DNA of 33,521 nucleotides, taken from positions 1-33,521 of the forward strand of contig JAGHHM010000102.1 of assembly GCA_017887695.1 (NCBI GenBank). Reading direction: 5' to 3'. Origin of the DNA: Oscillospiraceae bacterium (GTDB lineage: Bacteria > Bacillota > Clostridia > Oscillospirales > Oscillospiraceae). Shown piece by piece: positions 1 through 33,521 of the stretch; the stretch's first letter is position 1, and every line of letters begins with the position of its first letter. The notes beneath the pieces are model-generated. The model searched no databases. It was not told where the DNA came from and worked only from the letters and a program-made list of their open reading frames with translations. Position numbers and translations under genes: made by a program.

Positions 1-233
1 CACTGCTGCACCTCGTCAGGATTGGCCTTGGCCCAGGCGTTGTCCTTGCGGGTGGTGTAATAGGTGGAGTACACCTTGGCATCCACGCTTTTCAGCTCCT
101 CGGGATAGTCGGTACCGTCGCAGTCCCGGATGGCGTCGGCGCCCCAGCGCTTCAGCAGGTCCAAAGTCTCCGGCACCACATCCACATCGGTGGGGATGGT
201 GACGCGGCCGCGGTTTTTCGTCATGTCGTTCAT
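1..233 (-). CDS. lnpA: GH112 1,3-beta-galactosyl-N-acetylhexosamine phosphorylase (lacto-N-biose phosphorylase), N-terminus only
   Basis: Partial gene: 77 codons are visible and the rest lies to the left of the window. The family cleaves lacto-N-biose or galacto-N-biose with phosphate in the cytoplasm, giving galactose 1-phosphate plus GlcNAc or GalNAc. The visible N-terminus has the family's opening blocks: RGRVTIPTD, then RWGADAIRDCDGTDYPEEL, then DAKVYSTYYTTRKDN. The ATG at 233 is chosen because AAGGAG lies ten bases upstream (244-249); a second ATG three codons later is too far from it. It is the last gene of the minus-strand transporter operon, and nahK lies in the divergent arm, which supports the GNB/LNB assignment. 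Linkage preference (beta-1,3 GlcNAc, GalNAc, or D-galactosyl-L-rhamnose in other GH112 members) cannot be read from this fragment. Confidence 0.88.
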   Translation of the reverse strand, partial: MNDMTKNRGRVTIPTDVDVVPETLDLLKRWGADAIRDCDGTDYPEELKSVDAKVYSTYYTTRKDNAWAKANPDEVQQ

Positions 234-262
234 AAATTACAGTCTCCTTGCCGTATGGTCTC

Positions 263-469
263 TCAGCGTCCGCCCCGGGGATCATCCTCAAAGGGCTTGT
301 TATAGATCATCAAAGCTGCCAGCAGCAGTATCACGCCCAGGATCATCAGTCCCAGGCCGCCCAGCTGGCCGGTCATCTTCCAGCCCACGACCACCAGGAT
401 CAGTCCTGCCACAAAAAAGGCGGTGATCAGGCTCAAACGCAGGCCCATATGCTCTTTCCAGAATTTCAT
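263..469 (-). CDS. Small two-helix membrane protein (DUF6903-like), linked to the transporter/phosphorylase operon
   Basis: 68 residues with a basic N-terminus (MKFWKEHMGLRLSL), two hydrophobic helices at about 13-33 and 38-57, and a short charged tail (NKPFEDDPRGGR). It begins 9 bases after the upstream permease stop and ends 29 bases before the phosphorylase start, so it is almost certainly co-transcribed with both. The pattern resembles the small DUF6903-type proteins of clostridial sugar operons, but that family name is from memory and not tested. Function unknown; an accessory to the ABC importer is one possibility from position alone. Confidence 0.75.
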   Translation of the reverse strand: MKFWKEHMGLRLSLITAFFVAGLILVVVGWKMTGQLGGLGLMILGVILLLAALMIYNKPFEDDPRGGR

Positions 470-478
470 CGTCTCACC

Positions 479-1369
479 TTAGCCTTTCAGACCGCCCACG
501 GTCATACCCTGGGTCAGCTTCTTCTGGACGCAGATGTAAAGGATCAATGTGGGCAGCATCACCATCACCAGTCCGGCGTACATAATACCGTACTGGGCGG
601 CAGACTGCTGGGCCTGCATCAGGTTCAGCAAACCGACGGGCAGCGTCCGAGGGCCGTTGGCGCTGCTGAGCAGGGTCAGGGAAATGATGTACTCGTTCCA
701 GAAGGAGAGGAAATTGAAGAGGATGATGGTAATAATAGAGGGCTGGGCCATGGGGAAGATGATTTTCGTCATGGTCTTGCCGTAGCCCGCGCCGTCGATG
801 TAGGCCGCTTCCTCAAAGTCATGGGGCAGCGTGGCAAAATAGCCGGAGAGAAGATAAATGGTAAAAGGCAGGGCGGTGGCGGCGTAAACAATCGCCAGCA
901 CCACGATATTGTTCAGCAGGAAGCTGCCGCCGAAGGTATTCTTCAGCCAGGTATCGCCATCCCGGAGCATCAGGAAGATGGGGACAACGATGTAGTTAAC
1001 GTTGATGAAAAGCCCGCCCATAAAGCACAGGTTCAGGAATTTCCGGAACCGGAAGCGGAACCGGGACAGACAGTAGGCCGCCGGCAGGGCTACCACCAGC
1101 AGGATGGCCAGAGCCAAAGCGGTAACAATCACGGAATTGAGCATATAGCTGCCCATGCTGGCCTTGTTCCAGGCGTCTACAAAGTTCTGCCAATGGAAGC
1201 CGGCAGGCAGGGTCCAGGGGTTGCCGTAGAACTCGCTGTTCTCCTTGACGGAGGCCAGGAACACCCACGCCACAGGGACGATAATGCTGATGGCCAGAAG
1301 GCTCAGCACCAGGTAAATGAAAATCCGATACAGGCGGTCGCCTGAGGTCTGCTTTTTCACAATTTCCAC
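479..1369 (-). CDS. Carbohydrate ABC transporter permease, MalG-type (CUT1)
   Basis: 296-residue inner-membrane permease of a CUT1 sugar importer. About six hydrophobic helices are visible, and the cytoplasmic EAA loop reads EEAAYIDGAGYGKTMTKIIFP, the segment that docks on the ATPase. The start is GTG at 1369, preceded by AAAGGAGG with seven bases of spacing. It follows the MalF-type permease with a 16-base gap and precedes the small membrane protein by 9 bases. No ATP-binding subunit is encoded here, so the importer probably uses a shared MsmK-type ATPase encoded elsewhere. The substrate is inferred from the phosphorylase as lacto-N-biose/galacto-N-biose or a related mucin sugar. Confidence 0.92.
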   Translation of the reverse strand: MEIVKKQTSGDRLYRIFIYLVLSLLAISIIVPVAWVFLASVKENSEFYGNPWTLPAGFHWQNFVDAWNKASMGSYMLNSVIVTALALAILLVVALPAAYCLSRFRFRFRKFLNLCFMGGLFINVNYIVVPIFLMLRDGDTWLKNTFGGSFLLNNIVVLAIVYAATALPFTIYLLSGYFATLPHDFEEAAYIDGAGYGKTMTKIIFPMAQPSIITIILFNFLSFWNEYIISLTLLSSANGPRTLPVGLLNLMQAQQSAAQYGIMYAGLVMVMLPTLILYICVQKKLTQGMTVGGLKG

Positions 1370-1385
1370 AATACTGCCTCCTTTC

Positions 1386-2270
1386 TCAGAATTCCAGGGG
1401 CTCCCGCTTGGTGACCTTGTTGACCAGGGCGGAGAGCAGGAAGGAGAACAGGAAGATCACCACGCCGATGGCCATGGAATAGCCATACAGGCCGGCGTCC
1501 TTCTGTCCGTACATATAGGAGAGGGCTACCTCGCTGGCGCCGTTGGGGCCGCCGGAGGTCATGGCCTTGACGAACAGGAAAGCCATGTTGATGGTGGAGA
1601 TAATAAAGAAGGTCAGGGTGGTACGGATGTTGGTCCAGATCAGGGGCAGGGTGATCTGGAAGAACTGGGTCCACCGTCCGGCGCCGTCCAGAGCGGAACT
1701 CTCATAGAGGCTGTTGGGAACAGCGGCCATGGAGGCCATATACATAACCATATAATAGCCGATGGCCTGCCACACCATGGCAATGATAAGGCTTACCATT
1801 ACCAGGCTCTCCCCCTTCCAGAGGATGGGGTTCGTCATATCCCGGAAGAGGCCGATAATGCTGTTGAGCATACCATTTTCCGGCTTATAGATGGCAGAGA
1901 AGATACCGGAAATAACAACCACGGACAGGATATTGGGAATATAAAACACAACACGGAAGAAGTTTTGCCCCACCAGCTTTTCCCGGGTCAGGATATTGGC
2001 GAATATCAAAGCCAGGGCAAAGGTAATGATGGTGACCACCACTACCAGCAAGATGGTGTTCTGCATGGACCGGATAAAGTTGGTATCCTTCATGAGGGCT
2101 GTAAAGTTGCCCATACCCACGAAGGTCTCCGTGGGGGAATAGGCACCTCTCTGAAACAGCGACATACGGAACACGTTGATGGTAGGCAGGATCATGAAAA
2201 TGAAAAACAGGATCGTCGCCGGGGCCACGCACAGGGCAATAAAGCCGCTGCGCCGTCGGTTCGTTCTCAC
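1386..2270 (-). CDS. Carbohydrate ABC transporter permease, MalF-type (CUT1)
   Basis: 294-residue first permease of the importer, with an arginine-rich N-terminus (RTNRRRSG), a first helix at about 12-34 and an EAA-like loop (YESSALDGAGRWTQFFQITLP). The GTG at 2270 is preferred over the in-frame ATG at 2288, because the ribosome binding site AAAGGAG (2279-2285) lies inside the first codons of the longer reading and is 8 bases from the GTG. It lies downstream of the binding protein, separated by a hairpin (2303-2332) that probably sets the ratio of binding protein to permease. Substrate inferred as for its partner permease. Confidence 0.9.
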   Translation of the reverse strand: MRTNRRRSGFIALCVAPATILFFIFMILPTINVFRMSLFQRGAYSPTETFVGMGNFTALMKDTNFIRSMQNTILLVVVVTIITFALALIFANILTREKLVGQNFFRVVFYIPNILSVVVISGIFSAIYKPENGMLNSIIGLFRDMTNPILWKGESLVMVSLIIAMVWQAIGYYMVMYMASMAAVPNSLYESSALDGAGRWTQFFQITLPLIWTNIRTTLTFFIISTINMAFLFVKAMTSGGPNGASEVALSYMYGQKDAGLYGYSMAIGVVIFLFSFLLSALVNKVTKREPLEF

Positions 2271-2278
2271 ACACTCCG

Positions 2279-2285
2279 CTCCTTT
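2279..2285 (-). promoter_or_regulatory. Ribosome binding site deciding the GTG start at 2270
   Basis: AAAGGAG on the minus strand, 8 bases before GTG. The upstream ATG at 2288 directly adjoins and overlaps this site, so it cannot be served by it. Confidence 0.7.
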
Positions 2286-2302
2286 CATATTTTCTCGAAA
2301 AC

Positions 2303-2332
2303 GGCGGCGATGAGCATGCGCTCATCGCCGCC
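2303..2332 (-). terminator. Intercistronic hairpin / partial terminator between binding-protein and permease genes
   Basis: Perfect 13-bp stem (GGCGGCGATGAGC and its complement) with a 4-base loop. On the minus strand it is followed by only a short T-tract (GTTTTCG). The position suggests an attenuator or mRNA-stabilising 3' end that allows read-through, as is usual between abundant binding proteins and their permeases. Confidence 0.6.
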
Positions 2333-2370
2333 TTGACTCAAACTATGCTACCTGCGGCGAGGACTGAGGA

Positions 2371-3753
2371 TCAGCCGACCAGGTTGGCACGCATCTGATC
2401 GCTGGCAGCCTTGACGTTGGCGATCCACTCTTCCTCAGTCAGGGTGCCCTCCACCAGGGAGTTGACGGGATCCAGGAATACCTCGCGGACAGTGCCCAGG
2501 CCGGGAACCGCGGTGTACGCAGCGAAGTTGCCCATAGCAGCCTTGGCGCCGTTGTCATAGATGGAGTAGAACATCACATTGTCACCCTCCAGCATGTCGG
2601 CCACGCCCAGCACAGGCTGGATGGCGCCGCCCTTGGCAAAGATCTCGCAGGCAGTGTCGCTGTACAGGAAGGCCAGGAACTGCTTGGCAGCGTCAATGTT
2701 CTGGGCGCCGGCAGGAATCCAGGCCTGCTCGAACCAGGTGTAGCTGTAACGGTCGCCGCCCTCAGTAGCAGCGGGCAGAGCAGTCATGCCCCACTGGAAG
2801 CCCTCAGCACGGGGAGCCTCAGCCATCTCGCCCACGATCCAGGTGCCGTTGGGCATGAACAGGGCCTTGTTGTCCAGAACCAGCTGCTGGTTCATGGTGA
2901 AGTCCTGATCGTTGGCCTGAGCAGGAGTGATGGGGTTGGTGTAGGAAGCCAGCTTGTTGATGATGTCGAAGCACTGCTGGGCCTCGGGAGTATCCCACAC
3001 GCCCTCAGCGTAAGTGGTGGCCTCATTGAAGAACTCAGGGCCGCCCACAGTGTACATCAGAGCATACAGGAAAGCGTCAAAGTAACCAGTGGTGGGGTAA
3101 GTAAAGAGGGAGATGCCCTCAGCGGCAGCCTTGTCGCCCAGCTCCCACATCTCATCCCAAGTGGTGGGAACGTCCCAACCCTTCTCCTCGAAGAGACCGG
3201 CGTTGTAGAACAGGCCGCAGGGGGAGTAGAACATGGGGGCGAGATAGGTCTTGCCATCGCCATAGGGGTTGGTGAGAGCGGTATCGGTGAAGCCGCCGGC
3301 CAGCTTGTCGGCCACGGTCACATCCTCGCCGGGAACAGTCATGGACAGAACATCGGTGATGTCGGCAATGTTCTTATCCTTGATGAACTGCTCGGTGAGG
3401 CCAGCCTCACGGCCGGTAGCCAGGTGAATGACGTCGGGGTAATCGCCGCCCTGCATGGAAGCGCCGATCACGTCCTCCAGGTTACGCTCCAGAGTGAGCT
3501 CAACCTGAATGCCGGTCTGAGCGGTGAAGGCGTCGCAGACTTCCTGCCACATACCGGGATAAGCTTCCTCGTAAGCGGACTCCAGAGCCGCTACCTTGAT
3601 GGTGGTGGTCTCACCGGCATCGGAACCAGTGTCGCCAGTGTTGCCAGCATTACTACCGTTGCCGGCGTTGTTGGTGCTGTTGTTGCCGCCGCAGGCCACC
3701 AGGGCCAGGGTCATGACAACAGCCAGGACCAATGCTAATCCTTTTTTCATCAT
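2371..3753 (-). CDS. Sugar ABC transporter substrate-binding lipoprotein (extracellular family 1)
   Basis: About 460 residues. The signal peptide MMKKGLALVLAVVMTLALVA is followed by Cys21 (lipobox LVAC), so the protein is exported and lipid-anchored. A Gly/Asn/Ser/Thr-rich spacer of about 30 residues precedes the mature domain (KVAALESAYEEAYPG). It is typical of family-1 sugar-binding proteins, with aromatic-rich segments such as GLFYNAGLFEEKGWDVP and TWDEMWEL. Two adjacent ATGs (3753, 3750) both fit the GGGAGG site; the first is given. It is the first gene of the minus-strand operon and delivers substrate to the two permeases. Specificity for lacto-N-biose/galacto-N-biose is inferred from the downstream phosphorylase. 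Confidence 0.92.
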   Translation of the reverse strand: MMKKGLALVLAVVMTLALVACGGNNSTNNAGNGSNAGNTGDTGSDAGETTTIKVAALESAYEEAYPGMWQEVCDAFTAQTGIQVELTLERNLEDVIGASMQGGDYPDVIHLATGREAGLTEQFIKDKNIADITDVLSMTVPGEDVTVADKLAGGFTDTALTNPYGDGKTYLAPMFYSPCGLFYNAGLFEEKGWDVPTTWDEMWELGDKAAAEGISLFTYPTTGYFDAFLYALMYTVGGPEFFNEATTYAEGVWDTPEAQQCFDIINKLASYTNPITPAQANDQDFTMNQQLVLDNKALFMPNGTWIVGEMAEAPRAEGFQWGMTALPAATEGGDRYSYTWFEQAWIPAGAQNIDAAKQFLAFLYSDTACEIFAKGGAIQPVLGVADMLEGDNVMFYSIYDNGAKAAMGNFAAYTAVPGLGTVREVFLDPVNSLVEGTLTEEEWIANVKAASDQMRANLVG

Positions 3754-3828
3754 GTAATCCTCCCTAAAATGTGTATGTTCAGGCCCGGCATAGTACCAAA
3801 TCCGGCCCAAACCTCGTGGAATGATTTC

Positions 3829-3856
3829 AGTATACTCTTTAAAAACAACATATCAA
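3829..3856 (-). promoter_or_regulatory. Sigma-A-type promoter of the binding-protein/permease/phosphorylase operon
   Basis: On the minus strand, TTGATA (3851-3856) and TATACT (3829-3834) are separated by 16 bases, about 75 bases before the start codon. It lies in the 378-base region between the divergent operon and the regulator genes, where a substrate-responsive AraC protein would be expected to act. Confidence 0.6.
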
Positions 3857-4026
3857 TTCCTTTGTTGCGGCCTTTTTTAGCGATATTGCTCTTTTGTGAT
3901 ATTTGTCCCAAAATATTTTTTCTAAGAAAATCCTTTTTATCATTTCTGTGGTTTTTTCGTCTCTATCTTCCACTTCCTTCCAGATTCACGCCAGACGCTT
4001 TCTGGGAAAGGTGACGGTTTCCTCCA

Positions 4027-4055
4027 TTGCTTACCAGCCCGTTTTCGTTTATAAT
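4027..4055 (+). promoter_or_regulatory. Promoter of the araC-type regulator pair
   Basis: TTGCTT (4027-4032) and a perfect TATAAT (4050-4055) with 17-base spacing, about 77 bases before the first regulator start. The rest of the 3754-4131 region is AT-rich and has no gene that I can support. Confidence 0.6.
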
Positions 4056-4078
4056 GTATATGCTCGATTTGCAACACC

Positions 4079-4094
4079 TTGCAGCATCGTGCAA
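4079..4094. promoter_or_regulatory. Short inverted repeat in the regulator leader, candidate operator
   Basis: TTGCA-N6-TGCAA, with a further TTGCAA at 4069-4074. It lies just downstream of the predicted transcription start, where an autoregulatory site would be placed. Suggestive only. Confidence 0.3.
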
Positions 4095-4131
4095 AATAGT
4101 GAAATTCTGCATCTGGAGAGGAGGGCTGGAC

Positions 4132-4998
4132 ATGCGGAACACCCCTTCGGATGAGCGTACCCCGTCCAAGCCTCAGCAGAGCGCCAAGCTTCTTTACGCC
4201 AATTCTGCCCGCTATGACCCCCACTGGCATTCCATGCCCCACACCCACCCCTGTGCGGAGCTGTTCTTTGTCGTGGGCGGAAAGGGCTCCTTTCACCTGC
4301 AAAATCAGGTGTATCCTGTCACCCAGGGGGATCTGGTAATCGTCAATACAGGCTTTGAACATACGGAAACCAGCGACATGGAGGCCCCCCTGGAATATAT
4401 CGTCCTGGGAGTAGAAGGGCTGGAGGCTTTGTCCGCCCAGCCTGATTCCAGCGGCTGGGCCGCCATCAGTCTCCACGGCCTGGGCACGGATCTCACCCCC
4501 TACCTTCATTCCATCGTCCGGGAAATGGAGCTCCAGGAACCCGGCTTTCAGTCCATCTGCCAAAGTCTCCTGGAAGTGATCCTCACCCTTCTGACCCGTT
4601 ATGCCAACTTTGCCTTTACCCTGGCAGACGGGGATAAAAAATCCAGCCGCGAGTGCGCCATGGTCCGCCGCTATATTGACGCTCACTTCAAGGAGAATCT
4701 CTCTCTGGATGAGCTGGCAGCTCTGGCCCACGTCAACAAGTACTATCTGGTACATACCTTTACCCGGGAATACGGTACCTCCCCCATCAACTACCTCATT
4801 TCCCGCCGGATCCAGGAAAGCCGACGCTTACTGGAATCTACCAATCACTCTCTTTCCCAAATTTCCCACATGCTGGGCTTCTCTTCCCCCAGCTACTTTT
4901 CCCAGGTATTCCGTAAGCAGATGGGAAAAAGCCCTCTGGAATATCGAAAGGATTCCAAGATCCAGCAAGCCAAGGCAGGTGAAAAGATTGGAGTATAA
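4132..4998 (+). CDS. AraC-family transcriptional regulator with cupin sensor domain (first of tandem pair)
   Basis: 288 residues. The N-terminal part has a cupin-like sensing region with HSMPHTHPCAELFFVVGGKG and a GDLVIVNTGFEH block. The C-terminal ~100 residues carry two helix-turn-helix motifs: LSLDELAALAHVNKYYLVHTF, then ISHMLGFSSPSYFSQVFRK ending in GKSPLEYRK, the classic AraC signature. The ATG at 4132 follows GAGGAGG with 7-base spacing; longer readings lack a site. The gene sits divergently from the sugar importer operon and upstream of galE/nahK, so it is the likely activator of one or both arms. Its 3' end overlaps the next regulator by 11 bases. Confidence 0.9.
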   Translation: MRNTPSDERTPSKPQQSAKLLYANSARYDPHWHSMPHTHPCAELFFVVGGKGSFHLQNQVYPVTQGDLVIVNTGFEHTETSDMEAPLEYIVLGVEGLEALSAQPDSSGWAAISLHGLGTDLTPYLHSIVREMELQEPGFQSICQSLLEVILTLLTRYANFAFTLADGDKKSSRECAMVRRYIDAHFKENLSLDELAALAHVNKYYLVHTFTREYGTSPINYLISRRIQESRRLLESTNHSLSQISHMLGFSSPSYFSQVFRKQMGKSPLEYRKDSKIQQAKAGEKIGV

Positions 4999-5902
4999 TT
5001 CCCTGCGCCTGAAACGCCCGCTGACGGTCAGCGAGATTGTCACTGTCCATTATTTTGAATATGCCAGCAGCTATGCCTTTCCCGGTGAAAGCCACGACTT
5101 CTGGGAATTTCTGTATGTGGATAAAGGCTCCCTTTTTGTCACCGCCGGCAGCACCCGGAGGGAACTGAGCCAGGGCGAGCTGATCTTCCACGCTCCTGGG
5201 GAATTCCACGCCTTGGAGGCCAACGGCTCTGTGGCTCCCAATCTGGTGGTGGTAAGCTTCTGCTGCCAGTGTCCGGACATGGAGCTGTTTCGGGGGCGAA
5301 CATTCCGGGTGGGGCCCACCGAGCGTTCCCTGCTGGCCCGGATCGTCCGGGAAAGCACTTCCGCCTTTTCCACCCCTCTCAACGACCCCTGGACTTCCGG
5401 CCTGGAGCGAGCGGAGCGCGCCCCCTACGGCGGGGAGCAGCTGTTGGGAGCCGCCCTGGAGGAATTGCTCATCCGCCTCCTCCGTCGGGAGACACCGGAG
5501 CCTCCTCCGGAGCTCAGCGCCGGCGCTGACGACGTGGTGGACAAGGTCCTGCGGTATCTGGAGGAGCGGCTGAGCCAGCCCCTTACCCTGGAACAGGTCT
5601 GCCAGGACAACCTGATCAGCCGCAGCCAACTGCAAAAGCTCTTTCGTACCCGCACCGGCGGCGGTGTCATGGCCCAGTTCGGCCGCATGCGCATTGACGA
5701 AGCCCGGCGGATGATCCGTACCGGTGGATCCAATATGACGGAAATTGCCGCCGCTTTGGGCTATCAGTCTCTGTATTATTTCTCCCGACAGTTCAAAAAG
5801 CACACCGGTATGTCCCCCACCGAATATGCCCACAGCGTCAAAATGCTTTCCGAAGGTCTGGATGGACGATCCTGCAAACCGTCAGCCCCCGGATGTAGCT
5901 AA
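4988..5902 (+). CDS. AraC-family transcriptional regulator (second of tandem pair), TTG start
   Basis: About 304 residues with an N-terminal cupin-like domain (FPGESHDFWEFLYVDKG, then GELIFHAPGEFHALEAN) and a C-terminal double helix-turn-helix (LTLEQVCQDNLISRSQLQKLF, then IAAALGYQSLYYFSRQFKK and TGMSPTEYAHS). No ATG is available near the domain start. TTG at 4988, with AGGTG six bases upstream, gives an N-terminus MEYNSLRLKRPLTVSE that fits; GTG at 4979 is the alternative. Either start overlaps the end of the first regulator, pointing to translational coupling. Ligand unknown; control of the adjacent galacto-N-biose genes is inferred from position. Confidence 0.85.
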   Translation: MEYNSLRLKRPLTVSEIVTVHYFEYASSYAFPGESHDFWEFLYVDKGSLFVTAGSTRRELSQGELIFHAPGEFHALEANGSVAPNLVVVSFCCQCPDMELFRGRTFRVGPTERSLLARIVRESTSAFSTPLNDPWTSGLERAERAPYGGEQLLGAALEELLIRLLRRETPEPPPELSAGADDVVDKVLRYLEERLSQPLTLEQVCQDNLISRSQLQKLFRTRTGGGVMAQFGRMRIDEARRMIRTGGSNMTEIAAALGYQSLYYFSRQFKKHTGMSPTEYAHSVKMLSEGLDGRSCKPSAPGCS

Positions 5903-5931
5903 TTGTGCAAATAATGGGCGAAACTGTCCAT

Positions 5932-5959
5932 TTTCTTTCGGCCGGTTCTTCTCTACAAT
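5932..5959 (+). promoter_or_regulatory. Possible promoter of galE
   Basis: TACAAT (5954-5959) in a good position about 80 bases before galE, but the -35 region (TTTCTT at 5932-5937, 16-base spacing) is poor, as expected for an activator-dependent promoter. The alternative is read-through from the regulator genes. Confidence 0.35.
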
Positions 5960-6040
5960 AGAGTCAGATAAAAGAGGTGGCAGACAAATCCGCCCGGGAT
6001 TGAAAACCTGAAAAAAATAATCAAAAGGAGAATGTGTCAT

Positions 6041-7060
6041 ATGTCTATTCTGGTCAGCGGCGGCGCCGGCTATATCGGCAGCCACACCTGTGTGGAGCTT
6101 ATCAACGCCGGCTACGATATCGTGGTGGCCGACAACCTGTCCAACGCCAGCGAGGAATCTCTGCGCCGGGTGGAGCAGATCACCGGCAAGGCCATCCCCT
6201 TTGTGAAGGCGGAGCTGTGCGATCCCGCCCAGGTGGAGGCCCTTTTCACCCAGTACCCCGACATTGACGCTGTAATCCATTTTGCCGGCCTCAAAGCGGT
6301 GGGCGAAAGTGTCCGCAAGCCTCTGGAGTATTACACCAACAACCTGGTGAATACCCTGATGCTCCTCAATGCCATGCGGACCCACGGCGTGAAGAATTTC
6401 GTCTTCTCCTCCTCCGCCACCGTCTATGGCGACCCCGCCAGCGTGCCTATCCGTGAGGACTTCCCCACCGGCGGCACTACCAACCCCTACGGCACCACCA
6501 AGCTCTTCATTGAGCGCATCCTCACCGACTACTGCGCCGCTGATCCCACCCTCAACGTGGCTCTGCTGCGTTACTTCAACCCCATCGGCGCCCACGAGTC
6601 CGGCCTTATCGGCGAAGACCCCAACGGTATTCCCAACAACCTGGTGCCCTATATCGCCCAGGTGGCCGTGGGCAAGCTGGAGAAGCTCCATGTCTTCGGC
6701 AACGACTATCCCACCAAGGACGGCACCGGTGTCCGGGATTACATCCATGTGGTGGACCTGGCCAAGGGCCATGTGGCGGCTCTGAAAAAGCTGGATACCA
6801 AGTGCGGCCTCTTTGTCTGCAACCTGGGTACCGGCAATGGATACAGCGTTCTGGATATCCTCCACGCCTACGAGAAGGCCTGCGGTAAGGAGCTGCCCTA
6901 TGTCATCGATCCCCGCCGCCCCGGCGACATTGCCGAGTGCTACGCCGACCCTGCCAAGGCCTATGAGGAGATGGGCTGGAAGGCCCAGTACGGCATCGAG
7001 GAGATGTGTGCTTCCTCCTGGAAGTGGCAGTCCATGAACCCCAACGGCTATAAGGGCTGA
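6041..7060 (+). CDS. galE: UDP-glucose/UDP-hexosamine 4-epimerase
   Basis: 339-residue short-chain dehydrogenase/reductase-type epimerase that interconverts UDP-galactose and UDP-glucose, and possibly the N-acetyl forms, using bound NAD. Visible features: nucleotide-binding GGAGYIGS at 7-14; catalytic serine region FSSSATVYGDP at about 122-132; the YxxxK pair Tyr150/Lys154 in NPYGTTK; RYFNPIGAHESG; and GTGVRDYIHVVDLA. The ATG at 6041 is chosen because AAAGGAG ends ten bases upstream; the in-frame ATG at 6032 would touch that site. In this locus it plays the part of LnpD, converting galactose- or GalNAc-derived UDP sugars to the gluco form. Confidence 0.93.
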   Translation: MSILVSGGAGYIGSHTCVELINAGYDIVVADNLSNASEESLRRVEQITGKAIPFVKAELCDPAQVEALFTQYPDIDAVIHFAGLKAVGESVRKPLEYYTNNLVNTLMLLNAMRTHGVKNFVFSSSATVYGDPASVPIREDFPTGGTTNPYGTTKLFIERILTDYCAADPTLNVALLRYFNPIGAHESGLIGEDPNGIPNNLVPYIAQVAVGKLEKLHVFGNDYPTKDGTGVRDYIHVVDLAKGHVAALKKLDTKCGLFVCNLGTGNGYSVLDILHAYEKACGKELPYVIDPRRPGDIAECYADPAKAYEEMGWKAQYGIEEMCASSWKWQSMNPNGYKG

Positions 7061-7089
7061 TCTTCCCGCACCGTTTTTCAGAACTGGTA

Positions 7090-7127
7090 CGGACCTGCCG
7101 TGGCCTTACGGTGCGGCAGGTCCGTTT
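7090..7127 (+). terminator. Hairpin between galE and the nucleotidyltransferase gene
   Basis: An 11-bp perfect stem (CGGACCTGCCG and complement, 7090-7100 and 7114-7124) with a 13-base loop, followed by only TTT. Probably a weak terminator or attenuator that lets part of the transcription continue into the next gene. Confidence 0.5.
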
Positions 7128-7185
7128 CCCCATGCTTGGGAGAAGTTTTATCACACATAAAAGAGATATGAGGAGGAACGTACCT

Positions 7186-8112
7186 ATGAACAAACCGGTA
7201 CTGGTGGTCATGGCCGCCGGCATGGGCAGCCGTTACGGCGGCCTTAAGCAGATTGACCCTGTGGGCAACCACAACCAGCTTATCATCGACTACTCCATCT
7301 ATGACGCCCGCCGGGCGGGCTTTGAGACGGTGGTCTTTGTCATCAAGCACGAGATCGAGGATACCTTCAAGGCTGCCATCGGCGACCGGCTCAGCAAGGT
7401 CATCAATGTCAAATACGCTTTCCAGGAGCTTACCGACTTGCCCGCGGGCTATACCGTCCCCGAGGGCCGGGTGAAGCCTTGGGGCACCTGCCATGCCATC
7501 CTGGCCGCCCGCAAGGTGGTAGACGGCCCCTTCGCCGTTGTCAATGCCGACGACTATTACGGCCCTGAAGCTTTCCGTGAAATTTATCAGTACCTGGAGA
7601 GCCACAGCGACCAGGAAGGCTGCTATGAGTTTGCCATGGTGGGCTACCGTCTGGGCAACACCGTCACTGAGCACGGCCATGTGGCCCGGGGCGTGTGCGA
7701 GGAGGACGAAAACAACTACCTGATCCGGGTCACGGAGCGCACCAAGATTGAAAAGGACGGTGACAACGCCCGCTTCACCGAGGATGACGGCAAGACCTGG
7801 ACGCCCCTCTCCGGCGACACCATCGTATCCATGAACCTCTGGGGCTTCACCCGCAGCTTCCTCACCGAGGCGGATCAGCGCTTCCCTGCTTTCCTGGACA
7901 AGGCCCTTCAGGAAAATCCTATCAAGGGCGAATATTTCCTCCCCAGCGTAGTCACTCAGCTGCTGGAAGAGAAAAAGGCCCGGGTAAAGGTCCTGCGCAG
8001 CAGCGACAAGTGGTACGGCGTTACCTATAAAGAAGACAAGCCCGTGGTGGTGGCTGCCATCGCGGAGAAAACTGCGTCGGGCCTCTACCCCGACAAGCTC
8101 TGGGAGGTATGA
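7186..8112 (+). CDS. Sugar-phosphate nucleotidyltransferase (NTP-transferase fold)
   Basis: 308 residues. The N-terminal signature VVMAAGMGSRYGGLKQIDPVG is the nucleotide-binding loop of the pyrophosphorylase-type nucleotidyltransferases. NADDYYGPEAF gives the metal-binding Asp pair, and KPWGTCHAILAAR is the sugar-nucleotide segment. The reaction is expected to be UTP plus hexose(NAc) 1-phosphate giving UDP-sugar plus pyrophosphate. It lies between galE and nahK with only 4 bases before nahK, so it most likely activates the NahK product and/or Gal-1-P. The well-studied bifidobacterial pathway uses a GalT-type enzyme (LnpC) at this step; this protein is not of that family. Start at 7186 follows GAGGAGG with 9-base spacing. 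Exact substrate unproven. Confidence 0.85.
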   Translation: MNKPVLVVMAAGMGSRYGGLKQIDPVGNHNQLIIDYSIYDARRAGFETVVFVIKHEIEDTFKAAIGDRLSKVINVKYAFQELTDLPAGYTVPEGRVKPWGTCHAILAARKVVDGPFAVVNADDYYGPEAFREIYQYLESHSDQEGCYEFAMVGYRLGNTVTEHGHVARGVCEEDENNYLIRVTERTKIEKDGDNARFTEDDGKTWTPLSGDTIVSMNLWGFTRSFLTEADQRFPAFLDKALQENPIKGEYFLPSVVTQLLEEKKARVKVLRSSDKWYGVTYKEDKPVVVAAIAEKTASGLYPDKLWEV

Positions 8113-8116
8113 GATC

Positions 8117-9226
8117 ATGCAGCAGGCTGAACATTTCTTGCAGGACGCCCTGGCCGCCTTTGACTTTGGCGGCGAGATCGTAGGTGCCGTCCGCTACGGC
8201 TCCGGCCACATCAACGACACCTTCTGTGTCCACACTCAGCCCGGCGAGGATCCCTGCCGGCGGTTTATTCTCCAGCGTATCAGCGCCGCCGCTTTCCATC
8301 ATCCTGACCAGGTTATGAGCAACATCGCCGGTGTCACTGCCTATCTGGCCAAGGCCATTGCCGCTGCCGGCGGTGACCCCAGCCGGGAAACCATGACTGT
8401 GGTTCCCACCCGGGACGGTAAGAGCTTCTATACCGACAGCGAGGGCGGCGCCTGGCGTGTCTACCCCTTCATTGAGGGAACCATCTGCCTCCAGGCCGCG
8501 GAGACTCCTGAGCTGTTTGCCGCCTCCGCCCGGATTTTCGGCCGCTTTCAGCGGATGCTTAAGGACTACCCCGCGGATACCCTCTATGAGACCATTCCTC
8601 GCTTCCACGACACCGAGGACCGGCTGGCCAAGCTGAAGGCAGCGGTGGCCGCGGACGCCATGGGCCGGGTGAAGGATGTACAGCCGGAGCTGGAATTTGT
8701 GAAAAAGCGGGAGGCGGACTGTTCTGTGGCTCTCCAGGCCCTGCGGGATGGAAAGCTCCCCCTGCGGGTGACCCACAACGACACCAAGCTCAACAACGTC
8801 CTTATTGGCCGCGAGAGTGGCGAAGGTATTTGCGTCATTGACCTGGACACTGTGATGCCCGGCCTCTCCATCAACGACTTTGGCGACTCCATCCGCTTCG
8901 GAGCCAACCACAGTGCTGAGGATGAGCAGGATCTGTCCAAAGTGAACTTTGATCTTTCTCTGTACGAGGTGTACACCCAGGGCTTTCTGGAGGGCGCCGG
9001 CGGTGCCCTGACCCAAGCGGAGCTGGACTATCTTCCCTGGGGTGCCAAGCTTATGACCCTGGAATGTGGCATTCGCTTCCTCACTGATTATCTGGAGGGC
9101 GACCACTACTTCCGCATCCACCGGGAAGGCCAGAACCTGGATCGCTGCCGGACCCAGTTCAAGCTGGTGGCCGACATGGAGGAGCAGTGGGAAGCCATGA
9201 AGGCCGTGGTGGATAAGTACCGCTGA
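8117..9226 (+). CDS. nahK: N-acetylhexosamine 1-kinase
   Basis: 369 residues of the aminoglycoside-phosphotransferase/choline-kinase fold. It closely resembles Bifidobacterium NahK (LnpB) as I remember that sequence: VRYGSGHINDTF near 26-36, GGAWRVYPFIEGT at 110-122, the catalytic loop RVTHNDTKLNNVL at 217-229 (base Asp222), and the metal-binding VIDLDTVMPG at 240-249, followed by DFGDSIRFGAN. The family phosphorylates GlcNAc or GalNAc at the anomeric carbon with ATP, which prepares the HexNAc released by the phosphorylase for UDP activation. It starts 4 bases after the nucleotidyltransferase stop, with GGAGG upstream. A strong terminator follows. Confidence 0.92.
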   Translation: MQQAEHFLQDALAAFDFGGEIVGAVRYGSGHINDTFCVHTQPGEDPCRRFILQRISAAAFHHPDQVMSNIAGVTAYLAKAIAAAGGDPSRETMTVVPTRDGKSFYTDSEGGAWRVYPFIEGTICLQAAETPELFAASARIFGRFQRMLKDYPADTLYETIPRFHDTEDRLAKLKAAVAADAMGRVKDVQPELEFVKKREADCSVALQALRDGKLPLRVTHNDTKLNNVLIGRESGEGICVIDLDTVMPGLSINDFGDSIRFGANHSAEDEQDLSKVNFDLSLYEVYTQGFLEGAGGALTQAELDYLPWGAKLMTLECGIRFLTDYLEGDHYFRIHREGQNLDRCRTQFKLVADMEEQWEAMKAVVDKYR

Positions 9227-9260
9227 TTTTCCCGGGAAATCAGAAGTCACTTACATATTA

Positions 9261-9306
9261 AAAAACCATCCCCGCACCGCTTTCCTGCGGTGCGGGGATG
9301 GTTTTT
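9261..9306. terminator. Bidirectional rho-independent terminator between nahK and the MATE gene
   Basis: Perfect 15-bp stem (9266-9280 with 9287-9301), 6-base loop, a run of A before and of T after. It therefore ends the plus-strand nahK transcript and the convergent minus-strand MATE transcript. Confidence 0.92.
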
Positions 9307-9325
9307 CTGTTTAGAAGCCTGCGTT

Positions 9326-10684
9326 TTAACAGCTCAAAGTCGGTGCTTCCACTTTATTCGGACGGGTCAGCCGATGGCAGCAATAGAGGTATGCCGGTAT
9401 CAGGAACAGATCCGCCAGTACCCAGGCCGCCGGAGAAGCATAACAGGCAGCGGCAAAGCCAAAGGCAGGTACCAGGCAGCTTACCCCTGCCCGGGCCGCC
9501 ATCTCCAGTACCCCCGCCAGTGTGGCCAGAGGGGAGAAGCCCATGCCCTGAATCGTGAAGCGAACGATATTGACCAGAGACAGGGGGAAGAAAAACAGGG
9601 CGCTGATAATCAGATACTGACGGGCCAGCGGCAGCAGGGACGCGCTTTCCGCATCCAGGAACAGCATATTGAGGGGATCTGCCAAGAAGTACAAAGCTGC
9701 CAGGGATACAACAGAGTAGATAGCTCCCAGCAGCACACAGGCGCGCATTCCCTGGTGGAGCCGCTCCCATTTGGCAGCGCCTACATTCTGCCCGCCGTAG
9801 GTGGCCATGGTGGATCCCATAGCGTCAAAGGGGCAGCAGACGAACATGGATACCTTGCTGGCAGCGGTAACGGCGGTGACATACATGGTTCCCAGGCCGT
9901 TGACTGCCGCCTGGATCATGACGCTGCCAATGGCGGTAATGGAATACTGGAGTCCCATAGGAAGGCCCATCAGGCACAGGTTCGCCATCCGCTTTCTGTC
10001 CCAGCGCCAGTCCTCCCGGCTCATCTTCAGAATGGGGAAGCCCCGGCACATACGCACCAGGCACCCCACCCCCGCCAGCAGCTGGGCCAGCACTGTTGCG
10101 AAAGCCGCGCCAAACACATCCATATGGAAGTTGAGGATAAACACTACATCCAGCACAATGTTTACCAGGGAGGCAACGATCAGCCAGATCACTGGGGTCC
10201 GGCTGTCCCCCATGGCCCGCAGCACCGCAGCGGCGTAGTTATACAGGAAGTAGGCAGGCAGGCCCGCAAAAATAGTGACGATATACAGGTAGGAACGCTG
10301 GAAAATGTCGGTGGGGGTATTCATGGCGGTCAGGATGTCCTGGCAGAAAATCACCGTGGCGGCAGTCAGGGCAGCGCCGAAAAGGATGCACAGCCAGGTG
10401 CCGCCGGTAACATACCGCCGCAGCTCCTGCTGATCCCCGGCGCCAAATTGCTGGGCCACCGGGATGGCAAAGCCGCCGCAGATTCCGGCGCAGAAGCCTA
10501 CCACCAGGAAGTTGATGGAACCGGTGGCCCCCACGGCAGCCAGGGCCGCACCCCCCAGTGTCTTTCCTACGATGGCAGTGTCCACCACATTATACATCTG
10601 CTGGAACAGATAGCCAAACAGCAGCGGAATACCAAAGCTCAATATCAGCCGCATGGGGCTGCCCTTGGTCAGGTCTTTTGTCAT
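9326..10684 (-). CDS. MATE family multidrug/cation efflux transporter
   Basis: 452 residues, about twelve hydrophobic helices in two related halves. The first half opens with MTKDLTKGSPMRLILSFGIPLLFGYLFQQMYNVVDTAIVG, the DinF/NorM-like start typical of clostridial MATE exporters; the second half has MGLPMGLQYSITAIGSVMIQ. The family exports organic cations or metabolites using a Na+ or H+ gradient. ATG at 10684 follows AGAGAGG with 8-base spacing. It is transcribed alone from its own promoter and converges on the nahK operon. Substrate unknown; no regulator is adjacent. Confidence 0.92.
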   Translation of the reverse strand: MTKDLTKGSPMRLILSFGIPLLFGYLFQQMYNVVDTAIVGKTLGGAALAAVGATGSINFLVVGFCAGICGGFAIPVAQQFGAGDQQELRRYVTGGTWLCILFGAALTAATVIFCQDILTAMNTPTDIFQRSYLYIVTIFAGLPAYFLYNYAAAVLRAMGDSRTPVIWLIVASLVNIVLDVVFILNFHMDVFGAAFATVLAQLLAGVGCLVRMCRGFPILKMSREDWRWDRKRMANLCLMGLPMGLQYSITAIGSVMIQAAVNGLGTMYVTAVTAASKVSMFVCCPFDAMGSTMATYGGQNVGAAKWERLHQGMRACVLLGAIYSVVSLAALYFLADPLNMLFLDAESASLLPLARQYLIISALFFFPLSLVNIVRFTIQGMGFSPLATLAGVLEMAARAGVSCLVPAFGFAAACYASPAAWVLADLFLIPAYLYCCHRLTRPNKVEAPTLSC

Positions 10685-10730
10685 AAGCGCAACCTCTCTT
10701 TAAGATCAAATGTCGTTCGTAATCAGCATG

Positions 10731-10758
10731 ATTATAGAGGTTTCCGCCAGAAAAGCAA
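10731..10758 (-). promoter_or_regulatory. Promoter of the MATE exporter gene
   Basis: Minus-strand TTGCTT (10753-10758) and TATAAT (10731-10736), 16-base spacing, about 47 bases before the start codon. Confidence 0.65.
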
Positions 10759-10789
10759 GCGTCATTTTATGTAATATTGTTTTTTCTCA

Positions 10790-10849
10790 GGGATTGTCCC
10801 TTGTGCAGAATGTTCTGCTGCTCTGAACGGCTCCGTGGGATATTCCCAC
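10790..10849. repeat. Cluster of three short perfect dyads in the MATE/DUF4438 intergenic region
   Basis: GGGA-TTG-TCCC (10790-10800), GCAGAA-TG-TTCTGC (10805-10818) and GTGGGA-TAT-TCCCAC (10835-10849) within 60 bases. No coding frame, known riboswitch or small RNA that I recognise explains them. They may be operators or part of an unannotated RNA. The rest of the 10685-10985 gap holds only the two promoters. Confidence 0.4.
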
Positions 10850-10918
10850 CAACTGAATGCAGCCCCCCCAGCTGACTGCCTGCGGCGGAGTTTTCATCAA
10901 TTTTTGTCTCCCGGGGGC

Positions 10919-10947
10919 TTTCAATGGCTGGACAAATGTGGTAGAGT
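10919..10947 (+). promoter_or_regulatory. Possible promoter of the DUF4438 gene
   Basis: TTTCAA (10919-10924) and TAGAGT (10942-10947) at 17-base spacing, about 38 bases before the start. The match is modest. Confidence 0.4.
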
Positions 10948-10985
10948 ATACGCAGTAAAAATCTATATGAAAAGGAGAAAAAACG

Positions 10986-11843
10986 ATGCTCAGAACAAAC
11001 CGTGAAGATCTTCCTATGCTGCTGGTCCAGGGCCAGGTGCGCCACTCCAAGGGGAGCATGGCCTACCGCCACACCATTGACGGCGAGCCCTTTACCCTGC
11101 CGGGTACCGGCGGCATCACCCTCAACGCCAAGATCGGCGACCGGTGCGTAGGCTGGGCCGCCGACCACCTGGAGCCCGGCGTCACCGCCCGGAATGAGAA
11201 CGACGAATACAACGCCGCCCTTCAGGGACTCAGCTGCATCGGCAACACCGCCATTGTCACCAGCGGCGATGCCAAGGGCGCCCGGGGCTTTGTCACCGGC
11301 AAGCACGGCGGCTGCGAGCACCTGCTGTGCTACTTTGACCAGGAAACTATGGAGAAAATGTCCATCGGCGACAAGATTGATGTGCGCAGCCAGGGCCAGG
11401 GCATGAAGCTGCTGGACTACCCGGATATCCTGCTGCGGAACATGAGCCCGGAGCTGCTGGAGAAGATGAACATTACCGAGGTGGATGGTAAGCTGCGGGT
11501 AGGCGTGGCCAAGATCGTGCCCGGCTGCATTATGGGTTCCGGCCTGGGGGCCTCCACCTCCTACTACGGCGACTACGACATTACCCTCCACGACAAGAAG
11601 CTGTCCGCTGAATATGGCCTGGACAAGCTGCGCTTCGGCGACATCGTGGCTATTCTGGACGCGGACACCCGCTACGGCCGCAACTTCATCACCGGCGCTA
11701 TTACCATCGGCGTAGTGGTCCACTCCGACTGCATCCTCGCTGGCCACGGCCCTGGCGTCACCACTCTCATGACCTGCAAGACACCTCTCATCGAGGCTGT
11801 CATCGACGAGGGCGCCAACCTGGCAGACTACTTCGTCAAATAA
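10986..11843 (+). CDS. DUF4438 domain-containing protein
   Basis: 285 residues, single gene. It matches the DUF4438 family in its glycine-rich blocks: TLPGTGGITLNAKIGDRCVGW near 38-58, then GARGFVTGKHGGCEHL, CIMGSGLGASTSYYGDYDI and GPGVTTLMT. It has no signal peptide or membrane segment, so it is cytoplasmic. The family has been structurally characterised (Thermotoga member) but, to my knowledge, its activity is not established; the conserved His/Asp/Cys residues leave an enzymatic role open. ATG at 10986 follows AAAGGAG with 8-base spacing. It has its own promoter and terminator and no informative neighbour. Confidence 0.85.
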   Translation: MLRTNREDLPMLLVQGQVRHSKGSMAYRHTIDGEPFTLPGTGGITLNAKIGDRCVGWAADHLEPGVTARNENDEYNAALQGLSCIGNTAIVTSGDAKGARGFVTGKHGGCEHLLCYFDQETMEKMSIGDKIDVRSQGQGMKLLDYPDILLRNMSPELLEKMNITEVDGKLRVGVAKIVPGCIMGSGLGASTSYYGDYDITLHDKKLSAEYGLDKLRFGDIVAILDADTRYGRNFITGAITIGVVVHSDCILAGHGPGVTTLMTCKTPLIEAVIDEGANLADYFVK

Positions 11844-11856
11844 GAAATATATCTGC

Positions 11857-11891
11857 AAAAAAGGGAAGGCCTATGGAGGCCTTCCCTTTTT
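11857..11891. terminator. Bidirectional terminator after the DUF4438 gene
   Basis: Ten-bp stem GGGAAGGCCT (11863-11872 with 11877-11886), 4-base loop, flanked by six A and five T. It serves the plus-strand DUF4438 gene and the convergent ktrA transcript. Confidence 0.9.
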
Positions 11892-11957
11892 CTTCTGATT
11901 TCTATTCTTCTGTTGGCTCCATTCCCCGGAAAGGTTCCGCCCTTTCAGAGAATTGCC

Positions 11958-12602
11958 TCAGCGGATAACCTTCTGGATATCCTCGCTGCGGCCCAGCACC
12001 AGGAGATGCTCCTCCTCCCGGAACATATAGTCCGGGTGAAGGTTGGGGCGGATGACGCCGTCCTTGATAACCGCAATCACCGTCATATTGTATTTCACCC
12101 GGAAATTCAGCTCCTTCAGGCTCTTGCCCAGCCAGCGCTTAAGGGGCTGAAGCTCATAGATGGAATAGTCCGCGTTAAGGCGGATGCAGTCGAAGATATT
12201 GTCCGAGCTGGCACTGACGGCAATGCTGGTGGCGATTTCCCGCTCGGGATAGATGATCTCATCGGCGCCATTGCGCAAAAGGAACTTGGCATGGGTGTCG
12301 TCATCCGCCTTGCTGAATACCCGTTTGGCCCCCAGCTCCTTGAGGAGGCTGGTGATCTGGAGGCTGCTGAGGACATTGGATCCCAGGCACACAAAGCACA
12401 CGTCAAAATTGTCCACACTGAAGGACCGCAGTACATCCACGTTGGTACAGTCCCCCACTTTGGCGCTGACCACATAGGGCAGCACATCCTCCAGAGCCTC
12501 TCCGGACTTGTCCACCGCCATGATCTCACAGCGCTGTTGGGCAAGAGCATGGCACAGGTGGTGGCCGAAGGATCCCAGGCCAATAATCAAAAATGACTTC
12601 AT
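11958..12602 (-). CDS. ktrA: Ktr/Trk potassium uptake regulatory subunit
   Basis: 214-residue cytosolic gating ring subunit of the Ktr K+ channel/transporter. The RCK_N Rossmann domain begins MKSFLIIGLGSFGHHLCHAL (GxGxxG) with the acidic strand end at AVDKS. An RCK_C domain follows from about 135 (LQPLKRWLGKSLKELNFR, then REEEHLLVLGRSEDIQKV). These proteins bind ATP/ADP/NAD and, in some cases, c-di-AMP. ATG at 12602 is preferred; AAAGGGAGA lies about ten bases upstream. It is 19 bases downstream of the membrane subunit and ends at the shared terminator. Confidence 0.92.
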   Translation of the reverse strand: MKSFLIIGLGSFGHHLCHALAQQRCEIMAVDKSGEALEDVLPYVVSAKVGDCTNVDVLRSFSVDNFDVCFVCLGSNVLSSLQITSLLKELGAKRVFSKADDDTHAKFLLRNGADEIIYPEREIATSIAVSASSDNIFDCIRLNADYSIYELQPLKRWLGKSLKELNFRVKYNMTVIAVIKDGVIRPNLHPDYMFREEEHLLVLGRSEDIQKVIR

Positions 12603-12621
12603 CGCAAGCAATCTCCCTTTC

Positions 12622-14019
12622 TCAACCGATTGTAATCCGTTCCTGAGGCAGCGTCACCGGCGGCAGAGCCTTCTTCTCCAGCAGAGCCACCGCAAAGGAA
12701 ATACTGCCTACCCGGCCGCAGTACATCAGGAAAATAATGACGGCCCGGCTGAACTGGGACAGGCTCCGGGTCACGCCGGTGCTCATACCCACCGTACCGA
12801 TGGCGGAAAACGCCTCAAACAATACATCTGTCAGCGGCAGGGTCTGCACACCGCAGATCAGCAGCACTCCGCCCAGCACCAGGAACAGGTTGGTAAACAG
12901 TACAGACGTGGCCTTCTTCAACGCGTCATCCCCGATACTGCGGCCAAAAATATGGGTGCTCTGCTCCCGCCGCACACCGGCAATGGTATGGAGCAGGATC
13001 ACCGCAATGGTAGTGGTCTTGATACCGCCGGCAGTGGAACCAGGGCTGCCGCCGATGAACATAAGGGCCATGGTCAAAAGGAGGCTCCCAGAGCTGAGGG
13101 AAGCGGTGTCAGTGGTATTGAAGCCGGCGGTGCGGGGCGTAACGGCGTCGAACAGCGCCGCCAGGATCTGCTCTCCCAGAGGCCGCCCCGCCCCCAAATT
13201 GTTCCGCTCGAAGAGGAAAAACAGCAGCGCGCTGCCAAAAATCAGCAGTGTGGTGGTGAAAAGCACCACCTTGGTCTGCAGTCGGTAGTGCCGCCAGTGC
13301 CAGCGGTTGCGCAGCACATCATCCCACACCAGGAAACCAATACCACCTACGATGATCAGGCCCATCAAGGTAAGGCTTACCAGAGGGTCGTCCACATAGG
13401 CCACAAAGGAGGAGTACTTCCCGCTGTGGGGGCCCATAAGATCAAAGCCCGCATTACAGAAAGCGGAAACGGAATGCCATATTCCATAGTAAATTCCCCG
13501 CTCCAGGCCAAAATCCTCCACAAAGCGCAGGGACAGCAGCACCGCTCCCAGGCCCTCCACCAGCAATGTACCGAAAAAGATCCGCTTAACGAAGGGGATG
13601 ATGCCGCTGAGCTGGTAGTGACTGATGCTCTCCACCACCACCTCCCGCTGCCGCAAGCCCAGCCGCCGCCGCAGCAGCAGCATAAACAACGTGGCAATGG
13701 TCATAAAGCCCAGGCCGCCCACCTGGATCATGGCAATGATTACGATCTGGCCAAACACACTCCAGTAGGTACCGGTATCCTGTACCACCAGGCCGGTAAC
13801 GCAGGTAGCAGAGGTAGCCGTAAACAAGGCGTCTCCAAAGGAAGCACCTCCGGGAACTTGGGTGGAAAACGGCAGCATCAGCAAAAATGTCCCCACCAGA
13901 ATGATAATGAAAAAACCAAGGGCAATAATCTGCAAGCTGGAAAGTTTGGCTTTTTCCGCTCGCTTCTCTTCAACACAGGAAACCGCCTCCTCCCTTTGGG
14001 TATTCTGTCCCCGGCCCAT
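12622..14019 (-). CDS. ktrB: Ktr/Trk potassium uptake membrane subunit
   Basis: About 465 residues of the TrkH/KtrB superfamily, four M1-P-M2 units that form the ion pore. The four filter loops are visible: ATSATCVTGL (about 68-77), SAFCNAGFD, PRTAGFNTTD and SAIGTVGMSTG. They alternate with hydrophobic helices; FIGGSPGSTAGGIKT is the intramembrane gate region. The start is unsettled. The conserved part begins at LSSLQIIALGFF; ATG 14019 is given, but no good ribosome site precedes it, and GTG at 14112 is an alternative. A GGGAGGAGG further in (near 13990) has no in-frame start codon behind it. Translation into ktrA is likely coupled. Confidence 0.88.
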   Translation of the reverse strand: MGRGQNTQREEAVSCVEEKRAEKAKLSSLQIIALGFFIIILVGTFLLMLPFSTQVPGGASFGDALFTATSATCVTGLVVQDTGTYWSVFGQIVIIAMIQVGGLGFMTIATLFMLLLRRRLGLRQREVVVESISHYQLSGIIPFVKRIFFGTLLVEGLGAVLLSLRFVEDFGLERGIYYGIWHSVSAFCNAGFDLMGPHSGKYSSFVAYVDDPLVSLTLMGLIIVGGIGFLVWDDVLRNRWHWRHYRLQTKVVLFTTTLLIFGSALLFFLFERNNLGAGRPLGEQILAALFDAVTPRTAGFNTTDTASLSSGSLLLTMALMFIGGSPGSTAGGIKTTTIAVILLHTIAGVRREQSTHIFGRSIGDDALKKATSVLFTNLFLVLGGVLLICGVQTLPLTDVLFEAFSAIGTVGMSTGVTRSLSQFSRAVIIFLMYCGRVGSISFAVALLEKKALPPVTLPQERITIG

Positions 14020-14190
14020 TCCGGGGAGAGCTTTGCGCTTCCTGACAGCCCAACCCAGGCGGACGGAGGCCCAAACAGCGAATAGCGGCCCATTCAAAGC
14101 CGGTATCCACACAGCAATAGAGCCTCATGGTACCACAGTTCATAAAGGAGCGCAATAGCCGCCCCTTCCTTCTCCCAGGAACTTCATGGC

Positions 14191-14225
14191 AAAAAACAGC
14201 CCGGCCAATGTATCTGGCCGGGCTG
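14191..14225 (-). terminator. Terminator of the polysaccharide deacetylase gene
   Basis: Minus-strand 11-bp stem CAGCCCGGCCA (14215-14225 with 14197-14207), 7-base loop, followed by six T. Confidence 0.9.
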
Positions 14226-14249
14226 AGACATTCCAACAAATCAGCTTCT

Positions 14250-15536
14250 TTACAGGGACGCCGGCAGATCGGTACTGCCAGCGCCGGAACTTCCCTCTCC
14301 CGCGGCAGCGCCGCCTTCAGGGGCAGGCGTCTCCTGCGGGTTCTCCTCTCCGGATGGCGCAGCTGGGACTGAGGGCTTTTCCGGCCGGACCGTTTCCGCC
14401 CCGCCGGAGCCGTCCAGGACAACTGTATCGCCGGGAACTTCTGTGGAGCCTGGATCGGCAGGATCTGTTCCGCCGTCTGGCTTTCCGGGCTGCGCCTCAC
14501 CAGCCGGAGGCTGGACCGTCTCATCAGAGTGGACGCTGTCTGCCGCCTCATCTTTTGTCCCGTTCCCTCCGGCAGATCCATCGGGCAGCACCGCCGGCGT
14601 ATCTGTCCGGCCATGGGTGGTAAAATATGTATATCCGAAAAATTCACCAGGTTCCAGCAGCTCGCCGTAATAGTAGGCCATCAGTTCGCTGACAGTAACC
14701 AACTGATACCCCTTCTCTATCAGCCAGGGGACCAGAACACGCACCGCTTCCACCGTGCTTTCATAGATGCTGTGGAGCAGGACAACTTCTCCGTCCAGGC
14801 TGTCAAGGGACTGGACATAGGAGACGACCTTATCCGTGTCCTTGCTCATCCAATCCTCTGTATCCACCGTCCAGGTGATCACCGTGCGGCCAGTACCGTG
14901 TTTTACGGTCTTGTTCACTGCGCCGTAGGGCGGGCGCACCAGAGTGGGCGCAAATCCCACCGCATTGATGAAAGCCTCATCTGCCGTATCCAGGTCCTTT
15001 TCCAGAGCCGATGCATTGAGCTTGCTGAGGTCCTTGTGGGCGTTGGAGTGACTTCCGATCTCACAGCCCAGCTCCGCCATGCGGCTGAGCGGCTCAGGGC
15101 AGTTGGCTACATTGCGGCCCACCTCAAAGAAGGTGGCCACAGCGTGGTTTTCTTCTAGGATATCCAGAATCTGATCGGTATACACCGCATGGGGGCCATC
15201 ATCAAAGGTCAGAGCCACCATAGGCTTGGTGGGATCTATTGTACGGACATAGGGCTCTTCCGGTTCCTGAGGAGGGTCTGTGGACGGCACATCCACCGGG
15301 AGATCTGTCTCACCCTCGTCAGGCTCCTGTACATCCGGCTCCTCCGGCACAGAGGGCTCCTCTTTGCCGTCCGTCACACCGGCGATCCCCCCTGGATGGG
15401 AAGGCACCTGAGGCTCCTCTCCCCGGAGAGGGTGCTCCGCATGATCAACACCGGCCGCACCGGCAACTCTGCCTCCACAGGCGGTACAGCCCAGCAGAAG
15501 AGCAACTATTAATAAAAAGGAAAAGACACGTTTCAT
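14250..15536 (-). CDS. Lipoprotein polysaccharide deacetylase (carbohydrate esterase 4)
   Basis: 428 residues. The signal sequence MKRVFSFLLIVALLLGC gives a lipid-attached Cys17 (Cys20 possible). An acidic Pro/Glu linker runs to about 95. The NodB domain follows: TFDDGP (110-115, catalytic base and metal Asp), SHSNAH (metal His pair, 162-167), RPPYG (201-205), DTEDW (about 225-229) and VLLHS (253-257). The family removes N-acetyl groups from peptidoglycan or other polymers outside the membrane. From about residue 312 there is a ~115-residue tail rich in Pro, Gly, Glu and Ser with no recognisable fold. ATG 15536 follows AAGGAAGG. The gene ends at its own terminator and lies after the macrodomain-like gene. 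Confidence 0.9.
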   Translation of the reverse strand: MKRVFSFLLIVALLLGCTACGGRVAGAAGVDHAEHPLRGEEPQVPSHPGGIAGVTDGKEEPSVPEEPDVQEPDEGETDLPVDVPSTDPPQEPEEPYVRTIDPTKPMVALTFDDGPHAVYTDQILDILEENHAVATFFEVGRNVANCPEPLSRMAELGCEIGSHSNAHKDLSKLNASALEKDLDTADEAFINAVGFAPTLVRPPYGAVNKTVKHGTGRTVITWTVDTEDWMSKDTDKVVSYVQSLDSLDGEVVLLHSIYESTVEAVRVLVPWLIEKGYQLVTVSELMAYYYGELLEPGEFFGYTYFTTHGRTDTPAVLPDGSAGGNGTKDEAADSVHSDETVQPPAGEAQPGKPDGGTDPADPGSTEVPGDTVVLDGSGGAETVRPEKPSVPAAPSGEENPQETPAPEGGAAAGEGSSGAGSTDLPASL

Positions 15537-15576
15537 GGCAAGGGGGCCTTCCTTCGACAGTATTTTGCATAATCCT

Positions 15577-15605
15577 ATTATCCATGGAAGCGTCCCCAAA
15601 AGCAA
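15577..15605 (-). promoter_or_regulatory. Promoter of the polysaccharide deacetylase gene
   Basis: Minus-strand TTGCTT (15600-15605) and GATAAT (15577-15582), 17-base spacing, about 41 bases before the start codon. Confidence 0.55.
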
Positions 15606-15646
15606 GGCAGAAATTATGAAGAATTGTAAAGGTTTGGTGACAATAG

Positions 15647-16000
15647 TTACAGATCTTCGTCATGGCTGTGGTGAGGCTTGTAGGGCGCATACCACATATT
15701 CCAGTGAAGCGAATAGGCCCGGTAGGCCTCTTCCCCGGCACAAAGAACGGTGAGGCTCTCCACCTCTGGGTGGTCATACAAAACATCCATGACGGCCTTC
15801 AGCACGGCAGCGGCTGCCCGGGCCGTGGGAAATCCCAGGCTCTCCGTGGTGAAACAAGACATGGTCAGTTCCCGTTCCCCCTGCTCCAAGGCCCATTCCA
15901 GCTGGGAAACATACCACTGGGCCAACTCCTCCGGAGAGGCCAGATAGATCAGCGGCATAGGCAGCTGCCCGGCCTGCTTTACAGTGACTTTTTCCGTCAT
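15647..16000 (-). CDS. Small protein resembling the C-terminal half of a macrodomain
   Basis: 117 residues, preceded by AAGGAGG with 8-base spacing, so the gene is real and starts here. Residues ~45-100 (LTMSCFTTESLGFPTARAA, then VLKAVMDVLYDHPEVESLTVLCAGEEAYRAY) follow the pattern of the last strands and helices of ADP-ribose-binding macrodomains: a Ser/Thr-Gly-type loop before FP, a helix, and a V-x-V-L-C-x-x-E-x-x-AY strand. The usual N-terminal half with the adenine-binding Asp is absent. Either a minimal derivative or a convergent pattern. No signal peptide; function unknown. Confidence 0.65.
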   Translation of the reverse strand: MTEKVTVKQAGQLPMPLIYLASPEELAQWYVSQLEWALEQGERELTMSCFTTESLGFPTARAAAAVLKAVMDVLYDHPEVESLTVLCAGEEAYRAYSLHWNMWYAPYKPHHSHDEDL

Positions 16001-16069
16001 CCGTGTTGCCTCCTTAGCATTTTGTTTACATAATTTACAGTTTCTTCATCAATGACATCGGTTTGTAAC

Positions 16070-16098
16070 TTGAGGGCAGGTCTGAAATTTGGTATACT
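16070..16098 (+). promoter_or_regulatory. Promoter of the barrel-like hydrolase gene
   Basis: TTGAGG (16070-16075) and TATACT (16093-16098), 17-base spacing, about 85 bases before the start codon. Confidence 0.65.
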
Positions 16099-16182
16099 TT
16101 GTCTCAGGAACAACGCTGGATCAGGCCCAGAGCGCATCGTCCCTCCGGCCGGATTCCGGTTTTTACAGGAAAGGAGACAACC

Positions 16183-16860
16183 ATGCAGAAGATCGTACCA
16201 TCTTATAGCGGCACCCTGCGCAGCCATCTTGTAGAGGTCCCCCAGTGCATCGCTGAATGCACCGGTATCCGGATCTTCGGCCGGCGGATTAAGTCCCTGG
16301 TGTTTTCTACCGATGTGGCCATCATCAAAAACATCAACGGCGACGCCATTATCGCCGTCTACCCCTTCACCCCCCAGCCCAGCATTGCCCAGGCCATTAT
16401 CAACGTATCGGACGTGCCGGTGTTTGTTGGTGTAGGCGGCGGCGTTACCAATGGCCGGCGCAGCGTGCGTCTGGCTACCTACGCTGAGCATCAGGGCGCC
16501 TTCGGCGTGGTGGTCAACGCCCCTATCGCTGATGAAACCATTGCCCAGATCAAGGATGTAGTGGATATCCCGGTAATCGCCACCATTGTCTCCAGTCAGA
16601 TGGATGTAGCCAAGCGCATTGCCAACGGAGCAGACATCCTCAACGTGTCCGGGGCAGCCTATACACCGGAGATCGTCCGCCAGATCCGCCAGCAGTTCCC
16701 TGACATTCCCATCATCGCCACCGGCGGCCCCACAGACGAGAGCATTATGGAAACCATCCGCGCCGGTGCTAACGCCATTACTTACACCCCGCCCACCAAC
16801 GGCGAGCTCTTTGCTGAAAGCATGCGCCGCTATCGGGCCCGGTATGCGACAGAGGAGTGA
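16183..16860 (+). CDS. Conserved 'hydrolase' with TIM-barrel-like repeats, function unknown
   Basis: 225 residues, widespread in Clostridia under the vague name 'hydrolase'. The sequence alternates beta strands and helices like a phosphate-binding barrel: FSTDVAIIKNINGDAIIAVYPF, VPVFVGVGGGVTNG, GAFGVVVNAPI, IPVIATIVSS, GADILNVSGAA, IPIIATGGPTDESI, GANAITYTPP. The late IIATGG and NAITYTPP strands resemble the phosphate-binding end of ThiG/NanE-like barrels. No catalytic residue can be assigned with confidence. ATG 16183 follows AAAGGAG with 6-base spacing. It stands alone, and its stop codon lies inside a terminator stem. Confidence 0.8.
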   Translation: MQKIVPSYSGTLRSHLVEVPQCIAECTGIRIFGRRIKSLVFSTDVAIIKNINGDAIIAVYPFTPQPSIAQAIINVSDVPVFVGVGGGVTNGRRSVRLATYAEHQGAFGVVVNAPIADETIAQIKDVVDIPVIATIVSSQMDVAKRIANGADILNVSGAAYTPEIVRQIRQQFPDIPIIATGGPTDESIMETIRAGANAITYTPPTNGELFAESMRRYRARYATEE

Positions 16861-16885
16861 CAACCGTCACTCCTCTGTTTCTTTT
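16851..16885 (+). terminator. Terminator whose stem contains the stop codons of both convergent genes
   Basis: Perfect 11-bp stem AGAGGAGTGAC (16851-16861 with 16866-16876), 4-base loop, then TGTTTCTTTTT on the plus strand. The plus-strand gene stops at 16858-16860, and the minus-strand AAA gene stops at 16867-16869 within the other arm. No T-run on the minus side. Confidence 0.8.
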
Positions 16886-18534
16886 TCCTCAGCTGCTTCC
16901 GTCCCCTCAGCCCCAGAGGAAAGGGGCAGGTCCACCAGCCCCTCCAGATCCGCAGTGGTTATGGTCAGGATATCCTCATCAGTGGGAGCGGCCAGAGCCG
17001 CCACCCGGTTGGCCTGGTTGGCCACAATCCGCTCAAAGAGATTGCGTACGTCCCGGGCATTGCCGAAGTTCTCATCCCGGTCCTCATACAGCTCCTCCAG
17101 ATGCTCCCGGATTGCCTGGTCAGCCTTCTCGTCCAGCCGGTAGTCATTGCTCTTTACCCGCCCAAGGAAAATCTCATAGAGCTGCGCTCCGTTGTAGTCC
17201 TCAAAAAACAGGTACTTATTGAACCGGGACTTGAGTCCCGGGTTGCTGTCAATAAACCGCGGCATAAGGCTGGCGTATCCCGCCACGATGACCACAAAAT
17301 CATCCCGGTGGTCCTCCATGGCCTTGAGGATCGTGTCGATGGCCTCCTGGCCAAAGTCCTTATCAGCGTTTTCCGGAGCCAGGGTATAGGCTTCGTCAAT
17401 AAACAGCACGCCGCCCAGGGCCTTTTGGATCACCTCCTGGGTCTTGATGGCCGTTTGGCCCACATAGCCCGCCACCAGGCCGCTGCGATCCACCTCCACC
17501 AGGTGTCCCTTGCTGAGAAGGCCCAGGGCGCTGAAGATCTTTCCCACAATCCGGGCCACGGTGGTCTTGCCGGTGCCGGGATTGCCGGAGAACACCAGGT
17601 GGAGAGACAGCTCCGGACATTTGAGACCCCGCTCCTTCCGCAGCGTCCGCACCTTCACCAGGTTCACCAGGCTGTCCACGTCCTTCTTCACCGCGTCCAG
17701 GCCGATGAGGCTGTCCAGCTCCGCCATAGCCTCCTCCAGGGTGGGCTTGGGGGGCTCCGGCGCTTGCTCTGCTCCGGCATCGCCGCTCCCCGCCTCCGCT
17801 CCGGAGGGACTTTCCTCCGCCGGAGCCCCTTCCTCCGGCTCCGGGGACACAGGCAGAGGATCCAGAGGGCTGAAACCAGAGGATTGAGACGGCTTTTGGT
17901 TCGGCGTCTGGTTAGGCGTCCCAAAAAAATCACCATACAGGGAACGGGATCTGTCCCGGGAAATTACCTTGCTGAATTCGTCCATAATATCATTGAGCTC
18001 ACGGGCGGCCTCTTCGTGGCTGCGGCGGATCCCGCCCAGGTAGTGCTCCGGCCCCGGAGTAAGGGTAATGGCGGGCACCCCCGCCTTGTCGCACACCTCC
18101 GTCAGCTGGTTATACAGCAGCGTGATCCGCCGGCTCTCTCCAAAGGAAAAGTCTCCGTCACAGGCTGCAAAGAGCATCAGGAGGTTCTTCTGGACTTCCG
18201 CAAAGGTACGGCTGTTGCTGGTGCCGCGGCGAACGTCGTTTTCCGCCAGCTTCTGGAAAAACTCCGGTACGCCCACCGTATAGCCCGGGTTCTCCCGGTA
18301 ATAGCTGATGGCCTTTTCAAATTGTCCATCGGTAAAGCGCACAGGCTGGCTGGTATAAATCTGACTGATGGCCGCCACGCCGCCGCCCCGGCCAGGCGTC
18401 CCTGCCCACAAGCAGAGGGCACAGGCCCGGAAATAGGCGTCCACCTCCTGGGTGGAGATCCCCAACTCCGGTGGAATACTCTGGCAAAAATGGCTGACGC
18501 TGTCGGCATAGTCCTGATGAAATTTCCTGTTCAT
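16867..18534 (-). CDS. AAA+ ATPase (CbbX/SpoVK type) with TerB-like N-terminal region
   Basis: 555 residues. Residues ~1-200 are helical; LLMLFAACDGDFSFGESRRITLLYNQL (about 118-144) has the acidic pattern of TerB tellurite-resistance domains. A Pro/Glu/Ala/Gly linker (205-265) follows. The AAA module has Walker A GNPGTGKTT near 317-325, Walker B VLFIDEAYTL near 376-385, sensor/arginine-finger region NPGLKSRFNKY near 432-442, and a C-terminal lid. The CbbX/SpoVK group are ring-forming remodelling ATPases. ATG 18534 follows CGGAGG with 5-base spacing. Monocistronic and divergent from the AI-2E gene. Client unknown. Confidence 0.85.
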   Translation of the reverse strand: MNRKFHQDYADSVSHFCQSIPPELGISTQEVDAYFRACALCLWAGTPGRGGGVAAISQIYTSQPVRFTDGQFEKAISYYRENPGYTVGVPEFFQKLAENDVRRGTSNSRTFAEVQKNLLMLFAACDGDFSFGESRRITLLYNQLTEVCDKAGVPAITLTPGPEHYLGGIRRSHEEAARELNDIMDEFSKVISRDRSRSLYGDFFGTPNQTPNQKPSQSSGFSPLDPLPVSPEPEEGAPAEESPSGAEAGSGDAGAEQAPEPPKPTLEEAMAELDSLIGLDAVKKDVDSLVNLVKVRTLRKERGLKCPELSLHLVFSGNPGTGKTTVARIVGKIFSALGLLSKGHLVEVDRSGLVAGYVGQTAIKTQEVIQKALGGVLFIDEAYTLAPENADKDFGQEAIDTILKAMEDHRDDFVVIVAGYASLMPRFIDSNPGLKSRFNKYLFFEDYNGAQLYEIFLGRVKSNDYRLDEKADQAIREHLEELYEDRDENFGNARDVRNLFERIVANQANRVAALAAPTDEDILTITTADLEGLVDLPLSSGAEGTEAAEEKETEE

Positions 18535-18570
18535 GGATACCTCCGTCACCACGGGTTGTCGTTGGGGTTA

Positions 18571-18599
18571 AGTATAACACACTCCACCCCGGAAATAAA
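18571..18599 (-). promoter_or_regulatory. Promoter of the AAA+ ATPase gene
   Basis: Minus-strand TTTATT (18594-18599) and TATACT (18571-18576), 17-base spacing, about 37 bases before the start codon. Confidence 0.5.
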
Positions 18600-18651
18600 G
18601 TAGCTTTCCTTCCCCTGCTCTGCCTTAGGGAAAATTTAATACGGTCTGTAC

Positions 18652-18680
18652 TTGACGGCAGAGGCGGAACAAGATAGGAT
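18652..18680 (+). promoter_or_regulatory. Promoter of the AI-2E family gene
   Basis: TTGACG (18652-18657) and TAGGAT (18675-18680), 17-base spacing, about 100 bases before the start codon. The two promoters of the divergent pair are about 53 bases apart. Confidence 0.55.
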
Positions 18681-18781
18681 AAAGAAAATGGGCGTTTAGG
18701 CGCAGGCATATACACGTCGGCACCTTATTGGCGTACCCTATGCCCCCTGTCTTACACCGGCGTCCACGGAGGTCATTGCTT

Positions 18782-19957
18782 ATGGAAATTTCCCGTGCAA
18801 CCATGAAAAAACTGCTGCTGCTGATCGCTTTTGCCGCCCTGGCTTTTACCGCCTTCCAATGGATCGACGGCATGGCGGTGGCACTGAGCTTTCTGGCAGA
18901 GCTTCTCTCCCCCTTCCTGGGCGGGGCAGCCCTGGCCTTTATCCTTAACGTACCCATGCGCTTTCTGGAGCGCAATCTTTTCTCCTGGGCGGGAAAAAAC
19001 CGCAGCGGAAAGGATCGTCTGCCCAAGAGCCTGGTACGCATTCTCAGCCTGCTTTTGACCTTTGTACTGGTGGCTCTGGTTCTGATGGTTCTGGTGCTGG
19101 TAATTATGCCGCAGCTGACAGAAACCATTTCCGGCCTCACTGTTACCATACAAAACGCGGTAACTCAATTCCTTATGTGGGCAGAAGACCAGTTCTCCAA
19201 TAACCCTCAGGTAGCCCAATGGCTGGAGAATCTGACCATTGATTGGCGCTCCATTGACTGGGAGTCCATTCTCTCCGGGGTGGCTGATTTCCTGCGCAAC
19301 GGCGCCGGTGACGTTCTCAATTCCACCATTTCCGCCGCTAAAAGTATGGTCAGCGTCCTTACCTCTTCTTTCATTGCCTTTGTTTTCGCCTGTTATATCC
19401 TGCTGCAGAAGGAAAAACTGGGGCTCCAGTGCCGCAAGGTGCTTTATGCCATCCTTCCCACGGAAGCTGCCCACCAGGTTATCCGGGTGTGCAGCCTCAG
19501 CCACCGGGTGTTCTCCAGCTTTATCACCGGCCAGTGCGTGGAGGCGGTGATTCTGGGCACCGTGTTCTTTGTGGCCATGTCCATTCTCAAGATGCCCTAT
19601 ACTTTGCTGGTAGGCTGTCTTATCTCCGTCACCGCCCTGATCCCCATTGTGGGAGCCTTCATCGGCTGCGCTGTGGGTGCGTTCCTGATCCTGATGGTCT
19701 CTCCCATGCAGGCGCTGATTTTCGTGGTCATGTTCCTGATCCTTCAGCAGGTGGAAGGAAACCTCATTTATCCCCACGTAGTAGGCAGCTCTGTGGGCCT
19801 TCCTTCTATCTGGGTTCTCTTCGCCGTTACCATCGGCGGCAGCCTTATGGGCGTTGTGGGCATGCTGCTGTTTATCCCGCTGACCTCCGTGATCTACACC
19901 TTGTTCCGGGAATTTGTGTACCATCGGCTTCAGGAGCGGCACATCAAGGTAAAATAA
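18782..19957 (+). CDS. AI-2E family transporter (UPF0118/PerM-like membrane protein)
   Basis: 391 residues with two helices near the N-terminus, a third near 85-110, a soluble amphipathic stretch (about 110-190), then the conserved C-terminal membrane block with SFIAFVFACYILLQKEK, ITGQCVEAVILG, MPYTLLVGCLISVTALIPIVGAFIG and QQVEGNLIYPHVVG, and a closing GVVGMLLFIPLTSVIY segment. Members have been linked to AI-2 export or Na+/H+ antiport; the actual substrate is unclear. ATG 18782 follows GGAGG with 9-base spacing. Monocistronic. Confidence 0.9.
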   Translation: MEISRATMKKLLLLIAFAALAFTAFQWIDGMAVALSFLAELLSPFLGGAALAFILNVPMRFLERNLFSWAGKNRSGKDRLPKSLVRILSLLLTFVLVALVLMVLVLVIMPQLTETISGLTVTIQNAVTQFLMWAEDQFSNNPQVAQWLENLTIDWRSIDWESILSGVADFLRNGAGDVLNSTISAAKSMVSVLTSSFIAFVFACYILLQKEKLGLQCRKVLYAILPTEAAHQVIRVCSLSHRVFSSFITGQCVEAVILGTVFFVAMSILKMPYTLLVGCLISVTALIPIVGAFIGCAVGAFLILMVSPMQALIFVVMFLILQQVEGNLIYPHVVGSSVGLPSIWVLFAVTIGGSLMGVVGMLLFIPLTSVIYTLFREFVYHRLQERHIKVK

Positions 19958-19984
19958 GCTCACCAGACTTTTTTGATAATCAGA

Positions 19985-20021
19985 AAGAGGCGGCAGCCCT
20001 GTGTAAGGGCTGCCGCCTCTT
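19985..20021. terminator. Strong hairpin between AI-2E gene and ASKHA gene
   Basis: Sixteen-bp perfect GC-rich stem (19985-20000 with 20006-20021) with a 5-base loop. The T-tract is weak on both sides, but its place between convergent genes supports a bidirectional terminator. Confidence 0.75.
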
Positions 20022-20078
20022 CTTTCGTTGTATTCTGGGAGGGATCCCTAAGGCAGGGTACCTTTGCCCCCCTGGCAA

Positions 20079-21650
20079 TTATCCCTGAGCAGCGTCCCGC
20101 TCTGCCGCTTGGCGCGCCTCCCGCTCTCTCTTCCATCCCATCACGCTGGGATAGCGGGAAGTATCCAAATGGGGAACGGCCCGGGCGGCGCTCATGCTGT
20201 CCACAAAGTCCGGAATGGCCCCGTACTGGATATAGTCCATTTTCTCCAGAATTTCATTGATCTCCCCCAGACGGTCCCGGTCCAGCAGAAGGGTTCGGGC
20301 TCCCTCCAGTGAGCTGTTGCCTACACAGGCCACCTTCTCCTCCGGCAGGTCCGGGTACAGCCCAATCGTCACTGCCGAGGAGGTGCGGATATAGGTGCCG
20401 AAGGCCCCCGCCACATAGAACTTCTCCACATCGTCAAAGGTCATGCCAATGGCCTTGAGCATATATTCCACCATGGTGTAGGCCGCGGCCTTGGTGGCCA
20501 GGAACTGCTCGATGTCACTCTGGTAGAACAGCAGAGGCTTTCCATCCGCCGTCTCCTCCCCGTCGGCATAGCGGTAGGCCAGCTCCCCCTCCGCCTCCAC
20601 TATCCGCTGGGAGGCCTCCGGCAGCAGCTTGCCGCGAAAATCCATGATGCCTTCCAGGAACAGCTCTGCCAGAAGATCCACAATGCCCGAGCCGCACAGT
20701 CCCCGGGCCTTCTCCTCGCCGATGACCTGCAGCGTCACCTGTTCCCCCCGGATATCCACCCGTTCCACCGCTCCGGGCCCGGCACACATACCGGTACGGA
20801 TCACGCCGCCCTCCAGAGCTGGCCCGGCAGCGCCGGCTCCTGCCAGCAGAAAATCCTGGCAGCCCGCCACCAGCTCCCCATTGGTGCCGATATCAAAAAA
20901 CAGCCGGATCTCCGGGGAGCGGGCAATATCGGTGGCCACCACGCCGCTGATAATATCCCCGCCCATATAGTTGGCCCGGGAGGGATAGAGGTATACCAGC
21001 CCCGCAAGCTCCAGCCCCAGCTCCGCTCCGGTGAGGAATCCCGGCTCCGCCGCCACCGGCGCATAGGGGGAAAGGAACAAGGGAAAGCCATCCAACCCCA
21101 GAAGAAAATGGGTCATCACTGTGTTCCCCGCCAGCACCATGGCGGCACAGCGGCTCACATCCACGCCTGACGCCTCCGTCAGATGGCCCATCAGCTCATT
21201 GAGGGTATCCACAGCAGCCTGGCGCAGTTCCTCCAAATGGGATGGGTTATCTTTGGCATAAAAGATTCGGGTAAGCACATCAGATCCCAGCGCCGTCTGC
21301 CGGTTATACATACTTTCCTTGGCCACCACAGTCCCGGAATTCAGATCCACCAGCTCCATGGTCACGCTGGTACTTCCCAGATCCACCGCCAGGCCGTAGT
21401 GCCAGGCAGTGGTGTCCCCTCTCTCCAGATCCGCCAGCCTCCACCGCTCCCCATTCCAAATCAGGGTAACCGTCAATTTCCCTTCCGCTGTCCGGCAAAG
21501 GGGATACAACCGCTGAAGCTGCGCCAGCGGGATCTCCACAGGGCCAAATTCCGCCGCCAGGGCGTCCAGCAGCCGACGTTGGTCGCTGCGGGCATCCTCC
21601 TCCGTGGGCATGTCCAAAACCAAATATCGCTTTTCACTCAAGGGCTTCAT
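20079..21650 (-). CDS. ASKHA-domain protein (DUF4445), RACo/RamA-like reductive activator lacking the ferredoxin domain
   Basis: 523 residues. From about 90 the actin-like fold is clear: YGLAVDLGSTSVTMELVDL (phosphate 1), AMVLAGNTVMTHFLLGL, FFDIGTNGELV (phosphate 2), GLCGSGIVDLLAELF, and FYVAGAFGTYI (adenosine motif). This is the C-terminal domain of ATP-driven activators of corrinoid proteins (RACo, RamA). Those proteins normally carry a 2Fe-2S ferredoxin domain in front; here the first ~85 residues show no CxxxxCxxC cluster motif. No corrinoid protein or methyltransferase gene is adjacent, so the partner is unknown. ATG 21650 follows AAAGGA. Confidence 0.85.
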   Translation of the reverse strand: MKPLSEKRYLVLDMPTEEDARSDQRRLLDALAAEFGPVEIPLAQLQRLYPLCRTAEGKLTVTLIWNGERWRLADLERGDTTAWHYGLAVDLGSTSVTMELVDLNSGTVVAKESMYNRQTALGSDVLTRIFYAKDNPSHLEELRQAAVDTLNELMGHLTEASGVDVSRCAAMVLAGNTVMTHFLLGLDGFPLFLSPYAPVAAEPGFLTGAELGLELAGLVYLYPSRANYMGGDIISGVVATDIARSPEIRLFFDIGTNGELVAGCQDFLLAGAGAAGPALEGGVIRTGMCAGPGAVERVDIRGEQVTLQVIGEEKARGLCGSGIVDLLAELFLEGIMDFRGKLLPEASQRIVEAEGELAYRYADGEETADGKPLLFYQSDIEQFLATKAAAYTMVEYMLKAIGMTFDDVEKFYVAGAFGTYIRTSSAVTIGLYPDLPEEKVACVGNSSLEGARTLLLDRDRLGEINEILEKMDYIQYGAIPDFVDSMSAARAVPHLDTSRYPSVMGWKREREARQAAERDAAQG

Positions 21651-21725
21651 AGCCACGTCCTTTCCCGGATCCGGTCCCCTCTGCAAGCCATGCCGCCGGG
21701 GCTCTGCTGCGGATTCCTGTCATAG

Positions 21726-21748
21726 AAAAAGCGGGGCAACTGCCCCGC
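21726..21748 (-). terminator. Terminator of the 61-residue membrane protein gene
   Basis: Minus-strand stem GCGGGGCA/TGCCCCGC (21741-21748 with 21731-21738) followed by five T. It separates this gene from the ASKHA gene downstream. Confidence 0.8.
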
Positions 21749-21821
21749 CGTATAGTATCTCACGTTTTCTTACGTTTTCACGCCAATATCCTGCTGCGGC
21801 TTTCACGCCGGAACCTGCGCC

Positions 21822-22007
21822 TTACCCACGGCCGCTTTCCCGCCGCTCCAGCCACCAGGCCGCCAGCCGCACGCCGGCAAAAAGAAGCATCACCACGGCA
21901 AGGCCCAGCACCAGCGACAAAACGCTCTCCTGGGTGAGCACAGCCGCAATCATCACGCCGAACCCCATCAGGATCCAGTCGTACCCCTCTCCCTTGCGGT
22001 ATTCCAT
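21822..22007 (-). CDS. Small two-helix membrane protein, function unknown
   Basis: 61 residues: a soluble start MEYRKGEGYD, two hydrophobic helices at about 11-27 and 31-52, and a basic end LERRESGRG. ATG 22007 follows GGAGGGGGAAGG. The upstream promoter is a perfect consensus and a terminator follows at 21748, so this is a real, probably well-expressed single gene. I do not recognise the family. Confidence 0.75.
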   Translation of the reverse strand: MEYRKGEGYDWILMGFGVMIAAVLTQESVLSLVLGLAVVMLLFAGVRLAAWWLERRESGRG

Positions 22008-22077
22008 GATCCTTCCCCCTCCGTACAAGGCGGCCAGGCAGGGATCCGCCCACCCGGCGTCCTGTCAAACTGGTTGT

Positions 22078-22106
22078 ATTATACCCCAGGATACGCCGGC
22101 TGTCAA
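22078..22106 (-). promoter_or_regulatory. Perfect consensus sigma-A promoter for the 61-residue membrane protein
   Basis: Minus-strand TTGACA (22101-22106), 17 bases, TATAAT (22078-22083). TTTGACAG recurs 38 bases downstream (around 22063-22069), giving a direct repeat across the start region. Confidence 0.85.
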
Positions 22107-22188
22107 ACCCCGGTGCTGCTGGCCGGCAAAAAAGCGCCCCTTGACTTTTGCGGGAAAAACGCCGGACACCCACAAAAAGGCTCCTCTC

Positions 22189-22701
22189 TCACTCCAGGCC
22201 CTCCGGTCTGATATCCAGAAACGGCACTTTTTTCCGCATAGCGTACTCCAGTGTACGGCGGGTGCCCCCCTCCGCCCCATCATATACGGCGATGATCAAA
22301 CCGCTGTGATCCACCATGTACCGGTTTCGCCGGTGCATACAGTCCGGCGTATACTGACCCTGGACCATGGTTTCGTAGTCGCAGCGGTCCACCAGGGCCT
22401 GCCAGCGGCGGCGATCTTCCTCGGGCCAGGCCCGGCTCTGGGTGGGACAAGGGATGGCAGCCTCCAGGGTAATATCCGTCCGCTCCGCCCGCAGAGCCAA
22501 CACCACCTCTGCAAAGTAAAAATCACAGCCCCGGGCCATGCCGCAGATAAAATGGCGGTACCCCTCCTCATAGGCGGCCTCCACCGCATCCTGAATGGCA
22601 TCCTTCAGCTGAACGCAGCGGGGATCTCCCTCATCTGTTCCCCAAGGCAGCTTCTCCGGCCGATGGCCGGTAAAGCAGCAGGCCTTTCTCCTCTCCCTCA
22701 T
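22189..22701 (-). CDS. SLOG-family protein (DUF1273/YpsA-like)
   Basis: 170 residues. The N-terminus MRERRKACCFTGHRPEKLPWG is the hallmark of DUF1273 members. YRHFICGMARGCDFYFAEVVL and LIIAVYDGAEGGTRRTLEYA give the two nucleotide/ligand-binding turns of the SLOG Rossmannoid fold. Relatives are proposed to bind nucleotide-derived ligands; Bacillus YpsA affects cell division, but a role here is unproven. ATG 22701 follows GGGAGG with 9-base spacing. Divergent from ribU and single. Confidence 0.88.
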   Translation of the reverse strand: MRERRKACCFTGHRPEKLPWGTDEGDPRCVQLKDAIQDAVEAAYEEGYRHFICGMARGCDFYFAEVVLALRAERTDITLEAAIPCPTQSRAWPEEDRRRWQALVDRCDYETMVQGQYTPDCMHRRNRYMVDHSGLIIAVYDGAEGGTRRTLEYAMRKKVPFLDIRPEGLE

Positions 22702-22731
22702 CAGCGCGGTCCTCCCACCTTGTTTTCCTTT

Positions 22732-22760
22732 ATTATAGAACATACATTCTATTTTGTAAA
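22732..22760 (-). promoter_or_regulatory. Promoter of the SLOG-family gene
   Basis: Minus-strand TTTACA (22755-22760), 17 bases, TATAAT (22732-22737). Back-to-back with the ribU promoter; the two -35 boxes are 11 bases apart. Confidence 0.8.
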
Positions 22761-22771
22761 GAAAATAATCC

Positions 22772-22799
22772 TTGCATTTTTCCGCAGGATGCGTATAAT
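22772..22799 (+). promoter_or_regulatory. Promoter of the FMN riboswitch/ribU transcript
   Basis: TTGCAT (22772-22777), 16 bases, TATAAT (22794-22799), just ahead of the riboswitch. Confidence 0.75.
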
Positions 22800-22820
22800 G
22801 AATACGACAACCGAATCATT

Positions 22821-22947
22821 CATCTTCAGGGCGGGGTGTAAATCCCCACCGGCGGTGATGGGCCAAAGGCCCTCAGTCCGCGACCGCGTAAGCGTTGAAC
22901 CGGTGCGATTCCGGTACCGACAGTAATAGTCTGGATGGAAGAAGATG
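22821..22947 (+). ncRNA. FMN riboswitch (RFN element)
   Basis: The closing stem pairs CATCTTC (22821-22827) with GAAGATG (22941-22947). In between are the conserved RFN blocks: CAGGGCGGGGTGTAAATCCC, CACCGGCGGT, GGCCCTCAGTCCGCGACC, and GAACCGGTGCGATTCCGGTACC followed by GACAGT. It binds flavin mononucleotide and lowers expression of the riboflavin uptake gene behind it. No terminator stem with a T-tract follows before ribU. Control at translation start is more likely: ACTCC (22969-22973) could pair with GGAGT of the ribU ribosome site. Confidence 0.95.
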
Positions 22948-23026
22948 TGCGCACTCGTTTGCGGCAGTACTCCGGGGATGGATTGTCTTTCGGGGGTTAC
23001 TATCTATCCGCAAAGGAGTGTTTTTT

Positions 23027-23611
23027 ATGTCCCTGTCCACAAAAACCCACAAGATTGCTGTCACCGCCATTCTCAGCGCGGTGGCCACCGTCCTCATGTT
23101 CGTCTCTTTCCCCATTCCCTTCCTGATCCCGCCCTTTGTTAAGATGGACTTTTCCGAGCTGCCCGCCCTGCTGGCAGCCTTCAGCATGGGCCCCATCAGC
23201 GGCCTTATGGTGTGCCTGGTGAAAAACCTCATCAACCTTCTCTTTACCACCACCAGCGGCGTAGGGGAACTGTGCAACTTCCTGCTGGGTGCCTGCTTCG
23301 TAATTCCCACCGGCCTCATTTACAAGGCCCGTAAGACCCGTTCCGGCGCTTTGCTGGCTGCCGGTATCGGCGCGGTAGCCATGGCCCTCCTCAGTGTGCC
23401 TGTCAACTACTTCATCTCCTACCCCTTCTACACCTCCTTCATGCCCTTGGACACCATCATCGGCATGTACCAGGAGCTGCTGCCCTCGGTGGATGGCCTG
23501 CTGGCCTGCCTGCTGATCTTCAACATGCCCTTCACCCTGCTGAAGGGAGTTTTGGACGTAGTCTTGGCCTTCCTCATTTACAAGCCTCTGTCCCCCCTGC
23601 TCCACAAGTAA
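23027..23611 (+). CDS. ribU: Riboflavin ECF transporter S component
   Basis: 194 residues with about five to six hydrophobic helices. It opens with a basic start (MSLSTKTHKIAVTAILSAVA) and contains FPIPFLIPPFVKMDFSELP, GPISGLMVCLVKNLINLL and GVGELCNFLLGACFV, the standard RibU (PF12822-type) blocks; the KMDFSELP segment is typical. It captures riboflavin and works with a shared ECF module (EcfA1A2T), not encoded here. ATG 23027 follows AAAGGAG with 8-base spacing. The FMN riboswitch directly upstream confirms the substrate. Its transcript ends at the hairpin at 23652-23687. Confidence 0.93.
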   Translation: MSLSTKTHKIAVTAILSAVATVLMFVSFPIPFLIPPFVKMDFSELPALLAAFSMGPISGLMVCLVKNLINLLFTTTSGVGELCNFLLGACFVIPTGLIYKARKTRSGALLAAGIGAVAMALLSVPVNYFISYPFYTSFMPLDTIIGMYQELLPSVDGLLACLLIFNMPFTLLKGVLDVVLAFLIYKPLSPLLHK

Positions 23612-23635
23612 AATCATACATTTGTTCGATAACTA

Positions 23636-23664
23636 TTGGCAAATGCCTTCTGCTGTGGTATACT
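23636..23664 (+). promoter_or_regulatory. Promoter of dinB, overlapping the ribU terminator
   Basis: TTGGCA (23636-23641), 17 bases, TATACT (23659-23664). The -10 box lies in the left arm of the hairpin that ends ribU. Confidence 0.75.
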
Positions 23665-23687
23665 AATTGGTATACCACAGCTTTTTT
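23652..23687 (+). terminator. Terminator of ribU / palindrome over the dinB promoter
   Basis: Perfect 12-bp stem GCTGTGGTATAC (23652-23663 with 23670-23681), 6-base loop, then six T. It works as an intrinsic terminator for ribU and, as DNA, could also be an operator for dinB. Confidence 0.85.
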
Positions 23688-23710
23688 GTTTGAAAGGAGG
23701 GAGCTCTGCC

Positions 23711-24931
23711 ATGAGTCGAGTGATTCTGCACTGTGACCTTAACAGCTTTTTTGCCTCGGTGGAGCTTCTCTCCCATCCCGAACTGAAAGAACTGCCGGTG
23801 GCGGTCTGCGGCGATCCCGCCAGCCGCAAGGGCATCATCCTTGCCAAAAACGAGGCCGCCAAGGGCTACGGCGTCAGAACGGCGGAAACCATCTGGCAGG
23901 CCCGGCAAAAATGCCCTGATCTGGTTCTCCTTCCGCCCCATCATGACCGCTACCGGGAATACTCCCATCTGATCAACACGATATATGGTCAGTACACCGA
24001 CCTGGTGGAGCCCTTTGGCATTGACGAAAGCTGGCTGGACATCACCGGCAGCATGCACCTGTTTGGAGGAGATCCCCGGGCCATCGCCGACGGCATCCGG
24101 GAGCGGATTCGCCGGGAACTGGGGCTCACCTTATCGGTGGGCGTCAGTTTTAACAAGGTCTTTGCCAAGCTGGGCAGCGACTACAAAAAGCCCGACGCCA
24201 CCACTGTCATTCCCCCAGAAGGCTGGCAGTCCATTGTCTGGCCCCTGCCCCTGGGCGCCATGCTCTTTGCCGGCCCTGCCGCCCAGCGGATCCTGGGGCA
24301 ATACGGCATCCGCACCATCGGCCAGCTGGCAGCGGCAGACAACGCCCTGTTGGAAAACCTTCTGGGGAAGCTGGGCCGTCAGCTCTGGAGCTGCGCCAAT
24401 GGTCTGGAGGACTCCCCTGTCCGGCCTCAGCACCTCCAAGAGCCGGTAAAAAGCGTAGGCAACAGCTCTACCTTCCCGGAAAACCTCACCTCACGAGAAC
24501 AGATTCGCCGGGGCGCCGCCCTGCTCTGTGACAGCGTGGCTACTCGACTGCGTCAGCAGGGACTCTACTGCCGGGCGGTACAGGTGGGACTGCGGGATCC
24601 CGCTTTCCACAATGTCTCCCGGCAAAAGCATCTGCCTCACAGCACCCACCTGATGCGGGAACTGCTGGACACCGCTATGGAGCTGATCGACCAGATCTGG
24701 CGTGCCCCCTCCCCCGTCCGCCTTATCAGCATTACCGCTCTGGATCTCACAGACCGGTGGGAAACCTATGAACAAGAGGATCTTTTCTCTCCCTCCGCCC
24801 CCATACAGGAACGGCGGCAGGAAAAGTTGGAGCAAGTTATGGACAACATCCGCCGCCGTTACGGCACTAGAGCCATTACCTATGGCGAGACCGCCGGCGA
24901 CGCATTGTCCCTCCATGAAAACGAAGAATGA
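23711..24931 (+). CDS. dinB: DNA polymerase IV (Y-family)
   Basis: 406-residue translesion polymerase. Catalytic Asp9 lies in ILHCDLNSFFASVE with the steric-gate aromatic at 13-14. The second acidic pair is Asp105/Glu106 in FGIDESWLDITGS. LSVGVSFNKVFAKLGSDYKKPD (141-162) is the palm/thumb block, and helix-hairpin-helix and little-finger regions follow. QEDLF at 355-359 fits a beta-clamp-binding pentapeptide. ATG 23711 follows AAAGGAGG. DESWLD replaces the more common DEAYLD/DEAFLD. Transcribed alone; no LexA-type box was recognised. The stop codon lies in the terminator stem. Confidence 0.93.
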   Translation: MSRVILHCDLNSFFASVELLSHPELKELPVAVCGDPASRKGIILAKNEAAKGYGVRTAETIWQARQKCPDLVLLPPHHDRYREYSHLINTIYGQYTDLVEPFGIDESWLDITGSMHLFGGDPRAIADGIRERIRRELGLTLSVGVSFNKVFAKLGSDYKKPDATTVIPPEGWQSIVWPLPLGAMLFAGPAAQRILGQYGIRTIGQLAAADNALLENLLGKLGRQLWSCANGLEDSPVRPQHLQEPVKSVGNSSTFPENLTSREQIRRGAALLCDSVATRLRQQGLYCRAVQVGLRDPAFHNVSRQKHLPHSTHLMRELLDTAMELIDQIWRAPSPVRLISITALDLTDRWETYEQEDLFSPSAPIQERRQEKLEQVMDNIRRRYGTRAITYGETAGDALSLHENEE

Positions 24932-24963
24932 CCTCCCGCCTGCGGCGGGAGGTCATTCTTTTT
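24925..24963 (+). terminator. Terminator of dinB, overlapping its stop codon
   Basis: Perfect 16-bp stem (24925-24940 with 24944-24959), 3-base loop, five T. The TGA of dinB (24929-24931) lies in the left arm. Confidence 0.92.
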
Positions 24964-24999
24964 CTCGGGGCTGCCATTCACCTTTTGAGCAGGTCTCCG

Positions 25000-25077
25000 T
25001 CAGTCCATTTCCTTGTTGAGCGCTTCCTCCAGCTTGGAAAGGGCCCGTTTCTCAATACGGGATACATAGCATCTCGG
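25000..25077 (-). pseudogene. sigK: 3' end of sporulation sigma factor K gene (region 4.2 remnant)
   Basis: Open frame on the minus strand, 25 codons before the stop at 25000-25002, bounded upstream by an in-frame TAA (25078-25080). It encodes YVSRIEKRALSKLEEALN near its end, the region 4.2 recognition-helix sequence typical of sigma-K (normally preceded by GISRS). The homologous part begins abruptly at Tyr (25068); upstream the DNA is unrelated and leads straight into a serine recombinase gene. The 5' part of sigK is not in the window. This is either one half of a sigK gene interrupted by a skin-type element, restorable by excision, or a dead remnant. SigE/F/G/A tails differ at this motif. 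Confidence 0.72.
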
Positions 25078-25104
25078 TTACTGCAAGTGATTGACTCCGG
25101 AAAA

Positions 25105-25875
25105 TTACGCCGTCTCAAAGGTTGCAACCCCTTGCGGTGTCTGGCTTTTTGCCGTTTCGTTCAGCCGGGCGAATCGGAATTTGATGATGGCTTCCTTGTC
25201 CTCGGTGAGTTCCACCCGCTCGATGAGACTGACCAGCAGTTCCCGGCTCTCTCCAGCGGTTTCGATGAACCTATGCACTAGTTCCCTGGCCCTGTCGTCA
25301 CTGTAAACGGGGCTTTTTTTCTGCAGCTCCAGCTCCTGCCGTTTTTCCTCCAGCAGTTTGCGATCTAGCTTCGTCCGATTGAAGATCCGCTGAAAATCCT
25401 CCTCCGGCAGCAGTCCACTGAGCCGATCCGTATACATCCGGTCCAGGTTGGCGGTAAGACTGTCGATCTTGGACTGGAAGGGCTGGAGTTCCGTTTCCAA
25501 ACTGCTCTGCTTTCTGGCGTTCTCCACAGCCTCGCGGGGCATTGGCAGCAGTTCGTCCGGATTGCGGTAAACCTGGCAGATCTCCCGCACCTTGGCGACC
25601 ACCGCATCGGTCACCGTCTTTTCCTTGATGGAGTGGCAGGTGCAGACGCCCGCTTTTGTGAAGCGCTGGTAGGTGCGGCAGACAAAGTACAGCACATCCT
25701 CTCCCCTGGCGTTTTTTCGATTAAACACCGCTAGTGGGTAGCCGCACTCGTGGCAAAAAATCAATCCCTTCAGCAGAAAGTCGTAGGTCCGGTTCCGACA
25801 AGATAGGGAGGTTGAGAATGTGGCCGATCCAGTCGTCAGACTGAGGCTACTCGTTTCCGGGTATGTCCAACTCAT
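25105..25875 (-). pseudogene. Large serine recombinase, C-terminal part only (zinc ribbon and coiled coil)
   Basis: 256 codons from an ATG with a strong ribosome site (AGAGGAGGGAG, 8-base spacing). From about 25 on it matches the C-terminal DNA-binding part of large serine recombinases: SCRNRTYDFLLKGLIFCHECGYPLAV, zinc-ribbon cysteines near 41, 44, 66 and 78/80, then a coiled coil (about 120-190) and the closing LLVSLIERVELTEDKEAIIKF. The resolvase catalytic domain with its Ser and Arg residues, and the recombinase domain, are missing. The first ~24 residues look unrelated. So an internal or 5' deletion has removed catalysis, although a short protein may still be made. It ends 27 bases before the sigK fragment, same strand. 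Confidence 0.8.
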
Positions 25876-25883
25876 CGATACAT

Positions 25884-25894
25884 CTCCCTCCTCT
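25884..25894 (-). promoter_or_regulatory. Strong ribosome binding site ahead of the truncated recombinase
   Basis: AGAGGAGGGAG on the minus strand, 8 bases before ATG 25875. Its survival suggests that the original start region was kept while the catalytic part was lost. Confidence 0.6.
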
Positions 25895-25942
25895 GACAAT
25901 ACCAAATAAACGCCGCGCGGTTCCAGCAGATTCCGGACATAT

Positions 25943-25974
25943 AAAAACCGCCGTAGGCAGGATACCACGGCGGT
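25943..25974 (-). terminator. Terminator upstream of the recombinase remnant
   Basis: Minus-strand 8-bp stem ACCGCCGT (25967-25974 with 25947-25954), 12-base loop, followed by TTTTTATA. It follows a second terminator at 26021-26059 with no gene between them, so it may be the 3' end of a gene that was deleted. Confidence 0.7.
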
Positions 25975-26020
25975 TTCGCTTACAGTAAAAACGCCATAGT
26001 TTTTCCCAGGGCATTTGGTA

Positions 26021-26059
26021 GAGAAAAAGGGTGCTGATATTTTACATCAGCACCCTTTT
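26021..26059. terminator. Terminator of the MarR/ABC exporter operon
   Basis: Perfect 14-bp stem (26025-26038 with 26046-26059), 7-base loop. On the minus strand it ends in a run of T, about 70 bases after the second ABC gene. Confidence 0.88.
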
Positions 26060-26127
26060 CTGCCAGTATGAAATTTTCTGATTTTACATCTTAGGCGGCA
26101 GGAGATAGCACGCCTCTTTTGGGGAAA

Positions 26128-28086
26128 TTATTCGAGTTCGAAGGCACCTGTATACAGCTGATAATACTTGCCCTTCTGGGCAATCAGCTCGTCGTGGCTG
26201 CCGCGCTCGATGATGCGGCCGTGCTCAAGGACGATGATGGCATTGGAGTTCTGGACCGTGGAGAGCCGGTGGGCTATGACGAACACCGTCCGACCGTACA
26301 TCAGCGCGTCCATGCCCTGCTGTACAATGGCCTCGGTACGGGTATCGATGTAGGAGGTGGCCTCATCGAGGATCATAACCGGAGGATCGGCTACAGCGGC
26401 TCGGGCGATGCTCAGCAGCTGCCGCTGCCCCTGGCTCAGGTTGGCGCCGTTGCCGCGGAGCACGGTGTTGTAGCCCTCGGGCAGACGGCGGATGAAGTCA
26501 TCGGCACCGGCCAGCTTGGCCGCCGCGATGCAGTCTTCGTCGCAGGCCTCCAGATTGCCGTAGCGGATGTTCTCCATGACGGTGCCTGTGAAGAGGTTGG
26601 TGTCCTGAAGCACCATACCCAGGGAATGCCGCAGGTCGGCCTTCTTGATCTTGTTGATGTTGATGCCATCGTAGCGGATTTTGCCGTCGTCGCTATCGTA
26701 AACCCGGTTGATAAGGTTGGTGATGGTGGTCTTACCGGCACCAGTGGCTCCTACGAAGGCGATCTTCTGACCGGGCTTGGCGTAGAGGGAGATGTTATGG
26801 AGGACGATCTTTTCCGGCGTGTAGCCGAAGTCCACGTCGAAAAACCGCACGTCGCCGGTCAGCCTGGTGTAGGTGACGGTGCCGTCGTGGTGGGGATGCT
26901 TCCAGGCCCAGACCATGGTGCGCTCGGGGCACTCGGTCAAGGTGCCGTCGGCGTTCTCCTTGGCGTTGACCAGGGTCACGTAGCCATCATCGGTTTCGGG
27001 CTCTTCATCCAGCAGGGAGAAGATCCGGTGGGCGCCGGCCAGACCCATGATGACCATGTTGATCTGGTTGGACACCTGTCCGATGGAGCCGGCGAACTGC
27101 TTGGTCATATTCAGGAACGGCACCACGATGCTGATACTGAAGGCCATGCCGGAGAGGCTGATGTTGGGGGCGCCGGACAGCAGCAGGGCGCCGCCTACCA
27201 GTGCCACGACCACGTACATCACGTTGCCGACATTGCCCAGCAGCGGCATGAGAATATTGGCGAAACGGTTACCATTGCGGGCATTGAAGAAGATTTCGTC
27301 GTTGACTTTGTCAAAGTCGGCCTTGGCGGCTTCCTCGTGGCAGAAGACCTTGATGACCTTCTGGCCGGTCATCATTTCCTCCATGAACGCCTCGGCGTTG
27401 GCCAGCGTGATCTGCTGGCGCAGGAAGTAGGTGGAGGAGCGCTTGGTGATCGCGCGGGCGGCGAAGACCATGCAGATGACGCCGACCACCACTACGAATG
27501 CCAGAATGACGCTGTAGTAGACCATAATGCAGAACACCACGGACAGCGTGATGGCGGAGATGAGAATATTGGGAAGGCTCTGGCTGATAAGCTGGCGCAA
27601 GGTGTCGACATCGTTGGTGTAGTAGCTCATGATGTCGCCGTGGCCATTGGTATCAAAATACCGGATGGGCAGGTCCTGCATATGGTTGAACATCTTCTGA
27701 CGCATCTTTTTCAGGGAGCCCTGGGTGATGATGGCCATCATCTGCGTGTAGAAGGCGCCGGCGATGAGGCTGACCACATACATGGCCACCAGAATTCCTA
27801 CAAGACCGAGAATTTTCCCGGAGATCGCCGACCAGTCGCCGCTCTTGTAGCTTTGGTCTACCAAGGCGATGACCTTCTGGAGAAAGACCGCCGGCAGAGA
27901 GCTGACGAGAGCGTTAATCAGGATGCACACCAGCGTGACCGGCAACAGTACCGGATAGAATTCAAACAGGGTTTTCAGCAGTCTGCGGAGTACGCCCTTG
28001 GGGGCGCGGCGGCCGCGTTTGGTGGTGGTACGGGTCGCAGCAGGGGCGGCGTTTCTCTCTTCTATCGTGTTTTTACGCTTCATCAT
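26128..28086 (-). CDS. Heterodimeric ABC exporter subunit with consensus ATPase site
   Basis: About 652 residues: a basic N-terminal extension (about 1-40), six membrane helices (about 45-340), then a nucleotide-binding domain with Walker A GATGAGKTT (near 446-454), signature LSQGQRQLL, Walker B VMILDEATSYID with the catalytic Glu, and the switch His in FVIAHRLSTVQ. Its site is complete, unlike its partner's. An insertion of ~45 residues (near 362-410, with ECPERTMVWAWKHPHHDG) separates membrane and ATPase domains. The start (28086 or 28083) overlaps the end of the upstream gene, so the two are translationally coupled. Probable drug, lipid or peptide export. Confidence 0.92.
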   Translation of the reverse strand: MMKRKNTIEERNAAPAATRTTTKRGRRAPKGVLRRLLKTLFEFYPVLLPVTLVCILINALVSSLPAVFLQKVIALVDQSYKSGDWSAISGKILGLVGILVAMYVVSLIAGAFYTQMMAIITQGSLKKMRQKMFNHMQDLPIRYFDTNGHGDIMSYYTNDVDTLRQLISQSLPNILISAITLSVVFCIMVYYSVILAFVVVVGVICMVFAARAITKRSSTYFLRQQITLANAEAFMEEMMTGQKVIKVFCHEEAAKADFDKVNDEIFFNARNGNRFANILMPLLGNVGNVMYVVVALVGGALLLSGAPNISLSGMAFSISIVVPFLNMTKQFAGSIGQVSNQINMVIMGLAGAHRIFSLLDEEPETDDGYVTLVNAKENADGTLTECPERTMVWAWKHPHHDGTVTYTRLTGDVRFFDVDFGYTPEKIVLHNISLYAKPGQKIAFVGATGAGKTTITNLINRVYDSDDGKIRYDGININKIKKADLRHSLGMVLQDTNLFTGTVMENIRYGNLEACDEDCIAAAKLAGADDFIRRLPEGYNTVLRGNGANLSQGQRQLLSIARAAVADPPVMILDEATSYIDTRTEAIVQQGMDALMYGRTVFVIAHRLSTVQNSNAIIVLEHGRIIERGSHDELIAQKGKYYQLYTGAFELE

Positions 28087-29827
28087 GATCACCTGCCTTC
28101 GTCTGGGAAGTGTACACTTCGCGGTAAATATCGCTGCTCTTCAAAAGCTCTTCGTGGGTGCCGATGGCACTGATACGGCCGCCGTCCATGACGATGATGC
28201 GGTCGGCGTCCTGAACCGAGGCCACACGCTGGGCAATGATAATTTTGGTGGTATCCGGGATGAACCGGCGGAAGCCCTGGCGGATCAGGGCGTCGGTCCT
28301 GGTGTCCACAGCGGAGGTGGAATCGTCAAGGATCAGAACCTTGGGCTTCTTCAGCAGGGCCCGGGCAATGCAGAGCCGCTGTTTCTGACCGCCGGAGACG
28401 TTGCTGCCGCCCTGCTCAATCCAGGTGTCGTACTTGTCGGGGAACTGCTGGATGAACTCGTCGGCCTGGGCCAAACGGCAGGCCTCATACATCTCCTCGT
28501 CGGTGGCGTTGGGGTTGCCCCAGCGGAGATTGTCCTTGATGGTGCCGGAGAACAGCACATTCTTCTGCAGCACCATGGCCACGCTGTCGCGGAGGGTTTC
28601 CAGGTCATAGTTCCGCACGTCTACGCCGCCGACCCGAACCGTACCCTCTGTCACGTCGTAGAGCCGGGGGATCAGCTGCACCAGGGTAGTCTTGGACGAG
28701 CCCGTACCGCCCAGGATGCCGATGAGTTCACCGGAACGGATGTGGAGATCCACATTCTCCAGAGCATTGCGCTCGGCGGTCTTGGAGTATTTAAAGCTGA
28801 CGCCGTCAAAATCGATGGACCCGTCCTGAATTTCCGTGACCGCATTCTCGGGGTTGGTCAGGCTGCTCTTTTCCTGCAGCACCTCGACGATACGCTCGGC
28901 GGACTCCATAGACATGGTGATCATCACGAACACCATGGAGAGCATCATCAGGCTCATGAGGATCTGGAAGCTGTATGTAAGGATGGCAGACATCTGGCCG
29001 ACGTTGACCTCCATGCCCTGGCTGGAAATGACGGCATAGGAACCAAAGCTCAGGACGAAGACCATGCCGCTGTACACGCAGAACTGCATCATGGGCGTGT
29101 TAATGGCCATGATGCGCTCGGCACGGGTGAAGTCTTTGCAGATGTCCTCGGCGGCAGCGCCGAACTTCTTCTTCTCATAGTCCTCGCGGACGTAGCTCTT
29201 GACCACGCGCATGGCCTGGACGTTCTCCTGCACCGAGTCGTTGAGGGCGTCGTACTTGCGGAACACCCGGCGGAAAATGGGGGTGGCCTTGCGGATCACC
29301 ATAGCCAAACCGAAGCCCAGCAGAGGAATAGTCACCAGGAAGATCATGGCCAGACGGCCGCCCATGGCAAAGCCCATGACGAAGGAGAAGATCAGCATCA
29401 GCGGGCAGCGGATGGCCACACGGATGATCATCATAAAGGACATCTGCACGTTGATGACATCGGTGGTCATCCGGGTCACCAGGCTGGAGACCGAGAACTT
29501 GTCGATGTTTTCAAACGAATAATCCTGAATGCGGTAGAACATATCCTGCCGCAGATTCCGCGAAAAACCCGTGGAGGCTGTGGCGCAGGTGCTGCCGGCC
29601 GCCACGCCCAGAATCAGCGACAGCACGGCCATGACAACCAGCTGCGTGCCGTATTGGATAATGACGTCCATGCCGCAGCCGGCCTGCATCTCGTTGACGA
29701 GATTAGCAATTATAAACGGGATAATGCATTCCAAGACGACTTCGCCCACCACCAGGATCGGTGTGAGGATTGCCGGTTTCTTGAATTCCCGTATGCTTTT
29801 ACTCAGTGTTTTGATCATATCAGTCAT
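28073..29827 (-). CDS. Heterodimeric ABC exporter subunit with degenerate ATPase site
   Basis: 584 residues: six membrane helices (about 18-310) and an ATPase domain with a variant Walker A ILGGTGSSKTT (371-381), signature VSGGQKQRL (477-485), Walker B VLILDDSTSAVD in which Asp502 replaces the catalytic Glu, and Gln533 where the switch His normally stands (IIIAQRVAS). These are the known marks of the non-catalytic half of BmrC/D- and LmrC/D-type heterodimers. ATG 29827 follows AGGAGG with 11-base spacing. It is the middle gene of the marR-ABC-ABC operon and overlaps the next gene by 14 bases. Confidence 0.92.
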   Translation of the reverse strand: MTDMIKTLSKSIREFKKPAILTPILVVGEVVLECIIPFIIANLVNEMQAGCGMDVIIQYGTQLVVMAVLSLILGVAAGSTCATASTGFSRNLRQDMFYRIQDYSFENIDKFSVSSLVTRMTTDVINVQMSFMMIIRVAIRCPLMLIFSFVMGFAMGGRLAMIFLVTIPLLGFGLAMVIRKATPIFRRVFRKYDALNDSVQENVQAMRVVKSYVREDYEKKKFGAAAEDICKDFTRAERIMAINTPMMQFCVYSGMVFVLSFGSYAVISSQGMEVNVGQMSAILTYSFQILMSLMMLSMVFVMITMSMESAERIVEVLQEKSSLTNPENAVTEIQDGSIDFDGVSFKYSKTAERNALENVDLHIRSGELIGILGGTGSSKTTLVQLIPRLYDVTEGTVRVGGVDVRNYDLETLRDSVAMVLQKNVLFSGTIKDNLRWGNPNATDEEMYEACRLAQADEFIQQFPDKYDTWIEQGGSNVSGGQKQRLCIARALLKKPKVLILDDSTSAVDTRTDALIRQGFRRFIPDTTKIIIAQRVASVQDADRIIVMDGGRISAIGTHEELLKSSDIYREVYTSQTKAGDHDEA

Positions 29828-29946
29828 ACTAGAAAATTCCTCCTATCCAAACTCCCGGAGCCTTCCGCCACCGTGGGCCGCCGTACCACGCAGGATCCGC
29901 ACTTCCCGCGGCACAGCCCTCCCATCCGGAGTTTGTAAAACAAATT

Positions 29947-30486
29947 TTAACGAAAATCCGGAGATTGACAACCGCGATCTTCGCGTTCTCTCTCCGTCTC
30001 ATCAACGAACCGTGGAAACTGGTCCGCCGACTGCGGCGCGCCGTTGGAAGCGCTGAGATTTTGAATCATCCGATCCAGAAAGCTTTGGAGCTGGATGATT
30101 TCCGCGCGGGACATATCGCTGACCAGCCGCTGCTCCGATGCGGCCAGCTGATCGAGGACCTGCTGGTTGGCTTCCAGTGCCCGCTTTGTGACGAGGATCT
30201 GCTTGCACCGCCGGTCCTCCGTGGATGGTTCGCTGCTCAGATAGCCCTTCGCCTCCAACCGCTGCAGCAGCCCCGATACCGTGGGATGGGTAAAGCGGAA
30301 ATGCCGTTCAATGTCCCGCGGATAGACCGTCTCCTGCCGTTGGGTTCGGTAGCACAGGTAGCCAAGCACACGGGCCTGCGAGCTGGTCAGGTCCAGGGAC
30401 GTGATGCTGTTATTCATGTTCTGTGTCAGCAGCTTGGAAATGATTTTGATCTTGAATCCCAGGTCATATCTGCCGACCGGTGACAT
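29947..30486 (-). CDS. MarR-family transcriptional regulator of the ABC exporter operon
   Basis: 179 residues with the winged-helix core: LTSSQARVLGYLCYR, then VYPRDIERHFRFTHPTVSGLLQRLEAKGYLSSEPSTEDRRCKQILVT (recognition helix and wing with the DxRxK motif), flanked by dimerisation helices. ATG 30486 is chosen over the in-frame GTG at 30495, because AAAGGAGG ends 8 bases before the ATG. First gene of the operon. The usual mode is ligand-relieved repression, and repeats over its own promoter fit autorepression of the whole operon. The ~30-residue tail is charged (VDETEREREDRG). Confidence 0.9.
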   Translation of the reverse strand: MSPVGRYDLGFKIKIISKLLTQNMNNSITSLDLTSSQARVLGYLCYRTQRQETVYPRDIERHFRFTHPTVSGLLQRLEAKGYLSSEPSTEDRRCKQILVTKRALEANQQVLDQLAASEQRLVSDMSRAEIIQLQSFLDRMIQNLSASNGAPQSADQFPRFVDETEREREDRGCQSPDFR

Positions 30487-30521
30487 GGATGCCACCTCCT
30501 TTTATATAAATTAGTAGCACA

Positions 30522-30550
30522 CTACATAATCGAGTCGCAAGCTACATAAT
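30522..30550. repeat. Two CTACATAAT direct repeats, 20-bp period: candidate MarR operators
   Basis: CTACATAAT at 30522-30530 and again at 30542-30550, each part of an imperfect dyad (TTAGTAG to the left of the first, GTGTAAG to the right of the second). The second copy covers the -10 box. Two helical turns apart, so two dimers could bind one face of the DNA. Confidence 0.6.
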
Positions 30551-30574
30551 AGTGTAAGAACAGCTGGTTGTCAA
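30546..30574 (-). promoter_or_regulatory. Promoter of the marR-ABC operon
   Basis: Minus-strand TTGACA (30569-30574), 17 bases, TATTAT (30546-30551), about 60 bases before marR. Confidence 0.85.
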
Positions 30575-30639
30575 GAAATGTCCTCAAAAACATTCACAGG
30601 CGCTTTGCTTGTGCAAAAGCTCCCTTGTAAAAGGAGAAC

Positions 30640-30682
30640 AAAAAAGGCCGTTGACTTCAAACTTCAATATCGGTCAACGGCC
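30640..30682 (-). terminator. Terminator of the acetyltransferase gene
   Basis: Minus-strand 10-bp stem GGCCGTTGAC (30673-30682 with 30646-30655), 17-base loop, six T after the stem. Confidence 0.8.
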
Positions 30683-30720
30683 AGTCTTCGGTATCCAGTT
30701 GTTGTAGATCAATAGAAATC

Positions 30721-31200
30721 CTATTCTGCAAGCTTCGTAAGTGTATCGCCGGCAATGCGATACACGGTCCAATCCGACATTGGCTCCGCACCAAGTGATA
30801 GATAAAAATCAATACTGGGTCTATTCCAGTCCAGGCACCACCATTCCAATCGTCCGCATTTTCGCTCCACGGCAATGGATGCCAACTTTTTCAATATAGC
30901 TTTTCCATATCCATTTCCACGGTACTCCTGCTTTACATATAGATCTTCAAGGTAGATCCCCGCTCTGCCAAGGAAAGTAGAAAAGTTATGAAAGAAAAGA
31001 GCAAACCCAATTTCCTTTCCATCTACAATTGCAAAAATAACCTCTGCCTTCTGCTTATCAAAAATCCATTCTTCCAGTGTCGATTCATCAGCAACAACCT
31101 CATGTAACATCTTTTCGTAATCTGCAAGTTCTTTTATAAATTGCAGGATCAGATGCGTATCTTTTCGCTCTGCATATCGAAATGTAAGTTCTTTCTCCAT
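30721..31200 (-). CDS. GNAT family N-acetyltransferase (diamine/spermidine acetyltransferase-like)
   Basis: 159 residues, one GNAT domain. The acetyl-CoA loop reads VKQEYRGNGYGKAILKKLASIA (about 92-113). LEDLYV before it and CGRLEWWCLDWNRPSIDFYLSLGAEP after it fit the SSAT-like branch, whose members acetylate polyamines or similar small amines. ATG 31200 follows GGAGGG with 8-base spacing. Codon use and base composition are clearly more AT-rich than in the left part of the window, which suggests transfer. Single gene; substrate unproven. Confidence 0.87.
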   Translation of the reverse strand: MEKELTFRYAERKDTHLILQFIKELADYEKMLHEVVADESTLEEWIFDKQKAEVIFAIVDGKEIGFALFFHNFSTFLGRAGIYLEDLYVKQEYRGNGYGKAILKKLASIAVERKCGRLEWWCLDWNRPSIDFYLSLGAEPMSDWTVYRIAGDTLTKLAE

Positions 31201-31523
31201 TTTAATAACCCTCCATCTTTTTCTTTCTATACTTGCTGACAGTAAATTCACAGAAGATAACTTCATAAACAACGGGAGATGGCATAACCGCCTTACTGGA
31301 ACAAAGTTGTGAAAGCACTTTGTTTGCTGGATTTCCAGCTGAAAGATGGGATAAATTCTACCACACTACTGTGGACAATTCCACCTTTGGTTCTGCGAAA
31401 TACAAGGCAGTGTCATATCATTTCCCATCCACACCAGCACCCTATGTGGATCAGGCACTGCTGTTTTAAAAGCACTGTTCGCAATTGTAATTTGTTATGC
31501 CAATACATTGGCACCAATTTTAT
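31201..31523. other. Intergenic stretch without a supported gene
   Basis: AT-rich DNA between the acetyltransferase and TspO-like genes. I see only a short dyad CCACA-CTAC-TGTGG (31361-31374) and an unsupported plus-strand frame (31309-31542) with no ribosome site and no recognisable protein. Confidence 0.5.
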
Positions 31524-31576
31524 AAAGCACAGAGGATCGTAGCATGGCAAGACCATGCTACGATCCTCTGTGCTTT
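31524..31576. terminator. Perfect 24-bp hairpin next to the TspO-like gene
   Basis: Left arm 31524-31547, loop CAAGA, right arm 31553-31576, with no mismatch. It begins with AAAGCACAGAGG. On the minus strand it is followed by TTTATAAAATT and so may terminate the TspO-like gene. The stem is much longer than any other terminator in the window; an origin as a small inverted-repeat element is possible. Confidence 0.6.
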
Positions 31577-31646
31577 CTCCCCCATTGATTCAGCCGCTGG
31601 GTAAAGAGCGTTCCAGCAATATGGATACGTCTTATACCCTGTTCTG

Positions 31647-32024
31647 TCACCGATTGAGCATCCATACGCCAAAATTCAGGTAAGCCGCAAAGGTCACCCA
31701 CAGGACATACGGTATCTGTAACCACGCAGCCAGCCGATCCACCTTACGGAAAGTGAAAATCATCCATAGAATTAGCATCCGCAGCGCCCGGGTGCGGTCA
31801 GGTGACGCCGGTGCCCCATAGATTCTGGCGGCGCTGACCCCCATGAGCAGAAACAGTATGCCCCAGACAATGGGAAATACGATAGCCGGCGGCGAGAGAG
31901 GCGGCTGCCGGATCGTTTCACTGTAACTCTCCGCACCATCCCGGGTGAGAAAGCCGGAAAGTGCCCCCACTGCCTCCACGCCCACAATCCAGAGCGCATA
32001 TGTTTTCCATGAAGGTTTTTTCAT
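31647..32024 (-). CDS. TspO/MBR-related membrane protein, internally shortened
   Basis: 125 residues; family members usually have about 150-165 and five helices. The N-terminal part (helices 1 and 2: ALWIVGVEAVGALSGFL, PPAIVFPIVWGILFLLMGVSAARIY) and the C-terminal part (ILWMIFTFRKVDRLAAWLQIPYVLWVTFAAYLNFGVWMLNR) are normal. Between RALRM and LILWM the third helix, with the family's NFxWS-type block, is missing without breaking the frame. TspO proteins bind porphyrins and sterol-like ligands; this one may be inactive or altered. ATG 32024 follows GGGGGGA. Confidence 0.82.
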   Translation of the reverse strand: MKKPSWKTYALWIVGVEAVGALSGFLTRDGAESYSETIRQPPLSPPAIVFPIVWGILFLLMGVSAARIYGAPASPDRTRALRMLILWMIFTFRKVDRLAAWLQIPYVLWVTFAAYLNFGVWMLNR

Positions 32025-32149
32025 ACACCATCCCCCCAAACAGCCTATGCATCTCACTCTGCGTCTATACGCCAGGAGCAGCTTTCCCAGGCATACTTTC
32101 TCCCTTTTCGACCACACTATAACCAAGCGTATGTTTTGGGAGGAATCAC

Positions 32150-33448
32150 ATGAAATCACTATGGGAACAAACCTGGGCTCATCCAAACTTTGGGCGGCTC
32201 GAGAGAGACGAGACCACAGGTGTTCTGATCATTGGCGGCGGCATGGCAGGCGTCCTGCGCGCCTACTTTCTGCAGCAGGCCGGAATACCCTATGTGCTGG
32301 CAGAAGAAAAAACGATTTGCAGCGGCATTACCAAAAATACCACCGCCAAGCTGACCAGTCAGCACGGACTCATCTATCACAAACTCATCCAAACCTTTGG
32401 CGTTGACCGGGCACAGCAGTATCTTTCCGCCAACGAAGCAGCCCTTCAGAAATACCGGGAATTGTGCCGTCATATCGACTGTGATTTTGAAGAAAAGTCC
32501 GCCTATGTCTATGCCCTGCACGACAAGCGGAAACTCGAACAGGAACTGGCCGCCTTAGAAAAATTACATTTTTGCGCGGAGTTTGTCGAACATCTGCCGC
32601 TCCCCTTCTCCATAGCAGGTGCCGTTAAATTTCCGAATCAGGCGCAATTTCATCCCCTGAAATTTGTCTCCGCAATTTCAAAGGATCTGCACATCTATGA
32701 GCACACTCCTGTACGAGAACTGATTGGAACTACCGCCGTGGCAGATCGCGGAAGAATTCGGGCAAAGAAGATCATTGTAACCACCCACTTTCCTTTTCTC
32801 AACAAGCGCGGCAGCTATTTTTTGAAGCTATATCAGCGTCGTTCCTATGTCATTGCTTTGGAACACGCCGCAAATGTAGACGGTATGTATATCGATGAAG
32901 CGGAGGATGGTCTCTCCTTCCGTAACCACGGAAATCTCCTGCTGGTGGGCGGGGGTGGCCACCGCACCGGAAAGCAGGGCGGCGGATGGCATGAACTGCG
33001 GAACTTTGCCGCAAAGCATCATCCGCAAGCCGTAGAGAAGTACCTTTGGGCCACGCAGGACTGTATGAGTCTGGATGGAGCGCCTTATATCGGTCCTTAC
33101 TCTACCTCCACCTCAGGTTTGTACGTGGCCACTGGATTTAATAAGTGGGGGATGACTTCCTCCATGGTGTCCGCTATGATTTTAAGCGATCTCGTTCAAG
33201 AAAAGGAGCATCCCTTTGCAGAAGTATTCTCTCCTTCCCGCTCAATATTCCGCCCCCAACTGGTTGCCAACGGTTGGGAAGCCATGGTCAGTATGCTGAC
33301 ACCCACAACAAGGCGCTGCCCCCATCTGGGCTGCGCGCTGAAATGGAATTCCCAGGAACACACCTGGGACTGCCCCTGTCACGGTTCCCGCTTTGAGGAG
33401 GGCGGCAAACGCATCGACGGTCCCACCACTGGTGATCTGAAGCTGTAA
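32150..33448 (+). CDS. FAD-dependent oxidoreductase with C-terminal Rieske [2Fe-2S] domain
   Basis: 432 residues (usual family length about 500). The N-terminal DAO-type FAD domain has VLIIGGGMAGVLRAYFLQQAG (25-45), KNTTAKLTSQHGLIYH, GLYVATGFNKWGMTSSMVSAM and the GAPYIGPYS turn. The C-terminal Rieske domain has CPHLGC and DCPCHGSRF, giving cluster ligands Cys390, His392, Cys408 and His411. After GDLKL the protein ends early compared with relatives. It is expected to pass electrons between a small organic substrate and the cluster; the substrate is unknown. ATG 32150 follows GGGAGG. Divergent from the TspO-like gene. Confidence 0.9.
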   Translation: MKSLWEQTWAHPNFGRLERDETTGVLIIGGGMAGVLRAYFLQQAGIPYVLAEEKTICSGITKNTTAKLTSQHGLIYHKLIQTFGVDRAQQYLSANEAALQKYRELCRHIDCDFEEKSAYVYALHDKRKLEQELAALEKLHFCAEFVEHLPLPFSIAGAVKFPNQAQFHPLKFVSAISKDLHIYEHTPVRELIGTTAVADRGRIRAKKIIVTTHFPFLNKRGSYFLKLYQRRSYVIALEHAANVDGMYIDEAEDGLSFRNHGNLLLVGGGGHRTGKQGGGWHELRNFAAKHHPQAVEKYLWATQDCMSLDGAPYIGPYSTSTSGLYVATGFNKWGMTSSMVSAMILSDLVQEKEHPFAEVFSPSRSIFRPQLVANGWEAMVSMLTPTTRRCPHLGCALKWNSQEHTWDCPCHGSRFEEGGKRIDGPTTGDLKL

Positions 33449-33473
33449 GATGACCGCAGTATAGTTCAAATAA

Positions 33474-33517
33474 AATTTCCCGTTTATGTGCTGTAATTTG
33501 CACATAAACGGGAAATT
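33474..33517. terminator. Perfect 18-bp hairpin after the Rieske oxidoreductase gene
   Basis: Left arm 33474-33491, 8-base loop, right arm 33500-33517. AT-rich ends and position suggest a bidirectional terminator. The window ends 4 bases later, so the stem could extend no further into visible sequence. Confidence 0.75.
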
Positions 33518-33521
33518 CAAA

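Follow-up and report, generated by a model that had tools for sequence, protein, structure and literature searches.

The closest described counterparts of the locus studied here are the skin elements of Bacillus subtilis (SpoIVCA, Skr) and Clostridioides difficile (CD1231, CD1234), which lie inside sigK and carry their own large serine recombinase. According to excerpts of the respective papers, skr and the 5′ end of spoIVCA overlap in B. subtilis (PMC6957869), the skin element was regarded in 2016 as “an exception in clostridia,” although cases in C. tetani, C. botulinum, and C. perfringens are also named (PMC5025042), and elements intervening in sigK occur among spore formers (PMC5595907). 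A phage integrated in sigK has been described for Alicyclobacillus (excerpt of PMC13141910). The gin element of B. cereus is a non-prophage intervening element with several serine recombinases in another mother-cell sporulation gene, gerE, and its authors compare it with composite SCC cassettes (excerpt of PMC5595907). The locus described here resembles gin in the former respects but differs from its single element in gerE, as here two elements in tandem interrupt sigK, which is also cut at a second site.

The window, i.e., the whole stretch of 33,521 bases analysed, is an entire contig (C156) of the genome (G000) of a gut bacterium, a bin of 2.43 Mb in 201 contigs that is 92.9% complete. Positions 25071-25000 of its minus strand encode YVSRIEKRALSKLEEALNKEMD followed by a stop codon. 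A Pfam scan of this 23-residue sigK peptide returned nothing, the piece being so short; two NCBIfam models matched, both of them for SigK, i.e., NF004471 (E 4e-4) and TIGR02846 (E 0.004), the latter over profile positions 210-226 at the C-terminal end of the model. In the adjoining frame the recombinase zinc ribbon is the sole Pfam family over its cut-off. The preliminary description of this DNA had recognized a sigK 3′ fragment joined to the remnant of a serine recombinase, and both the profile search for sigma similarity and the domain content bear this out: the feature is confirmed as the 3′ end of sigK, split off in region 4.2 by a skin-type serine-recombinase element. The two are indeed neighbours on the same strand, but their spacing, previously put at 27 bases, amounts to ca. 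36 bases between the stop codon of the recombinase (25105-25107) and the Tyr codon (25066-25068).

The recombinase frame aligns with residues 217-518 of a 525-aa relative in the same genome (recombinase A; 55% identity) and consequently lacks the Resolvase domain, which occupies residues 13-163 of recombinase A; the absence of a catalytic domain had been noted before. An intact recombinase of 539 aa, read across a 77-base contig overlap, ends beside the sigK 3′ piece of a congener (G015); over 462 bases its DNA has 85% identity to that of the remnant. Since this orthologue is intact, the truncation appears to have taken place on the lineage of the window. The remnant is presumed to have lost its function, as judged from the missing domain only; compared with the G015 recombinase its dN/dS is 0.14, with no stop codon in 209 compared codons, and the corresponding ratio for recombinase A is 0.066.

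We infer that the array runs on from window position 33521 into contig C38 (L017), because window 33395-33521 is an exact 127-base match to C38:1-127; elsewhere in the genome only self-complementary matches of 44 bases occur, inside those same overlap stretches. The join is thus based on this overlap and on synteny. An overlap of this 127-base type marks a branch in the assembly, which speaks against the array as reconstructed; however, cargo of the window's element also lies beside sigK in two congeners (G014 and G015; see below), which provides independent support for the join. No exact end overlap with C38 was found for C157, C65, or C25, and no other copy of the right end of C38 was found in the genome. 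On C38, 11 kb further, lies the sigK part ending in GISRS that had been predicted on the minus strand to the right of the window, and an NCBIfam scan scores this middle piece highest as SigK. Joined in silico at GT, the middle and 3′ pieces form a single frame of 171 aa (the 5′ third of the gene being unavailable) that aligns without a gap, at 90.6% identity, with the intact sigK of congener G013 (residues 60-230). Because the 23-residue peptide continues the GISRSYV end in frame, the fragment is more than a chance resemblance. A 67-aa query for the sigK 5′ piece, at E values up to 1, did not recover it from the G000 assembly; its only two matches were to SigE (C151) and to a further sigma factor (C125). 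Two candidates from the same genome were rejected: C151, the strongest TIGR02846 match, as an intact sigK, since it scores as SigE above its own cut-off, and C169 as the 5′ piece, since by eye it is an RpoD-like frame at a contig end.

Table 1. Features of the split sigK locus (window positions, or positions on contig C38) and the sites at which sigK is split in the genus.
Feature	Position	Strand	Remarks
dinB-type DNA polymerase (IMS domains)	23708..24931	+	Chromosomal neighbour of sigK, outside element
sigK 3′ piece (Val-Ser-Arg-Ile-Glu-Lys... to stop)	25000..25065	-	Host side of attR
attR, outer end of array	25040..25107	-	Element arm left, GT core 25064-25065, sigK right
Truncated large serine recombinase, element B	25105..25968	-	Resolvase domain lost
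ABC transporter (membrane + ATPase), cargo B	26128..28092	-
ABC transporter partner, cargo B	28073..29827	-	Next to sigK in G015 at 97% identity (first 148 residues)
MarR-type regulator, cargo B	29947..30495	-	88% identical in G015
GNAT acetyltransferase, cargo B	30721..31272	-
TspO/MBR family protein, cargo B	31647..32186	-
FAD oxidoreductase with Rieske domain, cargo B	32150..33448	+	93% identical next to sigK attL in G014
attM, inner junction	GT at C38:364-365		Element on both sides
Recombinase A, 525 aa, intact	C38:7457-9034	-	Resolvase, Recombinase, zinc ribbon
attL	GT at C38:11036-11037		sigK left, element right
sigK middle piece	C38:11490-11029	-	Ends GISRSYV, then stop
Second recombinase	C38:12899-11433	-	Fused to start of sigK middle piece
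Site 1	ca. codon 65		G000, G001, G004, G009, G011, G019, G024
Site 2	ca. codon 112		G005, G016, G021, G022
Site 3 (site of this window)	ca. codon 210		G000, G001, G008, G009, G010, G011, G014, G015, G018, G019, G021, G022

On the sigK sense strand (minus) three junctions have TAT-GT-AT in common, with GT as the crossover core, which at attR lies at 25064-25065. The inner junction at C38:358-407 is 88% identical to attR over 50 bases; attM and attR have 38 of 45 bases in common in their left arms, and attL and attM 20 of 24 in their right arms, against 8 of 24 in the cross comparisons. From this comparison of arms the array is read as attL, element A (10.7 kb), attM, element B (8.7 kb), attR, i.e., two related elements arranged head-to-tail. 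An element between sigK and element B was seen only in G000. The reconstructed attP sites are imperfect inverted repeats centred on GT in all eight cases, with 14 of 25 positions paired in A, 14 in B, 18 in G011, 19 in G014, 17 in G015, 20 in G021, 22 in G022, and 16 in L129; for each of the eight sites, 2000 shuffles all stayed below the observed value. The inner junction attM is attP-like and should act as an attP, because both of its arms are element arms. The succession of attL, element, attP-like junction, element, and attR is also that of tandem dilysogens of phage lambda; unlike these, the present array involves a serine recombinase and two unlike non-phage elements. The explanation that we favour, and consider likely, is that the window holds the attR end of a composite skin-type insertion, in which two cargo elements occupy one attB in the region 4.2 codons of sigK. 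The locus would then be a two-element composite with recognizable outer att sites and not the decayed or partial element that was first supposed. All data come from metagenome bins, however, and mixing of strains is possible.

Besides its recombinase, element A encodes a PF00144 serine-hydrolase/beta-lactamase-family protein (for which we make no claim of resistance), an SLH protein, and a protein of 1565 aa with M60-peptidase, fn3, and dockerin domains. A comparison of ten proteins of A and B with PHROGs labelled the recombinase as integrase, the ABC transporters as “moron,” the SLH protein as “major tail protein” and “endolysin,” and the PF00144 protein as “minor tail protein.” We read these labels as shared domains, so that these ten proteins do not amount to the prophage-like gene content of skin in B. 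subtilis and C. difficile. The array is nevertheless like skin in that it is inserted within the coding sequence of sigK, in its short common core, in the in-frame gene (in silico, and without the 5′ third) that results from joining the ends, and in a large serine recombinase with its catalytic domain on element A, which element B alone lacks. A small ORF is placed like Skr: just upstream of the recombinase, a short, similar-looking ORF without a Pfam match was seen by eye at 12 of 14 loci, and it is a candidate directionality factor because skr overlaps the 5′ end of spoIVCA. The array differs from skin in its two different elements in tandem, in its position close to the 3′ terminus of sigK (codon 210), in the second cut site, and in that no phage structural module was recognized in A or B. 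It apparently acts like skin, in a composite, multi-site, and non-prophage form. With the staphylococcal SCC cassettes (CcrA/B/C) it shares the stacking of related elements at one site, and recombinase A is weakly similar to CcrC and CcrB, but its scores lie far under the curated cut-offs (129.7 bits against 900 for CcrC, 117.7 against 900 for CcrB, and 73.6 against 700 for CcrA) and the insertion lies within a developmental gene. Relatives of recombinase A were present in 806 phage records, all at <60% identity. The viral contigs yielded 53 loci, and no attP of a free circle was found in the four of at least 69% identity that were checked with a few core patterns. In one viral contig (L281) a sigK 3′ end lies behind its recombinase.

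Element B seems to be a coherent element, as suggested by the surroundings of sigK in G014 and G015, where a conserved element end directly follows sigK residues 1-213. In G014 the next gene, as far as the contig end, is the FAD oxidoreductase; in G015 a broken piece of this gene is followed by the MarR regulator and the ABC transporter partner up to the contig end, in the order of the window and without TspO and GNAT between those genes. A dinB homologue adjoins sigK in eight other genomes of the genus. Within element B, a 53-base stretch (window 31524-31576) is ca. 91% identical to its own reverse complement.

The split sigK is under strong purifying selection: compared with the intact gene of G013 it has a dN of 0.050 and a dS of 0.98 (ratio 0.051), and compared with that of G020 a ratio of 0.052, while the two intact genes give 0.074. 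Either sigK has been kept functional though split, or it was split only lately, and the recurrence of the split in many species favours the former. A gene kept functional while split implies regular rejoining and, given the purifying selection, recombinase A probably excises both elements, although such selection reflects the past and would lag behind a recent loss. That mobile elements have disrupted sigK, sporulation has been lost, and the fragments are now decaying would fit with the recombinase beside the fragment being without its catalytic domain, with the missing 5′ piece, and with the four of 25 genus genomes that show no sigK. It seems, however, rather improbable to us, as both sigK pieces have open frames, the joined gene has a ratio (0.05) like or below that of the intact pair, recombinase A is intact, Spo0A and SigE are both present in G000, and split alleles recur in many genomes. 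Three ways out had been proposed for the truncated recombinase. Excision by another enzyme fits best, since recombinase A, an intact relative of the remnant, lies in the tandem element on C38. A second, intact sigK was not found by a TIGR02846 search of this assembly, a 93%-complete bin, and loss of sporulation is disfavoured by the open frames and the low dN/dS.

Serine integrases recombine attL with attR in the presence of a directionality factor and attP with attB in its absence. With an attP-like attM, elements A and B are thus predicted to leave together. In sporulating cells recombinase A, perhaps with the small upstream protein as directionality factor, would recombine attL with attR, upon which A and B would leave as one circle of 19.4 kb and this part of sigK would be rebuilt in frame, element B being served in trans by recombinase A. 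The second recombinase would remove the other element near codon 65, so that a working sigma-K gene would need two excisions, and spores would receive the chromosome in its unrearranged form provided that only the mother cell carries out the excision, as in the known cases. Simple mobile islands with sigK as their site of integration, excised at low frequency at any time without control by sporulation, would account for cargo that is, by family names, not specific for sporulation (transporters, S-layer, peptidase, MarR, oxidoreductase), and the yin element of C. botulinum was found excised at all time points (excerpt of PMC10747680). The constraint on the split sigK and the recurrence of split alleles suggest regular rejoining instead, and for B. 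subtilis and C. difficile a tie between excision and the mother cell has been described (excerpts of PMC6957869 and PMC5025042), which makes such islands an unlikely explanation, though less so than a decaying remnant.

Beyond the split recognized in the preliminary description, an unrelated recombinase element appears to cut the sigK of G000 again upstream, near codon 65; the second recombinase is only about 25% identical to recombinase A. In G011 a single contig (C64) carries residues 1-67 as the 5′ piece, an element of ca. 5 kb at site 1, and a middle piece ending at site 3, and its site-1 recombinase is 83% identical to the second recombinase of G000. The immediate neighbour of the site-1 recombinase is the middle piece in G000, but the 5′ piece in G009, G011, and G019, and the site-1 element thus seems to be reversed in G000. 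The same recombinase-side arm occurs at C38 11433-11490 and G011:C64 (L057) 8303-8308.

In the genus sample (25 genomes) sigK is split in 16 genomes, in seven of them at two sites, and intact in four (G002, G013, G020, G023), G002 being counted as intact on the basis of an intact copy besides a contig-edge fragment; no sigK was found in G003, G006, G012, and G017, and G007, in which sigK starts at residue 111 at a contig edge, was left out of the split count. For G001, G009, and G019 we infer the double split from two end pieces, as the middle piece was not found, and in several other genomes only one piece was found, so more cuts may be missed. In each of the ten other genus genomes with a separated sigK 3′ piece, a relative of recombinase A lies upstream of that piece, within 100 bases of the alignment end in nine of these and at ca. 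1 kb in G021. Contigs of different strains, brought together by assembly or binning, could in principle make sigK look split, as the metagenome bins comprise as many as hundreds of contigs, the array extends over two contigs, and some pieces end at contig edges (G007 in the genus; G115, G127, and G132 in the family sample). We consider such an artefact very improbable, since the middle piece is bounded on both sides by junctions within single contigs in four genomes (G000:C38, G011:C64, G021:C77, G022:C92), separate genomes agree in the positions and arms of the junctions, and the element of locus L129 is complete on one contig.

At the family level, 111 of 150 genomes at least 85% complete had a sigK match, and 100 of the 109 beyond G000 and G005 were analysed; genomes without a sigK match were omitted, so that the rates are biased by a sample chosen on this match. 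All 100 loci score better as sigK than as SigE; 69 are intact, 28 (out of 97 assessable) are split, and three lie at contig edges. The three sites therefore also recur outside the genus, in other genera of the family. Nine splits are at site 1, 15 at site 2, which we take to be the B. subtilis skin site, and six at site 3, with G092 and G040 in both of the latter counts; the site-2 calls for G076, G144, and G046 are deduced from an alignment that starts in unlike sequence before the junction. Among the best 80 of 505 confirmed sigK matches, which come mostly from uncultured Oscillospiraceae or Clostridia bins, 11 loci end at site 3, some of them in genomes already counted.

It is conceivable, although we put this forward tentatively and hold it to be somewhat doubtful, that sigK in this family is a modular “DNA-intron” gene, in which distinct recombinase elements would occupy three fixed att sites, alone or paired, with stacked cargo and decayed neighbours served in trans, sigma-K would be gated by two independent excisions, and the islands would be kept because only the terminal mother cell excises them. 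In titles and the beginnings of abstracts of the open-licence PMC literature we found neither a two-site split of sigK nor elements in tandem within this gene reported. Surveys of gene presence may score a split sigK as absent or truncated and so misjudge sporulation. A sigK split at two sites offers a natural test of ordered or gated excision and of the persistence of such elements, and the recombinase/att pairs could serve as tools.

Some further loci deserve mention. The complete site-3 element of L129 (1085-5103; ca. 4 kb), in a bin labelled Oscillibacter sp., has both sigK sides on its contig and carries a recombinase and a methyl-accepting chemotaxis protein. In L063 (G022:C92, 4-4467) three recombinase relatives stand in a row on the same strand, from the contig edge to the site-2 junction, reminiscent of the three recombinases of gin. 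In L126 (94-951), from a bin labelled Papillibacter sp., an apparently uninterrupted sigK has upstream of it a recombinase with 82% identity to the site-1 enzyme. A given type of recombinase may not belong strictly to one site, as an IMG/VR contig (L282) holds a sigK piece from site 2 (12-173) and, 3 kb away, the start of a recombinase (3370-4458) that is 83% identical to the site-3 enzyme.
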